From positions 1 to 63,369 of the forward strand of contig CALGOB010000080.1 of the NCBI GenBank assembly GCA_937958005.1: a DNA stretch of 63,369 nt, in the 5' to 3' direction. The number at the start of each line of letters is the position of its first letter. Position 1 is the first letter of the stretch. The stretch is from an uncultured Cyclobacteriaceae bacterium. Lineage in GTDB: Bacteria; Bacteroidota; Bacteroidia; Cytophagales; Cyclobacteriaceae. Shown here piece by piece: positions 1 to 63,369 of the stretch. A program made the translations under genes and the position numbers. The notes below the pieces were generated by a model. It made no database searches and was not told where the DNA came from. It was given only the letters and a program-made list of their open reading frames with translations.

Positions 1-138
1 ACAGTCATTTAGCCACTTAAATCCTAATTTCCTACTCACCATAATGGAGACTATGTCTGTGTTGCAAATCAGAATTTAAGCAGCTATCTAACAGCCATTT
101 ATGATTTTCTCTTAAAAGTCTAATGCATCATTCGGGTT
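1..138 (-). repeat. Partial inverted-repeat element, family A (MITE-like)
   Basis: The segment ends at 124-138 with TGCATCATTCGGGTT, the terminal inverted repeat shared by the elements at 27651-27753, 49276-49349 and 63209-63369. Bases 1-119 match 63251-63369 with two substitutions. No coding capacity is seen inside. Family A is inferred to be a non-autonomous transposable element or a mobilised palindromic repeat; no matching transposase is present in the window. Confidence 0.75.
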
Positions 139-233
139 AAAAAGTCTTTCTCAAGCGCTGCTAGAGCTTCATTTTTTGCCTTGGCGATCTCACCTTCTTT
201 AATAAAAATACCTGCAAAATCTAAAACGCTCTT
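120..233 (-). pseudogene. Gene scrap running into the family A repeat
   Basis: The minus strand reads 37 open codons after a stop, beginning KSVLDFAGIFIKEGEIAK and rich in Ala, Lys and Glu like a real helical protein end. The last codons (T-R-M-M-H-stop) are read from the terminal inverted repeat itself. There is no start codon. The parent family is not recognised; it may be the C-terminal end of a small antitoxin-like or helical protein. I infer that the repeat inserted into a gene and supplied the stop. Confidence 0.35.
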
Positions 234-514
234 TTATACCTAAATTGGTATTAGAGACATTTTTTGGTTTAACTACTTGCTGATAAACTGTTTAAGAAAT
301 CGTGATACATTCGTGATATCTCTTAATTATCTTTGAAAAGAAGGGATTTTTATAGTAGTTGTTTAATCTACTTCATGCAATACAGTTAAGAAAATTTTTA
401 GTGCTAATAGTTAGTTGATCATTTGAGAAGGAGTAATCAATTTGATTGATAATGTTAATAATTTTATTCTAATTCTAGTAAGTTGTTTTAATGCTTAGGG
501 TTTTAAGCCCGATT

Positions 515-548
515 AACCAGATAGTTAGAAGTACTATCTGGTTTTTTT
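515..548 (+). terminator. Rho-independent terminator
   Basis: AACCAGATAGT (515-525) pairs with ACTATCTGGTT (533-543) around a 7-nt loop and is followed by a run of T. No gene ends upstream on the plus strand, so it may close a small RNA starting near 340 or be left over from a lost gene. Confidence 0.7.
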
Positions 549-667
549 ATTATCAAAGGATATTAACAATATGGTTTGGTTGCTTTTTTTTATGTTTCTT
601 AATAAAATGGTAATCTTTAAGGTGTTTTTTATCTTTTTATTAAGAAATATACAATTGAGGCAAAAAA

Positions 668-711
668 AAAGACTGATTTAGACAACTTTCTTGTCTAAAA
701 ATCAGTCTTTA
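668..711. terminator. Long hairpin, terminator-like in both directions
   Basis: AAAGACTGATTT-AGACA at 668-684 pairs with TGTCTA-AAATCAGTCTTT at 691-711, with a loop of about 7 nt. A-tracts precede it and T-rich sequence follows, so either strand could terminate here. It would serve the 3' side of the 968 gene only weakly because of its distance. Confidence 0.6.
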
Positions 712-720
712 TTATATGAT

Positions 721-743
721 AACATAATCGGAAGGATTATGTT
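721..743. other. Perfect hairpin
   Basis: AACATAATC (721-729) and GATTATGTT (735-743) form a perfect 9-bp stem with a 5-nt loop. The following TTTTCCTCA recurs after the next hairpin at 791-799, so the two hairpin units look like diverged copies. Confidence 0.55.
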
Positions 744-762
744 TTCCTCATAGTTAAGATTA

Positions 763-796
763 AGGTAGGTATCTAGTTAATACCTACCTGTTTTTT
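763..796 (+). terminator. Hairpin with T-tract
   Basis: AGGTAGGTAT (763-772) pairs with ATACCTACCT (780-789) around a 7-nt loop, followed by G and six T. This is a canonical intrinsic terminator shape on the plus strand, although no plus-strand gene precedes it. Confidence 0.65.
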
Positions 797-967
797 CCTC
801 ATTTATAAATATAGAGAATTTTTAGGATAAGATTAAATAAATCTTGAATTGCCTAATGTTTTTATTTAAAAACACTCTGTTATATGCCATAACTTAATAA
901 GCTAAAATGTACTTGTTCCAAAATATAGGTTTTTAACCCCTCAAATGCCATTATGGACAAATCTGAT

Positions 968-1771
968 CTATAATCCTTCTGATTCAGCAATTAATTCTGC
1001 TAAATCCTTTACCTTGATTTCATTTTCTTTTTCTTTATTTTTCACACCATCAGACATCATTGTCATACAGAATGGACATCCAGCTGCTATGATTGAAGCG
1101 CCTGTGTCGATTGCCTCCTCAGTTCTTTCTACATTGATTTCTTTATTGCCTGGTTCTGCATCTTTGAACATCTGAGCACCACCTGCACCACAACACAATC
1201 CTTTTGTCTTGCATCTTTTCATCTCAACTAGTTCAGCATCCAATGCAGAGATCACTTCTCTAGGCGCCTCATAGACGTTATTAGCTCTCCCTAAATAACA
1301 GGAATCATGAAACGTAATTTTCTTACCCTTAAATGTACCACCGCCTCTTAAGGTCAATTTCCCATCATTGATTAGACTCTGAAGCATTTGTGAATGATGT
1401 ATGACTTCGTAATTACCACCTAGATCTGGATACTCGTTTTTAAGTGTGTTAAAACAATGGGGACATGCAGTTACAATTTTAGTAATGTTATAACCATTTA
1501 AAACCTGAATATTGGCCATGGCCTGCATTTGGAAAAGAAACTCATTGCCTCCTCTTCTTGCAGGATCACCTGTACAGGCCTCTTCAGTGCCAAGTACCGC
1601 AAAATTCATCTTTACTTTATTTAGTATTTTAACAAAAGCTTTGGTCACTGCTTTGTATCGGTCATCATAAGACCCAGCACACCCTACCCAAAATAACACT
1701 TCAGGTGTTTCGCCTTTAGCTGCCAATTCTGCAACCGTAGGTATTTTAAATTCTTGATTTTCTTTAATCAT
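968..1771 (-). CDS. CCG-domain Fe-S oxidoreductase subunit
   Basis: This 267-residue protein has two cysteine-rich CCG domains of the heterodisulfide-reductase HdrB / LutA / GlpC type. Seen are VGCAGSYDDR near residue 28, CPHC near 110, a CCGAGG motif near 205 and CPFC near 240. Such domains bind [4Fe-4S] clusters and act as electron-transfer or disulfide-handling partners. It follows the 447-residue membrane Fe-S protein after only 10 nt, so the two are surely one operon and probably one complex at the cytoplasmic face of the membrane. The physiological electron donor is not shown by the sequence; in Bacteroidota such pairs are often thought to work with electron-transfer flavoproteins, which are not in this window. 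Confidence 0.85.
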   Translation of the reverse strand: MIKENQEFKIPTVAELAAKGETPEVLFWVGCAGSYDDRYKAVTKAFVKILNKVKMNFAVLGTEEACTGDPARRGGNEFLFQMQAMANIQVLNGYNITKIVTACPHCFNTLKNEYPDLGGNYEVIHHSQMLQSLINDGKLTLRGGGTFKGKKITFHDSCYLGRANNVYEAPREVISALDAELVEMKRCKTKGLCCGAGGAQMFKDAEPGNKEINVERTEEAIDTGASIIAAGCPFCMTMMSDGVKNKEKENEIKVKDLAELIAESEGL

Positions 1772-1781
1772 TTTTTTGAAG

Positions 1782-3125
1782 TTATTGGTTGCTATTATTT
1801 TCGTTTTTTAATTCATCAGCCCAATTAAAACGGTCTGAAGGAGAAAACTTCCATGGAGCAAAATTGGTTTCAACATTTGAGAACATAGAATTCCAGGAAG
1901 CTGGAGAAGCAGATTCCTCCATAGCAACATAGCGTCTCATTTGTAAAATAATATCTAATGGATTAATATTTACCGGACAAGCTTCAACGCATGCATTGCA
2001 GCTGGTGCAGGCATTAATCTCTTCCTTCGTGATGAAATCACCAAGCAATGTTTTTCCATCCTCTAATCCTTTACCTCCTTTTTGAATACTTTTTCCAACT
2101 TCTTCTGCTCTATCTCTTGTGTCCATCATTATTTTTCTTGGAGAGAGTTTTTTACCTGTCAGATTTGCAGGGCATTCTGCAGTGCATCTACCACATTCTG
2201 TACAAGAATAGGATTCCATGATGTTTTTCCAACTTAAATCATTAATATCTTTGGCTCCAAACCTACCTATTTCTTCAGGCGGTTGCTGATCCCCTCCTTC
2301 TACCGGCATTCCTAACATCATTTTAACTTCATTGGTAACGCTGTCCATATTGTCCATGTGTCCTTGTGCCTTCAGGTTTGAAAAGTAGGTATTAGGAAAC
2401 GCTAAGAAGATATGAAGGTGTTTAGAATAGGTTACGTAGACTGCAAAAGCTAAAATTCCAATGATATGAAACCACCAAGCAACTCTTTCCATAATGATTA
2501 AGTTTAATTCATCCATCATTCTTATAGCAGGGACAAATAAGTTGCTAAAAAAGATAGTCCCAGTTTCTGGATAGTGTTCAGAACCTAGAATTTGGAGTGC
2601 TTGGTCAGCTGCATTCATGGTGAAGATGGCAGCCATTAATACGACTTCTATGATGAGAATTAGATTTCCATCCATTGCTGGCCATCCTTTCATCTCTGGT
2701 TTTTTGAATCTAGGAACTCGTAAGATGTTTCTCCTGACAAGGAATGCTAAACAACTAAGTAATACTAAAAGGGCTAATCCTTCAAATAGATTCATTAAGA
2801 CATTGTAAAATCCTCCTAAAGCTGGAGCAAAAAGCCTATGAGTCCCAAAGAATCCGTCCAGAATGAATTCTAGTACTTCTAAGTTAATAACGATGAAGCC
2901 CACATAGATAAAAATATGTAGAATGGCCGGGATGATCTTTTTGAACATTTTCTTTTGGCCAAGAGCAACTAGCAGCATTGTTTTCCATCTTTCGCTGCTA
3001 TGATCTGATCTATCTATTGGCCTTCCCAATTGAATGCTCTTTTTAATTTGATTTATTCTTTTGTAGAGTAAAAAAGAGAAAAAGCCTAAAACAACTACAA
3101 ATGCTAACTGTGATAAGTATTCCAT
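1782..3125 (-). CDS. Membrane-anchored 4Fe-4S oxidoreductase
   Basis: The 447-residue protein has about five to six hydrophobic segments in its first 240 residues, resembling the NarI/HdrE-type cytochrome-like membrane domain, followed by a ferredoxin-like part with two [4Fe-4S] motifs: CTECGRCTAECP from Cys308 and CTSCNACVEACP near 372-383. It would pass electrons between a quinone or haem in the membrane and the soluble CCG subunit encoded immediately downstream. Start ATG at 3125 is the first one and lies about 50 nt from the divergent tRNA promoter. Related to GlcF/HdrD-type (Fe-S)-binding proteins; the exact substrate is unknown. Confidence 0.85.
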   Translation of the reverse strand: MEYLSQLAFVVVLGFFSFLLYKRINQIKKSIQLGRPIDRSDHSSERWKTMLLVALGQKKMFKKIIPAILHIFIYVGFIVINLEVLEFILDGFFGTHRLFAPALGGFYNVLMNLFEGLALLVLLSCLAFLVRRNILRVPRFKKPEMKGWPAMDGNLILIIEVVLMAAIFTMNAADQALQILGSEHYPETGTIFFSNLFVPAIRMMDELNLIIMERVAWWFHIIGILAFAVYVTYSKHLHIFLAFPNTYFSNLKAQGHMDNMDSVTNEVKMMLGMPVEGGDQQPPEEIGRFGAKDINDLSWKNIMESYSCTECGRCTAECPANLTGKKLSPRKIMMDTRDRAEEVGKSIQKGGKGLEDGKTLLGDFITKEEINACTSCNACVEACPVNINPLDIILQMRRYVAMEESASPASWNSMFSNVETNFAPWKFSPSDRFNWADELKNENNSNQ

Positions 3126-3177
3126 TTATGGATAATTTTTTGTTGTTTAATTTAGTTTAAAAATTTTAAAAAAATAT

Positions 3178-3209
3178 TTTGTACACGAAATAAAATTTAT
3201 ATAACTTTG
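3178..3209 (+). promoter_or_regulatory. Bacteroidota sigma-70 promoter of tRNA-Phe
   Basis: TTTG at 3178-3181 and TAACTTTG at 3202-3209 match the Bacteroidota consensus TTTG / TAnnTTTG with a 20-nt spacer. Transcription would start near 3216, a few bases before the tRNA. Confidence 0.8.
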
Positions 3210-3222
3210 CACCTCTTCAAAG

Positions 3223-3295
3223 GGTGCTGTAGCTCAGTTGGTAGAGCATCGGACTGAAAATCCGTGAGTCGGTGGTTCGAGCCCACTCAGCACCA
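3223..3295 (+). tRNA. tRNA-Phe (anticodon GAA)
   Basis: A 73-nt cloverleaf: acceptor GGTGCTG (3223-3229) with CAGCACC (3288-3294), D arm GCTC...GAGC, anticodon loop CTGAAAA (3254-3260) with GAA at 3256-3258, and T arm with GGTTCGAGCC. The lowest anticodon-stem pair is a T-T mismatch. The 3' CCA is not encoded. It has its own promoter and terminator and so forms a single-gene unit. Confidence 0.95.
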
Positions 3296-3298
3296 CCT

Positions 3299-3328
3299 AA
3301 AGTCTCAATGAAAGTTGAGACTTTTTTT
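3299..3328 (+). terminator. Terminator of tRNA-Phe
   Basis: AAAGTCTCAA (3299-3308) and TTGAGACTTT (3315-3324) form a 10-bp stem with a 6-nt loop, followed by a T run. Confidence 0.9.
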
Positions 3329-4070
3329 ATTGCTCTTTCTATTAATATTTCTTTCTTTCGTGATTCAATCCTTAACATACTTCGAAATTAAAGAAAACTA
3401 CTAAAATAGTATGCATGCATAATAAATTATTCTCTTTTTTATAATGATTCTTGATAGTGTGGCGACATAATAGGAATCAAGCGATAAACCTATCAGTAGA
3501 GAAAAATCCTAGAATTGCTCAGAGGCTCAAACTATTGGGTCAAGCGATAAACCTGTGGATTAGGGGAAATCTTAGAATCCATCAAAATATAAAAAATGAA
3601 CATTTAAAATTTTAAATATTTAATAATCAATTGTTTGACTTGATGTTTGCTGAAGAAGTTTGAGATTGAGCTTAAGGACGTTTCTCCAAAGATTTATTGC
3701 ATGATCCAAACTATTTTAAAAGAATAGATATTAAATATATGTGGATATGATATTTGTCTTCAGCAAATCGATCCTTTAAATTGCTAATTTATCTCAACTA
3801 TATAAAGCCATACCATAAGGACAAGTTAAGGGAATGGAATCCCATAAGAATATTAGATGATCCTATCATTAAAGCAATAGCCAATTTTTTAGTTCTCATT
3901 TTAATGGTTGAATAATGGATTGCTCAAAAAGTGAGTGATTTCTCATAATCAATTAACTGTTTACTTGGATTAATAATATTTAGCGTCAGGCTCAAGTTGG
4001 CTTTCTTATTTTTTGACAAGGCACTATTGCTTACTATTGATATTGGAGGATGCTAACATTATTCTATTTT
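3329..4070. other. Non-coding stretch with possible gene remnants
   Basis: No intact gene. TCAAGCGATAAACCT occurs at about 3478 and 3540 in two imperfect 62-nt units. Around 3651-3727 a short open frame reads KKFEIELKDVSPKI, which faintly resembles the start of plasmid pRiA4b ORF-3-like proteins, but it stops after about 25 codons. A second open frame of about 55 codons ends near 3915 and is not recognised. Confidence 0.4.
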
Positions 4071-4247
4071 TAATCCCTAAAGGATATTAATTCCCCTGGC
4101 CGGGCGCCCCGACTCTTCTGCGAGCGCTATAGCTTTCTCTGCGGAGGCGCTGAGTCGATCATTTAATTATAGCCCATAGATACCCCGTACCCTTCTGCGA
4201 GTACCGTAGCTTTCTCGGCAGAGGTACTGGGTCGGGGTTGGTTCATT
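4071..4247 (+). repeat. Nested-hairpin repeat, long/long form
   Basis: This copy starts with the AATCCCTAAAGGATATT palindrome and ends with TCGGGGTTGGTTCATT. It shares these ends with the copies at 9820, 47848 and 62927. The first palindrome CGACTC...GAGTCG (4110-4115 and 4152-4157) carries a 36-nt hairpin insert. The second, ACCC...GGGT (4189-4192 and 4229-4232), carries a homologous insert of about 34 nt. It is the only copy here with both palindromes expanded. No open reading frame. Confidence 0.85.
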
Positions 4248-4393
4248 AGGTCACCATTGAATAATATTTCTTCTAAGTTTTTTGATTTTTCAATTAGTTT
4301 CTCTCACCTTAAGGATTAATAGAATTATGATGGTAGCATTTTGAAATTAAAATTTGGCACTAAACTTCTTCAGGTTTACGTATGAAATGGAAG

Positions 4394-4822
4394 TTAGCTT
4401 TCTTCAGCCTTTTTCTTTAAATGCTGATTCATGGTAACAAAACTTTTATAGGTTTCATCTCCGATTTTTTTCATGATAAGCCCTCTCAATAGCCCACTGA
4501 AATGTTCTCCATGAGTCAGCGTGACTTGTCCGTCATTAGCTTCAGTTATTTTGAAATAATGTCTTCCAACGAATAGCGACAAAGGTAATTTTCCAACCCA
4601 TTCGAAATAACTATGTTCATCTAACTTTGTGATACTAGGTTTAAAAATTTGAGTTTTGTTATTCAACTTCATAGTAGTTATGATCTGACTCCCTATGATA
4701 GGCTTACCTTTTATAGAGACAATAAATGGATTCCATGAGTTATAGTTTTCGAAATCTGTGAGCACTTTCCAAACTTTTTCTTTGGAAGCATTTATGATTA
4801 TTTCCGTCTTAATTGTTTTCAT
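4394..4822 (-). CDS. SRPBCC-family (START-like) protein
   Basis: The 142-residue protein begins MKTIKTEIIINASKEKVW, the usual first strand and helix of the Bet v1/START fold, with WNPFIVSIKG near residue 32 and a C-terminal long helix, which is the whole family length. Such proteins hold hydrophobic ligands in a cavity or act as stress-related cyclase/dehydratase-like proteins; the ligand cannot be read from sequence. It lies 53 nt downstream of the Crp/Fnr regulator on the same strand and may be co-transcribed. It sits beside a nested-hairpin repeat, in a small accessory block between the tRNA and the acyltransferase genes. Confidence 0.75.
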   Translation of the reverse strand: MKTIKTEIIINASKEKVWKVLTDFENYNSWNPFIVSIKGKPIIGSQIITTMKLNNKTQIFKPSITKLDEHSYFEWVGKLPLSLFVGRHYFKITEANDGQVTLTHGEHFSGLLRGLIMKKIGDETYKSFVTMNQHLKKKAEES

Positions 4823-4875
4823 AACTCAAATTTACCAGATGACTTGCCATTATCCATTAACAAAAGATAAGAAGG

Positions 4876-5457
4876 CTATTGTTCTTTTTTAATGATCCTT
4901 TGTCTTATTCTGCTGAGTGAAACTGGTGTTATCCCTAAGAATGTAGCCAATATATGTTGTGGGAAACGATTCAGTAAATCTGGATTTGCCCTAAGCATAG
5001 CCTCATACCTTTCCTCAGGTTTATTCAATACAAAAGATCCGACTAGTTGCTGGGCAATGATCATTCGCTCTTCTAGCATTTTTCTTACAAAAACATTAAT
5101 TTTTGGTATTTCTGTGTAGAGCATTTCAAGATTTTCTTTGCTAAGGACATATAAAGAAGATGCCTCTTCCATTTCTATGATCTGGTTACTGGGTGTGCCA
5201 GTTAGGAAACTTTCAAAAGATCCAATAAACATATTTTCGGTGAACAAAAAGCCGGTGATTTCCACTCCTTCTTTTAAGTAAAACAATCTCCCGCATCCTT
5301 TTTTAATGAAATACAGTTCTTTACTGATGCTTCCTAATTCTACAATTTTGTATTTTTCAGGAACCTCTCTAAAACTGAAGGTGTCTATTACCCGTTCTTC
5401 TTCTTTGCTGGTTAGTTGAACATACCGGGATATAAAGGATAAAAGCGTACTATGCAT
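4876..5457 (-). CDS. Crp/Fnr family transcriptional regulator
   Basis: The 193-residue protein has an N-terminal cyclic-nucleotide-binding-type beta barrel (about residues 20-125, with YKIVELGSISKELYFIKKG) and a short C-terminal helix-turn-helix whose recognition part reads ILATFLGITPVSLSRIRQR. This is the common short Bacteroidota Crp-like form. No cysteine cluster for an Fe-S centre is seen, so it is not an FNR oxygen sensor. It follows the CAT-like gene after 10 nt and probably controls that operon or the neighbouring SRPBCC gene. The effector is unknown. Confidence 0.8.
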   Translation of the reverse strand: MHSTLLSFISRYVQLTSKEEERVIDTFSFREVPEKYKIVELGSISKELYFIKKGCGRLFYLKEGVEITGFLFTENMFIGSFESFLTGTPSNQIIEMEEASSLYVLSKENLEMLYTEIPKINVFVRKMLEERMIIAQQLVGSFVLNKPEERYEAMLRANPDLLNRFPQHILATFLGITPVSLSRIRQRIIKKEQ

Positions 5458-5467
5458 ATCTTTTAAT

Positions 5468-6091
5468 TTACTTTAGGTGAAGCAACTCTTGAAATATTCT
5501 AAAATATTCACCTACATGAAATCCGTCCATTAATGCGTGATGCCCAAATATTGAAACAGGCATGAGTAGCTTCCCTTTTTCTTCTGTCAGTTTTCCGAAG
5601 GAGATTTTAGGAACGCTGTCTGCTTGATTATATTTTCTTGCATGGGTAAGTGAAGTAAACCTAATCCAGGGAACAGAGGAATAATGAATCACATCATGAG
5701 CTGCTGAGGGGTTTACGGTTAAGCTTTGCTTGACTCTTTCTACTTCCAATGTAGCACTTTCCTCAAAATCTTTGAAATCACTAAAATAGGGAATATAGCT
5801 AAAGCCAAAAGTGCCATTTGGCCTACCTATTGTTGCAGAAGCTTTTATCTCCTCGTATAGATAGACTTCATCCCCTTCCATCCTATACCTAAAAGCATCC
5901 AGCTGGTGAACTGTGACCAAAGACTTATGTAGATAGTAAAGGAAAAATGAGCAACCTAGGTTTTTAGCTTGATGATGTGCTTTTGTACAATCTACCTCAG
6001 CAGTAATCCCGAAAAAGGGTTCATCAAATTCTTTGAAGAAGTCATAATGAGATTTTCTTGGCCAGTTTGTGAAATCAATTTTACTTTTCAT
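5468..6091 (-). CDS. Chloramphenicol acetyltransferase-like enzyme
   Basis: A 207-residue protein of the type A CAT fold. It starts MKSKIDFTNWPRKSHYDFF, the typical CAT N-terminus, so I prefer ATG at 6091 over the in-frame ATG at 6142. The catalytic motif HHxxxDGxH is present as HHALMDGFH near residue 180. Known members acetylate chloramphenicol with acetyl-CoA and work as trimers; many chromosomal relatives have other or no antibiotic activity, so resistance is not proven. It is the first gene of a pair with the Crp/Fnr regulator 10 nt downstream. Confidence 0.8.
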   Translation of the reverse strand: MKSKIDFTNWPRKSHYDFFKEFDEPFFGITAEVDCTKAHHQAKNLGCSFFLYYLHKSLVTVHQLDAFRYRMEGDEVYLYEEIKASATIGRPNGTFGFSYIPYFSDFKDFEESATLEVERVKQSLTVNPSAAHDVIHYSSVPWIRFTSLTHARKYNQADSVPKISFGKLTEEKGKLLMPVSIFGHHALMDGFHVGEYFRIFQELLHLK

Positions 6092-6245
6092 GAGGAGAAA
6101 AGGTAGCTTATTTTCATGGAATTTTATGACATGATGTATCAATTTAGTTAATTTTTTATCTGTATTGAGCTACATTTAAATTGACTGCTTGATTAAGCCT
6201 TCTGATCCTTACACTTTTAATTATTTTTGAGATCAATAAATTTCG

Positions 6246-7691
6246 ATGTTATTTAATTCACTTGAGTATTTATTTTTTCTACCTATAGTTTTTATAATCT
6301 ATTGGGCTTTGGCCAAAGTAGGTTTGTCGATCCAAAACATCTTTGTCCTTTCAATTAGTTATTTATTTTACGGCTGGTGGGATTGGAGATTCCTATTTCT
6401 AATTGCTTTTAGTTCAATATTGGATTTCTTTATTGCGAAAGGTATGTTGGCAGTCAAGACCAGAAGATTAAAAAAGAATTTGCTGTTGTTAAGTTTTTTG
6501 GTCAACCTTGGAATGCTTGGCTTTTTTAAATATTACAATTTTTTTCTTGAGAGCTTTTTTTCTGCTTTCCCATTTTTAATGAATGCAAAGACGGATTATA
6601 CACTGAATATTATTTTACCAGTAGGCATTAGTTTTTACACTTTTCAGACATTGAGCTATACAATCGATGTTTACCGGGGAAAAATAAAACCAATCGATGA
6701 TTTAATTGCTTTTGCTTCCTTTGTAAGTTTTTTTCCTCAATTAGTAGCCGGCCCTATAGAACGTGCCGTAAAACTTTTGCCTCAATTTCAACAACCTAGG
6801 ATTTTTAGCTATAATAATACTGTCAATGGAATGAAACAGATACTTTGGGGGCTTTTTAAGAAAATGGTTATCGCTGATAATTGTGCAGAATTTGTCAGTT
6901 TTATATTTAATGGATCAGCAACATATTCAGGCAGTACTTTAATGCTTGGTGCAGTGCTATTTAGTTTTCAGATTTATGCAGATTTTTCCGGTTATTCTGA
7001 CATCGCCATTGGAACAGCTAATCTATTTGGTTTTCGTTTGACCAAAAACTTTTCTTTTCCATATTTCTCTACCAATCTAGGAGATTTCTGGAAACGCTGG
7101 CACATCTCTCTTTTCAATTGGTTTAGAGATTATGTTTATATACCCCTTGGTGGAAATCAAAGAGGTATTTGGAAGAGGTTGATAAATGTATTTGTCGTAT
7201 TTTTTCTCAGTGGTTTATGGCATGGTGCTAATTGGACTTTTATATTATGGGGACTGTTGAATGCTTGCTTTTTAATACCCAATGTACTTTTTTCTGCTTG
7301 GAATATAGATAGAGGAGTTGAGTCCGTAAGTCATAGCATAATTCGTAAAATTCTAGGAGGAGCTTTTACTTTTATATTTGTTTCGCTTGCTTGGATTATG
7401 TTTCGTTCAGAAAATGTGAATGAAGCGATAGTCAATTACCGTGTTGTTTTTTCGGAGTCTTTATTAGCTTGGCCATATTTTCCGGAATGGAGAAGAGCCT
7501 TCTTTCTATTCTTTTTACTGCTGTTTTTCATGGGGATAGAGTGGTTTGGAAGAAAAGGTGAATATGCTATAGAAAAAATAAGTGATAAATGGCCCAGGAG
7601 CTTACGGTGGATGTTTCTTGCTTTCATATTTTTCCTAATAGGTGTATATGCCCACACTGAAGAAACACCTTTTATTTACTTTCAATTTTAG
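6246..7691 (+). CDS. MBOAT family membrane O-acyltransferase (AlgI-like)
   Basis: The 481-residue polytopic protein starts MLFNSLEYLFFLPIVF like AlgI, PatA and DltB relatives. It carries the signature region FWKRWHISL and the catalytic histidine in LWHGANW (His326). Such proteins move acetyl or other acyl groups across the membrane to a polysaccharide through a partner. The partner is likely the SGNH-like protein starting 4 nt after the stop. A possible -7 box TATTTTTG at 6222-6229 would give a leader of about 10 nt. The acylated polymer is unknown; no alginate or cellulose genes are nearby. Confidence 0.9.
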   Translation: MLFNSLEYLFFLPIVFIIYWALAKVGLSIQNIFVLSISYLFYGWWDWRFLFLIAFSSILDFFIAKGMLAVKTRRLKKNLLLLSFLVNLGMLGFFKYYNFFLESFFSAFPFLMNAKTDYTLNIILPVGISFYTFQTLSYTIDVYRGKIKPIDDLIAFASFVSFFPQLVAGPIERAVKLLPQFQQPRIFSYNNTVNGMKQILWGLFKKMVIADNCAEFVSFIFNGSATYSGSTLMLGAVLFSFQIYADFSGYSDIAIGTANLFGFRLTKNFSFPYFSTNLGDFWKRWHISLFNWFRDYVYIPLGGNQRGIWKRLINVFVVFFLSGLWHGANWTFILWGLLNACFLIPNVLFSAWNIDRGVESVSHSIIRKILGGAFTFIFVSLAWIMFRSENVNEAIVNYRVVFSESLLAWPYFPEWRRAFFLFFLLLFFMGIEWFGRKGEYAIEKISDKWPRSLRWMFLAFIFFLIGVYAHTEETPFIYFQF

Positions 7692-7694
7692 AGT

Positions 7695-8615
7695 ATGAAA
7701 AAGTTAGTAACCCAATTTGGATTGTTTTTGTGTTTCTGTTTTCCTTTTTATGTACTGTGTTTGATATTACTACAAACATTTTCACCTTTTGGAGTTTTAA
7801 GGAAGAATATCAATTATCCAATAGGTGGCAGTGGCCATATGCACTCAAGAATGAAAGAAGTACAGGAGTTAAGTGATTTAGATGTGCTGTTTATAGGCTC
7901 TTCTCATGCCTACAGTGGCTTTGATACTAGGCTTTTTGAAGAACATGGTTTGCGAGTTTTTAACCTAGGTTCCAGTAGTCAAACTCCTCTGCAAACCCTT
8001 CTATTGCTTAAAAGATACCTTGATCAATTACAGCCTAAGACGGTGATTTATGAGGTAAATCCTTACGCATTTTCTGTAGATGGTGTGGAGTCAGCTTTGG
8101 ATATCATTGCAAATGATGAGAATGATTTCTTAAGCTTAGAAATGGCTTTGAGAATTAACCATCTCAAAGTTTACAATACATTGATCTTTGGTTTTTATAG
8201 TGATTTATTCAATATACACAAAGGTTTTAAGGAAGGTAAGCAGAAAGGTAAAGAAACCTATATTTCTGGGGGTTATATTGAAAAAGACTTGGCCTATTAT
8301 GAGCCCAAGTCTTTTGCCAAATCAATATGGCAACTAGTTGGTAAACAAAAGCATGCATTTGAAGAAATTTCAAATATACTTTTAGACAAAGATATTGAAA
8401 CCATTTATGTGCAAGCACCAGTAGTAAGTGCTTATTATAATTCCATAATTAACAATTCCTCATTTGATAGTTTAATAGACTCCTACGGAGCCTATTACAA
8501 TTATAACAAATTACTTCAAATGGACGATTCGTATTACTTTCATGATTATCACCACCTTAACCAGAATGGAGCGAAAAAAATTAGTCAAGAAGTGTTAAAA
8601 CTTCTAATGGACTAA
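7695..8615 (+). CDS. SGNH-hydrolase-like partner of the MBOAT acyltransferase
   Basis: The 306-residue protein has one N-terminal membrane segment (residues 5-28) and an extracytoplasmic domain with FIGSSHAYSGF, where Ser70-His71 fits the GxSH nucleophile block of AlgJ/AlgX/DltD-like proteins. Near the C-terminus HDYHHLNQNGAKK fits the Asp-x-x-His block. It would accept the acyl group from the MBOAT protein and transfer it to a surface polymer. The two genes are separated by 3 nt and form an operon. Identity with DltD is possible, but there are no other dlt genes. Confidence 0.8.
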   Translation: MKKLVTQFGLFLCFCFPFYVLCLILLQTFSPFGVLRKNINYPIGGSGHMHSRMKEVQELSDLDVLFIGSSHAYSGFDTRLFEEHGLRVFNLGSSSQTPLQTLLLLKRYLDQLQPKTVIYEVNPYAFSVDGVESALDIIANDENDFLSLEMALRINHLKVYNTLIFGFYSDLFNIHKGFKEGKQKGKETYISGGYIEKDLAYYEPKSFAKSIWQLVGKQKHAFEEISNILLDKDIETIYVQAPVVSAYYNSIINNSSFDSLIDSYGAYYNYNKLLQMDDSYYFHDYHHLNQNGAKKISQEVLKLLMD

Positions 8616-8633
8616 ACTTTATGCGAAATATCA

Positions 8634-8817
8634 TCAAACAGCAATAGATTGGTTTTTAATCTGCTTGTTGATAGCCCTAGTTACTTTTATGATGATTTCT
8701 TCAGAGACATTGTTGAATTGTTCGCTAAAAACTATTTTTTCTCCATAGAATTGCTGCATAGCATGAAACTTCTTTTCATTTCCGCAATTGTACCTTTCGG
8801 TAGCTTTGTTATATCAT
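8634..8817 (-). pseudogene. Broken paralogue of the 62-residue gene at 8979
   Basis: From codon 3 on, the minus strand reads a clean frame to the stop at 8634-8636 that includes ERYNCGNEKKF and FYGEKIVF. It aligns without gaps to the neighbour at 8979-9167: HN to YN, FGFG to YNCG, then shared E, F, YG and I. The ATG at 8815-8817 is followed by ATATAAC, out of frame by two bases; restoring one lost TA unit would give M-I-Y-N-K. It is therefore a decayed tandem duplicate. Function unknown. Confidence 0.5.
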
Positions 8818-8978
8818 ATTAAATAATGCATAAATGTGTGTTTAGTTTATAATCATAATGAACTTAGAGGTTTTTATATTACAAGTCAAGTAATATCTGA
8901 AATTATTAATCTGTGAATCTGGTTTTGACAGTTTAAAGTATAGGTAAGAATTACTTTTTGCAGAATGAAATGCTGTTT

Positions 8979-9167
8979 CTAAGAATCTTTTTGATTTCTA
9001 TTAAGTAATGAAGTCGCTTGTTGAATGACGGATCTTGGAATATTTTTAGGAACTACTTTTTTAAGAATTATTTGTTTTCCATACTTTTCTTTAGTTTTTA
9101 TAAACTCTGTTTCAGTCCCAAATCCAAACTTTCTTTCTAATTCATTATGCCAAATAATGTATTTCAT
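8979..9167 (-). CDS. Small conserved-looking protein, 62 residues
   Basis: MKYIIWHNELERKFGFGTE begins a basic, soluble protein with no signal or membrane segment. It is not recognised. Support for it being real is the existence of the decayed paralogue at 8634-8817 with matching residues at spaced positions (HN, G, E, F, YG, I). It stands alone between the MBOAT operon and a repeat cluster. Confidence 0.5.
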   Translation of the reverse strand: MKYIIWHNELERKFGFGTETEFIKTKEKYGKQIILKKVVPKNIPRSVIQQATSLLNRNQKDS

Positions 9168-9202
9168 CGTATCTCTTGTTGTATTATAGCTAGTTAAATT
9201 GA

Positions 9203-9556
9203 ATCCCTAAGGAATACTAATTCCCTGATTTCGATTAATAATTTCTTCCATTTTTCATTTCTTAACTCACGTATTCGTCTCATTTACAGGTATTTGTCTT
9301 GGTGATCCCGTCTTCAAGCCAGACGGGCTCCTACAGCAACGGCTGCCCCAGTTCCACTGCGGCAGCGTGGCTGACCAAGCAAATCTTTCAAAACTGTTCC
9401 GGGTCGCGTAGACGAAGACCTTCTATGCGTACTTTTTAAAATCGAGCTCAAGTTAATTCCCTAGTCGGGCACTCCTTGCTCTTCCGCTAACTGGGCCAAT
9501 CATTAAATTATTACCCATAGATACCCCGTATCCTTAACTAGGGAGTAGTTCATTTG
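9203..9556 (+). repeat. Decayed nested-hairpin repeat split by an insertion
   Basis: Bases 9203-9226 (ATCCCTAAGGAATACTAATT) are the head and 9454-9549 the body of a nested-hairpin repeat, ending AGTAGTTCATTTG; the hairpins are degraded. Between them is a foreign segment of about 227 bp flanked by TAATTCCCT at 9218-9226 and 9454-9462. Confidence 0.6.
9227..9453 (+). mobile_element. Inserted repeat element, family C
   Basis: The segment is bounded by 9-bp direct repeats TAATTCCCT, as expected of target duplication. Its first 90 bp match 18315-18420 (shared TCGATTAATAATTTCTTC and TTCTTAACTCAC). Its right end AAATCGAGCTCAAG is the inverse of the left end CTTGAGCTCGATT of the 18315 copy. It contains the hairpin CCCGTCT...AGACGGG at 9309-9329. 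There is no open frame of note. Inferred to be a small non-autonomous element. Confidence 0.5.
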
Positions 9557-9819
9557 TGAGATTGGCTTGTTGCTTATCACTTAAACTGTCAAATAAATTG
9601 CTTCTTTTCTTGAGGAAAGATTTTTTAAAAGTGAAATTGGGTCTTTAGTACATAAGATTATACTATTTACTAAAATTTGACTGCTCATTTAAAGGAATTT
9701 CTTACCACGATTAACTGGACAAATTTAATAGAAAAGATTTTTGAATTTGGATCTACCTGTTTTAGCCAATTGATATTCAGGTGAAAGAGAATAATTTAGG
9801 GATGAATGAGATTAGCATT

Positions 9820-9927
9820 AATCCCTAAGGGATATTAATTCCCCTGGCCGGGCACCCCGACTCTTGAGGCGATCATTAAATTATTGCCCATAGATACCCC
9901 GTACCCTTGGGTCGGGGTTGGTTCATT
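9820..9927 (+). repeat. Nested-hairpin repeat, short/short form
   Basis: A 108-bp copy with AATCCCTAAGGGATATT at the start and GGTCGGGGTTGGTTCATT at the end. Both palindromes are in the short form (CGACTCTTGAGGCG with one mismatch, and ACCCTTGGGT). Its last bases TCA at 9923-9925 are the stop codon of pbpC on the minus strand, so the repeat lies directly at the 3' end of that operon and could act as its terminator or mRNA end. Confidence 0.85.
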
Positions 9928-12277
9928 TACTTATAACTTCAAAATTCTGATCTAATGAATTCCCATCTTGGTCAATCAACGTAATTTTATGTATGCCAGC
10001 TCCTGTATTAATACCAAGTTGATGGATTTGGTTTGTTTTACCTAAATATTCATTGTCTAAATGCCAATAAATGGTAGTAGAAGGTTTTCTGTGAGCGGCT
10101 TCGAAGATGGTCTTTCCCTCTGACCCATCTAATTCCTTTGGGATATAAACTTTGGTATTTTTTTTAGGATAAATTAATTCCATGAAATCAGATTTTTGAG
10201 TACTATTACAATCGGCCAAGAACTTAGGTGGGTCTAAGTATAAAGGATGATAAAATTTATAATACCATGCTTGTACAGCGGGTAAAATAAACCATTTTTT
10301 TCTCTTCATTTTGTTAACTTGATAACAGGAACTGTTAACTTGTTTTGATTCCGAATTATTTAAGAATATATGCTGATGATAGATACAAGTTTTTCCATTG
10401 ATCATGTACTTGGGTAATTCTAATTCATAAGTTTCTTCGCATGATTTAGTGGCGATTAATCCACTTTTTTGACAGAGGATTCTTGCAGGTTGATTACTTT
10501 TCTGTATTCGTTTCCGATCTTTTAACTCACTAAATAGATCAAAAAGTAAAGGGGCAGCGGCTTTAACTCCGGTTAATTCAGGTCTACCCTCTCCATCTGC
10601 ATTCCCAACCCATACACCTACAACATATTTTCCATTGGTTCCAATGGCCCAAGCATCTTTGAAACCATAGCTAGTGCCTGTTTTCCATGAGATATCGTTG
10701 CTACTTTTACTTGATTGCCATTGTTGATACCCTTCAGGTCTATTGAGCGCTTTGAGTGCTTTTAGAGTGTACCACGCCGCTTCTGGTCTGATTTCTTGAC
10801 TAAGATCAGGGTTACTGGAAATGTTAGTGTCATTTTGCAAGTAACTGTTTGGAAAATAGTCATTTTGTATTTCTGATGATTTATTTTGATGGTTAACAGT
10901 ACGTGACAACGAAGCGTACATAGAAGTAAGTTCCCATAAGCTTGCCTCAGAACCTCCAAGGATAAGTGATAGCCCATAGTGATGGGCAGGTTTGGTCAAG
11001 CTTTTAAGACCTATATTTTTGATTTTTTGATGAAATTTTTGATAGCCATATTGACGTAACAAATAAACAAAAGGAACATTGAGACTTTTGGCCAATGCTT
11101 CTTTTGCTTTTACTGCACCATGGAATTTTTTATCAAAATTCTGAGGAGCGAAACCTTTATAAAATAAAGGAATATCTGGTATAAGCTCATCTGGGAGAAT
11201 AGTCCCGTTATCTAAAGAAAGTGCGTAAAGAAAGGGTTTTAATAAACTTCCAGGACTTCTTTTCGCCTGAATAATATCAACATATTGGCCGTGGTTTTCA
11301 TTTCCATTGGATGTATTTCCTACATAAGCCAGTGTTTTACCTGTAGAGACTTCTAAAATAATGGTTGCGGCATTATAAATCTCGCTTTGGCTCAATATTT
11401 CGCTATATCTATTTGTTTTGGATTGAATTTTTTTTTGAAGGGAATATTTTAATGATGACTTTATGGTAGTGCCTAGCCTTCCATCTTTAATAGCTCTTTG
11501 CAATAAATGAGAAGCCAGGTTGGGCATAGGTGCGGGTCTACCGGGTAAACTCTCTGCTTTGTAAAGTACTAGGGTAGCCGAGTCAAAGTGGTTGTGTTCA
11601 TGAATCTTGTCCAATAACTTGTTTCTTTTTTCGTAGTAACGGTCATTATTTTTACCTGGATAGATAGAGGATGGTTCATTTGGCAATACTGCTAGTGACG
11701 CCGCTTCTGCCCAGCTTAATTTAGCTGGAGGCCTTTTGAAATATCTCCATGATGCCGCAGATAATCCAACTACATTGCCTCCAAATGGTGCGTGACTCGC
11801 ATATTGTTGAAGAATTTCTTTTTTACTATATAATAATTCTAGCTTAAGGGCCAGAAACATTTCCAGTGTCTTGTGATAGAAAGTTCTTGATTGATTGCCT
11901 CTGGCCATTCTAATGACCTGCATAGACAATGTACTTCCACCACTTACTACTTTTCCAGCACTCAAATTTTGTTTGATTGCTCTAAAAATTGAAAACGGAT
12001 TAATGCCAGGGTGTAGGTAGAAGTGCTCGTCTTCGAAGAGGAGTAGGGCAGTTTCAAATTTGTTTGGGACTGAATCTAACTGAGGAAAACGCCATTGGCC
12101 ATCTGGAGCTATTGTTGCCCCGAGTAACTCGCCTTCGCTTGATTCTAGTACAGTTGCATAACTCGCGTTAAATAATGGTTTTGGTAAAGGTGCGAATAAG
12201 ATAATTAATAAAAAAAATACAGGTGGCAAAATAAACCACCTGTATTTCTTCCAATTTATAGGGATAGTCAGAGTCAT
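9923..12277 (-). CDS. pbpC: Penicillin-binding protein 1C
   Basis: The 784-residue class A PBP has one membrane anchor (residues 14-33). The glycosyltransferase domain has EDEHFYLHPG with Glu82, and SGGSTLSMQVIRM. The transpeptidase domain has SxxK at Ser344 (SPGSLLKPF), SLN and KTGTSYGF. A PBP1C-specific C-terminal BiPBP_C domain follows. It polymerises and may cross-link peptidoglycan in the periplasm. The start ATG overlaps the stop of the alpha-2-macroglobulin gene (TAATG), so the two are translationally coupled. This pairing is the known pbpC-yfhM arrangement, in which the macroglobulin protects the cell wall side from proteases. The stop lies in a nested-hairpin repeat. Confidence 0.95.
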   Translation of the reverse strand: MTLTIPINWKKYRWFILPPVFFLLIILFAPLPKPLFNASYATVLESSEGELLGATIAPDGQWRFPQLDSVPNKFETALLLFEDEHFYLHPGINPFSIFRAIKQNLSAGKVVSGGSTLSMQVIRMARGNQSRTFYHKTLEMFLALKLELLYSKKEILQQYASHAPFGGNVVGLSAASWRYFKRPPAKLSWAEAASLAVLPNEPSSIYPGKNNDRYYEKRNKLLDKIHEHNHFDSATLVLYKAESLPGRPAPMPNLASHLLQRAIKDGRLGTTIKSSLKYSLQKKIQSKTNRYSEILSQSEIYNAATIILEVSTGKTLAYVGNTSNGNENHGQYVDIIQAKRSPGSLLKPFLYALSLDNGTILPDELIPDIPLFYKGFAPQNFDKKFHGAVKAKEALAKSLNVPFVYLLRQYGYQKFHQKIKNIGLKSLTKPAHHYGLSLILGGSEASLWELTSMYASLSRTVNHQNKSSEIQNDYFPNSYLQNDTNISSNPDLSQEIRPEAAWYTLKALKALNRPEGYQQWQSSKSSNDISWKTGTSYGFKDAWAIGTNGKYVVGVWVGNADGEGRPELTGVKAAAPLLFDLFSELKDRKRIQKSNQPARILCQKSGLIATKSCEETYELELPKYMINGKTCIYHQHIFLNNSESKQVNSSCYQVNKMKRKKWFILPAVQAWYYKFYHPLYLDPPKFLADCNSTQKSDFMELIYPKKNTKVYIPKELDGSEGKTIFEAAHRKPSTTIYWHLDNEYLGKTNQIHQLGINTGAGIHKITLIDQDGNSLDQNFEVISK

Positions 12278-15200
12278 TAATCACCAATCACTTCAACCCA
12301 TCTTCCTGATTTCCTTGAATAGACAGTGTTGTCATACATAGCTTCCACTGAAACAGCAGGAAGGTAATATTTTCCTCTATAAGCTGCATTCAGTAACACC
12401 TTATAGGTAAGTTCCTTGTTGGCGTTGATGTCAAAATAAGTGAGCACACGATCATCTCTGATATCCTTATATTCTGCAGGGTCTTCTTTATAAAATGAAT
12501 CTGTTCCGTCCAATCTGGTATTTAGAATTTCCCATCCTGAAGGAAAAATCTGTGTCAGGGCAACTTCTTCAAAATTACCTTTAGTGCCTGGGTTGTTTAC
12601 TTTTACTTCAGCTAGGAAATCGGTGCCTTGCTTGATCTTGTCCACTTGAATTGGATTTCCATCCATATCCATGTATTTGACTGCCATCCTGATATTTTTC
12701 TCAGCAGAAGTCTCTGTATTTTCTAATGGAATTCCTTTTCGGATTATCCGAGCATAAATAGGCGCACTCCCATTGTTGACAAGCTTGATTTCTGTTGGCT
12801 GGTCTGCATCTTTAATGGAAATTTGGGAGACATAGTCCGAAGCTTGTAAATCAGTAGAGGCACCGGCTATTGTTGCATTAATATTCAATGCTTCTCCAAC
12901 AGGGAATTGTTCTGCATATTTACTTATTGCTATGAAACAGTAAGCAGTGGTTTGAGTACTCATCCATTTTTTACTATCACCCATGATTTCAGACAATTTA
13001 TTTAAAATAGAGAATGCATCTTCTTTTCTTTCTAATTCAATAAGTGTCTCCATGATCATGGCATTATCTCTTGTAGCAGAGCCGTAGGTATATGAATTAT
13101 ACCGGCTGTTGTCATTGGTTATTGTGTAAGATATATCCTTTACAATTTCATCTGCATAACTTTTATAGCCTGCTAGCGTATAGGCAAGAGCTAATCTCCA
13201 TTTAGCCTTAATATCTAAATCACTTCTCTCCTTCATTCTATTCATCGCCCCTATTTGAGCTTCATCAGCCAAGGCCAGTGTATATAAACGATATGCTTGT
13301 GTTAGGCCATTGTTGTTATCAGATTTATTCCATGAATTAGCTTGATTCTTTTGGAAGGTCTTCCAATTATCCAACAAGATGTCAGGCACATTATACCCTT
13401 TTTTCTTAGCTTCTATTAAAAAGTGACCTGCATAATTAGTTCCCCATAAATTGGAATTGCTGTTACCAGGCCAATAAGCTAATCCACCATCTGACGTTTG
13501 AAATGTTTTGAGTCTGTTAATAGCAGCATCTATGTTGGTTTGTATTCTGTCTTTAGTCCCTTCATCTAGCTCTAGTAATTTATCTAAATACAATTGAGCA
13601 AATACAGAAGAAGTAGTTTGTTCCACACATCCATGAGGATACCTTACTAGGTATTTCAAGCGCTGCTCTATGTTTAAAGGAGGGACTGCACTCAACTCTA
13701 TAGTACCTTCATTGGTACCTGCAATTCCTAGCTGACTATAATTCACATTCCAGCTTTCAGATCCAGAGATTACTTTTTCAAGAACATCAGTGACTTCAGG
13801 ATTTCTAGGAATTACATTGAGTTCTACATCATAGTTAGCAGTTACCTTTCCAGTTTTAGCGGTAACATTCACTGAAGCAATCCCTATGTTTTGATCCACT
13901 TTTAGTGTGAAATATGCTACTTTATCTCCAGCCTTGCTAAATTTGACCTTTTGTTTTGATCCGCCTACAACGCTGATAGGCCCAGTAGTTTTAATATCCA
14001 GGTCTACTTGTTTAATGTTGTCCTTCATGGCAAAAACATTAACAGGTAACGTGATGGTTTCTCCAGGGCCTGTAACTCTGGGCATCGTAGCAAGTATCAT
14101 CATTGGTTGCCTAACAGGAGTTGCTTTGTCTGTTTTTCCATAAGCGCCATTCCCAGCTGCTACTACCATGGTTTTTACACTACCTACATATTGCGGCATG
14201 GTAATAGAATGTTCCGCAGTTTCTCCTGGCTCTAAGTAGTATGGACCTAAATAACGGACTACTGGTTTAAAACGATTTGCTTCTTTTTGATCTTTTTCTT
14301 CCAATTCGCCATCTCCACCCACTGTTAAAAGCCTTTCTATCTTACCACCATAGGCGCCAATTACTTCATCGTATATATCCCATGTTTTTACCCCAAGTGC
14401 TTCTTTTGCGTAAAAATTACCCCATGGATTTGGGGTTGTATACTTGGTAAGGTCTAACAAGCCTTCATCTACCACGGCTACTGTATAAGCCATTGGTTTT
14501 CCTTTTTCTTCTTTGATTTTGACCTTGAAAGTCTCTTCGGGCCTTAATTCATCCTGCATAGAAAGGATAGGAGATAGGACGGTAGAATTATCTACTACTT
14601 TTAAACTTTGGATCCCATATAACCTAATAGGTAAATCATTGTCCCCTTGTCCATGAGGTTGTACCATGGTGATGTTGGCGTAGATATTTGGGGCCATGTC
14701 ACTGGTTGCTTCAAAGGATACATTGGTTTGTTTGTCTTCTGTTTTTACCCAAAATGCATCTATTACTTTGCTTCCTGATTCTAGGCTAATTAAAATTCTA
14801 TTCCCTTTTTTACTTGGTACGTTTATTTTGATATCTTCTCCAACCTTATATTCATATTTTTCTACAGCAAAGTCTAACATATTAGCACCTCCCAAATCTC
14901 CCTTTTTAGCTTTTCCTGCCCATCCTGGCCAGTCCACATAGACTACCTTTCCAGATGAATGCCCGTCTGGGTCTGTAACTCTTACATAATACCTTCCCCA
15001 GTCAGGATATTTGATTTCCATTTCCCAGGAGCCTTCACCATTTTGGGTGGAAATAATACCTTCATCTATAGGGTCTTGGTAAGACCTTCCAATATAATTA
15101 TTTATATTATCCTCAGAATTATCCCACCACCATTTCCAATTGAGCTTAAATAGCTCAACTTTCACATCATCCCTGCTAACTGGTTTTCCATTTGCATCTA

Positions 15201-17820
15201 CTGTAGCTATTCTAATTTGATGTTTCTTATCCGTCAACAAGATTCCCCTTTTGTCTCCTTCAGGAATTTTAACCCCTACCCAATTGGTATATGGAAAATA
15301 AGGAAGTGTGAATTTATCAATGCTAAAATCACCACCTTCTTCAAATACTTTTCCTTTGAATATAGCCATTAATGCGCCTGGAGCATTATCATCTACATCA
15401 AGACTAGAATTGATCTTTGCATACCCCTCGGAGTTTAGTCTACCATTAAAGATTGTTTGGCTACTGCCGTAAAAACTTCTAGAAGCATCATCGAAACTAT
15501 AGGCTGGATATTTTTCAAATTTAGTCTTGATTGGTGTAAGAAAAACTTCAAAAATGGCCTTAAGACCACCAGCCGTAGCACCATGTAACCATCTAACATT
15601 GAGATCTCCTGAGAGACTATTATCTAAAGCGGTTACCTTATCCTTGCCAAATTCCAAATTAATTTTCAGTCGGTTAGGCTTAACAGTCTCCACCTTGATC
15701 GCTTTAGTAAAAGTAGCTCCTCCTACTTTTGCTTTGGCAATCCAATTTCCTGTCGGACTTTCCGAATCAGTGACCATATCAAATCGATAGATATCTCCTA
15801 CAGGCTGAGCACTGACTTTGCGGCTATGAATTTGTCCCAGTGGATTCCAAAATTCCATGACTACGGGGTGTTTTTCTGGAATATTCCCATTTTTATTCTC
15901 TAATATAAAAGCTAGGTGTACAGTGTCCGAAGGTCTCCAAACACCTCTTTCACCATAGATGAAACCTTTAATTCCTTTCTGTAATTTTTTACCACCTACA
16001 TTGAAATTGCTGATTGATAAAGAAGATCCATTATCTAATTTTAAATAACCAACTTGATCACCTTTCTTGGCCATTAACATAAAAGGTCTTCCCGAGATGT
16101 CTATAGAAGCCATGCCATTTGAATTAGTGATCCCAGATCCAATAGTCTGTTGTTGGTAATCATATACTGCAACAGAAATGTCTTCCATAGGTTCAGTATC
16201 CAATAAGTTGGTAACAAAGGCATTTATTTTTTTATTGTTACCTCTTTTTGCAATAATCCCTAAGTTAGAAGCAAAGAGTATTTTTTGAACGCTTCTCCTT
16301 CTGCCGTAGTAAGAATTACTGCAAGGATTGTCTCTATCTCTCCATTCATAATCTGAATTATAATAATTTTCATAACCATCCCAGTTAGAAGCTTCTTCTT
16401 CTGGCCCCCAATTTTCCTCTGATGCGATCTCGTCTGATAGGTCAGATAAGCCGTCGTCTGAACAGAAGAAGATTGAATTTCTTTTACTGAAACCAATAAT
16501 TATCTGGTAAACTGCCCCTGGCTCTGCAGAAAACACTTCAGCTAAATCGAGTGTGTATTTGTTCCATTTGTTTAAGTCAGTTACTCCGTTAAGAGGGATT
16601 GTTTTTTTGGACACGGGACGGGCAACCCTTTTTAATTGAGAATCCCCACCCAATTTATTTACTTGCAGGTATTGCAAGACGTTTTCTTCGAATACTCTAA
16701 CTATTGTAACCTCTACAGCTTTGAGGCCAACTGCTTCAAAAGGAAGAATAAGCCCTTTGGAACTTGGTAAAATAGCTCCACTTTGATTGGTGGCCAGTTT
16801 GACTGAAGGTTTTATTTGTGAGAACTGAAGTTTAGTGGAATAGTCATTTGTTAAAGAGTAACCTGAGCTGTTTTTAACTGATTTTTTTATGTTGAGGTAA
16901 ACTTGTCCATATAAAGTGCTTGATGGATAAACTTTAAGTTCATTTAAGTTGATAACTACTCTCGGTGTTCCGCTTTGATCACTTAATTTGACTAGCCCAG
17001 TTAAATTTTGTTTGTCGTCTAATGGTTCTGAAAACATCACAGAAATATAGCCGCCATCAGATCTTTTAATCTGAGAAGAAATTATTTTATAATCATTGAG
17101 GGCAGGTACTTCTATCGTTCTTGCGAGTGTTTTATTTGTTCCAATGGATTTACCATCCAATTTAATTGAAACTTCTTCTTGATTTTCTTTTCTTTTCACA
17201 TTTTCAATGACAAAGGCATGTCTGTTGTTAGGCCTCTCATGATCCCAAGTGATGTTGAGTGCATCACCATCTTGTGAAGCTACCAGTAATTTTTCTACTT
17301 CTTCATTTTTGGCAAAATCCGCAGTTTGAATGTTGCCCGTTAGTTTCATTTTAGAAAGATCTGACTTGCTGTAAAGGGCTAAGCCGCTTACATTAATGTC
17401 GAAATTCTGAATGAGTGTTTGAAAAGTGAAATTGAATGATTGCCTGTCCTTTGGTACGTCATTTACTACTTTCCCGAGATTAAAGGTAACTTCATATTCC
17501 TTACCAGACTTAAGCATTGAGGAGGGTTTAAAGACAATTGTACGCTGATCTTCCCAGTGAGCATTTCCTTGAATAGATGGAGAGAATTGAAATAAATCTT
17601 GTTCAATATTTTCTCCTGGTTTAACGGATTCAATGTTTCTGTTTAATCTTAATTTTATTTCTGATTTTTTAGAAATAAACCCAGAAGTATAAGAGGAGAT
17701 ATAATCCACATATAAGCTTTTGGAGCTTGCAAAGCTGCTTTCTTTCTGATTATCTCCACAGGATTGGATGATAACAAGTACAAACACTAAGAGCGTAACT
17801 TTGAGATGATTGAATCTCAT
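12277..17820 (-). CDS. yfhM: Bacterial alpha-2-macroglobulin lipoprotein
   Basis: The 1847-residue protein starts with a lipoprotein signal ending IIQSC (Cys21). It continues with MG-type beta domains, a bait-like region, and a thioester motif CVEQ at Cys1398-Gln1401, followed by the alpha-helical thioester domain of about 300 residues and a receptor-like C-terminal domain. It would trap proteases attacking the periplasm or cell surface by covalent thioester attachment. An Asp/Glu/Tyr-rich stretch near residues 455-500 is unlike E. coli YfhM and may be a lineage-specific loop. It is the first gene of the operon with pbpC and is far larger than any other gene here. Confidence 0.93.
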   Translation of the reverse strand: MRFNHLKVTLLVFVLVIIQSCGDNQKESSFASSKSLYVDYISSYTSGFISKKSEIKLRLNRNIESVKPGENIEQDLFQFSPSIQGNAHWEDQRTIVFKPSSMLKSGKEYEVTFNLGKVVNDVPKDRQSFNFTFQTLIQNFDINVSGLALYSKSDLSKMKLTGNIQTADFAKNEEVEKLLVASQDGDALNITWDHERPNNRHAFVIENVKRKENQEEVSIKLDGKSIGTNKTLARTIEVPALNDYKIISSQIKRSDGGYISVMFSEPLDDKQNLTGLVKLSDQSGTPRVVINLNELKVYPSSTLYGQVYLNIKKSVKNSSGYSLTNDYSTKLQFSQIKPSVKLATNQSGAILPSSKGLILPFEAVGLKAVEVTIVRVFEENVLQYLQVNKLGGDSQLKRVARPVSKKTIPLNGVTDLNKWNKYTLDLAEVFSAEPGAVYQIIIGFSKRNSIFFCSDDGLSDLSDEIASEENWGPEEEASNWDGYENYYNSDYEWRDRDNPCSNSYYGRRRSVQKILFASNLGIIAKRGNNKKINAFVTNLLDTEPMEDISVAVYDYQQQTIGSGITNSNGMASIDISGRPFMLMAKKGDQVGYLKLDNGSSLSISNFNVGGKKLQKGIKGFIYGERGVWRPSDTVHLAFILENKNGNIPEKHPVVMEFWNPLGQIHSRKVSAQPVGDIYRFDMVTDSESPTGNWIAKAKVGGATFTKAIKVETVKPNRLKINLEFGKDKVTALDNSLSGDLNVRWLHGATAGGLKAIFEVFLTPIKTKFEKYPAYSFDDASRSFYGSSQTIFNGRLNSEGYAKINSSLDVDDNAPGALMAIFKGKVFEEGGDFSIDKFTLPYFPYTNWVGVKIPEGDKRGILLTDKKHQIRIATVDANGKPVSRDDVKVELFKLNWKWWWDNSEDNINNYIGRSYQDPIDEGIISTQNGEGSWEMEIKYPDWGRYYVRVTDPDGHSSGKVVYVDWPGWAGKAKKGDLGGANMLDFAVEKYEYKVGEDIKINVPSKKGNRILISLESGSKVIDAFWVKTEDKQTNVSFEATSDMAPNIYANITMVQPHGQGDNDLPIRLYGIQSLKVVDNSTVLSPILSMQDELRPEETFKVKIKEEKGKPMAYTVAVVDEGLLDLTKYTTPNPWGNFYAKEALGVKTWDIYDEVIGAYGGKIERLLTVGGDGELEEKDQKEANRFKPVVRYLGPYYLEPGETAEHSITMPQYVGSVKTMVVAAGNGAYGKTDKATPVRQPMMILATMPRVTGPGETITLPVNVFAMKDNIKQVDLDIKTTGPISVVGGSKQKVKFSKAGDKVAYFTLKVDQNIGIASVNVTAKTGKVTANYDVELNVIPRNPEVTDVLEKVISGSESWNVNYSQLGIAGTNEGTIELSAVPPLNIEQRLKYLVRYPHGCVEQTTSSVFAQLYLDKLLELDEGTKDRIQTNIDAAINRLKTFQTSDGGLAYWPGNSNSNLWGTNYAGHFLIEAKKKGYNVPDILLDNWKTFQKNQANSWNKSDNNNGLTQAYRLYTLALADEAQIGAMNRMKERSDLDIKAKWRLALAYTLAGYKSYADEIVKDISYTITNDNSRYNSYTYGSATRDNAMIMETLIELERKEDAFSILNKLSEIMGDSKKWMSTQTTAYCFIAISKYAEQFPVGEALNINATIAGASTDLQASDYVSQISIKDADQPTEIKLVNNGSAPIYARIIRKGIPLENTETSAEKNIRMAVKYMDMDGNPIQVDKIKQGTDFLAEVKVNNPGTKGNFEEVALTQIFPSGWEILNTRLDGTDSFYKEDPAEYKDIRDDRVLTYFDINANKELTYKVLLNAAYRGKYYLPAVSVEAMYDNTVYSRKSGRWVEVIGD

Positions 17821-18059
17821 AATATTAATTATTTTGGTAAGAGAATAATTTTGCCAGAAGTTAATAACTTTCTATGACAAGAGCCTAATATCCTTATTTT
17901 AACAATTATTATTAACGATAAGGAAATGTTTCTCAAAAGTAATCAGGAACATTCAAGTATAAAATTATGGAGGTATATTTGTTTACTTTGAGTATATATT
18001 TGGATGCAGTGTGACCTATTGAAATTTGTTAACTGTGGTGATTTTTAGATCTGCACTTC

Positions 18060-18197
18060 AATATTTAGACAAAGTAACAAAAAGGGGTTAACTTGTTACT
18101 AGTAGTCATGTCAAAGCCTATGAATATAATGGTGAGGTTACCCCTATCCGCATTTTGGATGAGATGTCTGATGATCAGTTAGATGGAATTTTACATT
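18060..18197 (+). pseudogene. Three-copy gene scrap, copy 1
   Basis: After a stop, the plus strand reads SHVKAYEYNGEVTPIRILDE and about 11 more codons, then a stop. The same segment occurs at 26569-26705 (reads SHVKSYEYNDGVIPTLILEE) and partly at about 57488-57560 (FIPTRILDEASDDRLDG). Substitutions between copies are mostly conservative in this frame, so it probably derives from a real protein end. The family is not recognised. Confidence 0.45.
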
Positions 18198-18310
18198 AGT
18201 CTTTTAAGAGAAGGTTATAAATAGCTGTTAGGGAATTGCTTAAATTTTTATTTGCAAAATAGCGTAATCTCCATTCAGGGTGAATAGGAAATTAGGATTT
18301 AAATGACTAG
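18185..18310 (+). repeat. Degraded family A element
   Basis: Starts with ACATTAGTCTTTTAAGAGAA and continues ATAGCTGTTAGG...GAATAGGAAATTAGG, which follows the inverse of window bases 1-138 with many changes; the far terminal repeat is missing. Confidence 0.6.
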
Positions 18311-18314
18311 AAAC

Positions 18315-18420
18315 CTTGAGCTCGATTAATAATTTCTTCAATTTTTCACTTCTTAACTCACATATTTAGCTCATTTACAAGCTTTTATTTGGGTGACCCT
18401 GCCTTTAAGCCAGCCTGACA
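18315..18420 (+). repeat. Family C repeat, second copy
   Basis: CTTGAGCTCGATTAATAATT begins a segment matching 9231-9330 (TTCTTAACTCAC, CTCATTTACA, AAGCCAG). The right boundary is not found, so this copy is truncated or fused to the GC-rich stretch that follows. Confidence 0.5.
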
Positions 18421-18845
18421 TGCAGCAACCGCTGCCGCTTTTTGCAGCGGTTTGCCGCCGCGGAGGCAAAAAAAGTAGTCGCAGTGGCGAACCACCAAAA
18501 AACCTAGCCGCCATGGAATGGAAAAATTGAAACGGCCAAGCCTCCTTGTCTTGGGCCCCGTCAATCGCTCTCAGGTTAAGGGGCGGTTGCTTATGGTTTG
18601 ACTCAAATTCCAAATGCACAATGTGGGCTAAATAACAAGAGGTGAAAGCGCTGCAGATGAAGCGATGAATGTGAAATTGATTTTTAGTTTTAAATATAAT
18701 TTCCTGATATAGTGAATGTTTATAGATTAATTTGCAATATTGTTGAATTAAAAACGTGTTCAATTTTAAATAAATAGTTCGTTGGAGTACATTTTTGACG
18801 ATATTTGATGCCGTCTCATCGAGTAATATCCCGCTTCAGGCTCTT

Positions 18846-18881
18846 TTTGTTACGATGAAGTACTCAATATTTATATATTTG
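18846..18881 (+). promoter_or_regulatory. Probable promoter of trkA-trkH-lgt
   Basis: TTTG at 18846-18849 and TATATTTG at 18874-18881, spacer 24 nt, slightly longer than usual. Start would be about 20 nt before the trkA ATG at 18908. Confidence 0.5.
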
Positions 18882-18907
18882 CCATGTATATCTATAAAAT
18901 TAGGTAG

Positions 18908-20248
18908 ATGAGAATTATCATTGCAGGAGCTGGAGACCTAGGGTTTCACCTTGCTAAACTTCTTGCTTTTGAAGAGCAAGATATTGTTTTAATAGATTTA
19001 AACAATGAAGTGCTAGAGCATGCTGCTAATCACTTGGATGTAGGAACCATAAAGGGAAGTTCTACTTCATATCGTGTATTAGAGGATGCAGGTATTTCAA
19101 AAGCTGACCTATTAATTTCTGTAACTCAATCGGAGGAGACTAATATAGCTACCTGTATCATAGGGAAGAATTTGGGAGCAAAGAGGACTGTCGCTAGGAT
19201 CAGTAACACAGAATTTTTGCATCAACGCGAGAAGCTAGACCTGAAAAATATTGGTATAGATGAAGTCATTTCTCCAGAATCACTTGCTGCAAAGGAGATA
19301 AAAAGATTACTTAGGGATTCAGCACTTACTGATACGTTTGATTTTGACAAAGGGATGCTTTCTCTCATAGGTATCTCTGTAGATGATAAATCAGAACTAA
19401 AAGATAAGACTTTAACGGAGACTGCTTACCTGAACCCTGATCATAATTTTACTACTGTAGCCATTTTACGTGATAATAATACGATCATACCACATGGGGA
19501 AAATAAATTTCAGTTAAACGATCATGCTTATTTTATTGCTCAACCAGATGGGATTGATCGTGTGATGGATTTGGCAGGGAAGCGACGAGAGCCAATTAAG
19601 AACATCATGATTCTTGGAGGAAGTAAAGCTGGTTTAAAGACTGCCAAAGAATTAAGTAAGAAGTATAAAATAAAATTGATAGAGCAAGACAAACAAAAGT
19701 GTTTCGATTTAGCAGATCAATTGACAGATGTGATGATTATCAATGGAGATGGCAGGGACGTTGAGCTTTTAGAGGAAGAAGGGATCGCTGATATAGATGC
19801 ATTTATTGCTCTGACAGGGAACTCTGAAACCAATATTATTTCTTCTTTGGTAGCCAAAAATAAAGGGGTTAAAAAGACAATCGCTCTAGTAGAGAATATG
19901 GATTATATTCACTTATCACAAAATATAGGAGTTGATACTTTGATCAATAAAAAACTGATTGCGGCTAATTTTATTTTTAGATACATCCGAAAAGGAGAAG
20001 TTCTTAATTTAACAAGCATACATGGTGTAGATGCTGAAATATTAGAGTTTGAAGTAAAGTCTGATTCTAAAATTTTGGAACATGAACTCCGAAATTTAGA
20101 CTTGCCAAAAACTTCAGTTATTGGAGGAGTAATTCGTAAAGGTAGGGGATTGGCCGTTCGAGGAAATTTCAAATTTGAACCTAAGGATAGAGTAGTAGTA
20201 CTTTCAAAACCAGAATGTATTCATAGGGTAGAAGGCTATTTCAAATGA
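18908..20248 (+). CDS. trkA: Trk potassium uptake regulatory subunit
   Basis: The 446-residue protein has two tandem RCK units: Rossmann domain with MRIIIAGAGDLGFHLAKLL, TrkA-C domain, then a second Rossmann domain with NIMILGGSKAGLKTAKEL near residue 232 and a second TrkA-C domain. It binds NAD(H) or ATP on the cytoplasmic side and gates the TrkH channel. Length is that of full TrkA. Its stop overlaps the trkH start (ATGA at 20245-20248), so the two subunits are translationally coupled. Confidence 0.95.
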   Translation: MRIIIAGAGDLGFHLAKLLAFEEQDIVLIDLNNEVLEHAANHLDVGTIKGSSTSYRVLEDAGISKADLLISVTQSEETNIATCIIGKNLGAKRTVARISNTEFLHQREKLDLKNIGIDEVISPESLAAKEIKRLLRDSALTDTFDFDKGMLSLIGISVDDKSELKDKTLTETAYLNPDHNFTTVAILRDNNTIIPHGENKFQLNDHAYFIAQPDGIDRVMDLAGKRREPIKNIMILGGSKAGLKTAKELSKKYKIKLIEQDKQKCFDLADQLTDVMIINGDGRDVELLEEEGIADIDAFIALTGNSETNIISSLVAKNKGVKKTIALVENMDYIHLSQNIGVDTLINKKLIAANFIFRYIRKGEVLNLTSIHGVDAEILEFEVKSDSKILEHELRNLDLPKTSVIGGVIRKGRGLAVRGNFKFEPKDRVVVLSKPECIHRVEGYFK

Positions 20249-21705
20249 AACTCAATTTTAAGGTAATACTACACATCTTGGGAATACTCATTACAATCAA
20301 TGGGTTATTCATGTTACTGGCCTTGATTTTTAGTGAGAAAGCAGATTTTTATGGAATTCTGCTTTCAGGAGTCATTACTTCAGCTGTAGGTGGTGCACTC
20401 TCTTTTGCTACTAAAAACAACACCAACAGAGATGTAAAAAAGAAGGAAGGGTATTTAATTGTAACTACAGGCTGGTTATGTATGTCTTTGTTTGGGACAT
20501 TACCTTATTTATTAACCAATTCCATTCCTGATTATGCGAATGCTTTTTTTGAAACCTTATCTGGTTTTTCTACTACTGGTGCTACTATACTGACTGATAT
20601 TGAATCCTTGTCTAAGGGAGTTCTTTTTTGGAGGAGTCTCACACAATGGATAGGAGGTATGGGTATCATTGTATTGACTGTAGCTGTTTTACCAATTTTA
20701 GGAATTGGAGGTATGCAGTTATTCGTTGCTGAAGCACCAGGAATATCTCCCGATAAGTTACAACCAAGAATCAAGGAAACTGCAAAACGGTTGTGGTATA
20801 TCTATTTAGGACTTACAGCTGCTGAAACGATTTTACTTTGGGTTGGAGGAATGTCTTTTTATGATGCAATTAACCATGCGTTAACCACTATGGCAACAGG
20901 GGGGTTCTCTACTAAAAATGCCAGTATTGCACATTATTCTTCACCATTTATTCAGTATGTGATCATCCTATTTATGTTCTTGGCTGGAACTAATTTTACC
21001 ATGACTTATTTTGGCCTTCATGGGAAGTTTAAAAAGGTGATAGCCAATGAGGAATTCAAATCTTATGTGCTTACCTGTCTTATATTAGCATTTGGAATTG
21101 CGTTCACTATTTTCTTTTTAGAAGATAGTTCTTTTGAAAAATCCTTTAGGGATAGTTTATTTCAGGTAGTTTCCTTTATAACAACTACAGGTTATACGAC
21201 CATTGATTACACAGGCTATGCACCGTTTATCACACTTCTTTTCTTTGTTTTATTATTTTTTGGGGCTTCGGCGGGCTCTACTGCTGGCGGTGTTAAACTA
21301 GTAAGGCATATCATATTGATTAAAAATAGTTTTTTGGAATTGAAGAGGCAGATACACAGGTCTGCTATTATTCCTGTGAGACTGAATCAAAGAGCAGTGT
21401 CAAGGGACATCGTATTTAACATTTTGGCATTTATCATGATATACATTGTGATTTTTGCTAGTGGCTCTATCATATTAGCTATGTTTGGGGTTGACTTTGT
21501 AACAGCAGTTGGGGCTGTTGCTACCTGTTTAGGAAATGTAGGGCCAGGCTTTGGCCCTGAAGAGTCAGGAGTAGGGGCATTAAGCGATTTTGCGCATTTA
21601 CCGTCACCTGGCAAGTGGCTTCTATCCTTCTTAATGTTACTAGGTCGCTTAGAACTTTTTACTGTATTAATATTGTTTACACCTTACTTTTGGAGAAAAT
21701 ACTAA
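20245..21705 (+). CDS. trkH: Trk potassium transporter membrane subunit
   Basis: The 486-residue protein has about 10-12 membrane segments and the four pore-loop repeats of the TrkH/KtrB superfamily, seen as GFSTTGATIL, ATGGFSTKN, ITTTGYTTIDY and CLGNVGPGFGP. These loops form the K+ selectivity filter. It works with the TrkA subunit encoded just upstream. The final residues LFTPYFWRKY match the usual C-terminus. lgt starts 6 nt after the stop, so lgt probably shares the message. Confidence 0.95.
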   Translation: MKLNFKVILHILGILITINGLFMLLALIFSEKADFYGILLSGVITSAVGGALSFATKNNTNRDVKKKEGYLIVTTGWLCMSLFGTLPYLLTNSIPDYANAFFETLSGFSTTGATILTDIESLSKGVLFWRSLTQWIGGMGIIVLTVAVLPILGIGGMQLFVAEAPGISPDKLQPRIKETAKRLWYIYLGLTAAETILLWVGGMSFYDAINHALTTMATGGFSTKNASIAHYSSPFIQYVIILFMFLAGTNFTMTYFGLHGKFKKVIANEEFKSYVLTCLILAFGIAFTIFFLEDSSFEKSFRDSLFQVVSFITTTGYTTIDYTGYAPFITLLFFVLLFFGASAGSTAGGVKLVRHIILIKNSFLELKRQIHRSAIIPVRLNQRAVSRDIVFNILAFIMIYIVIFASGSIILAMFGVDFVTAVGAVATCLGNVGPGFGPEESGVGALSDFAHLPSPGKWLLSFLMLLGRLELFTVLILFTPYFWRKY

Positions 21706-21711
21706 TAATCA

Positions 21712-22881
21712 ATGGCATTTTTTGATTTTATTATCTGGAGTCCTGCTCCGAATATCATTTCTGATTGGAATATACCTAGATGGTATGGTTTATTATTTGC
21801 AATGGGATTTATTGTTTCTCAACAAATAATGTATTTCATCTATAAAAAAGAAGGCCTTAAAGAAAAAGAAGTGGATGTTTTGACTGTCCACATGATTTTA
21901 GGCGTAGTTTTAGGAGCAAGATTAGGTCATTGCCTATTTTACAACCCTTTATATTATTTAAAAAACCCAATCGAGATATTCATGATTTGGGAAGGGGGGC
22001 TAGCAAGTCATGGAGGAGCACTGGGTATTCTCATAGCAGTTTATGTTTTTGTCAATTATGATATTCGGGTTAAATTCTTTCCTTTAATTAAAGGAATTAT
22101 TGGGATACCTACTTCTATAAAGAGTACTAAAAAGAAACGAGAAGGTCAGTCTTTTTTGTGGATGGTAGATAGATTAGTAATAGTAGTTGCCATTACTGGA
22201 ACAATGATTAGAACAGGGAATTTTATAAATTCAGAGATTATAGGTATTCCCACTGATAGTGAGTATGGTGTGGTTTTTTCGAGGTCATTAGAGGAGAGTA
22301 TGCTGAGAACCCCCTTAGTTAATCAGGTAGAGTTTGAAGAAGGAAAAGGGGATGTAAGAGAAGGTTTAGTCCCGATGAAAATGACCGTACATTTTCAAAG
22401 AGATAAGACTCTTAATGATGCAACTGTTAAAACTAGGTTATTAAGTAGTTTGTATAATTTAGGATCAGCAGAAGTAAGGAGACATATTGTTCTGCCAAAG
22501 AACGATCAAATAAAATTAGAAGTAAAACAAAAAGAAGGACATTATATTGGGGAGGTTGATATTTATGGTATACCAAGACACCCAGCGCAATTGTATGAGG
22601 CTATCTATTGTTTGGTTTTATTCTTTGCATTTTTTCATGTCTGGTACTATTATAGGGAGAAAATTCCTCAAGGTATGTTATTTGGAGCTTTCCTAGCACT
22701 ACTTTGGGCATTGAGATTCCTAGATGAATTCTTTAAAGAGAATCAAGAGAAATTTGAAGATGATTACTTATTAAATATGGGACAGATATTGAGTATACCC
22801 TTATTTTCATTTGGTTTATTTATGATCTTCTATTCACTTAAGACGAATAAAAAAAGCGCTGATAAGATAACCAACGCCTAA
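21712..22881 (+). CDS. lgt: Prolipoprotein diacylglyceryl transferase
   Basis: Lgt moves a diacylglyceryl group from phosphatidylglycerol to the lipobox cysteine of prolipoproteins. Seen are the WGGL-type segment EGGLASHGGALG (about residues 97-108), GNFINSEIIG (about 165) and RHPAQLYEA (about 290). At 389 residues it is about 100 longer than E. coli Lgt. The extra part lies between the last two motifs and is hydrophilic, so it should be a periplasmic insertion, as is frequent in Bacteroidota. Lipoproteins are abundant in this window. It is the third gene of the trk operon, probably by position only. Confidence 0.93.
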   Translation: MAFFDFIIWSPAPNIISDWNIPRWYGLLFAMGFIVSQQIMYFIYKKEGLKEKEVDVLTVHMILGVVLGARLGHCLFYNPLYYLKNPIEIFMIWEGGLASHGGALGILIAVYVFVNYDIRVKFFPLIKGIIGIPTSIKSTKKKREGQSFLWMVDRLVIVVAITGTMIRTGNFINSEIIGIPTDSEYGVVFSRSLEESMLRTPLVNQVEFEEGKGDVREGLVPMKMTVHFQRDKTLNDATVKTRLLSSLYNLGSAEVRRHIVLPKNDQIKLEVKQKEGHYIGEVDIYGIPRHPAQLYEAIYCLVLFFAFFHVWYYYREKIPQGMLFGAFLALLWALRFLDEFFKENQEKFEDDYLLNMGQILSIPLFSFGLFMIFYSLKTNKKSADKITNA

Positions 22882-22908
22882 AATGTAATTGGGATGTTCT
22901 GTATTTAG

Positions 22909-23655
22909 TTAAAGTTTAGAAACTGTAATATCTTCTGATAAAATTCGACTTAATTCTTTTAGCTGGCCTTTTTCAAATAAATCGTCAAGTTCTTTTAACG
23001 GTGTTTTTTTACTTGAAGGCATATAGTTAATGTAATCTTGGAAAGTAATTCCATTAATTGTACGTCTATTTATTGCTTCTCTAAACCTTACACCTCCACC
23101 ATTAACAATATAATTGTAAGCTAAAAAGTCTATTTTATTTGTTTCTTTACTGATCCAATACAGGTATTCATCTTGAAAATCTTTGCCTCCACCTTCTTGT
23201 TTGAAAGTAACAGAGATCAACTCATAATCCTTACCCTTTACTTTTGTAGTCCCCTCATATTTTTTATTAACCGCTTGATCGTTTAATCCATAAGGTAATT
23301 GTAAAAAGTATAGTACGGAATTAATCCCTTCTTTAAATCTACTTTTTTGTTTAGTATTAAGTAATGCAGGAGTACCATCTATTTTAGCGCTAATTTCTGA
23401 GCTATTGATTAGTTCAAACTCCATTTGGCCAACAGTATCTTTAAAAGAATGAGTATAGATATATTGGTTGTCGGTTCTCTTGACACCATACTGTTTCTTT
23501 CTAAACGTAAAAGAAATGTCCTGATTTAGGAGTTTGTCTGAGCCATGCGCGGCCATTGTCTGTTTAACAATATTTTGTGTCTTAGAATCTGGATTTTCTT
23601 GTTGGCAAGAAATAAGAAAAACAGAAAAAATGCTAAAAATTATTATTCTAATCAT
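22909..23655 (-). CDS. Outer-membrane-type lipoprotein, DUF6503-like
   Basis: The 248-residue product from ATG at 23655 begins MIRIIIFSIFSVFLISCQQE, a clean lipoprotein signal with lipobox LISC; starting at the upstream in-frame ATG (23691) would put 12 residues before the signal, so I prefer 23655. The rest is a beta-rich domain of about 220 residues with conserved-looking YLYWISKETNKIDFLAY and GGGVRFREA, resembling DUF6503 / outer-membrane lipoprotein-sorting-like proteins. It lies convergent to lgt with 27 nt between them. Function unknown. Confidence 0.7.
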   Translation of the reverse strand: MIRIIIFSIFSVFLISCQQENPDSKTQNIVKQTMAAHGSDKLLNQDISFTFRKKQYGVKRTDNQYIYTHSFKDTVGQMEFELINSSEISAKIDGTPALLNTKQKSRFKEGINSVLYFLQLPYGLNDQAVNKKYEGTTKVKGKDYELISVTFKQEGGGKDFQDEYLYWISKETNKIDFLAYNYIVNGGGVRFREAINRRTINGITFQDYINYMPSSKKTPLKELDDLFEKGQLKELSRILSEDITVSKL

Positions 23656-23762
23656 TCTCTTGAAGTTGTTTAATAGAGAATAGTTACGCATTATGCGATA
23701 AGTTGTTTGTCAATAGAGAGACAAAGGAATAAATGTGATTATGAATAAAAATTATCAAACCG

Positions 23763-23808
23763 TCATTAGGCATTAGACTTTCAAGACAAAAATATAAATA
23801 GCTGTAAC
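23763..23808 (+). repeat. Family A remnant
   Basis: GGCATTAGACTTTCAAGACA followed by ATAAATAGCTGTAACG matches the family A end TGCATTAGACTTTTAAGAGA. It is interrupted by the element at 23811-24004. Confidence 0.5.
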
Positions 23809-23810
23809 GT

Positions 23811-24004
23811 AGTCAGGGTAAACGCATTTAAAAAAGGTTTAGGTTTTTCGGTGTTTTAACTGGCGATGTGCCCTAGACTATCCATTCTATCTTTTTTCTG
23901 TAAAAAACAGAAAAAAGGATGCCATTTCTACCCAGAACGCAACTAACGAGTACGGCTATTGCAACAGTTTAGAAACTAAAAACTTAAATGCGTTTGCCCT
24001 GATT
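23811..24004 (+). mobile_element. 194-bp fold-back element with central hairpin
   Basis: Ends are CAGGGTAAACGCATTTAA (23814-23831) and its inverse TTAAATGCGTTTGCCCTG (23984-24001), matching at 19 of 21 positions over 23811-24004. A perfect 10-bp hairpin CTTTTTTCTG / CAGAAAAAAG (23891-23900, 23908-23917) sits almost exactly at the middle. No coding frame. Inferred to be a MITE mobilised by an absent transposase. Confidence 0.65.
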
Positions 24005-24020
24005 AGGTAGTTGCCTAAAC

Positions 24021-24184
24021 GCGTATTATGTGTTAGAAATCGTTATGAGCTAATAAATTTCAAAATTACAGACATTTATGTAAGTAAATCATCATATATA
24101 TGTGATGATTTAACCAACATATGTTAAGTGGTTTTCATAAAGAAACTTATAATCTGAAAGAATTTTCTAATACACTATGCGAAT
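24021..24184 (+). repeat. Family B inverted-repeat element, degraded
   Basis: Begins ATTATGTGTTAGAAATCGTT, has the core TTTAACCAACATATGTTAAG and ends TTTTCTAATACACTATGCG. The same order of motifs is seen at 26920-27080 and, inverted, in 57585-57711. Confidence 0.6.
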
Positions 24185-24674
24185 TAAAACTTCAAACTAC
24201 CTACATTTCCAATGTTTTTTGGGCGCAATTGAAGAGTGGTTTTAACTAATAAAAATTATTAGGAAGAACCTACTTTGTATCTTTAGATTGCTGATGAAAA
24301 CATACGGCAACGTCGTTAACAAAGCTATTGACCTAATCATATTTTATTCCCTAAATCTATCTTTCTGCATTATATTATCACTTGTTGGTCGCCGTACTGT
24401 TGGGGCAGGATTGGTTAATCAAAGTGATTAATTGAGAAAGAATGAATATCTGCCCTTAAGAATTGAGTAATTATATCATGTGATAGTATTTTTAATAGTT
24501 GATAAAGCTTGGTTAATCTAATACTCAGTTATTAATTTGTGATTGACCTCAAATCTATATAAAATTAATCGTTGAAAGACTGGAATTACACTAAATTCAT
24601 TCTTTAGTCCTTTTGGTCATTTACATTGAAAATTCATCTGACAAATAATCAATGTAATGTTAATGATGAATGTG

Positions 24675-24883
24675 ATGGAGATGAAATTTACCTCAAGAAT
24701 TGTGGAAAGAAAATTTGACCAAGGCAATTTTTTAAAAGGATTAAAACTGGGGAGTTATTGTCTTTGGATTTAATGATTGAAATACATAAAAATGTTCCTG
24801 TGAAGGTAGAATTGTTGGGATACGACCTTTTGACAAAAGATGATTTTTTAAATGTATTCTTAGGAAGCAAAATTTTAACATAG
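24675..24883 (+). pseudogene. Frameshifted small gene
   Basis: An ATG at 24675 opens a frame reading MEMKFTSRIVERKFDQGNFL that stops near 24775. From about 24746 the neighbouring frame continues sensibly (GELLSLDLMIEIHKNVPVKV to a stop at 24881-24883). Joining both with one frameshift gives about 69 residues of coherent composition. It ends 27 nt before the phosphatase gene. Not recognised; a sequencing error is possible. Confidence 0.35.
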
Positions 24884-24910
24884 TTTTATATCACATTACC
24901 TAATTGTAAG

Positions 24911-26275
24911 ATGAAGAATAAGAAATCGGTAAAAGACAAGATCCTAGGCGTTTGGCAAACAATGTTGAACAAAGGGATCCAAAAAGACACGTTACCTCTT
25001 GAGAAAAGGAAAGTGCGGTTGTTAAATACGGTTTTGATAATTGGCCAGATCATTTTCTTTGTTTTATTAATCAAAAGTTATGCGCAAGGCCTTACAGAGG
25101 AAGTTTACCCTCAGTTAGTTGGGTCTTTTTTATTCGCGATTCCGCTTTTGTTTAATTTTTCTTCAAAATACATAATTGCAAGATATCTTTGTGTGATAGT
25201 TCCTTACATTTACCTAACAGGTCTTGCAGTTTATTGGGGAGAATCTAGAGGCTCTCAACTAATAATTTTTGGCTCTGCTGCATTGGCCATTTTATTCTTT
25301 GAGAACAAGAAAATAGTAAATACACTTTTTGTGATTGGGATGGTATTCCTGATACTGGCCCATGTCCTTTCGTGGAATATTGCGCCATATTATGTAAGTC
25401 CTAACGAGCAGGTAAGTTACTTGTTAAATATTGTGATAACAGCGGTTATGTTATACTTCATATTCAACATATTCAAAACTGAAAATTATAATTTTCAGCA
25501 AGAATTAACAGAAAAAAATAAGTCTATAACTGATAGCATACAATATGCAGGACGAATCCAAACTTCCATACTAGGAGATTACAATGCGCTTAATTCCATT
25601 ATCCCCAACAGCTATGTCATATTTCACCCTAAAGACATTGTGTCAGGGGATTTTTATTGGTTTGCTGAAAAAGGGGGTAAGAAGATCGTTGTGGCCTCAG
25701 ATTGTACAGGTCACGGTGTACCAGGAGCTTTTATGACTGTTTTGGGGGCGTCTTTGCTTAACGATATTGTTTATGACAAGGGAATTATGGAACCAGATCA
25801 AATCCTTTCGCAATTAGACGATAAAATTGAGTATGCGCTTCAAGTTAACAGTGGTATTAAAAGTAATGATGGAATGGATATTGGTGTGCTTGTGTTGGAT
25901 GAGGAAGATAAGACAATACTCTATTCTGGAGCTAAACATACCTTATATGGCGTGAGTGATGGTGAGTTTAAAGCAATTAAGTCATCGCGTTATTCTTTGG
26001 GAGGAAGTGAATTTGATAACAAAGAAAAAGAGTTTAAGACCGAAAAAATCACTTATAACTCTGGTGATAAGTTCTATTTAGCTACAGATGGGTTTCAAGA
26101 TCAATTTAACGAAAATGGTAAAAAGTATATGAAAGGTAATTTTAAGGGGCTACTAGAAAAAGTGTCTCAAGAATCTACCGATATGCAAAAAAATATACTA
26201 GAAAAAGAATTTGGACAATGGAAGGGAAATGAACCTCAAACTGATGACGTCTTAATTATTGGCTTAAGCCTTTAA
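24911..26275 (+). CDS. Membrane protein with SpoIIE/PP2C-type phosphatase domain
   Basis: The 454-residue protein has about six membrane segments (residues 40-195) of a 7TM-like sensor, a short coiled linker with KSITDSIQYAGRIQTS, and a SpoIIE phosphatase domain. Metal-binding aspartates are seen in SGDFYW, SDCTGHGVPGA, ATDGFQDQF and TDDVLIIGL. It would dephosphorylate a serine on an anti-sigma antagonist or similar switch protein at the membrane. No partner anti-sigma or STAS gene is next to it. A terminator follows at 26342. Confidence 0.9.
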   Translation: MKNKKSVKDKILGVWQTMLNKGIQKDTLPLEKRKVRLLNTVLIIGQIIFFVLLIKSYAQGLTEEVYPQLVGSFLFAIPLLFNFSSKYIIARYLCVIVPYIYLTGLAVYWGESRGSQLIIFGSAALAILFFENKKIVNTLFVIGMVFLILAHVLSWNIAPYYVSPNEQVSYLLNIVITAVMLYFIFNIFKTENYNFQQELTEKNKSITDSIQYAGRIQTSILGDYNALNSIIPNSYVIFHPKDIVSGDFYWFAEKGGKKIVVASDCTGHGVPGAFMTVLGASLLNDIVYDKGIMEPDQILSQLDDKIEYALQVNSGIKSNDGMDIGVLVLDEEDKTILYSGAKHTLYGVSDGEFKAIKSSRYSLGGSEFDNKEKEFKTEKITYNSGDKFYLATDGFQDQFNENGKKYMKGNFKGLLEKVSQESTDMQKNILEKEFGQWKGNEPQTDDVLIIGLSL

Positions 26276-26341
26276 CCTTTCTATTAATTCTAATGCAATA
26301 GATAATCTGATAAAGAATCAAATATTCAATTATAAAATAAT

Positions 26342-26376
26342 AGGGGCATCGATTCACCGAATCTTTGCCCCTTTTT
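26342..26376 (+). terminator. Terminator of the SpoIIE-phosphatase gene
   Basis: AGGGGCA (26342-26348) and inner CGATTC pair with GAATC and TGCCCCT (to 26372), followed by T5. The stem is interrupted by two small internal loops. Confidence 0.8.
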
Positions 26377-26568
26377 ACGATCCATAGCTGATAGTTACAA
26401 GTTTATGTCACTGATCGGATCTTGAATTTAATGGATCAAATATCTTATACGAAAGTAACGGAATTGCTAAGTTGTCGTTATTCTTTTAAATGAGCTAATC
26501 CTCGGAATTGAACGGGAATATATAATGAATAAGCGGGATTTTAATCTAATATTTCTTAACCCCATCTC

Positions 26569-26705
26569 AATACTTGGGCAAAGTAACAAAAAGGGGCTAA
26601 CTTGTTACTAGCAGTCATGTCAAATCCTATGAATATAATGATGGGGTTATCCCTACCCTCATTCTGGAAGAGATGTCTGATGATAGGTTAGGTGGAATTA
26701 TTCAT
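26569..26705 (+). pseudogene. Three-copy gene scrap, copy 2
   Basis: Matches 18060-18197 closely (ACAAAAAGGGGCTAACTTGT against ACAAAAAGGGGTTAACTTGT) and reads SHVKSYEYNDGVIPTLILEE and EMSDDRLGGI in the same frame. Decayed; no start codon. Confidence 0.45.
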
Positions 26706-26919
26706 GACAAACCATGAGCTTGCGTAGTAAGTAATTGATTTACTTTTATGATTAAAAAAATAGGAATTGACATAGTCCAAATTTGAGGAACATTAATTTT
26801 ACTCCACTGAATCTATTATGCTGATGGTCAACGAATTAGCTTTGCTAACAATTATCTCCCTGGCCAAGCATCCTAAATTATTCGAGTTAAAGAGGAAAGA
26901 TTATTAAATGATTGGTTTT

Positions 26920-27080
26920 AACCCGCTTTTTGTATTAGAAATCGTTATGAACTTATATAATTTAGGGTTATAGCCAATTATCATAGAGAAGCACAGCGTG
27001 GTTATAGTGATTTAACAAACTTGTGTTAAGCGTTTGTAATGAATAGGCTTATAATCGGAATAGCTTTTCTAATGCATAAT
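26920..27080 (+). repeat. Family B inverted-repeat element
   Basis: Starts AACCCGCTTTTTGTATTAG, contains TTTAACAAACTTGTGTTAAG and ends TTCTAATGCATAATAC. Its ends are degraded forms of AACCCGAATTATGCATTAG, so families A and B share terminal sequences. Confidence 0.6.
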
Positions 27081-27097
27081 ACAGTTTTGAGCAAAAA

Positions 27098-27212
27098 AAA
27101 GAACAACTATTTGTTGTTCTTTTAAAGATCAATAGCTGGTTGAGCTATATGTTGATCATGATTAACCAAACTTACTTAACATTTATTATGTACTACGAAA
27201 CTCGAGACAAAT
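27098..27212 (+). repeat. Hairpin plus leader-like repeat, copy 1
   Basis: A hairpin AAAGAACAAC / GTTGTTCTTT (27098-27107, 27113-27122) is followed by GATCAATAGCTGGTTGAGC and TACTACGAAACTC. The same order (hairpin, GATTCATAGCTGGTCAAC, TACTACAAAACTC) is found at 27940-28055 directly before the promoter of the 28169 gene. Here no gene follows. Confidence 0.5.
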
Positions 27213-27387
27213 ATGCGCTAAAATGACTTGTGATATGATTTATTTCGATTAAGAATTAAAAAATGAAGATGAATAGACTGATTTTGTAGTTAAGCTTTTT
27301 CCCCTTTCTAGGGACTATTAGATACTTTAAACAAGTAATATTAAGACAGATAACATAAAGTGGTTTATACAATAGGCATTATCACAG

Positions 27388-27612
27388 TTAGTTAATTATG
27401 GTTCTTGAAGCTACCCTGAGATTATGTATTCCAACAGCTATTTTAAAGACCAGCTCTTTAATCAAGTAGGTTTTGAGCCGTATTTTTTTTCTGATGGTTT
27501 TGAGTCTTTTAACCCCACTAAAGGCATGCCCAACTCTTACCCAGGCAGGACAAATAGTTCGATTGATTTGTTTTTCTAGTTCTGTGAGCCGTCCATTTCT
27601 AGTTTCTTGATT
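27388..27612 (-). pseudogene. C-terminal scrap of an IS5-like DDE transposase
   Basis: The minus strand reads about 74 codons to TAA at 27388-27390, including HAFSGVKRLKTIRKKIR and a tail ending AVGIHNLRVASRT. This fits the conserved C-terminal block (E/G-HAFSGVKR ... GLHNLR) of IS5-group / DDE_Tnp_4 transposases. The catalytic part and the inverted repeats are missing, so it cannot move. It marks a past IS insertion in the repeat island. Confidence 0.7.
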
Positions 27613-27650
27613 ATCAAGGGATCAAAAATTGAAAGTAAATTGTCATATTT

Positions 27651-27753
27651 AACCCCAATAATGCATTAGACTTTTAAGAGAAAATCATAAATGGCTGTTA
27701 GATAGCTGCTTAAATTCTGATTTGCATCAAATTTCTATTGCATCATTCGGGTT
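27651..27753 (+). repeat. Family A element, complete
   Basis: AACCCCAATAATGCATTAG at the left and TGCATCATTCGGGTT (27739-27753) at the right enclose 103 bp matching the inverse of 1-138 with an internal deletion. Flanks ATTT / TAAT suggest a preference for TTAA-like sites. Confidence 0.7.
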
Positions 27754-27939
27754 TAATTTGATTTGGACTTAGTAGTGACCTAAGTTGGCTTAGCTCTGTT
27801 TTTGGTTCACAGCTTACAAAACAAGCTATAGTCAACCTATTTTCATTACATAATTAATAAACCGTGATAACCTCTAATAGTAAAATTAGAATTTCAACTA
27901 GGAGGTTAATCGCATAATTGAAAGAAGGATAAAAAAAAA

Positions 27940-28055
27940 GGGAGCACCAAATAGTGCTAACCCCCTTCAATTGATTCATAGCTGGTCAACTATGTCATCA
28001 AATTCAAACCAAAACGCTTATTACTACAAAACTCATAGCAAACATAAAGCACTAG
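27940..28055 (+). repeat. Hairpin plus leader-like repeat, copy 2
   Basis: Hairpin GGGAGCAC...GTGCT-aa-CCC at about 27940-27968, preceded by nine A so that it would terminate minus-strand transcripts, followed by GATTCATAGCTGGTC and TACTACAAAACTCATAGC. A diverged copy of 27098-27212. It lies just upstream of the 28113 promoter. Confidence 0.5.
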
Positions 28056-28112
28056 AAAAATCTTTAAAAATATAAGTGAATGACAGGGAATATCTTTCGA
28101 TGAAATGGAATT

Positions 28113-28147
28113 TTTGCTATTTCAAGATTCATTCCTTTCTATCTTTG
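28113..28147 (+). promoter_or_regulatory. Promoter of the WG-like protein gene
   Basis: TTTG at 28113-28116 and TATCTTTG at 28140-28147 with a 23-nt spacer fit the Bacteroidota consensus. A start near 28154 supports translation from ATG 28169, because the upstream in-frame start at 28076 would lie before the transcript. Confidence 0.6.
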
Positions 28148-28168
28148 TATGACTTATCAGAACGAATT

Positions 28169-30787
28169 ATGTGTTTCAAAAAAATAGTAACAATTTTAAT
28201 ATTGGTTGGTTTATCCATTCACTGCTTTGCAGACCCGAATAAACAAGCATTGAAATATATATATGAAGGCTCTTACTCAAAAGCCGAGCAACAAATCCTC
28301 AAATCGCTATCCAAAGATTCTTTAAACCCTGGAGGCCATTACCTGTATGGTTTGCTATTTAACCAACCTAATTACGAGCGTTTTGATATTGATTCTTCTT
28401 ATTTTCATGTAATTATTGCAGACAATCAATGGGATTTTCTTGATGAAAAGGGAAGGGGAAAGCTGGCTAAAATTAATATCACCATTGATTCTATTCTTAA
28501 CCTTAGAGGTAGAGTGGAGATCTTGGCTTATGAAAGAGCGAGAAATGAGATGACCCTTCCGTCTTTTGATTATTTCTTTGAAGAATTTGTCAATGACTCA
28601 CTTAGTAGTTTGTTAATGTTGACTAGAGACAGTTTAGCATTTACTGAAGCGGAAGCTATCCATACTTGGCAAGGTTATTTGACCTACACAAAAGATTATT
28701 CCGATGCCTTACAACAACAGGAAGCGATGTCTCGCTATCATCAATTGATTTACAAGGATAAGGCATTGAATAAAGGACTGGTATCACAAGAAAAATTTTT
28801 AAGAGAAGTAAAAGATACGCCTTATAGAAATAACATAGAGCGTGAAATCCTTTCTTATTATACGCTAATGAATGACCCTCTTTCCTATATTCATTTTATT
28901 AAAAAGTATTCTAATTCAATTCATGTTTCATTGGCGAAAAACACCTTGTACTATGTAAGCCATTTAGCTGAAGAATTCGAATTCCCCCAGGAATTTCTGT
29001 CAGATTCCCTAAAAAATGAAATAAGCCAAGCTAATAAAGCATTAATTCCTATTGTAGTGGATGGTAAGTTTAGTTTTGTGTCCGCGGATGGTGAGCATAG
29101 ACTAGCAGGGACTTATGATGAGATATCTAATACACTGAAATGTAAATTAAATAGACAAACCTTGTTGCCTGTATTTAGAGAAGGAAATGAACTTTTGGTG
29201 TCTAAATCAGGAGTTGAGGTTTTAAGGGATTTTAAATCATTTAGTGCATTGTCAAAGGGGGTTTATGAGGTCGAAAAAAAAAGCGGTAAAGGTGTTGTAT
29301 TAGCTAGTGGAGACAAATTATTAGATTTTAAATTTAAATCAGTAAAGCAAATCGGGAATAAATTTTTTCTGGCGGAAAAGGATAATCAATTCCATCTTTA
29401 TTCATTTCTCGGGAAGAAATTGATATCAATTGGTACAAATGAAGTTGACTATCTAGAATCAGGAGATGTTTTAATTTTTATGAAACAAGATAAAGTTGCT
29501 CTTTTAAAAGCTGAAGAACTTGCGAGAGAAGGGTTTGATTCGTCTTCACTATCATTTGATTATGATGAAGTAGAGCAAGTCAATAATGAGTTTTTATTAT
29601 GCTTTTCTGATGATCAAGAAACCTTGTTGGCCAGTGATTTATCAATAGTGATCCCATTAGCAAAACAAGAAATATTCGTAGGGAAAAATACTATATATAC
29701 CAAATCAAAATGGGGAACTCAGTTATATAACAAGGAGAAAAAAAGATTAGGTGATGAAATATATCAAGAAGTTATTATTGATCATGGGCGAATTGCCATT
29801 AAGAAAAACGATCAGTGGAATTTACTAGTCTCACCTGAAGCTATTACAGGAATTGACTCTTTATTCTTTTTAAATGAACATGCCGTGATTATTGTGAAAT
29901 CTGCAATTAGAAACCTTATTACAAGTAATGGAGAGCCATACAAGTTAGGGAGAAGACAACAAGTAACTGTAGTTCTAGATGCACTGAGCAATCAAAAAAC
30001 TTCTTTTTTATCAATTAGTAAGGAGAATGATAAATTAGAGCTTTTGGATAGAGCGGGGAAGGTGATGTTTGAAACCAAAGCTCACGAAATTATTCATGTC
30101 ACAGATTCCTTGTTTTTGCTTAAGTCTCCCGAAGGGATGCGGCTTGTAGATGATAATGGGGATCATATAGTGAAAGGAACTTATGACCTTATAGACCCTG
30201 AATACCAATTAAATACACTCATTTTTCATTTATTGAAGGATAGTAAACTAGGTACTTATAATAGCGAATCAAAAGTAATAGTAGCTGCTAAATACAGCCA
30301 AAAATTACGTTTAGTGAATGATACGCTATTAATTGGGAAACAGGGTGATAAAAAGGGTTTGATAAATACAAACCGTAGAAAGAATGATGATTTTGAATAT
30401 GAGCATATTGTAGTACTAAATGATAGTCTTTTGTTATTTAAGACGATTGACACATGGAGATTGGTCAATATAATGACAGATGAAGTAATATTAGATGAAA
30501 TACTACAAATTGAAGAAGCGGAGCATTTTGAAGGGTTTAAACAAATAAAATTTAGGCAGGCGAAAGGTTATGGTATTCTAGATAGTAGAAAAGGGGTTCT
30601 TTTATCAGGTATATACAATGAGATTTTTGACTTGAATAAAGAGGGTGACGTTCCTTATTACTATGTCGAGAGATATCTGAAAGACTCTGGGTTTTACATA
30701 ATTCTATATGTGGACCACAATGGAGAGAAGAGAATAAGTCAAGCCTATCAGAGTGATGCCCATAGAAAAATACTTTGCGAAAAATAA
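28169..30787 (+). CDS. Large secreted WG-repeat-like protein
   Basis: From ATG 28169 the product has 872 residues and begins with a signal peptide (MCFKKIVTILILVGLSIHCF, cleavage near ADP). Residues about 25-300 are helical with a TPR-like start (KYIYEGSYSKAEQQILKSL). Residues about 310-870 are beta-rich with recurrent units resembling degenerate WG/KWG repeats, for example AGTYDEISN, KGTYDLIDP and SGIYNEIFDL. No enzyme motif is seen. It would be periplasmic or surface-exposed, perhaps a scaffold or sensor. It stands alone with repeats on its 5' side. The fold assignment is an inference from repeat spacing. Confidence 0.65.
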   Translation: MCFKKIVTILILVGLSIHCFADPNKQALKYIYEGSYSKAEQQILKSLSKDSLNPGGHYLYGLLFNQPNYERFDIDSSYFHVIIADNQWDFLDEKGRGKLAKINITIDSILNLRGRVEILAYERARNEMTLPSFDYFFEEFVNDSLSSLLMLTRDSLAFTEAEAIHTWQGYLTYTKDYSDALQQQEAMSRYHQLIYKDKALNKGLVSQEKFLREVKDTPYRNNIEREILSYYTLMNDPLSYIHFIKKYSNSIHVSLAKNTLYYVSHLAEEFEFPQEFLSDSLKNEISQANKALIPIVVDGKFSFVSADGEHRLAGTYDEISNTLKCKLNRQTLLPVFREGNELLVSKSGVEVLRDFKSFSALSKGVYEVEKKSGKGVVLASGDKLLDFKFKSVKQIGNKFFLAEKDNQFHLYSFLGKKLISIGTNEVDYLESGDVLIFMKQDKVALLKAEELAREGFDSSSLSFDYDEVEQVNNEFLLCFSDDQETLLASDLSIVIPLAKQEIFVGKNTIYTKSKWGTQLYNKEKKRLGDEIYQEVIIDHGRIAIKKNDQWNLLVSPEAITGIDSLFFLNEHAVIIVKSAIRNLITSNGEPYKLGRRQQVTVVLDALSNQKTSFLSISKENDKLELLDRAGKVMFETKAHEIIHVTDSLFLLKSPEGMRLVDDNGDHIVKGTYDLIDPEYQLNTLIFHLLKDSKLGTYNSESKVIVAAKYSQKLRLVNDTLLIGKQGDKKGLINTNRRKNDDFEYEHIVVLNDSLLLFKTIDTWRLVNIMTDEVILDEILQIEEAEHFEGFKQIKFRQAKGYGILDSRKGVLLSGIYNEIFDLNKEGDVPYYYVERYLKDSGFYIILYVDHNGEKRISQAYQSDAHRKILCEK

Positions 30788-31204
30788 AGTATTATTTCTT
30801 TTCCCTTAGTAAAGATTATCACGGTTGATTTTGTATGCCTAACATACCTGATCAACCTCTCTAGTTTAAGTGATCAGTGGAGACACAGACCAAGGCGATA
30901 TTTGTAAATAAAAAGCTTTAATAAATAAACAAGCAAAGCATCGCTACGGGGAGTGTTTTAACGCACTGTAATGAAAACATTAACAGGAAGATAAACGGTG
31001 TTTTATATCTAAATTGATATTAGTATTTGTTTATCTATCGAGGAATCGTCATAGAGCGACTTGTAAGGACACAGGTCAGGGCTTCAGTAGAAAAAATAGT
31101 TATAACTAATTAAGGGTGATAACCTCTAATGTAGGTTTGGCAGCAGATTGGATAAGAGAATTAAATTTATTACGTTTATCTTCAAATACTTTTGCTTTAG
31201 AGAA
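30788..31204. other. Intergenic stretch
   Basis: No gene seen. An imperfect hairpin GGTTGAT...GTATG-CCTAA-CATAC...ATCAACC spans about 30821-30858 but lacks a T-tract. Bases 30992-31024 resemble 223-250. A possible -7 box TACTTTTG lies at 31187-31194, seven bases before the expected transcript start of the next gene. Confidence 0.45.
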
Positions 31205-31456
31205 ATGGCTACTAGAGAAATTTTTAGAAAATTGAATATTCAACAACGCATAAAAGCATTATATCTTGATGGGAGTTTTGTTGCTGATATCAGGTATTAC
31301 CAATATAAGATAAACTTGTATCTTTTTGAAAATTTCTATGTTGAGGTATTTTATTTGCCTACTGAAGACCGAGTAGAAAAAGTGGAGATTTTAGATGAGA
31401 AAAGTAGCAGGATTAATTTTTATATCGATCAAATCAAATTGCCAGACCTGATCTGA
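31205..31456 (+). CDS. Small protein of unknown function, 83 residues
   Basis: From ATG 31205 the product begins MATREIFRKLNIQQRIKALY and has a mixed alpha/beta pattern with aromatic-rich strands (YYQYKINLYLFENFYVEVFY) and no signal. A TACTTTTG box at 31187-31194 implies a leader of only about four bases, so the earlier in-frame start at 31148 is unlikely. Its stop is 4 nt from the convergent coaE stop. Not recognised; likely a conserved Cytophagales protein. Confidence 0.6.
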   Translation: MATREIFRKLNIQQRIKALYLDGSFVADIRYYQYKINLYLFENFYVEVFYLPTEDRVEKVEILDEKSSRINFYIDQIKLPDLI

Positions 31457-31459
31457 AGA

Positions 31460-32068
31460 TTACTTTTTTATAGCCAGGATTTTAGAATGTAAAGCTAAGA
31501 CTTGTTCTATTAATGAATCGTTTTCACCATTTTCTATTAAATAGTCAGCTAATTCTCGTTTTTTTGTTTCGGGAAATTGATTCGCAATTATTTTTTTTAT
31601 GTCATCTTTCGTTCTGTGTGAATCTCTTTTTAAAACCCTAGCTATTCGAGTTTCCTCAGGGGCATAAACTGTAATTACTTTGTTGAGATGATCTTGTCCA
31701 TTTATTTCAAATATGAGAGCTGCTTCCTTTAAAAGATAATCTTGGTCAGCGTTTTCTTTCACCCAATTTTCAAAGTCTAAAGCAACCTTTGGATGTATTA
31801 AGTTATTGAGCTTCTTCAATTCTTCAGGGTTATTAAATACTCGAGAAGCCAAGAAAGTCCTATTTAAGATCCCTTCTTTATAAGATTCGTTACCGAACGA
31901 ATCGATAATTTCTTTTTTAAGCTCAGTATCAGTAACGGTAATCGTTTTTGCTCTAGTATCTGAATCATATACTTTGATTCCTAAGACCTCAAAAATTTTG
32001 CAAACAGTGCTTTTGCCCGAGCCGATACCTCCTGTGATGCCAATTAGTAATGGTTTAGCGTTCCGCAT
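31460..32068 (-). CDS. coaE: Dephospho-CoA kinase
   Basis: The 202-residue protein has the P-loop GITGGIGSGKSTVCK (residues 10-24), the CoaE motif YDSDTRAK near 35 and LIHPKV near 93. It performs the last step of coenzyme A synthesis, adding the 3' phosphate. Its start overlaps the end of the ybbR gene by 14 nt, so it belongs to the yajC-ybbR-coaE operon, a frequent Bacteroidota order. With panC and panD in the same window, two separate parts of the CoA pathway are encoded here. Confidence 0.95.
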   Translation of the reverse strand: MRNAKPLLIGITGGIGSGKSTVCKIFEVLGIKVYDSDTRAKTITVTDTELKKEIIDSFGNESYKEGILNRTFLASRVFNNPEELKKLNNLIHPKVALDFENWVKENADQDYLLKEAALIFEINGQDHLNKVITVYAPEETRIARVLKRDSHRTKDDIKKIIANQFPETKKRELADYLIENGENDSLIEQVLALHSKILAIKK

Positions 32069-32996
32069 AGCTGACTTTTACTTTTGTTTTTTCTAGCATT
32101 ACTTCCAGTGCATCTTCAGGTGCATAAAGCAATAATAGGGAGAGAGTGGAGTCTTTTTCCTCTATTAACGACTTATCAGCCAATATGCTAAAATCATTAG
32201 CCGAGACTTGATCAACTTTACTTTGTGCAATCCAATAACTTACATTAACAGTAGAGTCTAGTAGGTAAATATTTTGAAGAGAATCAAAATTCTGCTTTTC
32301 TAAAGGAATAGCTAAAGTGATATTTTTAAATTCTTCAACTGAAAAGTCTACAGATATTATGGAAGGCACAGAAGTCATAATGTCTTCATTATTCAGTGGA
32401 ATTTCTATTTCATCATCAAAATCTCTGCTGATTTCACTACTTGTGAGTGGTAAGGTAATCGGAGATTTCAATTGTTTAATGTAGCTGACCGGCCCTGTTA
32501 TTTCTATCGTGTCCTGGGATAAATTAATTTTTGAAGTTACTCGATAATTGTCACGGAGTTTAATGGATGAGCTGTCAATTTGTACAATTACTTTTCTACT
32601 TACCCTTGGTTCTATGTTAATAAATACAGAATCAGTTAATATATACTTTACATTGATGTCTTTGAGTTGTTCTGATACAATTCTTCTCAAGTTGTTTTTG
32701 GGATATAATTTAACCTCAGTAGGGTTGTCTAACTTGATGACAATAGGTTCGGCACCTATCCATGTAGTTCTTCTAAGTAAATCCCAGCCACCACCAGCCA
32801 CCTCTAGTTGCAAATATTCGGGAAGAGGATCCACTATGACTAAACTATCTTTTTGAAATTGAAACTCAAGAGGATATTCTACATGAGCATCATAATTTTT
32901 ACTAAGGGCATTAAAAAACCAAAAGATAGTAGCCACTATCAATGATAGGGTAACTACCTTCCAATTATCAGTTAATTTGGGAATTTCCTTGCCCAT
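32055..32996 (-). CDS. YbbR-like (CdaR-type) membrane protein
   Basis: The 313-residue protein has a short cytoplasmic start, one membrane segment (LSLIVATIFWFFNALSK, residues 17-33) and repeated beta-rich YbbR units outside, with RRTTWIG and VKYILTDSVFINIEPR in typical places. In Firmicutes CdaR regulates the CdaA diadenylate cyclase; in Bacteroidota the role is not settled. It lies between yajC (6 nt away) and coaE (overlap) in one operon. Confidence 0.8.
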   Translation of the reverse strand: MGKEIPKLTDNWKVVTLSLIVATIFWFFNALSKNYDAHVEYPLEFQFQKDSLVIVDPLPEYLQLEVAGGGWDLLRRTTWIGAEPIVIKLDNPTEVKLYPKNNLRRIVSEQLKDINVKYILTDSVFINIEPRVSRKVIVQIDSSSIKLRDNYRVTSKINLSQDTIEITGPVSYIKQLKSPITLPLTSSEISRDFDDEIEIPLNNEDIMTSVPSIISVDFSVEEFKNITLAIPLEKQNFDSLQNIYLLDSTVNVSYWIAQSKVDQVSANDFSILADKSLIEEKDSTLSLLLLYAPEDALEVMLEKTKVKVSYAER

Positions 32997-33002
32997 GATT
33001 AG

Positions 33003-33320
33003 TTACTTTTTTTCTTCTCCCATTAATCTTTTGGTCGCATCTAAAGAAATCGAAGATTTTTCAATGGTCATTTTGAAACCTTTGTCTATTTCCATTGAAA
33101 TAGTACTTTCTTCTACAGCGTGTACTTTACCATGTATACCTCCCATAGTAACAATTCTGTCACCTTTTTTGATTTCGTGGATGAAACTCTTTTGATCTTT
33201 TTGTTTCTTTTGTTGAGGTCTGATAAAAAAGAAATAGAAAATCACGATCATGCCACCAATCATGATGAAATTTTGGTATCCAAAACCTTGAGACTGCAAT
33301 AATAATATACTACTATACAT
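33003..33320 (-). CDS. yajC: Sec translocon accessory protein YajC
   Basis: From ATG 33320 the protein has 105 residues: a membrane segment with IGGMIVIFYFFFIRPQQKKQ (about 21-40), the hallmark RPQQKK, then the conserved GDRIVTMGGIHGKV. The upstream in-frame start at 33368 would add 16 residues not seen in the family. YajC associates with SecDF-YidC. It is the first gene of the yajC-ybbR-coaE operon. Confidence 0.93.
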   Translation of the reverse strand: MYSSILLLQSQGFGYQNFIMIGGMIVIFYFFFIRPQQKKQKDQKSFIHEIKKGDRIVTMGGIHGKVHAVEESTISMEIDKGFKMTIEKSSISLDATKRLMGEEKK

Positions 33321-33476
33321 TATGTGTTTTTTTAGTGCGAAAGTAATAGGTATTAGATCAGGTAGCAAGCGATCAAGAGATATTTCTATTTATAAGACAT
33401 TAAAACCCATGCTTCTGATCAATCAGGGGATATTAAAAGTTAATACCTAATATTTGTCCCTTCTTCTGTTAAATGA

Positions 33477-33519
33477 AAAAAGCCTTCACAAATCATTTAT
33501 ACGATTTGCAAAGACTTTC
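33477..33519 (-). terminator. Terminator of the DUF1573 gene
   Basis: On the minus strand AAAGTCTTTGCAAATC pairs with GATTTGTGAAGGCTTT and is followed by T6. It separates the DUF1573 lipoprotein gene from yajC. Confidence 0.7.
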
Positions 33520-33530
33520 TATGCTTTTAT

Positions 33531-33625
33531 CTCCAAGGGATATTAAATCCTTAATCGGCCATCACCAGCTCTTCCGCGAACACTCAAGCTTATTTGCGAA
33601 GTCACTGAGGCGGGTTTGTTCAATT
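33531..33625 (+). repeat. Decayed nested-hairpin repeat
   Basis: CCAAGGGATATTAAATCC and the end GGCGGGTTTGTTCAATT match the nested-hairpin family. The first palindrome has a third version of the inserted hairpin (TTCCGCGAACAC ... GCGAAGTCACT). The middle section with the second palindrome is deleted. Confidence 0.55.
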
Positions 33626-33646
33626 TTGCTGAATAATTAAATTTTC

Positions 33647-34186
33647 TTAGCTAGGACCATTTGTTTTAGGCTGTGCAGCTACCAAAGACTTAATGTTCAA
33701 CTTAGTGATTTTAGGGTAAGTATTAGAAGTGATAGTCACTGTCTTTTGCTGTACACCTGGTTTGTTTTTACTATTGAATTGTACCAAGATTTCACCTGTT
33801 CCACCAACTGGAATAGGTTCTTTTGGCCATTTTGGAATAGTACATCCGCAAGATCCAGCGGCATTTGAAATAATTAAAGGTGCTTGACCAGTGTTTGAAA
33901 ACTTAAATACGTGTTCTACAACATCTCCTTCATTGATGTTACCAAAATCATAAGCAGTTTCTTCAAACTTAAATTCAGGCAATGGCCCATCAGGCTTTAC
34001 TTCAGGAGCTGGTGCTGTAGGAGTTTTATTTGCAATAGGAGCTGGAGCTACATTGCCTTTGCCTTTTAATTCTGCAACTTCCCCTTCTACTTTCGCGAGC
34101 CTTGATTCAAGCTCAGCGTTTGAGCAACTGAAAGTGAATATACCAAATACTCCCAGTGCTAATAAATTTAATTTCAATCTACTCAT
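33647..34186 (-). CDS. DUF1573 lipoprotein
   Basis: The 179-residue protein has a lipoprotein signal ending FTFSC (Cys21), a short coiled coil (ELESRLAKVEGEVAELKG), a Pro/Ala-rich linker and a DUF1573 domain (about 70-175) with the conserved AAGSCGCTIPKWP and PGVQQKTVTI. DUF1573 is an immunoglobulin-like (ASPM/MSP-related) domain common in Bacteroidota envelopes; its job is unknown. The gene is a single transcription unit with its own terminator at 33477-33519. Confidence 0.85.
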   Translation of the reverse strand: MSRLKLNLLALGVFGIFTFSCSNAELESRLAKVEGEVAELKGKGNVAPAPIANKTPTAPAPEVKPDGPLPEFKFEETAYDFGNINEGDVVEHVFKFSNTGQAPLIISNAAGSCGCTIPKWPKEPIPVGGTGEILVQFNSKNKPGVQQKTVTITSNTYPKITKLNIKSLVAAQPKTNGPS

Positions 34187-34447
34187 TATAATAAAATTTT
34201 AATAATGTCATAATTTCTATGCAAAACTAATTAAAGTCAACAGAATTATTGAGTAGTTTAAAGGAGATTAACAAGACATTAACAGTAAATTATATTTATT
34301 TATAACATTAGATAGTAACCATAAAAGAGGGACTTGTTTTTGGGAATCAGGGTAAATTAAACTCTAAGGGAGTGTAGAAAGGTTATAAAGACTTTTCTGA
34401 TAGCTAACTTCTAACTATCTTCGTTTTTTCAAAAGAACAATAGCACT

Positions 34448-34783
34448 TTGCCTAAGATACTTAAGATAGACCAGTTTATAGATGCAATTTCTAAGTACAT
34501 AAAAGTACGTTTAGATATTGTTAAAAACGAAATGGCTGATCAGTTATCAGCCGTTATTGCAGGTGTATTTGCTTTAATTTTGGTTCTGTTTTTTTTAGGG
34601 ATATTCTGCTTTTTTCTCAGCTTTGGTTTTGCTATTTATCTGAATGAAGTAATTAATAGCAATTTTTTGGGTTATATCGTTGTTAGCTTTGTCTATTTTA
34701 TACTCTTTATTATTGTAATTAGATTAGCCAAATCTGGTAAATTGAAAGAGGTTATCAAAGAATCATTTTTAGAAGATGAATAG
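34448..34783 (+). CDS. Phage-holin-family (DUF1469-like) membrane protein
   Basis: The 111-residue protein starts at TTG 34448 (no better start before residues clearly in the fold). It has an amphipathic N-terminal helix and two long membrane segments (about 38-62 and 68-92) like the Holin-X / DUF1469 family, which in Bacteroidota are chromosomal stress or envelope proteins rather than phage lysis proteins. It overlaps the next gene by 8 nt. Confidence 0.7.
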   Translation: MPKILKIDQFIDAISKYIKVRLDIVKNEMADQLSAVIAGVFALILVLFFLGIFCFFLSFGFAIYLNEVINSNFLGYIVVSFVYFILFIIVIRLAKSGKLKEVIKESFLEDE

Positions 34784-35075
34784 ACATAAAAAAGAGTTGC
34801 TGAAACAGGAGAAGCAGTTGAGATCAGAGCTTAATTCTGTAACGGATGATTTTGAAAAAAGGCTTTTTAAGATAATAGGTATTGCAGCAGTTAGTGGATT
34901 GGTAACTTATGGTACTTATAAACTTTTAGGTCCTTCAAAAAAAAACGATAAGAGACCCAAATCAAATAAAACAGTTAATCAATCAGTATTAGGAGGGCTT
35001 GCTAGTAAGAAATTAATATTTAGGCTATTAACAGCACTGGTGCCAATTATTCTATCTAAAATAGAAAAAGATTAA
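34776..35075 (+). CDS. Small basic membrane-associated protein
   Basis: The 99-residue protein MNRHKKELLKQEKQLRSEL begins with a charged coiled helix, followed by a short hydrophobic segment (KIIGIAAVSGLVTYGTYKLL, residues 31-50), a Lys-rich stretch and a second apolar helix at the C-terminus. It is translationally coupled to the holin-like gene and probably acts with it in the inner membrane. Not assigned to a named family. Confidence 0.65.
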   Translation: MNRHKKELLKQEKQLRSELNSVTDDFEKRLFKIIGIAAVSGLVTYGTYKLLGPSKKNDKRPKSNKTVNQSVLGGLASKKLIFRLLTALVPIILSKIEKD

Positions 35076-35188
35076 TTTGTGAAGTTTTTCCTGAGGCATA
35101 TATCTGAATTCACGAAATTATTTAGGGCAACCCCCATTCATCCTAATTTTAAAAGAAAATTTCCCTGTATGATTTTGAGCTTTTATTT

Positions 35189-36106
35189 CTAAATATTAAT
35201 TAAAGACTCTCTTCTTCTCATTTTTCCGGCAGGAATACCAAACATCATTTTAAAACGTCTGCAGAAATAAGCAGTGTCTTTATAGCCTACTACTTTTCCA
35301 ATTTCTCTGATACTCTTCTTGGAAGTTCTCAGCAAGTTAACAGCCATTTCCATTCTTTGGTACTCAATATAATCCTGAGGATTAATACCTGTTAACATCT
35401 TAAAGTACTGCCCTACATAATCTTCCGATACATTGGCTACATTAGCTAAGACTTTATTTGATAGGTCTTCCCCTAAGTTTTCTTTGATGAAACCAAATAT
35501 ATCAATCAGTCGGGGGTCTTTAAAATAGGTGCTATTTGTTGCGAATTCCTCAACAAACAACCTTTTAGTAATAATATATCTAATGAGTTCTACAACCAGT
35601 CTTTCGGTCTGTATCTTGATTAACCTTGCTTTTCCTGGCAGACTGGCAAAATTTTCTCTTACCACCTCTTTAATGAGTAGTCCTAAAATATTATCTTCTT
35701 TAATTATGAAAGGAGGAAGATCAAGAGAAGCGAAAAAATTAACTGAATCAAAAACCTTGGCATCAAAAGAAACATAGCAGAAACTTTCCTCTGGGCCATT
35801 AGATATAACTTCTTGTGTTTCGAAATAACGTTCTTTTACATTTAAAAAATCATCTTTAGTCAATGCATCAGAAACCCCACTGCCATAAGTAATTGAAAGC
35901 ATCTTTCCTCCAGGCATAAAAAGTATTTCCCCTTCATTCACTACGTTTTTATCAGGCCCATAACTTACTTGTCCTTTGTTAACAAGTAAGATAGTATTCT
36001 CAACATCGTAATTGTTTTTAACCGCTACAGAGTTTAAAATAGTAATATTTTTAGCTTTTACGTACCTGACAGATAACGATTCTATGATCTTATTGTAATC
36101 CTCCAT
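35189..36106 (-). CDS. AraC-family transcriptional regulator
   Basis: The 305-residue protein has an N-terminal cupin-like sensor part with VSYGPDKNVVNEGEILFMPG and a C-terminal double helix-turn-helix (about 205-300) with NVSEDYVGQYFKMLTGINP and IGKVVGYKDTAYFCRRFKMM, the AraC signature. The ligand is unknown. A large dyad lies in its 5' region (36118-36220). It is downstream of, and on the same strand as, the acyl-CoA dehydrogenase, so it may regulate that gene or itself. Confidence 0.88.
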   Translation of the reverse strand: MEDYNKIIESLSVRYVKAKNITILNSVAVKNNYDVENTILLVNKGQVSYGPDKNVVNEGEILFMPGGKMLSITYGSGVSDALTKDDFLNVKERYFETQEVISNGPEESFCYVSFDAKVFDSVNFFASLDLPPFIIKEDNILGLLIKEVVRENFASLPGKARLIKIQTERLVVELIRYIITKRLFVEEFATNSTYFKDPRLIDIFGFIKENLGEDLSNKVLANVANVSEDYVGQYFKMLTGINPQDYIEYQRMEMAVNLLRTSKKSIREIGKVVGYKDTAYFCRRFKMMFGIPAGKMRRRESLINI

Positions 36107-36117
36107 TTGTGGGAATT

Positions 36118-36220
36118 ATACTTTAAAGTGAAAAAACGATACTAAACACAAGATTTGTTGGATAAAACTAATATTAAATATAGTGAATAACAAACCTTGT
36201 GTTCAAAAAACCTTAAAGTA
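36118..36220. promoter_or_regulatory. Extended dyad between acyl-CoA dehydrogenase and araC-type gene
   Basis: Inner arms AACACAAGATTTGTT (36145-36159) and AACAAACCTTGTGTT (36189-36203) match at 14 of 15 positions as an inverted repeat. Outer arms ATACTTTAAAG and CTTAAAGTAGG add a second, weaker pair. No T-tract follows, so an operator is more likely than a terminator. Confidence 0.5.
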
Positions 36221-36229
36221 GGGATTAGA

Positions 36230-37369
36230 TTATTTTAATAATGTTCTGGAGATTACAATTTTTTGTATTTCTGAAGTCCCTTCGTATATCTGAGTGATTT
36301 TAGCATCTCTCATTAACCTCTCCACGTGGTATTCTTTCACAAAGCCGTATCCGCCATGAATTTGAACCGCTTCAACAGTCGTGTCCATGGCTACTTTGGA
36401 GGCATATAATTTAGCCATTGCCCCTGCTTGAGAGAAGTCTTTTTTAGCATCTTTTAGATAAGCAGCTTTCATTACTAACATTCTTGCAGCTTCTATTTCT
36501 GTTGCCATGTCAGCTAATTTGAATGCAATTGCTTGGTGTTGAAAAATCTCCTTGCCGAATGCTTTTCTTTCTTGGGAATACTTCAAGGCTAATTCATATG
36601 CTCCTGAAGCTATTCCTAATGCTTGCGAGGCAATACCTACTCTACCTCCATTTAAGGTATTCATCGCGAAGGTGAACCCGAAGCCATCGTCGCCTATTCT
36701 ATTTTCTTTAGGAACTTTAACATCAGTAAACATTAAAGAATGAGTGTCTGAACCTCTAATTCCCAATTTATCCTCTTTTTTACCAACGATAAAGCCATCC
36801 ATGTCTTTTTCTACAATAAGGGCGTTTATTCCCTTATGTTTCTTCTCAGGATCAGTTTGAGCGATTACCAAGTAAACTGAAGCCGTGCTGCCATTTGTAA
36901 TCCAATTTTTTGTCCCATTTACTAAGTAATGGTCTCCTTTGTCTTCCGCGGTTGTCCTTTGTGAGGTAGCATCAGACCCTGCTTCAGGTTCAGAAAGACA
37001 AAATGCACCAATTATTTCACCGGTAGCTAACTTGGTTAAATATTTTTGTTTTTGTTCTTCAGTTCCGTACTTTTCTAAACCCCAGCATACGAGTGAATTG
37101 TTTACTGACATACAGACAGAAGCAGAAGCATCTATTTTGGAAATTTCTTCCATGGCTAATGCATAAGAAATGGTGTCCATTCCACCGCCATTATATTTAG
37201 GATCTACCATCATTCCCATAAAGCCAAGCTCACCCATTTTTTTGATTTGCTCAGCAGGAAAAGACTGTTTGTCATCCCTTTCAATAACCCCTGGAAGTAG
37301 TTCTGTTTGAGCAAAATCCCTAGCAGCATCTCTCACAGCTATTTGCTCTTCTGTTAACTCAAAATTCAT
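36230..37369 (-). CDS. Acyl-CoA dehydrogenase
   Basis: The 379-residue FAD enzyme has the usual order: N-terminal helical domain, middle beta domain with FCLSEPEAGSDA and KNWITNGSTAS, and C-terminal domain ending QIYEGTSEIQKIVISR with catalytic base Glu363, as in short- and medium-chain enzymes (BCAD/SCAD type). It oxidises an acyl-CoA to the 2-enoyl-CoA and passes electrons to ETF. Exact chain length is not readable. Single gene with possible control by the neighbouring AraC-type protein. Confidence 0.93.
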   Translation of the reverse strand: MNFELTEEQIAVRDAARDFAQTELLPGVIERDDKQSFPAEQIKKMGELGFMGMMVDPKYNGGGMDTISYALAMEEISKIDASASVCMSVNNSLVCWGLEKYGTEEQKQKYLTKLATGEIIGAFCLSEPEAGSDATSQRTTAEDKGDHYLVNGTKNWITNGSTASVYLVIAQTDPEKKHKGINALIVEKDMDGFIVGKKEDKLGIRGSDTHSLMFTDVKVPKENRIGDDGFGFTFAMNTLNGGRVGIASQALGIASGAYELALKYSQERKAFGKEIFQHQAIAFKLADMATEIEAARMLVMKAAYLKDAKKDFSQAGAMAKLYASKVAMDTTVEAVQIHGGYGFVKEYHVERLMRDAKITQIYEGTSEIQKIVISRTLLK

Positions 37370-37418
37370 TATATGGAATTTGTTTATTTATTACGTTTTA
37401 AAGAATACAAAGATAAAA

Positions 37419-37450
37419 AAAGGATTTGAACCAAATTGTTCAAATCCTTT
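37419..37450 (-). terminator. Terminator of the panC-...-Zn-peptidase operon
   Basis: AAAGGATTTGAAC (37419-37431) and GTTCAAATCCTTT (37438-37450) form a perfect 13-bp stem with a 6-nt loop; on the minus strand seven T follow. It lies 21 nt after the stop of the peptidase gene. Confidence 0.9.
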
Positions 37451-37471
37451 CAAGTTTTTTATTGATCTATT

Positions 37472-38167
37472 TTAATCACTGGATCTTCCCAAATAGACCA
37501 TAATCCAATAGAGCAATTGAACTAAAGACCCTAATGCTGCAACTACATAAGTCATAGCAGCCCATTTTAAGGCATCTTTAGCCATATCATATTCTTCTGG
37601 ATTAACCACACCTCTATCCTTTATCCAAGCCAATGCTCGCTTGCTTGCATCAAACTCAACAGGCAAGGTTACAAAGGCAAATAGGGTAAAGACAGAATAA
37701 CATCCAATGATTATTAGAATGGCTAGATTCATGGGAATAAGGTTTGGCAAGATCATAGAACCAAACATCAAAATCATAAAAACACCATTTAATATCCTTC
37801 CACTAACATTTTGGACAGGAACCAAAGTGGATCTAAATTCCAGCATACTGTAAGACCTAGCATGTTGGATCGCATGACCACACTCATGGGCAGACACAGC
37901 CGCTGATGCTGCAGACCTGCCTGCATAAACTTCAGGGCTTAAATTCACGGTTCTATTCCCAGGATTATAGTGATCTGTCAATTGTCCAGGAACTGACATG
38001 ACTTGCACATCATGGATACCATTATCCCTTAACATTCTTTCCGCAATTTCTTTTCCACTAAGGCCTGAGCCGATTGGAGTTTTTGAATATTTCTTGAATT
38101 TACTTTTTAATCTGGCACTAACCGCCCAACTAGCGATCATTGTACCAATTATAATAATTAAGTACAT
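37472..38167 (-). CDS. Zinc metallopeptidase of the YugP family
   Basis: The 231-residue membrane protein has an N-terminal anchor, the metal site HECGH in VSAHECGHAIQHARSYS (about residues 90-108), three further membrane segments and PVEFDASKRAL near 170, all typical of the YugP/DUF1278 Zn-dependent peptidases. The substrate is unknown. It is the last gene of the operon, 12 nt after rfaE2, with a strong terminator behind. Confidence 0.88.
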   Translation of the reverse strand: MYLIIIIGTMIASWAVSARLKSKFKKYSKTPIGSGLSGKEIAERMLRDNGIHDVQVMSVPGQLTDHYNPGNRTVNLSPEVYAGRSAASAAVSAHECGHAIQHARSYSMLEFRSTLVPVQNVSGRILNGVFMILMFGSMILPNLIPMNLAILIIIGCYSVFTLFAFVTLPVEFDASKRALAWIKDRGVVNPEEYDMAKDALKWAAMTYVVAALGSLVQLLYWIMVYLGRSSD

Positions 38168-38179
38168 ACTGATTTTATC

Positions 38180-38662
38180 TTAAATATTTTTTATAAATTT
38201 AATAATATTTGACGTAGAATACCCCTTAACTAATTCAATAGTTTTTACTGAGCCTCCATTTTTAATAACAATATCTGCCCCTACAATGTTGTCAATTGTG
38301 TAATCATCACCTTTGACGAGTATGTCAGGTAAAATATTTTTGATGAGGACAGCAGGCGTTTCTTCATCGAATAAAATAACTGCATCCACAAACTCCATTG
38401 CAGAAATCATCCTTAGCCTGGCATATTCAACCACCACCGGCCTGGAATTTCCTTTTAAATGTTTAACGGAATCATCAGAATTTATACCAACAATCAATCT
38501 TTGTCCCAAGTTTCTAGCTTTCTCCAAATAGTCGATGTGACCTAAATGAACAATGTCAAAGCATCCGTTTGTAAAGACTATCCGTTCCCCGTTCATCTTC
38601 CACTTTTCAACTAGAGCTAAAAGATTATCTAATTCATGTATTTTACCCTGCGTGTTTGGCAT
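38180..38662 (-). CDS. rfaE2: Heptose-1-phosphate adenylyltransferase domain protein
   Basis: The 160-residue protein has the nucleotidyltransferase pattern TNGCFDIVHLGHIDYLEKA with the HxGH motif near residue 41, and YSTSNIIKFIKN at the end. It is the stand-alone C-terminal (RfaE2/HldE-C) form that activates D-glycero-beta-D-manno-heptose 1-phosphate with ATP for LPS core synthesis. It overlaps the flippase-like gene by 20 nt. The kinase half (RfaE1) is not in this window. A glycerol-3-phosphate cytidylyltransferase-like role is a less likely alternative. Confidence 0.85.
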   Translation of the reverse strand: MPNTQGKIHELDNLLALVEKWKMNGERIVFTNGCFDIVHLGHIDYLEKARNLGQRLIVGINSDDSVKHLKGNSRPVVVEYARLRMISAMEFVDAVILFDEETPAVLIKNILPDILVKGDDYTIDNIVGADIVIKNGGSVKTIELVKGYSTSNIIKFIKNI

Positions 38663-39656
38663 TAGACCTTCTTTTAATCAATAAGGAAATGATAATACTA
38701 ATGACTCCAAAAAGAAAAGTTACAATAATCTGAGACGTATGTAGAAGTGTTGCGAAAAAAGTACCGTCTTTTTCATGGAGGCCATAAAATGTCAATAAAA
38801 TAGTAATAATTAAATGATAAGTTCCAAAGCCCCCTTGTACTGGGATCGCCAAGGCAACACCTGCTCCTACTAACATACTCATGCTTGCCAAAACACCTAG
38901 GTTTTCAGTCTCAGGCATTGAGAAAGTAATCAAATAAGTCATGAGAAAATAGGCGATCCAGATTAAAATAGTAGAAACAATAAAGCCTATTTTATTCTCA
39001 ATTTTTTTAAATGATAAAAAACCTTGCCATAAGCCTTTAATGAATGTGATGATTTTCTTCGCTAAGGTTGAATTTGATAAAAACCGATTGATGGCTTTTC
39101 TAAATAGAAGATAGATAACTATCATAACAAGACCAATGCCTAGTACTATATAAATTAAATTCTCTGGGTTCTGTATTTTTGAAAACAACTCTTCAAAAAA
39201 CCGATAGAGTATATCAAATTCAAAAATAAAAGTGAGCCCAAAGAAAACAATTAGCATTAAAAGATCAAAAATACGTTCGGTAACTACTGTGCCAATAGAC
39301 AAGGGAATTGGAATTCCGTCATTTTTGTTAAGAACTGCACACCTTGTCACTTCACCGACTCTTGGTAATGCTAGATTGACTAAATACCCCGTAAATACTC
39401 CTAATAATGCTCTGCCTGTTTTTAGTCGATAACCAAATGGATTGATTAATAATGTCCATCTGTAAGCCCTTGCAAGATAGCTCGTTGAAGAGAGTATCAT
39501 GGAGGCAATTACCCATGAGTAATCTACCTTGAGTAAGTTGTCTGCAAATTCCTCCCAATCTACTTTTCTGAAAACAGTCCAAAGTAAGCCAGCAGCAACT
39601 GATAGCGTAATAATATATTTTAGAATAGATAAGAAGGAACTTTTAGAAAACTTCAC
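38643..39656 (-). CDS. Lysylphosphatidylglycerol synthase TM / UPF0104 flippase-like protein
   Basis: The 337-residue protein has about eight membrane segments and the UPF0104 pattern: YLARAYRWTLLI, LPRVGEVTRCAVL near 98-110 and AIPVQGGFGTYHLI near 275. The family is the membrane half of MprF and relatives such as YbhN; it is thought to flip lipids. There is no C-terminal aminoacyl-transfer domain. The start overlaps the panD stop by 1 nt, so it is coupled to pantothenate synthesis by position only. Confidence 0.85.
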   Translation of the reverse strand: MKFSKSSFLSILKYIITLSVAAGLLWTVFRKVDWEEFADNLLKVDYSWVIASMILSSTSYLARAYRWTLLINPFGYRLKTGRALLGVFTGYLVNLALPRVGEVTRCAVLNKNDGIPIPLSIGTVVTERIFDLLMLIVFFGLTFIFEFDILYRFFEELFSKIQNPENLIYIVLGIGLVMIVIYLLFRKAINRFLSNSTLAKKIITFIKGLWQGFLSFKKIENKIGFIVSTILIWIAYFLMTYLITFSMPETENLGVLASMSMLVGAGVALAIPVQGGFGTYHLIITILLTFYGLHEKDGTFFATLLHTSQIIVTFLFGVISIIISLLIKRRSNAKHAG

Positions 39657-40006
39657 TAAGAAACCAATTTATTCTCATTACCCGGAAAAATTACAATTGG
39701 CTCATATTTTTTTGCATCATCTATCGGTAAACTGCAATATGAGATAATAATGACAATATCACCTATTTGTACTCGTCTAGCAGCAGGGCCGTTCATGCAA
39801 ATTTCACCTGTTCCTCTTTTTCCTTTGATGACGTAGGTTTCTAATCTCTCACCGTTATTAATATTGACGATTTGCACCTTTTCATTTGCAATTAGATTGG
39901 CAGCATCCATGAGATCCTCATCAATAGTGATGGAACCAACATAATGTAATTCTGCTTGGGTTATTTTTACCCTGTGTATTTTTGATTTTAATATTTCTAT
40001 CTGCAT
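39656..40006 (-). CDS. panD: Aspartate 1-decarboxylase
   Basis: The 116-residue pro-enzyme has the self-cleavage site HYVG-S with Ser25, which becomes the pyruvoyl group, plus [15 protein letters not shown] near 63-77 and the usual final strand. It makes beta-alanine from aspartate for pantothenate. It starts 11 nt after panC, and both enzymes feed the same condensation. Confidence 0.95.
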
Positions 40007-40017
40007 ATTTTCCTTAA

Positions 40018-40872
40018 TTAGCGCGAAAATAAGAACAAATTATCTATTAGCCTTACTTCTCCAAAATGTGCTGCCACACAAATTGATATTTCTTTATGTT
40101 CTGAGATCTCTTTAACAGGTGTTAATTCATTGCTATCAACTATTTCGAAATACTCCAATTTTATAGAAGAGCCTTGGGACAAGATAGATTTTTTTGAGGA
40201 AGAAATTGTCTTTTCAATACTTTCACCAGACAATAATTTTGTCTTAGCTTCCTGCATGGTTTTATACAGGATAGGAGCAAGAGCTTTATGAGATTTACTT
40301 AGCCGTTTGTTCCTTGAGGATAGGGCAAGACCGTTAGCTTCTCTTACTGTTGCAATTGTTTGGATTTCTAATCCAAATAACAATTCTTCATTCAATTTCT
40401 TTATTACTGCGACTTGTTGAAGATCTTTTTGGCCAAAAAATGCCACATGAGGCCTTATGATATTAAATAACTTAGACACTACGAGACCAACCCCACTAAA
40501 ATGACCAGGACGAAATTTCCCTTCAAGTATCGAACCGATCCTCTCAAATTGGAAATTCAATTGACTAGGTTGTTGATACATTTCACTATTATCTGGATTA
40601 AATAATAAATCGACACCTTCGTTTTCTAATAATTCTATGTCTTCTGATAAAGTTTTTGGATATTTTTTAAAATCCTCTGCGTTGTTAAATTGAGTCGGAT
40701 TCACAAAAATGCTTACCACAGTAACATCACATATAGAAAGACTATTTCTTATCAGGATAAGGTGTCCTTCATGTAATGCACCCATAGTAGGGATTAATCC
40801 AATCTTCAAGTTCGCCTTTCTTTTTATTGATAAAAAAGATTTAAGAGGCATTATTTTGTTAAAAATTTGCAT
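40018..40872 (-). CDS. panC: Pantothenate synthetase
   Basis: The 284-residue enzyme has [19 protein letters not shown] with the HxGH-like [12 protein letters not shown] near 57, FGQKDLQQ near 145 and [11 protein letters not shown] near 182. It joins pantoate and beta-alanine with ATP. First gene of the panC-panD-flippase-rfaE2-peptidase operon, divergent from the starch-synthase-like gene with 111 nt between the starts. Confidence 0.95.
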
Positions 40873-40922
40873 TTGTAAATAAGGAAAGGAGGTGTAAAGC
40901 TAATGTTATGAAAGTATAAATA

Positions 40923-40953
40923 TTGATAAAACGCGAAAAAAAGTGTAATTTTG
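40923..40953 (+). promoter_or_regulatory. Promoter of the starch-synthase-like gene
   Basis: TTG at 40923-40925 and TAATTTTG at 40946-40953, spacer 20 nt, match the Bacteroidota consensus. The implied start near 40960 puts the ATG at 40984 in the transcript and excludes the in-frame TTG at 40951. Confidence 0.65.
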
Positions 40954-40983
40954 AGGTCAATTTTAATTAAACCCACACATTAT

Positions 40984-41796
40984 ATGTCGAATCTAAGAAT
41001 CCTATATGTTGCAAATGAGATAAATCCATTCTTAAAAACAACAGAGGTAGCAGATTTCGTGAGAAAGCTTCCACAAGGAATGCAAGAAAGAGGAATGGAG
41101 ATAAGGATTTTAGTGCCAAGGTTTGGTTTGATCAATGAGCGTAAGAATAGATTACATGAAGTTGTGAGGCTCTCCGGTATCAACATATCAGTTGGTGATG
41201 AAGAGAAGCCACTTATTATTAAAGTGGCATCAATTCCAAATGCAAAATTACAGGTTTACTTTATTGATAATGAAGATTACTTCCATAGAAAGTCAGTATT
41301 CTTTGACAAAGAAGATAATTTTTATGAAGATAATGATGAAAGAGCAATATTCTTCTGTAAAGGCGTTTTAGAGACAGTGAAGAAATTAGGATGGTCTCCA
41401 GATATCGTTCATTGTAATGATTGGATGACAAGTTTAATTCCACTTTATCTTAAGACAACTTATAAAAATGACCCTATATTCAAAGAGAGTAAAAGTGTTT
41501 TTACGGTATATGATAATAGGTTTACACATAAATTTGGCGATGATTTAATCGACAAAGTAAAAATGATTGATATTGAAGATAGCATGTTGCACCCTCTTAA
41601 AACTGCCGATTACGAAGGTTTTATAAAACTAGGAATGGAATATGCAGATACTGTTATCAACGCAAACGATGAAACAGATGATAGTTTTAATCAGTTATTA
41701 GCAGAGATCTCTGATCAAGATAAAGTAGATACTATAGAAAAAGACGATAACTTTTTAGATTCATACTATAATTTATATAATGAACTTGTTGGATAA
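40984..41796 (+). CDS. Starch/glycogen synthase N-terminal-domain protein
   Basis: The 270-residue protein starts MSNLRILYVANEINPFLKTT and follows the GT5 synthase catalytic subdomain: LPQGMQERGMEIRILVPRFG, NEDYFHRKSVFFDKEDN, and DIVHCNDWMTSLIPLYLK where HCNDWM corresponds to the HDWQ-type block. The C-terminal GT-B half that holds the ADP-glucose site is absent, so it is probably not a complete glycogen synthase. Such short forms are common in Bacteroidota next to DUF4270 and glmS, as here. It overlaps the next gene by 17 nt. Role unknown; a regulatory or binding role is possible. Confidence 0.8.
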   Translation: MSNLRILYVANEINPFLKTTEVADFVRKLPQGMQERGMEIRILVPRFGLINERKNRLHEVVRLSGINISVGDEEKPLIIKVASIPNAKLQVYFIDNEDYFHRKSVFFDKEDNFYEDNDERAIFFCKGVLETVKKLGWSPDIVHCNDWMTSLIPLYLKTTYKNDPIFKESKSVFTVYDNRFTHKFGDDLIDKVKMIDIEDSMLHPLKTADYEGFIKLGMEYADTVINANDETDDSFNQLLAEISDQDKVDTIEKDDNFLDSYYNLYNELVG

Positions 41797-43141
41797 AAAA
41801 GTGCTGGGGCTAATACCATTTTTAGCCTTTGCTTTTTTCTCATGTGAAGAAGAAAATGAACTAGGTTCAAACATCAACCCCGCTGAAGATAGACTTCAAA
41901 TAGAATTTCAAGAATTTACTTTACCCTCATCTAATATTTTTCTAGACAGTATAAGGACAGATGAAGATACCCATATATTGACTGGGAGGTTTTCAGATGA
42001 GATCTTTGGTCAGGTAACTGCTGAGGGCTATCGTGGTTATAATGTAATAGTAGGGAGAGGTTTTCCTCAGCAAGGAGTCGTACTAGATTCTATAGTGCTT
42101 AATCTAGCTTATGATTTTAGTAATTTCTTTGCGAGTACTAACGGAATTCAGACGCATGAGCTCTCTGTTAGTCAAATAGAAGATCCTATTTTCCCTGCTG
42201 CAGTTATAGAATCAGATGAGAAAGGACAGATAATAGAAGGTTCTGAGATAGGAAGGGTTTCGTTTACCGTAAATCCCACTGTAGATAGTGTTCTATCCTT
42301 TAGGTTGAATGATGAGTTTGGAGTAGATCTACTTGAAAGATTAAGGGATTTAGAGGAAAGTGGTTTGCCTATTTTTCTTGATGGAACTATTAATCCTTTG
42401 GCATTTACTACTACTGATGATAGTGAATCTTTAATTGCGTTTTTGACAAATACCATGTTGTCAAATATTATGCTGTATTATCAGACCCCTACTGAAGACT
42501 CTCTATCTTTTATGCTAACAATGGCTGGTGAAACTGGCTATAATTATGTGTCCACCGATAGATCAAATAGTACTGTTTTTTCTGGCGTGACTGGAGATGA
42601 ATCAGAATTAATAGAAGATGGTTTAGGTGAGTTAGTTTTCATGAACCCTTTAACAGGGATTTTACCAAGGATTGAACTAAGGGAAGTGTTTGAATTTTTT
42701 ACAGCTAGAAGAATGGGGGCGGAAAATAATATCAACATTATTTCAGCGGAATTAGTGATGCCAATAGACCCTTCTGATACTTCTGAGTTTGAAACTTTTT
42801 CAAGAAATCTTTTATACCTTTTTGGAAACGAAGAAGGTGAGATCAACGGGAGTGGTGCTAGGATAAATGCTAGAAATAATATCGTATTGACAAATGACAG
42901 TTATTTGGGGTTAAGTCCCAATGGAGTAGATACCCCTTTGACTGGATTGTTAGATGATGACCAATTTTCAATTTTAGGGGATATGACGGTTTTTACGCAA
43001 CTTCTCATTGAAAATGAAAATGTAGAGGAACTCCTTCCCCAATCTTTAGTTATGATGCCTATCACAGCAAGTTCTAACAGGCAGACAAGCTTTTTCAGGA
43101 ATGGGATTAAATTAAGAGTTTTTTACACAGTACTTAATTAG
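41780..43141 (+). CDS. DUF4270 lipoprotein
   Basis: The 453-residue protein has a lipoprotein signal ending AFAFFSC (Cys22) and the beta-rich DUF4270 body, with early GSNINPAEDRLQIEF, DTHILTGRFSDEIFGQVTA and late RRMGAENNINIISAELVMP. These are outer-membrane lipoproteins of unknown function found in most Bacteroidota. It sits between the starch-synthase-like gene (overlap) and glmS (15 nt), a conserved neighbourhood that hints at a link to cell-surface sugars. Confidence 0.85.
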   Translation: MNLLDKKVLGLIPFLAFAFFSCEEENELGSNINPAEDRLQIEFQEFTLPSSNIFLDSIRTDEDTHILTGRFSDEIFGQVTAEGYRGYNVIVGRGFPQQGVVLDSIVLNLAYDFSNFFASTNGIQTHELSVSQIEDPIFPAAVIESDEKGQIIEGSEIGRVSFTVNPTVDSVLSFRLNDEFGVDLLERLRDLEESGLPIFLDGTINPLAFTTTDDSESLIAFLTNTMLSNIMLYYQTPTEDSLSFMLTMAGETGYNYVSTDRSNSTVFSGVTGDESELIEDGLGELVFMNPLTGILPRIELREVFEFFTARRMGAENNINIISAELVMPIDPSDTSEFETFSRNLLYLFGNEEGEINGSGARINARNNIVLTNDSYLGLSPNGVDTPLTGLLDDDQFSILGDMTVFTQLLIENENVEELLPQSLVMMPITASSNRQTSFFRNGIKLRVFYTVLN

Positions 43142-43156
43142 AAAAAGAAATGTTTT

Positions 43157-44998
43157 ATGTGCGGAATTGTAGCTTATTTTGGTAATAGACCAGCATATCC
43201 GATAATTGTTAAAGGTCTAAAAAGACTTGAGTATAGAGGGTACGACAGTGCTGGGGTAGCTATTCAGCAAGACGGAATCGTAGTTCATAAGAAACAAGGG
43301 AAGGTTGCTGATCTTGAAAAACATATAGGTAAAGCAGCGGATTCCTTAAAAGGAACTATAGGTATTGGGCATACAAGATGGGCTACACATGGTGAACCAA
43401 GTGATATTAATGCCCACCCTCATAGATCTTCTGATGGAAAATTATCTATTATTCATAACGGGATAATTGAAAATTATGGTTCTTTAAAGAAGGAGCTGAC
43501 TAGCAAAGGATATACATTTAAGAGTGATACTGACACAGAAGTTTTAATTACCTTTATCCAAGACATTCTTTCAAATACCGATGGCACTATAGAGAATGCA
43601 GTTCGAATAGCACTAACACAGGTTATAGGTGCCTATGCTATAGCTGTAATGTCAGAAGATGAGCCAAGAAAATTGGTTGCTGCTAGAAAAGGGAGTCCTT
43701 TGGTAATTGGTATTGGAAAAGGGGAGTATTTCCTTGCTTCAGATGCCACTCCTATTATTGAATATACCAATGAAGTAGTATATCTAAACGATGAGGAAAT
43801 TGCGATTATCACGGACGATGAGTTCTTGATCAAAGACACAAAAGACGCGCAATTAAATCCCTATATTCAGATAGTTGATATGGAGTTGGAGACTATTGAA
43901 AAAGGTGGTTATGCGCATTTTATGCTCAAGGAAATATTTGAACAACCTCAGTCTATAACAGATGGAATGAGAGGTAGATTAAATGCCGAAGAAGGAATTT
44001 TGACACTGGGAGGTATTAGGGAGTATGCAGACCAATTGATAAATGCAGAAAGAATTATTATTGTTGGGTGTGGTACTTCTTGGCACGCTGGGCTTGTTGC
44101 GGAATACATATTTGAAGAGTTTTGTAGAATACCTGTTGAGGTAGAATACGCTTCAGAATTTAGATATAGAAACCCTGTCATTAAAAAGGGAGATGTTGTT
44201 TTAGCTATCTCTCAATCAGGAGAAACAGCGGATACCCTAGCAGCTATAGAACTAGCAAAGAAAAAAGGGGCTATCATTTTTGGTATTGTTAATACAGTTG
44301 GATCATCTATTGCCAGAACATCTCATGAAGGAGCCTATCTTCATGCTGGGCCAGAAATAGGAGTAGCAAGTACGAAAGCTTTTACAGCACAATTAACTGT
44401 GCTTTCGATGATTGCGCTTAGGGTGGCTAAAAACAAAGGAACCATTACTGACAGGAAATACCGGGAGTTTTTACATGAACTGAAAAGTATCCCAAATAAA
44501 GTCAAACGAGTTTTAGAATCAAGTCAGAAAATTGAACTGATTTCAGATCTTTTTAAGGACGCCAAGAATTTTCTATATCTAGGTAGGGGGTATAATTTTC
44601 CAGTTGCGCTAGAAGGGGCACTGAAATTAAAAGAAATTTCCTATATACATGCAGAAGGATACCCCGCAGCAGAAATGAAACATGGGCCTATCGCATTAAT
44701 AGACGAAGAGATGCCAGTGGTTTTTATTGCCACTAGAGATAGTTCTTATGATAAAGTAGTTTCTAATATTCAGGAGGTCAAAGCACGAAAAGGAGTTGTA
44801 ATAGCGGTAGTTACTGAAGGAGATGTTTTAATCCCGAAAATGGCTGACTTTGTAATTGAAGTTCCAGCTACCCATGAGGCATTTATGCCGCTAGTTTCTG
44901 TTGTCCCATTGCAATTACTTTCTTATTACATAGCTGTTCTAAGAGGGTGTAATGTTGATCAGCCTAGAAATTTAGCAAAATCTGTAACAGTAGAATAA
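43157..44998 (+). CDS. glmS: Glutamine-fructose-6-phosphate aminotransferase
   Basis: The 613-residue enzyme starts MCGIVAYFGNRPAYPIIVKG with the nucleophile Cys2, has the glutaminase domain to about 240 and two SIS domains with GCGTSWHAGLVAE, AISQSGETADTLAA and the C-terminal DQPRNLAKSVTVE. It makes glucosamine-6-phosphate for peptidoglycan and LPS. Full length. No glmS ribozyme is seen in the 15-nt upstream gap, as expected outside Firmicutes. ridA follows after 3 nt. Confidence 0.97.
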   Translation: MCGIVAYFGNRPAYPIIVKGLKRLEYRGYDSAGVAIQQDGIVVHKKQGKVADLEKHIGKAADSLKGTIGIGHTRWATHGEPSDINAHPHRSSDGKLSIIHNGIIENYGSLKKELTSKGYTFKSDTDTEVLITFIQDILSNTDGTIENAVRIALTQVIGAYAIAVMSEDEPRKLVAARKGSPLVIGIGKGEYFLASDATPIIEYTNEVVYLNDEEIAIITDDEFLIKDTKDAQLNPYIQIVDMELETIEKGGYAHFMLKEIFEQPQSITDGMRGRLNAEEGILTLGGIREYADQLINAERIIIVGCGTSWHAGLVAEYIFEEFCRIPVEVEYASEFRYRNPVIKKGDVVLAISQSGETADTLAAIELAKKKGAIIFGIVNTVGSSIARTSHEGAYLHAGPEIGVASTKAFTAQLTVLSMIALRVAKNKGTITDRKYREFLHELKSIPNKVKRVLESSQKIELISDLFKDAKNFLYLGRGYNFPVALEGALKLKEISYIHAEGYPAAEMKHGPIALIDEEMPVVFIATRDSSYDKVVSNIQEVKARKGVVIAVVTEGDVLIPKMADFVIEVPATHEAFMPLVSVVPLQLLSYYIAVLRGCNVDQPRNLAKSVTVE

Positions 44999-45001
44999 GT
45001 C

Positions 45002-45379
45002 ATGAAAGAAATAATAAACACTAAAAATGCTCCAGCCCCAATAGGGCCATATAATCAAGCTGTTAAAGCTGGTAATACACTTTATGTTTCGGGTCAAATA
45101 CCATTGGATCCTGTTTCCGGAGAATTGGTTACAACTGGTGTTGAGGATGAGGCTAAAATGGTAATGAAAAACTTATCAGCAGTTTTACAAGAAGCAGGTT
45201 TAGGTTTTCAACATATCGTTAAGTGTTCAATTTTTATAAAGAACATGGATGATTTTGGTAAAATAAATGCCATTTACGGTGGATATTTTGATGAAAACCC
45301 TCCAGCTAGAGAAACTGTAGAAGTAAGTAAACTACCAAAAAATGTAAACGTTGAAATTTCCTGTATCGCAGTAGGCTAG
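45002..45379 (+). CDS. ridA: RidA family reactive-intermediate deaminase
   Basis: The 125-residue protein MKEIINTKNAPAPIGPYNQA has YVSGQIPLDP near 30, the conserved Arg in NPPARETVEVSKLPKN (about residue 105) and ends VEISCIAVG. RidA hydrolyses 2-aminoacrylate and other enamines released by PLP enzymes. It is 3 nt behind glmS and probably in the same transcript. Confidence 0.93.
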   Translation: MKEIINTKNAPAPIGPYNQAVKAGNTLYVSGQIPLDPVSGELVTTGVEDEAKMVMKNLSAVLQEAGLGFQHIVKCSIFIKNMDDFGKINAIYGGYFDENPPARETVEVSKLPKNVNVEISCIAVG

Positions 45380-45440
45380 ATAGTTCTATACTCTTAATTA
45401 TTTCACTAGATTTGCCTTCTATTTATTAGAACTGGCAACA

Positions 45441-46997
45441 ATGAGTGAAGATATAAGAGTAAGATTTGCACCGAGTCCAACAGGACCATTACACATAGGC
45501 GGAGTTAGAACGGCACTATATAATTTTCTTTTTGCTAAGAAGATGAAAGGTAGTATGATTCTAAGACTAGAAGATACAGACCAAAAACGTTTCGTTCATG
45601 GGGCAGAACAATATATCAAAGAATCTTTAGAATGGGCGGGTATTCATTTGGATGAAAGTCCGTGGAACGAGGGTAGTTTTGGGCCATATAGACAGTCAGA
45701 AAGAAAAGGTATTTATAAGCAATATACCGATCAATTACTGGCAGATGATAAGGCTTATTATGCTTTCGATACAGCAGAAGAGTTGGACGAAATGAGAGAG
45801 AGGTTACAGAATGCAAAAGTAGCCAATCCTCAATACAATGCAATCACTCGGATGCAGATGAAGAATTCTTTAACTTTATCTAAAGAAGAAGTAGCAGCAA
45901 AACTGGCCAATAATGAACCCTATGTTATTCGTGTTAAAATTCCGGCCAAAGAAGAAGTAAGACTTCATGATATAGTTAGGGACTGGGTAATGGTGCATTC
46001 TTCTACCTTGGATGACAAGGTGTTGATGAAATCTGATGGAATGCCTACTTATCACTTAGCAAATGTGGTGGATGATCATTTAATGAAGATTACCCATGTC
46101 ATAAGAGGTGAAGAATGGCTGCCTTCAGCGCCTTTACATGTGCTATTATATAAATACTTAGGATGGCAAGATACTATGCCAAAATTTGCTCATTTGCCAC
46201 TTTTGTTGAAACCAGATGGAAATGGAAAATTGAGTAAGCGAGATGGTGATAGGCTAGGATTTCCAGTATTTCCAATACAAGGTTCATTTCCAGATGGAAA
46301 AGGAAACGAAGAGTCTTTTTCTGGCTTTAGGGAGACAGGATATTTACCTGATGCATTAAGCAACTTTATTGCTTTTCTTGGATGGAACCCTGGAACGGAA
46401 CAAGAGTTATTTGATCAAAGCGAGTTAATTGAGGCTTTCTCTTTAGAAAGAGTAAATAAAGCAGGGACTAAATTTGATATTGAGAAGGCTAAGTGGTACA
46501 ATCAACAATATTTAAAAGCTAAATCCTCAAAAGAATTGATCAATATGCTTGATTCACAATTGAAAGAAGATTCTATTGATTTGGATAAAGCCAGGCTAGA
46601 AATAATTGCGGAGATGCTAAGGGAAAGAATCACATTTAGTGGAGATCTTAAAAATATTGCCCTAACATTTTTGAATCGGCCAGACTCTTATGTAGAAAAA
46701 GTTGTGAAGAAAAAATGGACGAGAGAAGCAGTAAATATTCTAGATGAGTATGCTAAAAGACTTCCATTATTGGATCACCAGGTATTCTCGGCGACAGAAG
46801 CAAAAGTTTTATTAGAACAAATTCTTGAAGAAAACGGTATAAATATAGGAAGGGTAATGCAAGCTCTAAGACTTGCTGTCACAGGACAGGGTGGTGGACC
46901 AGATTTAATGCAAATCATTGAAGTGCTGGGTAAAGTAGAGACTTCTGAGAGGATTCTTGTGGCTTTGAGTACCCTTGAAGGGAACATAAAAGAATAA
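45441..46997 (+). CDS. gltX: Glutamyl-tRNA synthetase
   Basis: The 518-residue class I enzyme has the HIGH-type motif FAPSPTGPLHIGGVRTALYN (near residue 8-27) and the KMSKS-type motif KLSKRDG near 262, followed by the anticodon-binding domain. An insertion of about 15 residues after the KLSKRDG block (PVFPIQGSFPDGKGNE) is usual for Bacteroidota. It charges tRNA-Glu. A 58-residue small gene begins 3 nt after its stop. Confidence 0.97.
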   Translation: MSEDIRVRFAPSPTGPLHIGGVRTALYNFLFAKKMKGSMILRLEDTDQKRFVHGAEQYIKESLEWAGIHLDESPWNEGSFGPYRQSERKGIYKQYTDQLLADDKAYYAFDTAEELDEMRERLQNAKVANPQYNAITRMQMKNSLTLSKEEVAAKLANNEPYVIRVKIPAKEEVRLHDIVRDWVMVHSSTLDDKVLMKSDGMPTYHLANVVDDHLMKITHVIRGEEWLPSAPLHVLLYKYLGWQDTMPKFAHLPLLLKPDGNGKLSKRDGDRLGFPVFPIQGSFPDGKGNEESFSGFRETGYLPDALSNFIAFLGWNPGTEQELFDQSELIEAFSLERVNKAGTKFDIEKAKWYNQQYLKAKSSKELINMLDSQLKEDSIDLDKARLEIIAEMLRERITFSGDLKNIALTFLNRPDSYVEKVVKKKWTREAVNILDEYAKRLPLLDHQVFSATEAKVLLEQILEENGINIGRVMQALRLAVTGQGGGPDLMQIIEVLGKVETSERILVALSTLEGNIKE

Positions 46998-46999
46998 TT

Positions 47000-47176
47000 A
47001 TGCCGAGGAAAAGAAAGAATAACAAAGAATTAAAGGTTAATCCTGAGTTAGATGGTTTTGATATTACTGTAGATACCTTTGGTGAACTAAAGACCACTTA
47101 TGATATTGATAAAATCAATGATTTCTTAAATAAGAATGTAGACGATAAGAAATTAAGAGATAGGGAAGATCTATAG
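47000..47176 (+). CDS. 58-residue protein of unknown function downstream of gltX
   Basis: ATG at 47000 opens 58 codons to TAG at 47174-47176. The product begins MPRKRKNNKELKVNPELDGF and continues with an acidic, structured-looking part (DITVDTFGELKTTYDIDKIN) ending LRDREDL. A basic head followed by a mixed acidic body and clean spacing (2 nt after the gltX stop) support a real gene read from the gltX message. Its stop is 1 base before the stop of the convergent methyltransferase gene. Not recognised. Confidence 0.65.
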   Translation: MPRKRKNNKELKVNPELDGFDITVDTFGELKTTYDIDKINDFLNKNVDDKKLRDREDL

Positions 47177-47758
47177 TTACCAGATTTTTGGAATGATTGC
47201 AGGCACTTTGTCTTTATAATTCAAGTAGGTCTCTCCATATTTTTTAATTAGCTTTCTTTCTTCAAAATAAATGCCAACGAATAAGTAGCAAATGGTAGTG
47301 CTTAGTGCTATTAGGGTACTTACCTTAGGAATAAAAAGAAACATACCTATCATGATCAGCAGTGTGGCACTATAGAGAGGGTGCCTCACTTTGGAATAGA
47401 TTTGGGTGGTGATTAGCTTTTCATACTGATTAAACCGATCGTCCTTTGATGAAAAATGCTTGATTGATTGGCCTTTAAAAATAATCCTGATCAATATTAG
47501 GCCATAAGTTGTCAATACCATACTCGTTAATTTTGTGGGAATATTCTCTGGCCAAAATCGCCAATCAGATACAGTGGCCATTCTATAAAAGATTAGAATT
47601 AAACCTATTACTGAAATGAAAGAATAAATTACCCTCCAAGTATTTAGACTTACTTTTTTCTTCAAAAGAAACGTTTTTAAAAGATCACTGGCCAACGCAC
47701 TATGCATTGCGTAATAAACGCCCCATAAAACGATGAGATAAAAATGTTGTAACTCCAT
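47177..47758 (-). CDS. Isoprenylcysteine carboxyl methyltransferase / PEMT-like membrane protein
   Basis: The 193-residue protein has four to five membrane segments and the ICMT/phospholipid-methyltransferase signature KVRHPLYSATLLIMIG (about 123-138) and FEERKLIKKYGETYLNYKDK (about 166-185), where the Arg-His-Pro and Glu-Glu residues bind S-adenosylmethionine. The N-terminus also resembles the NnrU/mddA type (methanethiol methyltransferase), so the substrate is uncertain. Confidence 0.75.
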   Translation of the reverse strand: MELQHFYLIVLWGVYYAMHSALASDLLKTFLLKKKVSLNTWRVIYSFISVIGLILIFYRMATVSDWRFWPENIPTKLTSMVLTTYGLILIRIIFKGQSIKHFSSKDDRFNQYEKLITTQIYSKVRHPLYSATLLIMIGMFLFIPKVSTLIALSTTICYLFVGIYFEERKLIKKYGETYLNYKDKVPAIIPKIW

Positions 47759-47847
47759 CCAAATAATTATTACTTAATTCTAATACTTGTTGACTTTGAG
47801 ATAAATTATAACTTACAAGATTCAATTATAGTTCTTAGAAGCCTTTT

Positions 47848-47955
47848 AATCCCTAAGGGATATTAATTCCCCTGGCCGGACGCCCCGACTCTTGAGTCGA
47901 TCATTAAATTATTGCCCATAGATACCCCGTACCCTTGGGTCTGGGTTGGTTCATT
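47848..47955 (+). repeat. Nested-hairpin repeat, short/short form
   Basis: A 108-bp copy with AATCCCTAAGGGATATT at the start, perfect palindromes CGACTCTTGAGTCG and ACCCTTGGGT, and the end GGGTTGGTTCATT. It lies in the divergent gap between the methyltransferase and the dehydrogenase genes. Confidence 0.85.
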
Positions 47956-48052
47956 AGACAAATTGATTTTTTATTAAAGGAATTAACCAACAAACCTAAG
48001 AAGTTATATTTTTTGAAAGAATCAATGTAAATTTCCACCAAAAATAGTGAGC

Positions 48053-49258
48053 ATGAAAATAGGCATTGTCAAAGAAGGTAAAATTCCCATAGATAAAAGA
48101 GTCGCATTAAATCCTGATCAGGCAAAAGGAGTGGAAAGCAAATTTCCTAATGTTGATGTGGTTTGTCAGCCCAGTGAAATAAGGTGTTACCCTGATTCCT
48201 CATATGAAAATACAGGTGTAAAAATGGCGGATGACCTTTCTGATTGTGAAGTGATTTTAGGAGTCAAAGAAGTGCCTATCCCGGAGTTGCTTGCTGAAAA
48301 AACCTATTTCTTTTTTTCTCACACCATAAAAAAACAGCCTTACAATAGAGAATTGTTAAGAACTATACTTGATAAAAAGATTAGATTAATTGATTATGAA
48401 ACATTAGTTGATGAAAATGGTCAAAGAATAATTGCCTTTGGTAGATATGCAGGGATTGTAGGGGCTTATAATGGAATATGGAGCTATGGAAAAAGATATA
48501 ATTTGTTTCACTTAAGGAGAGCTAGTGACTGTCTTGACCTTGAAGATTTAAAGACTGAGTATGCAAAAGTAGCACTCCCTAAAATTAAGATAGTCATTAC
48601 TGGAGGTGGGAGAGTAGCTAAAGGGGCTATGGAGGTCTTGTATGGGATGGGGATTAGAAAAGTTAGCCCAGCTGAATTTACTGAAGAAAGATTTGATGAG
48701 CCTGTATTTACTCAACTGAGTAGTAGGGATTACCATCTGCGAAAAGAAGAAGGTAATTTTAATCGAGAAGAATTTTATAAGCAGCCTAGTTTATATAAAG
48801 GTGATTTTTTGAAGTATGCTAAGGCTGCCGATGTACTAATTGCTTCTGCTTATTGGAATCCAAGTGCTCCAGTTCTTTTCAAAGCGGAAGACGTCTTGAA
48901 GAGTGATTTTAATATCAAAGTAGTTGCTGATATTACTTGTGACATTGAAGGGTCAATACCCTCTACTAAAAAACCAAGTACGATAGATGATCCCATTTAT
49001 GATTATAACCCTACTCAAGATAAAGTAGAACCAGCGTTTACAGATGAGGGAAATATTACTGTGATGGCTGTAGATAACTTACCTTGTGAGCTCCCCAGGA
49101 ATGCATCAACTGATTTTGGTCAAATGTTGAAGGACAATGTACTGCCAGGACTCTTGGGTAATGATGACAGAAATATTATTAAAAATGCAACAATTGCAGA
49201 AAACGGCGAATTAACAGAAAAGTATAGCTACCTGCAAGACTACGTAGATGGTAAATAA
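48053..49258 (+). CDS. Saccharopine/lysine dehydrogenase-like NAD(P) enzyme
   Basis: From ATG 48053 the 401-residue protein starts MKIGIVKEGKIPIDKRVALN, the N-terminal pattern shared by alanine dehydrogenase, transhydrogenase alpha and saccharopine dehydrogenase (LYS1 type). It has FFSHTIKKQPYNRELL, RYAGIVGAYNG and the Rossmann motif VITGGGRVAKGAMEVL near 185. These features favour the saccharopine dehydrogenase (L-lysine-forming) type over alanine dehydrogenase. Substrate not certain. A family A element and a terminator follow. Confidence 0.75.
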   Translation: MKIGIVKEGKIPIDKRVALNPDQAKGVESKFPNVDVVCQPSEIRCYPDSSYENTGVKMADDLSDCEVILGVKEVPIPELLAEKTYFFFSHTIKKQPYNRELLRTILDKKIRLIDYETLVDENGQRIIAFGRYAGIVGAYNGIWSYGKRYNLFHLRRASDCLDLEDLKTEYAKVALPKIKIVITGGGRVAKGAMEVLYGMGIRKVSPAEFTEERFDEPVFTQLSSRDYHLRKEEGNFNREEFYKQPSLYKGDFLKYAKAADVLIASAYWNPSAPVLFKAEDVLKSDFNIKVVADITCDIEGSIPSTKKPSTIDDPIYDYNPTQDKVEPAFTDEGNITVMAVDNLPCELPRNASTDFGQMLKDNVLPGLLGNDDRNIIKNATIAENGELTEKYSYLQDYVDGK

Positions 49259-49275
49259 CGCTATAATTAATGTTT

Positions 49276-49349
49276 AACCCGAATGATGCAAACCATAACT
49301 AACAGTCATTTATGATTTTCTCTTAAAAGTCTAATGCATCATTCGGGTT
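49276..49349 (+). repeat. Family A element, minimal 74-bp form
   Basis: AACCCGAATGATGCA (49276-49290) and its perfect inverse TGCATCATTCGGGTT (49335-49349) enclose only 44 bp. Compared with the window-end copies, it lacks the part between two direct repeats (AACAGTCATTTA and AACAGCCATTTA) and a 15-nt piece between two GATGCA copies. Confidence 0.8.
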
Positions 49350-49384
49350 TAATTTATTTTGTCTTCACTGATTAAATCATAAAA

Positions 49385-49416
49385 AAAGGTTTCTACATCA
49401 TGGAGAAACCTTTTTT
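49385..49416. terminator. Bidirectional terminator before rho
   Basis: AAAGGTTTCT and AGAAACCTTT form a 10-bp stem with A- and T-tracts on both sides. It serves both the plus-strand dehydrogenase gene and the minus-strand rho gene, 20 nt from the rho stop. Confidence 0.88.
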
Positions 49417-49436
49417 TATGAAAAATGGAATTGTAA

Positions 49437-51077
49437 TTATCCATTCATTGAAATCAAGAACTCTTCATTATTAACAGTTCCTCTCATGCGCTGTAATAAG
49501 AATTCCATAGACTCAGAAGAATTCATGTCAGACATGAACTTCCTTAATATCCAAACTCTTGATAGCTCATCCTTATCCATTAATAGATCTTCTCTTCTTG
49601 TACCGGAAGCAGGAACATCTATAGCAGGGTAAACTCGCTTATTAGATAATTTTCTGTCTAACTGAAGCTCCATGTTACCCGTACCTTTGAATTCTTCAAA
49701 GATTACTTCGTCCATTTTGGAACCAGTTTCTATAAGTGCAGTTGCAATAATGGTGAGTGAGCCTCCATTTTCTACATTTCTAGCAGCACCAAAAAATCTT
49801 TTAGGTTTGTGAAGAGCATTTGCATCCACACCACCAGAAAGAATTTTTCCGGATGATGGAACTACTGTATTGTGTGCTCTGGCTAGTCTTGTGATGGAAT
49901 CTAATAGAATTACTACATCATGACCACACTCAACCATTCTCTTAGCTTTCTCTAAGACCATGTTGGCCACTTTAACGTGTCTGTCTGCTTGCTCATCAAA
50001 AGTAGAAGCAATTACTTCTGCTTTTACGCTTCTAGCCATGTCAGTTACTTCTTCAGGTCTTTCATCTATTAAGAGAATCATTAAATAACACTCAGGATGA
50101 TTTTCTGCTATTGCATTAGCTACATTTTTAAGCAATACAGTTTTTCCTGTTTTAGGCTGCGCTACAATCATTCCTCTTTGCCCTTTTCCTATCGGGGCGA
50201 AAAGATCAAGTATTCTAGTCGAATAATTGTTAGGCTTAGTGCTTAAGTTTAATTTTTCTTCAGGGAAAAGAGGTGTCAAATATTCAAATGAAATTCTATC
50301 ACGTATTTCTTCTGTTGTTTTTCCATTAACAGAACTTACCCTTAACAAGGCAAAATACTTTTCACCATCTTTAGGAGGTCTTATTTGACCATTGACTGTG
50401 TCTCCAGTTTTAAGTCCAAAAAGCTTGATTTGGCTAGGGGAAACATAAATGTCATCAGGACTTGCCAAGTAATTATAGTCACTTGATCTTAAGAAACCGT
50501 AACCATCTTGCATGATTTCCAGCACCCCTTCATTTTCTATTAACCCATCAAACTCCCTCACAGTTGCATTATACTGTGCTTTTTTGGTTTTATGATCTTG
50601 CCTTTGAGGTTTGTCTTCCCTTTGTGGCTTGTCTTCTCTCTTATTCTCTTCTTGTTTCTTATTCTCTTCTTGGGTACCTGCATTAGTATTTTGAGACTTT
50701 TTGTCTGCAGGATTTTCTTTTTTAGAAGAAGCCTCGCTGTTATCTTCTTTTTTAGGAGAAGGAGATTTCTCTGCTACCTCAGTAACGTTTTCTCTTTTTC
50801 TGGGCTTTTTCTTTGCCGGTTTACTGTCTGTAGTAGACTTTGGTTTATTTTCTTGATTACCTTTTTCTTGCGAATCTACAGGCTTTTCAGCTTTTTCTGA
50901 GACCACTTTGTCTTTCACTTTTTGAATCTCACTATCTGGCATAACTGCCTGGTGTTCAAGAATAGCATAGACAAGGTCTTTTTTAGGAAGTTTTTTGTAG
51001 TTTTTCATCCCTAAGCCGTCTGATATTTCTCTTAGCTCAGACAGAAGCTTAATGTTCAAATCATCAATATTATACAT
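49437..51077 (-). CDS. rho: Transcription termination factor Rho
   Basis: The 546-residue helicase has a Rho-N domain ([20 protein letters not shown]), an inserted low-complexity region of about 110 residues (about 60-170) rich in Lys, Glu, Pro, Asn and Asp, the RNA-binding cold-shock domain ([20 protein letters not shown]), the P-loop [11 protein letters not shown] near 305, and the secondary RNA site. E. coli Rho has 419 residues; the extra part is the insertion typical of Bacteroidota, which can promote condensate formation in some species. It terminates untranslated transcripts as a hexamer. Confidence 0.97.
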
Positions 51078-51330
51078 AAAAAATTGTGTGAAAATTCGAC
51101 TTTATAACGAAAGAATTAAAATTTAATCTATCGGATTTTTTTGAAAATTATTTTGAAATGACCTCTCTCTTGGGAAGTCAAAATTGATATGATCATGCAA
51201 TGATATGATATGCACGAGTATTTCCCAAATTATTAGCTATAATTCTTTGGTAATATAGTTTTCTATCTTGCTAAATTGGTTTTTTATAAGGAATTTAAGT
51301 GTTTACTTTGCTTAAATTTAATTGACAAAC

Positions 51331-52605
51331 ATGCTGTTAGTTTCAAATATAAGAGAGCACTTAGAAGATTATAGTGAAAGACTTCAAAAACGTGGCATTA
51401 AGGATGCTATGGAGAAATTGAAGGAAGTTATTTCTGTTGATGAAAGCCGCAGGAATTTTCAACAAGAACAAGACTCATTACTGTCGGAAGCAAATGCTTT
51501 TGCTAAGCAGATTGGGCTCTTAATGAAAGAAGGAAAGAAGGAGGAGGCGAATGAGATCATGCAGAAATCTAGTCAATTGAAGTCGGATTCTAAAAGTGCC
51601 GGTGAAAAACTCAAAGAAGCAGAAGAACAATTAAAGGAGCTTTTATACAATATCCCTAATGTGCCCCATGAATCTGTTCCTGCTGGTCATACCGAAGAAG
51701 ATAATGAAATTGTATTTCAAGTAGACTCTTTGCCGGAACTTTCTGGAGAAGCTTCGCCCCATTGGGATTTAATTAAAGAATATGATATCATAGATTTTGA
51801 GTTGGGTAATAAAGTTTCAGGAGCTGGCTTTCCTTTTTACAAAGGGAAAGGGGCAAGACTCGTTAGATCCCTGATTAATTTCTTTTTAGATGAGGCAGAT
51901 GATGCAGGCTATAATGAAGTAATTCCTCCATTATTAGTCAATGAAGATTCTGGATATGGTACAGGACAACTACCTGATAAGGAAGGTCAAATGTATGAAG
52001 CTGCAGCTGATAATTTGTTTCTTATACCAACAGCAGAAGTCCCAATTACTAATATGTATCGTGATGTCATTTTAGATGAAAGCCAACTTCCATTAAAAAA
52101 TACTGGTCATACGCCTTGTTTTAGAAGAGAAGCAGGTAGTTGGGGAGCACATGTAAGGGGCTTGAACAGGTTACATCAATTTGATAAGGTTGAAATCGTG
52201 CAAGTTTCCTTACCTGAGAAAAGTTATGAAGCATTTGATCAAATGGTGAAGCATGTTGAAACTCTTATTAAAAAATTAGGGTTACCTTATAGGATTTTAA
52301 GGCTTTGTGGAGGTGATTTAGGTTTTACATCAACAATAACCTATGATTTTGAAGTTTATTCTGCAGCACAAAAAAGATGGTTAGAGGTAAGTTCAATAAG
52401 CAATTTTGAAACATATCAAGCTAATCGATTGAAATTAAGATATAGAAAAGGCAAAAAGAAAGAATTGTTACATACATTGAATGGAAGTGCCTTGGCGTTG
52501 CCTAGAATACTAGCAGCTTTACTTGAAAATAACCAAACCGATCAAGGGATTAAAATACCAGAGGTACTTGTGCCTTATACGAGATTCGATTTCATTGAAA
52601 AATAA
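51331..52605 (+). CDS. serS: Seryl-tRNA synthetase
   Basis: From ATG 51331 (MLLVSNIREHLEDYSERLQK) the protein has 424 residues. The N-terminal long coiled-coil arm (about 25-105) is clear, followed by the class II core with motif 2 CFRREAGSWGAHVRGLNRLHQF and motif 3 NGSALALPRILAALLENN. The alternative TTG at 51322 adds three residues and is unlikely. A weak promoter (TTG 51277, TTACTTTG 51303-51310) lies upstream. Confidence 0.96.
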   Translation: MLLVSNIREHLEDYSERLQKRGIKDAMEKLKEVISVDESRRNFQQEQDSLLSEANAFAKQIGLLMKEGKKEEANEIMQKSSQLKSDSKSAGEKLKEAEEQLKELLYNIPNVPHESVPAGHTEEDNEIVFQVDSLPELSGEASPHWDLIKEYDIIDFELGNKVSGAGFPFYKGKGARLVRSLINFFLDEADDAGYNEVIPPLLVNEDSGYGTGQLPDKEGQMYEAAADNLFLIPTAEVPITNMYRDVILDESQLPLKNTGHTPCFRREAGSWGAHVRGLNRLHQFDKVEIVQVSLPEKSYEAFDQMVKHVETLIKKLGLPYRILRLCGGDLGFTSTITYDFEVYSAAQKRWLEVSSISNFETYQANRLKLRYRKGKKKELLHTLNGSALALPRILAALLENNQTDQGIKIPEVLVPYTRFDFIEK

Positions 52606-52641
52606 GCACTTACCATTGATAGAAATTTCTTTTTTTTAATA

Positions 52642-52686
52642 GATAGATTCTTATAGATTCACTTAGAGAACTTATAGGAATCTATC
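52642..52686 (+). promoter_or_regulatory. Hairpin abutting the prolyl oligopeptidase start codon
   Basis: GATAGATTCTTATA (52642-52655) pairs with TATAGGAATCTATC (52673-52686), 13 of 14 positions, and the ATG begins at 52687. The structure would cover the ribosome-binding region or be an operator. A small palindrome AGAAATTTCT with eight T at 52621-52637 could end the serS transcript. Confidence 0.5.
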
Positions 52687-54837
52687 ATGAAGAATAAATT
52701 ACCAATAATAGCAATTGTTTTGGGCAGTATGTTATATGCTTGCACTGGAACTGAACAAAAACAGACTGATATTTCACAATACCCAGACACAAGGAAGGGA
52801 GATACTGAAGATAATTATTTTGGTGTCCCTGTAAAAGATCCATATAGATGGTTAGAGGATGATTTGTCCAATGAAACTGCAGGTTGGGTCGCAGCTCAAA
52901 ATAAGGTCACTAGTTCTTATTTAGAGAAAATTCCATTTAAAGAAAAGATTAAAGAGCGGCTTGAAAAACTATTTGATTATGAGAGAGTAACTGCCCCATT
53001 CAAAGAAGGTGGTTATTATTATTTTTATAAGAATGATGGACTTCAGAATCAATCAGTGCTTTACCGAAAGGCAAGCGAAGATGGAGAGGCAGAGGTCTTT
53101 TTAGATCCCAATAAGTTTTCTGCAGATGGAACTGTCTCTTTAGCGGGTCTCTCATTTACCAAAGATGGTTCTTTGTTAGCTTATTCGATTTCTGAAGGAG
53201 GATCTGATTGGAGGAAAGTTCTAGTAATGGATACTGAAAGTAAAGTAATTGTAGAAGATACTTTGGTTGATGTGAAATTTAGTGGAATCTCTTGGCGTGG
53301 GAACAAAGGTTTTTATTATAGCAGCTATGATAAACCTAAGGAAGGCAGTGCACTTTCCGCTAAAACTCAGTATCATAAATTGTATTATCACAGGTTGAAA
53401 TCAGAACAGGCTAAAGATGAACTGGTTTTTGGAGGAGAAAATCAACCAAATAGATACATTGGAGCTAATATTACTAATGATGAACGCTTTTTAGTAGTTA
53501 GTGCTTCTGAAAGTACTACAGGTAATAAACTATTTATTAAAGATTTTAATAAACCTGGAAGTGATTTCGTAACGGTACAAGATCATTACAAGGCAGATAC
53601 CTATGTGTTAGCAAGTCAAGGTGATCGATTAATCATATCTACCAATAAGGATGCACCAAAAGGAAGGATTGTTTCTGTGGATATTGCAGACCCAACTTCT
53701 GAAAAGTGGATCGATTTAATCCCTGAAACAGAAAATGTACTGAATGCCAATACAGCGGGGAATAAAATTTTCGCTAATTATTTAGTGGATGCCAAGACTA
53801 AAATTATGCAATTTGACTTGGAAGGGAAGTTAGAGCGAGAAGTAAAATTACCGGGTATAGGTAGTGCTGGTGGTTTTACTGGAAAAGAAGAGGATACTGA
53901 ATTATATTATTCATTTACTTCATTCACTTATCCTAATTCCATTTTTAAGTATGATATTGTAAGTGGAGAATCTACACTTTACGAAAAGCCTGATGTTGAT
54001 TTTAATCCTGATGATTTTATAACCGAACAAATATTTTACAATAGTAAAGATGGGACAAAGGTGCCTATGTTTATTGTATACAAAAAAGGAGTTGAATTGA
54101 ACGGGAAGAACCCAACTTACCTTTATGGTTATGGCGGTTTTAATGTTAGTTTAAGACCAAGTTTTAGCACTTCTAGGTTAGTCTGGCTCGAGAATGGGGG
54201 AGTCTATGCCCAACCTAATATCCGTGGAGGAGGAGAATATGGAGAAGAGTGGCATGTAGCCGGGACCAAAATGCAGAAACAGAACGTTTTTGATGATTTC
54301 ATTGCAGCCGGTGAATATTTAATTGATAAGGGATATACTTCTAGTGATTATTTAGCGATTGCCGGAGGTTCAAATGGAGGTTTATTGGTAGGAGCTACAA
54401 TGACGCAAAGGCCTGATTTGGCTAAGGTAGCATTCCCAGCGGTTGGGGTTATGGATATGCTCCGTTACCATAAATTTACTGCAGGTGCAGGTTGGGCTTA
54501 TGACTACGGTACCTCTGAAGATTCTAAGGAAATGTTCGAGTATCTTAGAAAGTACTCACCTGTTCATGCGCTTAAAGCTAATACACAATATCCGGCAACT
54601 ATGGTAACTACAGCTGATCATGATGATAGAGTAGTGCCTGCACATAGTTTTAAGTTTGCGGCAACACTCCAGGAAAATCATGTAGGTGAGAACCCTGTTT
54701 TGATTAGAATAGAGACTGATGCAGGTCACGGAGCAGGCACACCGATCAGTAAAACGATAGAACAAGTTTCAGATGTATATTCATTTGCATGGTACAATAT
54801 GGGAGTTGTTCCCCCTATTGCTAAAAATGCACTCTAA
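52687..54837 (+). CDS. Prolyl oligopeptidase (S9A), lipoprotein
   Basis: The 716-residue protein has a lipoprotein signal with lipobox MLYAC (Cys19), an N-terminal beta-propeller and a C-terminal alpha/beta-hydrolase domain. The catalytic triad is visible: Ser562 in AGGSNGG, Asp646/647 in ADHDDRVVP and His681 in DAGHGAG. GYGGFNVSLRPSF near 465 is also conserved. It cleaves after proline in short peptides, here outside the cytoplasm. Full family length. A hairpin sits directly before the start codon. Confidence 0.95.
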   Translation: MKNKLPIIAIVLGSMLYACTGTEQKQTDISQYPDTRKGDTEDNYFGVPVKDPYRWLEDDLSNETAGWVAAQNKVTSSYLEKIPFKEKIKERLEKLFDYERVTAPFKEGGYYYFYKNDGLQNQSVLYRKASEDGEAEVFLDPNKFSADGTVSLAGLSFTKDGSLLAYSISEGGSDWRKVLVMDTESKVIVEDTLVDVKFSGISWRGNKGFYYSSYDKPKEGSALSAKTQYHKLYYHRLKSEQAKDELVFGGENQPNRYIGANITNDERFLVVSASESTTGNKLFIKDFNKPGSDFVTVQDHYKADTYVLASQGDRLIISTNKDAPKGRIVSVDIADPTSEKWIDLIPETENVLNANTAGNKIFANYLVDAKTKIMQFDLEGKLEREVKLPGIGSAGGFTGKEEDTELYYSFTSFTYPNSIFKYDIVSGESTLYEKPDVDFNPDDFITEQIFYNSKDGTKVPMFIVYKKGVELNGKNPTYLYGYGGFNVSLRPSFSTSRLVWLENGGVYAQPNIRGGGEYGEEWHVAGTKMQKQNVFDDFIAAGEYLIDKGYTSSDYLAIAGGSNGGLLVGATMTQRPDLAKVAFPAVGVMDMLRYHKFTAGAGWAYDYGTSEDSKEMFEYLRKYSPVHALKANTQYPATMVTTADHDDRVVPAHSFKFAATLQENHVGENPVLIRIETDAGHGAGTPISKTIEQVSDVYSFAWYNMGVVPPIAKNAL

Positions 54838-54847
54838 AAATAATTGA

Positions 54848-55291
54848 ATGATTCGTAAAGGAGAAGAAAAAGATTTGCCCGCGGTATTTGAATTGATAAA
54901 AGAGCTGGCTGATTATGAAAAAGAACTTCATCAGGTAACAAATACCGTAGCTCAAATGAAAATAGATGGTTTTGGCGAAAATCCTATATTTGATTTTTTT
55001 GTTGCTGAAGATCAAGGAAACATTGTGGGGATTTCTATCTTTTATTATCGATATAGTACTTGGAAGGGAAAGAGATTATACCTTGAAGATATCGTAGTGA
55101 CACAAGAAAAAAGAGGAGAGGGTTTTGGTAAACAACTTTTTGATGCTACGATTAATAAAGCAAAAAAAGAAAGGTGCACAGGTATGATGTGGCAGGTGCT
55201 TGATTGGAATAAGCCTGCAATTGAATTTTACAAAAAGTATAATGCGGATTTTGATGGTGAGTGGTTCAATTGCAGTCTGAGTTTTGAATAA
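54848..55291 (+). CDS. GNAT acetyltransferase, SSAT-like
   Basis: The 147-residue protein has the GNAT fold with acetyl-CoA loop VTQEKRGEGFGKQLFD (about 86-101) and the diamine-acetyltransferase-like pattern LYLEDIVV and VLDWNKPAIEFYKKY. Such proteins acetylate polyamines, thialysine or small amines. It follows the oligopeptidase gene after 10 nt on the same strand. Confidence 0.87.
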   Translation: MIRKGEEKDLPAVFELIKELADYEKELHQVTNTVAQMKIDGFGENPIFDFFVAEDQGNIVGISIFYYRYSTWKGKRLYLEDIVVTQEKRGEGFGKQLFDATINKAKKERCTGMMWQVLDWNKPAIEFYKKYNADFDGEWFNCSLSFE

Positions 55292-55301
55292 ATAATTTAG
55301 G

Positions 55302-55607
55302 TCAAACTTCCTGTAAAATAGATCTAAAAGCTACATGCTTTGTGCCATATTTATCTACATGTTCTTTTACTAAACTAGGGGCCTTGTTGGCGAGGTAGTC
55401 ATCGACAAGGCTCATGTTTTCTGCAAAGTACTGTACAGAATAGGTAGCGCCAGTTGCATCAGGGACTTCATTCAAGAGCTTAAACATTTTGCTCGACAAA
55501 AAAGCACCGGAAGCGAGTACTTTAGGAATATGAATTTCTTTCATCCAAACTTTCCACTCGTCTTCTACATCAAAATCAATATTGATGGTTACATTATATA
55601 ATATCAT
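55302..55607 (-). CDS. DUF4286 family protein
   Basis: The 101-residue protein starts MILYNVTINIDFDVEDEW and has YSVQYFAENMSLVDDYL and the C-terminal KYGTKHVAFRSILQEV. It is a small ferredoxin-like alpha/beta (dimeric barrel type) protein widespread in Bacteroidota and without known function. It stands alone, convergent with the GNAT gene. Confidence 0.8.
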   Translation of the reverse strand: MILYNVTINIDFDVEDEWKVWMKEIHIPKVLASGAFLSSKMFKLLNEVPDATGATYSVQYFAENMSLVDDYLANKAPSLVKEHVDKYGTKHVAFRSILQEV

Positions 55608-55663
55608 ATCCAGAAAAGTAAAACTTTAATATAGTTAGCTTGTTATTCTACAAGGCAAAGAAA

Positions 55664-56305
55664 ATGAATTTTAAGTCAAAAGAGATACAGGCTGGGGCAT
55701 TAATTATCCTTTTACACGTTGTGGGGGTAATTGGATACTCCATTGATGAATTGAGGCAGTATTTTATATTATTGACCCCGTACAATTTATTAATTACTGG
55801 GGTTACTTTGATATATTTCCATGTCAAGCAAGGTTTGGGGAAATGGTATTTGCTTCCAATAGTCTATTTGATAGGTTGGTTTGCGGAGTGGCTTGGGGTG
55901 GAGTATGGTGTTTTGTTTGGTGAATATCAGTATGGGGATGCTTTGGGCTATAAAGTGTTAAGTATTCCACTTATAATAGGCGTAAATTGGCTCGTTTTAG
56001 GGTATGCATTCGGTGCGGTTTCGCAATATTTATTCTCGAGTAGGGTTTTGATAATTTTATTTGCTTCGCTAGGCATGGTATTACTTGATTTATTGATTGA
56101 ACCGATAGCTATTAGGTATGATTATTGGCTTTGGCATGATAAATTGATTCCAATGAGAAACTACGTTGGATGGTTTTTTGTTTCATTGATAGTACAATAC
56201 CTTTTAAGTTTAGTGAACCTTAAGAAAAATTTTAAATTAAGTTTAGCAATTTTAGGCGCTCAAATCTTGTTTTTTGCACTTTTAAATTTATTTAATAACT
56301 TTTAA
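55664..56305 (+). CDS. cruF: Carotenoid hydratase CruF-like (DUF422)
   Basis: From ATG 55664 the 213-residue membrane protein has six to seven membrane segments and the DUF422 pattern GWFAEWLGVEYGVLFGEYQY (about residues 71-90), IPLIIGVNWLVLGYA and DLLIEPIAIRYDYWLWHD. CruF adds water to the psi end of carotenoids, giving 1'-hydroxy carotenoids. It fits the crt operon 1.7 kb downstream and lies 80 nt before the MerR-type regulator. A TTG-type upstream start at 55640 is not convincing. Confidence 0.85.
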   Translation: MNFKSKEIQAGALIILLHVVGVIGYSIDELRQYFILLTPYNLLITGVTLIYFHVKQGLGKWYLLPIVYLIGWFAEWLGVEYGVLFGEYQYGDALGYKVLSIPLIIGVNWLVLGYAFGAVSQYLFSSRVLIILFASLGMVLLDLLIEPIAIRYDYWLWHDKLIPMRNYVGWFFVSLIVQYLLSLVNLKKNFKLSLAILGAQILFFALLNLFNNF

Positions 56306-56385
56306 CTGAACAAATTGTCAAACACTCTGTTATTAGCTTAGTTAAGTAAATTTGATGATGTGTAACTTTGCAGGGGAGAAAAAAT

Positions 56386-57282
56386 ATGGGAACTTTTTCA
56401 ATTAAAGATTTAGAACATTTATCAGGGATTAAAGCCCACACTATCAGGATTTGGGAACAGCGCTATGAATTGATTCACCCTAAGCGTACCGAAACCAACA
56501 TCCGGTTTTATAATGATAAAGATCTGAAACTTATCTTGAATGTATCCTTGTTAAAGGACAATGGCTTTAAAATTTCGAAGATTGCCGAAATGAATGATGG
56601 TGAAATTCAACGAGAAGTCATCAAGCTGACAGAAAAGAAATTAAAGTATCCTGACCAGATTCATGCACTTACTATTGCCATGGTGGATATAGATGAGGAA
56701 AGGTTTGAAAAAATAATATCCACTAACATCCTTCAAATCGGTTTTGAGAAAACGATGATAAATATTATTTATCCTTTCTTATCAAAAATAGGCGTATTAT
56801 GGCAGACTGGATCTATAAACCCAGGTCAAGAACACTTTGTCTCTAATTTAATAAGGCAAAAACTAATAGTTGCGATAGACGGTCAATATGTATCACCAAA
56901 TGAGCACTCTAAGAAATTTCTTTTGTTTTTACCAGAAGATGAACTACACGAATTAAGCTTATTGTTTATCAACTACATGGCAAGAGCTAGGCAGCATAAA
57001 TCTGTATATTTAGGTCAGACCATGCCATTTGAAGATTTGACCCACATTTATGACATTCATAAGCCAGATTACCTTTTGACTGTTATAACTTCGTCTCCAG
57101 GCACTTCACATATAGAAACCTATATCAATAAATTAGGAAAGACATTCCCTGAGTCAAAAATAATTTTAACTGGCTATCAAGTAATCGGGCAAGGTCTAGA
57201 GATTCCTGAAAATACAATTATCCTAAACCGTATTGATGAGATTGTTGATTTCATAGAAGAACCAAGCTTGATAGAGGCTTAG
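56386..57282 (+). CDS. MerR/CarH-like regulator of carotenoid genes
   Basis: The 298-residue protein (ATG 56386) has a MerR helix-turn-helix (FSIKDLEHLSGIKAHTIRIW) and a C-terminal half like the B12-binding domains of CarH/LitR. Conserved marks of that family are Trp139 and Glu149-His150 (W-x9-EH) and His188 in DELHELS, the position of the lower cobalt ligand. However, the residue expected to be Gly three after His188 is Ser, and the later GG is GY, so cobalamin binding is uncertain. A TAACTTTG -7 box at 56363-56370 implies a leader of about 10 nt. It is likely the dark repressor of the crt operon. Confidence 0.88.
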   Translation: MGTFSIKDLEHLSGIKAHTIRIWEQRYELIHPKRTETNIRFYNDKDLKLILNVSLLKDNGFKISKIAEMNDGEIQREVIKLTEKKLKYPDQIHALTIAMVDIDEERFEKIISTNILQIGFEKTMINIIYPFLSKIGVLWQTGSINPGQEHFVSNLIRQKLIVAIDGQYVSPNEHSKKFLLFLPEDELHELSLLFINYMARARQHKSVYLGQTMPFEDLTHIYDIHKPDYLLTVITSSPGTSHIETYINKLGKTFPESKIILTGYQVIGQGLEIPENTIILNRIDEIVDFIEEPSLIEA

Positions 57283-57810
57283 ATAACGTGGTTTTTGTCT
57301 GAAAAACACCCACCAGAAAGGCTCACGCAAAGATGGTCGTAATTAACCAATAGAAATTCACGATTCATCAAAAAAACGCCATTTTACCCGAATTATACTT
57401 TAGGTTATCAAGAGAAAATCATAAATAGCTATTGGATAGTTGTTTAAATTCTTATTTGTAACTGAACGATAGCCTCCTTTTTGGTGAGTTTATTCCTACT
57501 CGCATTTTGGATGAGGCGTCTGATGATAGGTTAGATGGAATGATGCATTGGAGAATCTAGTAGAACTCTATTCCGATAATAAGTCTCTTCATTACAACTG
57601 CTTAACATAAGTTTGTTAAACCACCATAACCCTGCTATGATTCTCGAACATAAGTGCCTGCAATTTTCAGCTTTATAATCTTATAACGATTTCTAATGCA
57701 TAATTCGGGTTGAATAAGGAGAAGATTAGAACTTACGTGAATTACAATTCCTTGTTTTTTTTATAGGCTTTTGAGATGATATTAAATATCTCATGAATTG
57801 TTCTAAAAGG
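57283..57810. other. Gap between regulator and operators
   Basis: No gene is seen. Most of it is the mosaic element at 57385-57711. GAGATGATATTAAATATCTC at about 57774-57793 is a further small dyad. Confidence 0.5.
57385..57711. repeat. Mosaic inverted-repeat element (families A and B)
   Basis: Left end ACCCGAATTATACTTTAG (from 57386) and right end CTAATGCATAATTCGGGTT (57693-57711) are inverse to each other. Inside lie family A sequence (to about 57480), copy 3 of the gene scrap (about 57488-57560, reading FIPTRILDEASDDRLDG) and an inverted family B element (57585-57711). Confidence 0.65.
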
Positions 57811-57844
57811 ATCATTTTGTTTAATTTTTATTAAACAAAATGAT
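57811..57844. promoter_or_regulatory. Operator dyad 1 of the crt operon
   Basis: ATCATTTTGTTTAAT (57811-57825) and ATTAAACAAAATGAT (57830-57844) form a perfect 15-bp inverted repeat with a 4-nt centre. Confidence 0.75.
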
Positions 57845-57898
57845 TCCCTAAAAGTGTCTCAATATCTCATATAGCGCGTTTGATAGTATATATGTTGA

Positions 57899-57939
57899 AT
57901 TTTGTTTAATGCGTTTAATATTTTATTAAACAAAATGAT
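57899..57939. promoter_or_regulatory. Operator dyad 2 of the crt operon
   Basis: ATTTTGTTTAAT (57899-57910) and ATTAAACAAAATGAT (57925-57939) repeat the half-sites of dyad 1, with a 14-nt spacer holding another GTTTAAT (57913-57919). Confidence 0.72.
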
Positions 57940-57942
57940 GGG

Positions 57943-57979
57943 TTTTTGTTTAATCTTTGTATATTTGAATTAAACAAAA
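57943..57979 (+). promoter_or_regulatory. Operator dyad 3 overlapping the crt promoter
   Basis: TTTTTGTTTAAT (57943-57954) and ATTAAACAAAA (57969-57979) flank TATATTTG at 57960-57967, which matches the Bacteroidota -7 consensus. The ECF start codon is at 57991, so the transcript leader would be short. Binding here should block RNA polymerase. Confidence 0.72.
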
Positions 57980-57990
57980 GAAATAAGATT

Positions 57991-58503
57991 ATGACTGCAT
58001 TAGAATTTAGTTATGAACTCAATAGTTTGTCTCCTCTTTTGAAACCATATGCGCTAAAGCTGACAAGGGATAGTGAAGATGCAGATGATTTAATGCAGGA
58101 AACTATGATGAAGGCCTATGTTAATAGAGAAAAGTTTGCAGATGGTACTAACTTGAAAGCATGGTTATATACCATCATGAAAAACACTTTTATTACCAAT
58201 TATCAGCGAATGATGCGTAAAAACACTTTCATTGATACAACAGATAATATGCATTACATTAATAGTACTGATATAAGGGTGGAAAACAGTGCATATCAGT
58301 CCTTTGTAATGAAGGATATTAATGTAGCAATCGATAAACTGAGCGATACTTATAAAAAACCTTTCCTTATGTACTTTAGAGGATTTAAATATCACGAAAT
58401 TGCGGATAGGTTAAGTATTCCTATTGGAACTGTCAAAAACAGGATTCATATAGCAAGAAAAGATCTTAAAACATATTTAAAAGGATACGCTACAAAATTT
58501 TAG
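57991..58503 (+). CDS. ECF sigma factor of the carotenoid operon
   Basis: From ATG 57991 the 170-residue protein has sigma region 2 (SEDADDLMQETMMKAYVNRE and AWLYTIMKNTFIT) and region 4 (FKYHEIADRLSIPIGTVKNR). The upstream in-frame start at 57946 lies inside the operator and promoter and is rejected. No anti-sigma gene follows; instead crtI starts 8 nt after the stop. In Bacteroidota such sigma factors often head crt operons under a MerR/LitR-type repressor. It may drive other light- or stress-induced genes elsewhere. Confidence 0.93.
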   Translation: MTALEFSYELNSLSPLLKPYALKLTRDSEDADDLMQETMMKAYVNREKFADGTNLKAWLYTIMKNTFITNYQRMMRKNTFIDTTDNMHYINSTDIRVENSAYQSFVMKDINVAIDKLSDTYKKPFLMYFRGFKYHEIADRLSIPIGTVKNRIHIARKDLKTYLKGYATKF

Positions 58504-58511
58504 TTTAGAAA

Positions 58512-59984
58512 ATGTCTAAAAAGAAAGCCTGTGTAATTGGAGCAGGATTCTCAGGATTATCAGTTGCCACAGAATTAGCTTCTAATGGTTATGAAGTTTA
58601 TATACTAGAAAAGAATAATTCAGTAGGAGGAAGGGCAAGAAGGTTTGAAGAGGCTGGTTTTACTTTTGATATGGGGCCATCGTGGTATTGGATGCCTGAT
58701 GTTTTCGAACGTTACTTTGAAAGATTTGGTAAGAAAGTAACGGATTACTATCATTTAGAAAGACTTGACCCATCTTACTCTGTTATTTTTTCAGAAGAAG
58801 ATTTTGTTGATATTCCTGCTTCTATGGTTGGAATGGAGGCTCTGTTCGAATCCTATGAAAAAGGTAGTTCCTTACAATTAAGGAAGTTTTTAGATCAGGC
58901 AGCCTATAAATATGAAGTGGGAATTAATGACCTGGTATACAAACCAAGTAGGAATCTTTCTGAATTTATGGATTTACGCCTATTAAAAGGAATTATTAAA
59001 ATGGATGTTTTTCAGTCTATGGCAAAGCATGTCCGTAAATTTTTCACTCATCCTAAATTGATACAGCTAATGGAATTCCCAGTTTTGTTTTTAGGGGCTT
59101 TACCTGAAAATACGCCTGCTCTGTATAGTTTGATGAATTATGCAGATATTAGTTTAGGTACTTGGTATCCAGCGGGGGGGATGTTTAAAATTATAGAAGG
59201 GATGGAATCTTTGGCAAAAGAAAAAGGAGTAAAGATTAAGACAGGTATTGCAGTTACAGGTTTCAATTATGAAAATAATAAAATCTCCGAAATACTTACA
59301 GATTCTGGAGTTTTTAAAGCAGATGTTGTGGTGGCGAGCGCAGATTATCATCATATAGATCAAAAAGTATTAGATGCTAAATATTCAAATTATTCTAAGG
59401 AATACTGGGATAAAAGAACAATGGCACCTTCCTGTTTGCTTTATTATTTAGGAGTCAATAAGAAACTGGATAAACTTAGACATCACAATTTGTTTTTCGA
59501 TTCAGACTTTCAAAAGCATGCAGAAGAAATTTATACCACAAAAGAATGGCCTGATGACCCACTTTTTTATGTTTCAGTTGTTAGTAAAACAGATGAAGCT
59601 TCGGCTCCTGAGGGTATGGAAAATGTGTTTTTGCTAATTCCAGTTGCTGCAGGTCTTGAAGACAATGAGGAAATCAAGGAAAAATATTTTCAGAAAGTCA
59701 TGGATAGGCTAGAGAAACTAACTGGCCAGGCTATCAAGGAGCATATAGTATATAAAAGAACTTATGCTGCTTCTGATTTTAAATCTGATTATCATGCTTT
59801 TAAGGGAAATGCATATGGATTAGCTAATACCTTAAAACAAACAGCTATATTAAAACCTGCGCTAAAGAATAAAAAACTTAGTAACTTGTATCATACGGGA
59901 CAATTAACAGTGCCTGGGCCAGGTGTTCCTCCATCCATTATTTCTGGAATAGTAGTTGCAAGGGAGGTAATTAATGATAATTAA
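58512..59984 (+). CDS. crtI: Phytoene desaturase
   Basis: The 490-residue FAD enzyme begins with the dinucleotide site ACVIGAGFSGLSVATELASN (residues 6-25) and GGRARRFEEAGFTFDMGPSW, and ends with the CrtI signature YHTGQLTVPGPGVPPSIISG. It converts phytoene to lycopene in the membrane. Full length. crtB follows after 24 nt. Membership in the CrtD/CrtN side of the family is less likely because crtB is next to it. Confidence 0.95.
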   Translation: MSKKKACVIGAGFSGLSVATELASNGYEVYILEKNNSVGGRARRFEEAGFTFDMGPSWYWMPDVFERYFERFGKKVTDYYHLERLDPSYSVIFSEEDFVDIPASMVGMEALFESYEKGSSLQLRKFLDQAAYKYEVGINDLVYKPSRNLSEFMDLRLLKGIIKMDVFQSMAKHVRKFFTHPKLIQLMEFPVLFLGALPENTPALYSLMNYADISLGTWYPAGGMFKIIEGMESLAKEKGVKIKTGIAVTGFNYENNKISEILTDSGVFKADVVVASADYHHIDQKVLDAKYSNYSKEYWDKRTMAPSCLLYYLGVNKKLDKLRHHNLFFDSDFQKHAEEIYTTKEWPDDPLFYVSVVSKTDEASAPEGMENVFLLIPVAAGLEDNEEIKEKYFQKVMDRLEKLTGQAIKEHIVYKRTYAASDFKSDYHAFKGNAYGLANTLKQTAILKPALKNKKLSNLYHTGQLTVPGPGVPPSIISGIVVAREVINDN

Positions 59985-60008
59985 CAATGTTTTTTAAGGA
60001 GTTTGACA

Positions 60009-60842
60009 ATGGATCTTTACAGTACAACAACTTTTAAATGCAGTAAACTAATTACTCAACATTATAGTACTTCATTTACCTTAGGAATTAAAACGTTAGA
60101 CAAATCTCTTCATTTCCCTATCTATGCTATCTATGGTTATGTGAGATATGCTGATGAAATTGTTGATACATTTCATGAACATGATAAGAAGTATTTATTG
60201 CAGAAGTTCAAAGAAGATACATTTGAAGCGATCAATAATGGAATCAGCTTAAACCCTGTAATTCATTCTTTTCAAGAAGTGGTTAATCGCTACAATATAG
60301 AATCAGAATTAATAGAAGCATTCCTGCATAGCATGGAGATGGATTTGTATGAAGAATCCTATAATGAGAAGCTTTATGAAGAATACATTTATGGGTCTGC
60401 TGAAGTGGTGGGTTTGATGTGCCTTCATGTGTTTTGTGACGGCGATCAATCTGAGTATGAAAGATTGAAATCTCCGGCAAGGAAATTAGGCGCGGCGTTC
60501 CAAAAGGTGAATTTTATAAGAGATATTAAAAGTGACTTCAAAGACAGGGGGAGAGTGTACTTCCCAGGGGTCAACTTTGAAGCTTTTACTAAAGAAGATA
60601 AGGAAATAATTGAAGAAGATATAGCTAGAGATTTTAAGGAGGCATATCAAGGAATTATGGAGCTTCCTAAAGGAGCAAAATTAGGGGTTTACATTGCTTA
60701 TATATACTATTTCAAATTATTTAAGAAAATCACAAAATTGCCTGCATCCAGAGTTTTGTCTGAAAGAATTAGAATACCTGATGCTAACAAACTAGGGTTA
60801 TTGGTTAAGACTTACTTCATGCACAGACTTAATTTTATTTAA
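60009..60842 (+). CDS. crtB: Phytoene synthase
   Basis: The 277-residue prenyltransferase has both Asp-rich motifs, YADEIVD near residue 43 and DIKSDFKDRGRVYFP near 173, and SGSAEVVG-like YGSAEVVGLMC near 128. It condenses two geranylgeranyl diphosphates to phytoene. ATG 60009 is chosen; TTG 60003 would add two residues. Its stop overlaps the next ATG (TAATG). Confidence 0.95.
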   Translation: MDLYSTTTFKCSKLITQHYSTSFTLGIKTLDKSLHFPIYAIYGYVRYADEIVDTFHEHDKKYLLQKFKEDTFEAINNGISLNPVIHSFQEVVNRYNIESELIEAFLHSMEMDLYEESYNEKLYEEYIYGSAEVVGLMCLHVFCDGDQSEYERLKSPARKLGAAFQKVNFIRDIKSDFKDRGRVYFPGVNFEAFTKEDKEIIEEDIARDFKEAYQGIMELPKGAKLGVYIAYIYYFKLFKKITKLPASRVLSERIRIPDANKLGLLVKTYFMHRLNFI

Positions 60843-61552
60843 TGATGGCTCTGTACTTTTATTTACATATTTTCACCATTTCTTTTCCTCTTCTTAGATC
60901 ATTTGAGAAAAGGATAAGCTATGTCAGTAAATGGCAGTATTTATTTCCTGCAATATTCATCACGGGAACATTCTTTCTTATTTGGGATGTTTATTTTACA
61001 ATTAGTGGAATCTGGGGTTTTAATGAGACATATTTGATTGGATATAGCTTTTTAAGTTTGCCGTTAGAGGAATGGCTGTTTTTCCTTACGGTACCTTTTG
61101 CCAGTGTATTTATTTATGAATCCGTTTTACTTTTTATCAAGAAGGATATTTTTGGAGGACATGGAAAAAGGGTTTTATGGCTTGCCTCAATTTTTTTGGT
61201 CTTAGTCGCAGTAATAAACTTTGAGAAAGCCTATACTTTTTGGAATTTCCTTTTCACTGGTGTTTTTATATGGATAAGCTTATTGCTTTTGAAACCAAAT
61301 CATATTGATAGATTTCTATTAGCTTATTTATTCCATTTAATACCTTTTTTATTGGTGAATGGTGTATTAACAGGAGCATTCACCGAAAGTCCTATTGTTT
61401 GGTATAATGATGATCAAAACCTAGCAATAAGAATTTTAACAATACCTATTGAAGATACAATTTATGCATTTCTTCTTTTGTTTATGAACGTCAGTTTGTA
61501 TGAGTTTTTTAAGCGAAAGAGATTTTTTAAAACCATATTTAAAAATGACTGA
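60842..61552 (+). CDS. crtYcd: Lycopene cyclase, fused CrtYc-CrtYd type
   Basis: The 236-residue protein has six to seven membrane segments in two similar halves, each with the cyclase-domain signature: LPLEEWLFFLTVPF (about 76-89) and IPIEDTIYAFLLLFMN (about 203-218). This is the heterodimer-type bacterial/fungal/archaeal cyclase in fused form, unrelated to plant-type CrtY. It makes beta rings, giving beta-carotene. It overlaps crtB by 1 nt and ispH by 8 nt. Confidence 0.9.
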   Translation: MMALYFYLHIFTISFPLLRSFEKRISYVSKWQYLFPAIFITGTFFLIWDVYFTISGIWGFNETYLIGYSFLSLPLEEWLFFLTVPFASVFIYESVLLFIKKDIFGGHGKRVLWLASIFLVLVAVINFEKAYTFWNFLFTGVFIWISLLLLKPNHIDRFLLAYLFHLIPFLLVNGVLTGAFTESPIVWYNDDQNLAIRILTIPIEDTIYAFLLLFMNVSLYEFFKRKRFFKTIFKND

Positions 61553-62399
61553 CATGCTTGGGCTAAATGTAAATATTGATACTAATTCCGGTTTTTGTTT
61601 TGGGGTTGTCTATGCTATTGAGATGGCAGAAGACATACTGAATGAAGAAGACTATCTATACTGTTTAGGCGACATAGTTCACAATGATGAAGAGGTGAGA
61701 AGGCTAGAGTCTAAAGGGTTGAAAATTATCTCTCACCAAGATCTTGAGAACCTTCACGATGAAAAAGTCTTAATAAGAGCCCATGGAGAACCACCTGCTA
61801 CCTATGAACTTGCTTTGAAGAATAACATTGAATTAGTAGATGCTTCTTGTCCAGTTGTATTGAAATTACAGAACAGAATTAAAAACTCTTATGATAAAAA
61901 AGATAAGATTTATATATACGGTAAGCATGGTCATGCTGAAGTAATTGGTCTTATGGGACAAACTAACCAAGAGGCTATCGTTTTTCAGGATATTACTGAA
62001 CTAGATATAAATGAGATGCCAGAGAACATTACCCTATATAGCCAAACCACCAAGAGCACTGATAAATTTTATGAGATAACACGTACCTTGGCAGAGGCAG
62101 GTGTAAACGTAAATGCGAATGACACAATTTGTAGACAAGTTTCAAATAGGGATAAAGAACTAAGGGAGTTTGCAACTAGATACGATAGGATCATATTTGT
62201 ATCAGGAACCAAATCATCTAATGGCAAGGTATTATTTAATATATGTAAAATGAATAATAAGGACACACACTTTATATCCAATAAAGAACAATTAGATAAA
62301 AGTTGGTTTTCTCAAGGAGATTCTATTGGCATTTGTGGAGCTACATCTACACCAATGTGGCTGATGGAAGACGTAGCAAAAGAAATAAAGAGTTACTAA
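61545..62399 (+). CDS. ispH: 4-hydroxy-3-methylbut-2-enyl diphosphate reductase
   Basis: The 284-residue enzyme has the three cluster cysteines in SGFCFGV, DASCPVV and DTICRQVSNR, and the histidines of RAHGEPP and GKHGHAEVIG. It performs the last step of the MEP pathway, producing IPP and DMAPP. ATG 61545 overlaps the cyclase stop; ATG 61554 (MLGLNV) is an equally good start. A gene start at 61500 would lie inside the cyclase and is rejected. Its place in the crt operon ties precursor supply to pigment synthesis. Confidence 0.95.
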   Translation: MTDMLGLNVNIDTNSGFCFGVVYAIEMAEDILNEEDYLYCLGDIVHNDEEVRRLESKGLKIISHQDLENLHDEKVLIRAHGEPPATYELALKNNIELVDASCPVVLKLQNRIKNSYDKKDKIYIYGKHGHAEVIGLMGQTNQEAIVFQDITELDINEMPENITLYSQTTKSTDKFYEITRTLAEAGVNVNANDTICRQVSNRDKELREFATRYDRIIFVSGTKSSNGKVLFNICKMNNKDTHFISNKEQLDKSWFSQGDSIGICGATSTPMWLMEDVAKEIKSY

Positions 62400-62857
62400 T
62401 GCAAATAGCTATTAATATTTCCTTAATAGTGGCTACTTTCTTTTTTATGGAGTTTGTAGCATGGTTTACACATAAATATGTAATGCATGGTTTTCTTTGG
62501 GGGTGGCATAAATCTCACCATACCATACATGATCATGCGTTAGAAAAAAATGACCTCTTTGCCTTTGTATTTAGCATACCCTCTATTTTACTAATAGTGA
62601 TAGGATATGAAATTCCACAATTGAGTTTTGTGAAATTCATTGGATATGGAGTGATGTCTTATGGGGTTTTTTATTTTATATTCCATGACTTGATTGTCCA
62701 CAGAAGGGTTAAATTTAGGTACAAGGCCAAATCTAAATATATGAAACGGATCATGAATGCTCATTATGTACATCATGAAAAACATACTAAGGAAGGGGCA
62801 GAAGCCTTTGGGTTTCTGTTTGCCCCAAAAAAATATGATGATGTAGAAAATGATTGA
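62399..62857 (+). CDS. crtZ: Beta-carotene hydroxylase
   Basis: From ATG 62399, overlapping the ispH stop (TAATG), the 152-residue membrane protein has the diiron histidine motifs HKYVMHG, HKSHH, HDLIVHRR and HYVHHEKH in the CrtZ order. It adds hydroxyl groups at C3 of beta rings, giving zeaxanthin. The earlier GTG-type start at 62303 lies in ispH and is rejected. Last gene of the operon; a nested-hairpin repeat lies 70 nt downstream. Confidence 0.94.
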   Translation: MQIAINISLIVATFFFMEFVAWFTHKYVMHGFLWGWHKSHHTIHDHALEKNDLFAFVFSIPSILLIVIGYEIPQLSFVKFIGYGVMSYGVFYFIFHDLIVHRRVKFRYKAKSKYMKRIMNAHYVHHEKHTKEGAEAFGFLFAPKKYDDVEND

Positions 62858-62926
62858 TCAACTATTGAATTGTTAAGAATTATCTCCTTGCCAATCCTTA
62901 TTCTCTAAATGAATTTCGCTTTTTGA

Positions 62927-63054
62927 AATGAACCAACCCCGACCCAGTACCTCTGCCGAGAAAGCTACGGTACTCGCAGAAGGGGACGGGGTATCTATGG
63001 GCAATAATTTAATGAACGACTCAAGAGTCGAGGAATTAATATCCCTTATCGATT
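62927..63054 (-). repeat. Nested-hairpin repeat, short/long form
   Basis: On the minus strand the copy reads from the AAGGGATATTAATTCC head to the GGGTTGGTTCATT end. The first palindrome is short (CGACTCTTGAGTCG), and the second carries the same hairpin insert as the 4071 copy (CTGCGAGTACCGTAGCTTTC). This mixed state shows that the two sites expand independently. It lies 70 nt after crtZ. Confidence 0.85.
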
Positions 63055-63208
63055 GACACTTTTATGAAATCTATTCTTGATTTCTGTGAGGAATCCTTGT
63101 TTGTTTTAAAAGATACCAAGAGGATTAGCATCTAAGTTTTAGACAAAATCATAGTTGATTTATTAGTGCACGATCACCCTTGTTACAGGTTGGTTTTTCT
63201 ATACTTTC

Positions 63209-63369
63209 AACCCGAATGATGCAATAGGAATTTGATGCAAACCATAACTAACAGTCATTTAGCCACTTAAATCCTAATTTCCTACTCACCATAATGGAGA
63301 CTATGTCTGTGTTGCAAATCAGAATTTAAGCAGTTATCTAACAGCCACTTATGATTTTCTCTTAAAAGT
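63209..63369 (+). repeat. Partial family A element at the window end
   Basis: Begins with the terminal repeat AACCCGAATGATGCA (63209-63223) and continues to the window end. Bases 63251-63369 equal 1-119 except for two substitutions. Joined in thought with 120-138, the full element would be about 180 bp. Confidence 0.75.

Follow-up and report, generated by a model that had tools for sequence, protein, structure and literature searches.

Between the gene of a MerR-type regulator and a carotenoid (crt) operon in an uncultured Cyclobacteriaceae bacterium lie three inverted-repeat dyads, and the question raised by this locus is which protein reads them and what signal it would pass on to the operon. 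The dyads stand in the 708-bp intergenic stretch (57283-57990) that separates the regulator gene from the operon, whose first gene encodes an ECF sigma factor; positions are those of the window, by which we mean the whole 63,369-nucleotide stretch of DNA analysed. We consider it quite probable that dyads 2 and 3, with dyad 1 as an auxiliary, are the operators at which the CarH-like protein encoded at 56386 would repress the ECF-sigma/crt operon in the dark, to be released in the light, as part of a wider light regulon in relatives; we infer binding, repression, dependence on B12 and light, and oligomeric state. The features concerned are as follows.

55640-56305, plus strand: carotenoid-biosynthesis membrane protein (Pfam Caroten_synth; CruF-like, below the NCBIfam cut-off), upstream of the regulator gene
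56386-57282, plus strand: CarH-like MerR regulator of 298 aa, with a MerR HTH, a four-helix B12-binding_2 cap and, by model, a Rossmann domain
57381-57715, unstranded: interspersed repeat of about 335 bp with 23-nt imperfect terminal inverted repeats (83%), between regulator and operators
57811-57844, unstranded: dyad 1, a 22-bp TTGTTTAA-N6-TTAAACAA core within perfect 15-bp arms
57900-57935, unstranded: dyad 2, the predicted distal operator, TTGTTTAA-N16-TTAAACAA, half-site centres 24 bp apart
57944-57979, unstranded: dyad 3, the predicted proximal operator, TTGTTTAA-N16-TTAAACAA, overlapping the promoter
57960-57967, plus strand: TATATTTG, presumed -7 box of the ECF-crt operon, inside dyad 3; matches TAnnTTTG
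57991-58503, plus strand: ECF sigma factor, first gene of the operon, with relatives in 58 of 59 genomes (closest 54-76% identity)
58512-59984, plus strand: CrtI-type phytoene desaturase (NCBIfam CrtID, over the cut-off)
60009-60842, plus strand: phytoene synthase, CrtB-like (Pfam SQS_PSY; no NCBIfam cut-off reached)
60842-61552, plus strand: lycopene cyclase of the CarR-domain type
61500-62399, plus strand: IspH/LytB (start codon uncertain)
62393-62857, plus strand: putative carotene hydroxylase-like membrane protein (assigned by eye; no Pfam or NCBIfam match)

All three dyads are built from TTTTGTTTAAT/ATTAAACAAAA arms. In dyad 1 the arms (57811-57825 and 57830-57844) enclose a 4-nt spacer and place the half-site centres 14 bp apart, which is the perfect 15-bp inverted repeat described in an earlier, sequence-only reading of this DNA; that reading was also right that dyads 2 and 3 reuse the half-sites with longer spacers (11-bp arms, 14-nt spacers) and that dyad 3 encloses the -7 box. 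Two of the centres that it gave, 57827 and 57961, agree with the actual 57827.5 and 57961.5, and the third, 57919, was about 1.5 bp off (57917.5). Dyads 2 and 3 are identical in geometry and start 44 bp apart, and the difference in spacer between them (N16) and dyad 1 (N6), both counted from the 8-bp half-site, is exactly 10 bp, about one helical turn. The half-site core TAAACA occurs at 57832, 57927 and 57971, and on the minus strand at 57818, 57903 and 57947. The octamer TATATTTG we take to be a -7 box of the Bacteroidetes type, presumably with the consensus TAnnTTTG. The interspersed repeat is not part of the operator, and its presence explains much of the 708-bp gap, which compares with about 220 bp in relatives (e.g. 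locus L072). The repeat is also found at 26639-27063 of the window, and at least 49 other stretches of the genome resemble parts of it (76-97% identity), in some cases two stretches belonging to one copy.

The paired arrangement is far rarer than its parts. An exact search for TTGTTTAA-N(4-20)-TTAAACAA returned three sites in the 5.49-Mb genome, all at this promoter, against none for the reversed control, and widening the spacer to N2-32 added two scattered sites elsewhere. When the stretch 57283-57990 was shuffled with dinucleotides preserved (n = 20,000), 19,995 shuffles had no N2-32 dyad, five had one and none had more, where the real sequence has three. The window holds 82 copies of the single half-site TTGTTTAAT at up to one mismatch, where 68 (sd 7.9) are expected. 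Rarity is thus a property of the pairing, and lone half-sites are unremarkable. Two further sites in this genome differ from the motif at 3 of 22 positions (reversed control 0), one of them between a 6-PTPS-FolE pair and a CrtI-like gene. Sites with one mismatch in 16 number two (on contigs C20 and C255), which is the chance level, the reversed control also giving two. The one on C20 (locus L208, G000:C20:3542) is an N16 site about 95 bp 5' of a polyprenyl synthetase gene, which is a possible isoprenoid-supply member of the regulon in this genome, with a site at chance level. Light-related neighbours were looked for at the sites on C255 and C147, and none was evident there.

Is the arrangement kept in relatives? 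We scored the best 80 of 580 loci carrying the ECF ortholog (from Algoriphagus, Spirosoma, Marivirga, Roseivirga, Pontibacter, Hymenobacter and others) by the best N15-17 dyad within 300 bp upstream, requiring at least 14 of 16 letters. Such a dyad precedes the orthologous ECF-sigma/crt operon at 79 of the 80 loci, against 14 of 1600 mononucleotide shuffles. In a second set, the best 30 of 58 genomes with an ECF match (our own included), it precedes the ECF gene at 28 loci, against 4 of 600 shuffles; the two sets share genomes, and the relatives are phylogenetically non-independent. The comparative search that the sequence-only reading had put forward as able to refute it, for the motif before crt operons of related genomes, therefore came out in its favor. 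The exceptions are these: one genome (L079/L024; G030/G072) yielded neither a dyad before the ECF gene nor a MerR ortholog, and at another (L019/G011), where the MerR protein is only 38% identical, no dyad of at least 14 of 16 letters precedes the ECF gene and one lies instead between the MerR gene and crtI (L148). Throughout, the half-site letters and the 16-bp spacing are kept, and most spacer letters vary. With any spacer from N2 to N32 allowed, 59 related genomes including our own hold 110 sites against 24 in the reversed control (both summed from the table); among the 75 sites listed, N16 accounts for 41 in 24 genomes, N17 for six and other spacings for none to three each, so that the N16 geometry is a property of the element. 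We conclude that the dyads are a real and widely conserved element, the predicted operator of a CarH-like regulator.

The N6 geometry of dyad 1 is not the general form, N16 being the commonest in relatives, and the reading that comes closest to displacing part of our own concerns this dyad alone: it may be a non-functional duplicate of the right half of dyad 2, with dyads 2 and 3 as the true operator. An exact 19-bp repeat common to dyads 1 and 2 speaks for such an origin, and so does the lack of genome-wide enrichment of N6 in relatives (3 of the 75 sites listed). Against it, a genome of the same genus (L016) also carries an N6 dyad, with one mismatch, at -157, which places it about as far from the start codon as dyad 1, and the 80-locus set contains 39 further N16 sites (at least 13 of 16 letters) 100-300 bp upstream. 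Dyad 1 is likely the counterpart of these far-upstream sites, one turn shorter; we give the duplicate a real but lesser chance than a functional auxiliary site.

The position of the dyads with respect to the promoter is also conserved. A proximal dyad (at least 13 of 16 letters) centred no more than 60 bp from the start codon is present at 74 of the 80 loci, five others having dyads only further up and one having none. Counted from the start of the proximal dyad, 57 of these 74 loci have a TAnnTTTG box at one of two offsets, +15/16 (41 boxes) or -5 (17 boxes), one locus having both. The distances to more upstream dyads cluster at 43-45 bp (31) and 63-65 bp (14), with two loci in both clusters. 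Of 38 pairings of a box with a second dyad 40-70 bp upstream, 34 place the start of this second dyad 58-60 bp ahead of the box. The share is 27 of 29 for boxes at +15/16 and 7 of 9 for those at -5, where the exceptions are L069, with a gap of 44-45, and L129. The distance from distal dyad to box is therefore kept, and it is the proximal dyad that has slid, by about two helical turns. Such a register suits a protein that holds one face of the helix and overlaps the promoter, as a repressor would. The promoter studied here has, by eye, no clear -33 TTG. A helical periodicity of the far third dyad was considered and set aside (Rayleigh R no higher than 0.42, near 11.25 bp, from data that are not independent). 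We did the same with a second peak upstream of ECF genes, formed by N5-7 dyads that in large part fall within N16 sites.

What kind of protein, then, is encoded at 56386? Pfam recognizes MerR_1 (E 1.3e-15) and B12-binding_2, and the nearest sequences of solved structure are TtLitR/TtCarH (E about 1e-13). An AF2 model (33 sequences; pLDDT 87.9, pTM 0.82) finds full-length TtCarH as its top Foldseek match (5c8d, E 1.5e-14, TM 0.58/0.61), with an rmsd of about 10 that points to a different domain placement, and it superposes on the TtCarH cobalamin domain with TM about 0.8 (by target length) and rmsd about 3; the light-state structure of CtMerR is also among the matches. As modelled, the protein has the TtCarH fold, Rossmann domain included. 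Its recognition helix reads R21-x-W-E-Q-R-Y where CarH has RxWERRY, Gln replacing the first Arg of RRY, which we accept as a match; Gln stands there in 89 of 96 orthologs (a set that includes our own protein, drawn from 124 loci with a MerR match after removal of duplicates and incomplete sequences). In TtCarH, adenosylcobalamin is held by W131, E141, H142 and H177 (PMC11796333, in part). The equivalent Ado-contact residues, which comprise the Wx9EH signature intact in our protein (W139, E149, H150) and the lower-ligand H188, are kept in 96, 96, 94 and 95 of the 96 orthologs (in that order), all four together in 94, and also together in 8 of 9 class-mate loci whose proteins are 36-63% identical. 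The genome has two genes of cobalamin adenosyltransferase families.

Other hallmarks of CarH are incomplete. Of the full B12 motif, D/ExHx2G/P...SxT/V...GG, our protein has the ExH, with H188 as its His, but the G/P position is Ser191 and the GG site has one Gly (by eye); among the 96 orthologs the position of Ser191 holds Gly in 17 and Pro in one, and it is Gly in 8 of the 9 class-mates. No ortholog among the 96 has His at the position of TtCarH His132 (71 have Gln), nor does any of the nine class-mates (all Gln), and in TtCarH this residue is the upper ligand of the light state, important for loss of the tetramer (PMC10442372, in part). The CarH equivalog NF052513 is the best NCBIfam match, at 81.4 bits against a cut-off of 400. 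With parts of the B12 motif missing, the curated cut-off unreached and no tandem-repeat operator, we do not file the protein as CarH; as far as sequence tells it is CarH-like, CarH being the closest known kind.

These gaps speak for a reading in which the dyads are operators of a CarH-like protein that works without B12 or light, through a redox, metabolite or protein-partner switch of the CarA type, and there are precedents: CarA keeps its B12 motif and works without B12, and class II LitR acts via a LOV partner (PMC8156234 and PMC9758184, both in part). Several observations speak against such a switch here. Of the 96 orthologs, 94 keep Wx9EH, named as a criterion that tells CarH from CarA (PMC9304148, in part), together with the lower-ligand His. 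Seven of the 9 class-mate loci combine an intact ExHxxG with all four contact residues. CtMerR has Arg at the His132 position, and its tetramer nevertheless disassembles in light (available text of PMC11796333), so that a light response is possible in our protein too, by a route other than that of TtCarH. Finally, the targets are light genes. We regard B12-independent control as unlikely, although it retains more weight than the alternatives that follow.

A further possibility is that a protein other than the 56386 regulator reads the dyads. The assignment is made from sequence, and at 38 of the 80 loci no MerR gene lies within about 4 kb upstream, against 42 with a homolog in that range; 20 genomes of the 38 were searched and 18 of them have a MerR gene elsewhere. 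The two exceptions are L079 and a 3.7-Mb draft genome (L107) that has a perfect dyad and in which no MerR gene was found. The distribution of the two elements across the phylum argues strongly the other way. In a sample of 247 genomes, with MerR presence called at E <= 1e-20, exact N16 dyads occur in 32 of 54 genomes with the MerR protein and in none of 193 without (Fisher p 4.5e-26, not corrected for descent), so that all 32 dyad genomes have the regulator; in total the sample holds 71 exact N16 sites against 5 in the reversed control (summed). The other 22 MerR genomes have no exact N16 dyad, and they include all four that were called on weak matches (E 1e-23 to 1e-27). Where the MerR gene is unlinked, a dyad stands directly before it in 6 of 18 cases and one gene further up in a seventh, and at five class-mate loci (L222, L229, L231, L233 and L238, genes named by eye) the MerR gene is followed by the dyad and then by crtI, without an intervening ECF gene. 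The dyad-bearing genomes span other families of the class, and the operator is thus more than the lineage-specific one that the sequence-only reading proposed. The sole dyad genome of the sample outside the class, G302, has a MerR gene 1.2 kb from its dyad, which further counts against another reader; in our view, another reader is very improbable. The protein encoded by this gene of G302 (C4:129937-132046) is 36% identical, and the pair possibly reflects a transfer of regulator and operator together. In the window itself, TAACTTTG at 56363-56370 is a possible -7 box of the regulator gene, and no exact N16 dyad precedes it.

A role of the dyads as RNA hairpins (terminators or attenuators) is scarcely credible. 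Dyad 1 does fold well (-13.6 kcal/mol, z -7.6), and dyads 2 and 3 come out more stable than the majority of 200 shuffles (z -3.2 and -2.6), which is no more than one expects of inverted repeats in general. Yet the latter two fold so weakly (-6.3 and -5.8 kcal/mol) that we reject the reading for them, dyad 3 spans the promoter and so cannot lie wholly in the transcript, no U-tract follows dyad 1 (by eye), and conservation falls on the half-site letters and the 16-bp spacing.

We therefore return to the dyads as operators of the 56386 protein. In the dark, this protein, probably with adenosylcobalamin, would bind TTGTTTAA-N16-TTAAACAA as a two-fold symmetric oligomer. The proximal copy would cover the -7 box and the likely start site, and the distal copy would end just upstream of the expected -33 element, so that polymerase would be excluded and the ECF-sigma/crt operon kept off. 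Light, or loss of the adenosyl ligand, would release the protein and allow carotenoid synthesis together with expression of the co-transcribed ECF sigma factor. Dyad 1 would act as an auxiliary upstream site, and the same regulator-operator pair may run a wider light regulon in related bacteria.

The genes next to dyads in relatives give an outline of this regulon. We surveyed 71 site loci, 62 of them with an exact N16, as one best site per genome plus 13 added by hand; this is not a census. The Pfam families of the 86 ORFs lying no more than 300 bp from a site and facing it are led by sigma-70 region 2 (13), fasciclin (9), CrtI-like amine oxidase (8), rhodopsin (6) and 6-PTPS (6), with two each of photolyase, SDR, MerR and DUF4199. 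The sigma and photolyase genes had been named in the sequence-only reading as places to search for the motif, and it is found before both. Gyrase B and YkuD (four each) also face sites, as divergent neighbours. The 127 other ORFs of the site loci are most often MerR/B12-binding_2 (13-15), amine oxidase (10), FolE (7), SDR (5) and lycopene cyclase (5), with photolyase at 2, and these commonest families are largely operon partners; the 25 families (at least two members each) listed for the 127 ORFs do not include fasciclin, rhodopsin or 6-PTPS. By its predicted genes, the regulon of the relatives is light-related. Less expected among facing genes (L060, L149, L150, L055 and L155) are a nitroreductase, DUF4199 membrane proteins (two genomes) and SDRs (two genomes).

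Two of these groups deserve comment. Fasciclin domains are rare (163 matches in 39 genomes, summed). Genes for secreted-looking fasciclin proteins lie directly 3' of N16 dyads at L053, L058 and L157, each scanned singly, and such genes also directly follow N16 dyads at L216, L219, L220, L226, L230 and L237, named by eye. AstaP of algae is a FAS1 protein that binds carotenoids (PMC10147662, in part), and by analogy the dyad-linked fasciclin proteins may be bacterial carotenoid carriers. No fasciclin gene was found in a search of our own genome, and this part of the regulon is absent there. A microbial rhodopsin gene and then a lycopene cyclase gene come right after N16 dyads at L065 (scanned) and at L049, L061, L154 and L215 (by eye), which suggests joint control of retinal supply and opsin. 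Taking these observations together, we tentatively raise a broader proposal, which we think has an appreciable chance of holding yet is somewhat more likely to fail: much of the class Bacteroidia may share a single B12-type light regulon, read through TTGTTTAA-N16-TTAAACAA by a CarH-like tetramer that is released without the His132 switch, and comprising carotenoids, rhodopsin pumps, photolyase and pterin-cofactor synthesis, along with secreted FAS1 proteins as AstaP-like carotenoid carriers.

In Chryseobacterium, also a member of the Bacteroidetes, crt genes are light-induced, and no car or lit genes are reported found in the available part of the source (PMC7064467). Published titles and abstract openings, searched with the motif string as well, gave no description of such an operator or regulon among the matches listed. 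MliR of Bizionia, a MerR-like protein of Bacteroidetes, was considered for comparison and set aside, the available text concerning iron and metabolism, with carotenoids only in passing or in references. If our reading is right, a single regulator-operator pair accounts for the control by light of pigments, rhodopsin and photorepair in a large group of bacteria. It would also offer an exact motif for genome mining, a CarH-type switch that lacks the His132 mechanism, and fasciclin proteins as candidate carotenoid binders.

Compared with CarH of Thermus thermophilus and Bacillus megaterium, the system described here is alike in fold, Wx9EH, lower-ligand His, carotenoid target, an operator that overlaps a primary promoter, and a TnnACA core. 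The CarH operator repeat is nnnnTnnACAn in 11-bp tandem (PMC9304148, in part), and the TAAACA core of our half-sites fits it; the sequence-only reading, which held the half-site to differ from a TACA/TGTA type in Thermus CarH, was mistaken on this point. What differs is the arrangement, with inverted N16 pairs at a fixed 24-bp centre spacing in place of the three or four tandem 11-bp repeats of those operators. No full TnnACA recurs at +/-11 in any of four site sets; in dyad 3 the minus strand carries a lone TnnACA at 11 bp in the inward direction (57947 and 57958). There is also a weak pseudo-repeat signal directed inward at offset 10-11, with z reaching about 6 in comparison with permuted spacers and with a local maximum of partial matches at -11 in three of the four sets; we set it aside as a CarH-style tandem unit, and it may reflect T-tract/A-tract composition. 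The protein likewise departs from CarH in lacking His132 (a comparison with TtCarH only), in its partly degenerate B12 motif, in its score of 81 of 400 bits and in RxWEQRY for RxWERRY. CtMerR of Chloracidobacterium is similar in having a Wx9EH-type signature without an equivalent of His132.

The LitR-LitS system of Streptomyces likewise has a CarH-type regulator, whose target is an ECF sigma gene at the head of a carotenoid set induced by light. That system belongs to a different phylum, and the comparison covers regulator type and gene arrangement. As for the size of the sites, canonical MerR sites measure 21-22 bp (PMC5045206, in part), which is the size of the 22-bp core of dyad 1, the N16 dyads being one turn longer. 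Another operator comparable in form is that of CarA/CarH in Myxococcus xanthus, also a site at a crt promoter with inverted repeats, about 55 bp long and bound cooperatively by CarA as two dimers (PMC8156234 and PMC9304148, both in part). In that system the inverted repeats decay from one species to another and the TnnACA repeats remain, whereas here it is the inverted geometry that is conserved, and an N16 pair would suit a two-fold symmetric dimer of dimers.
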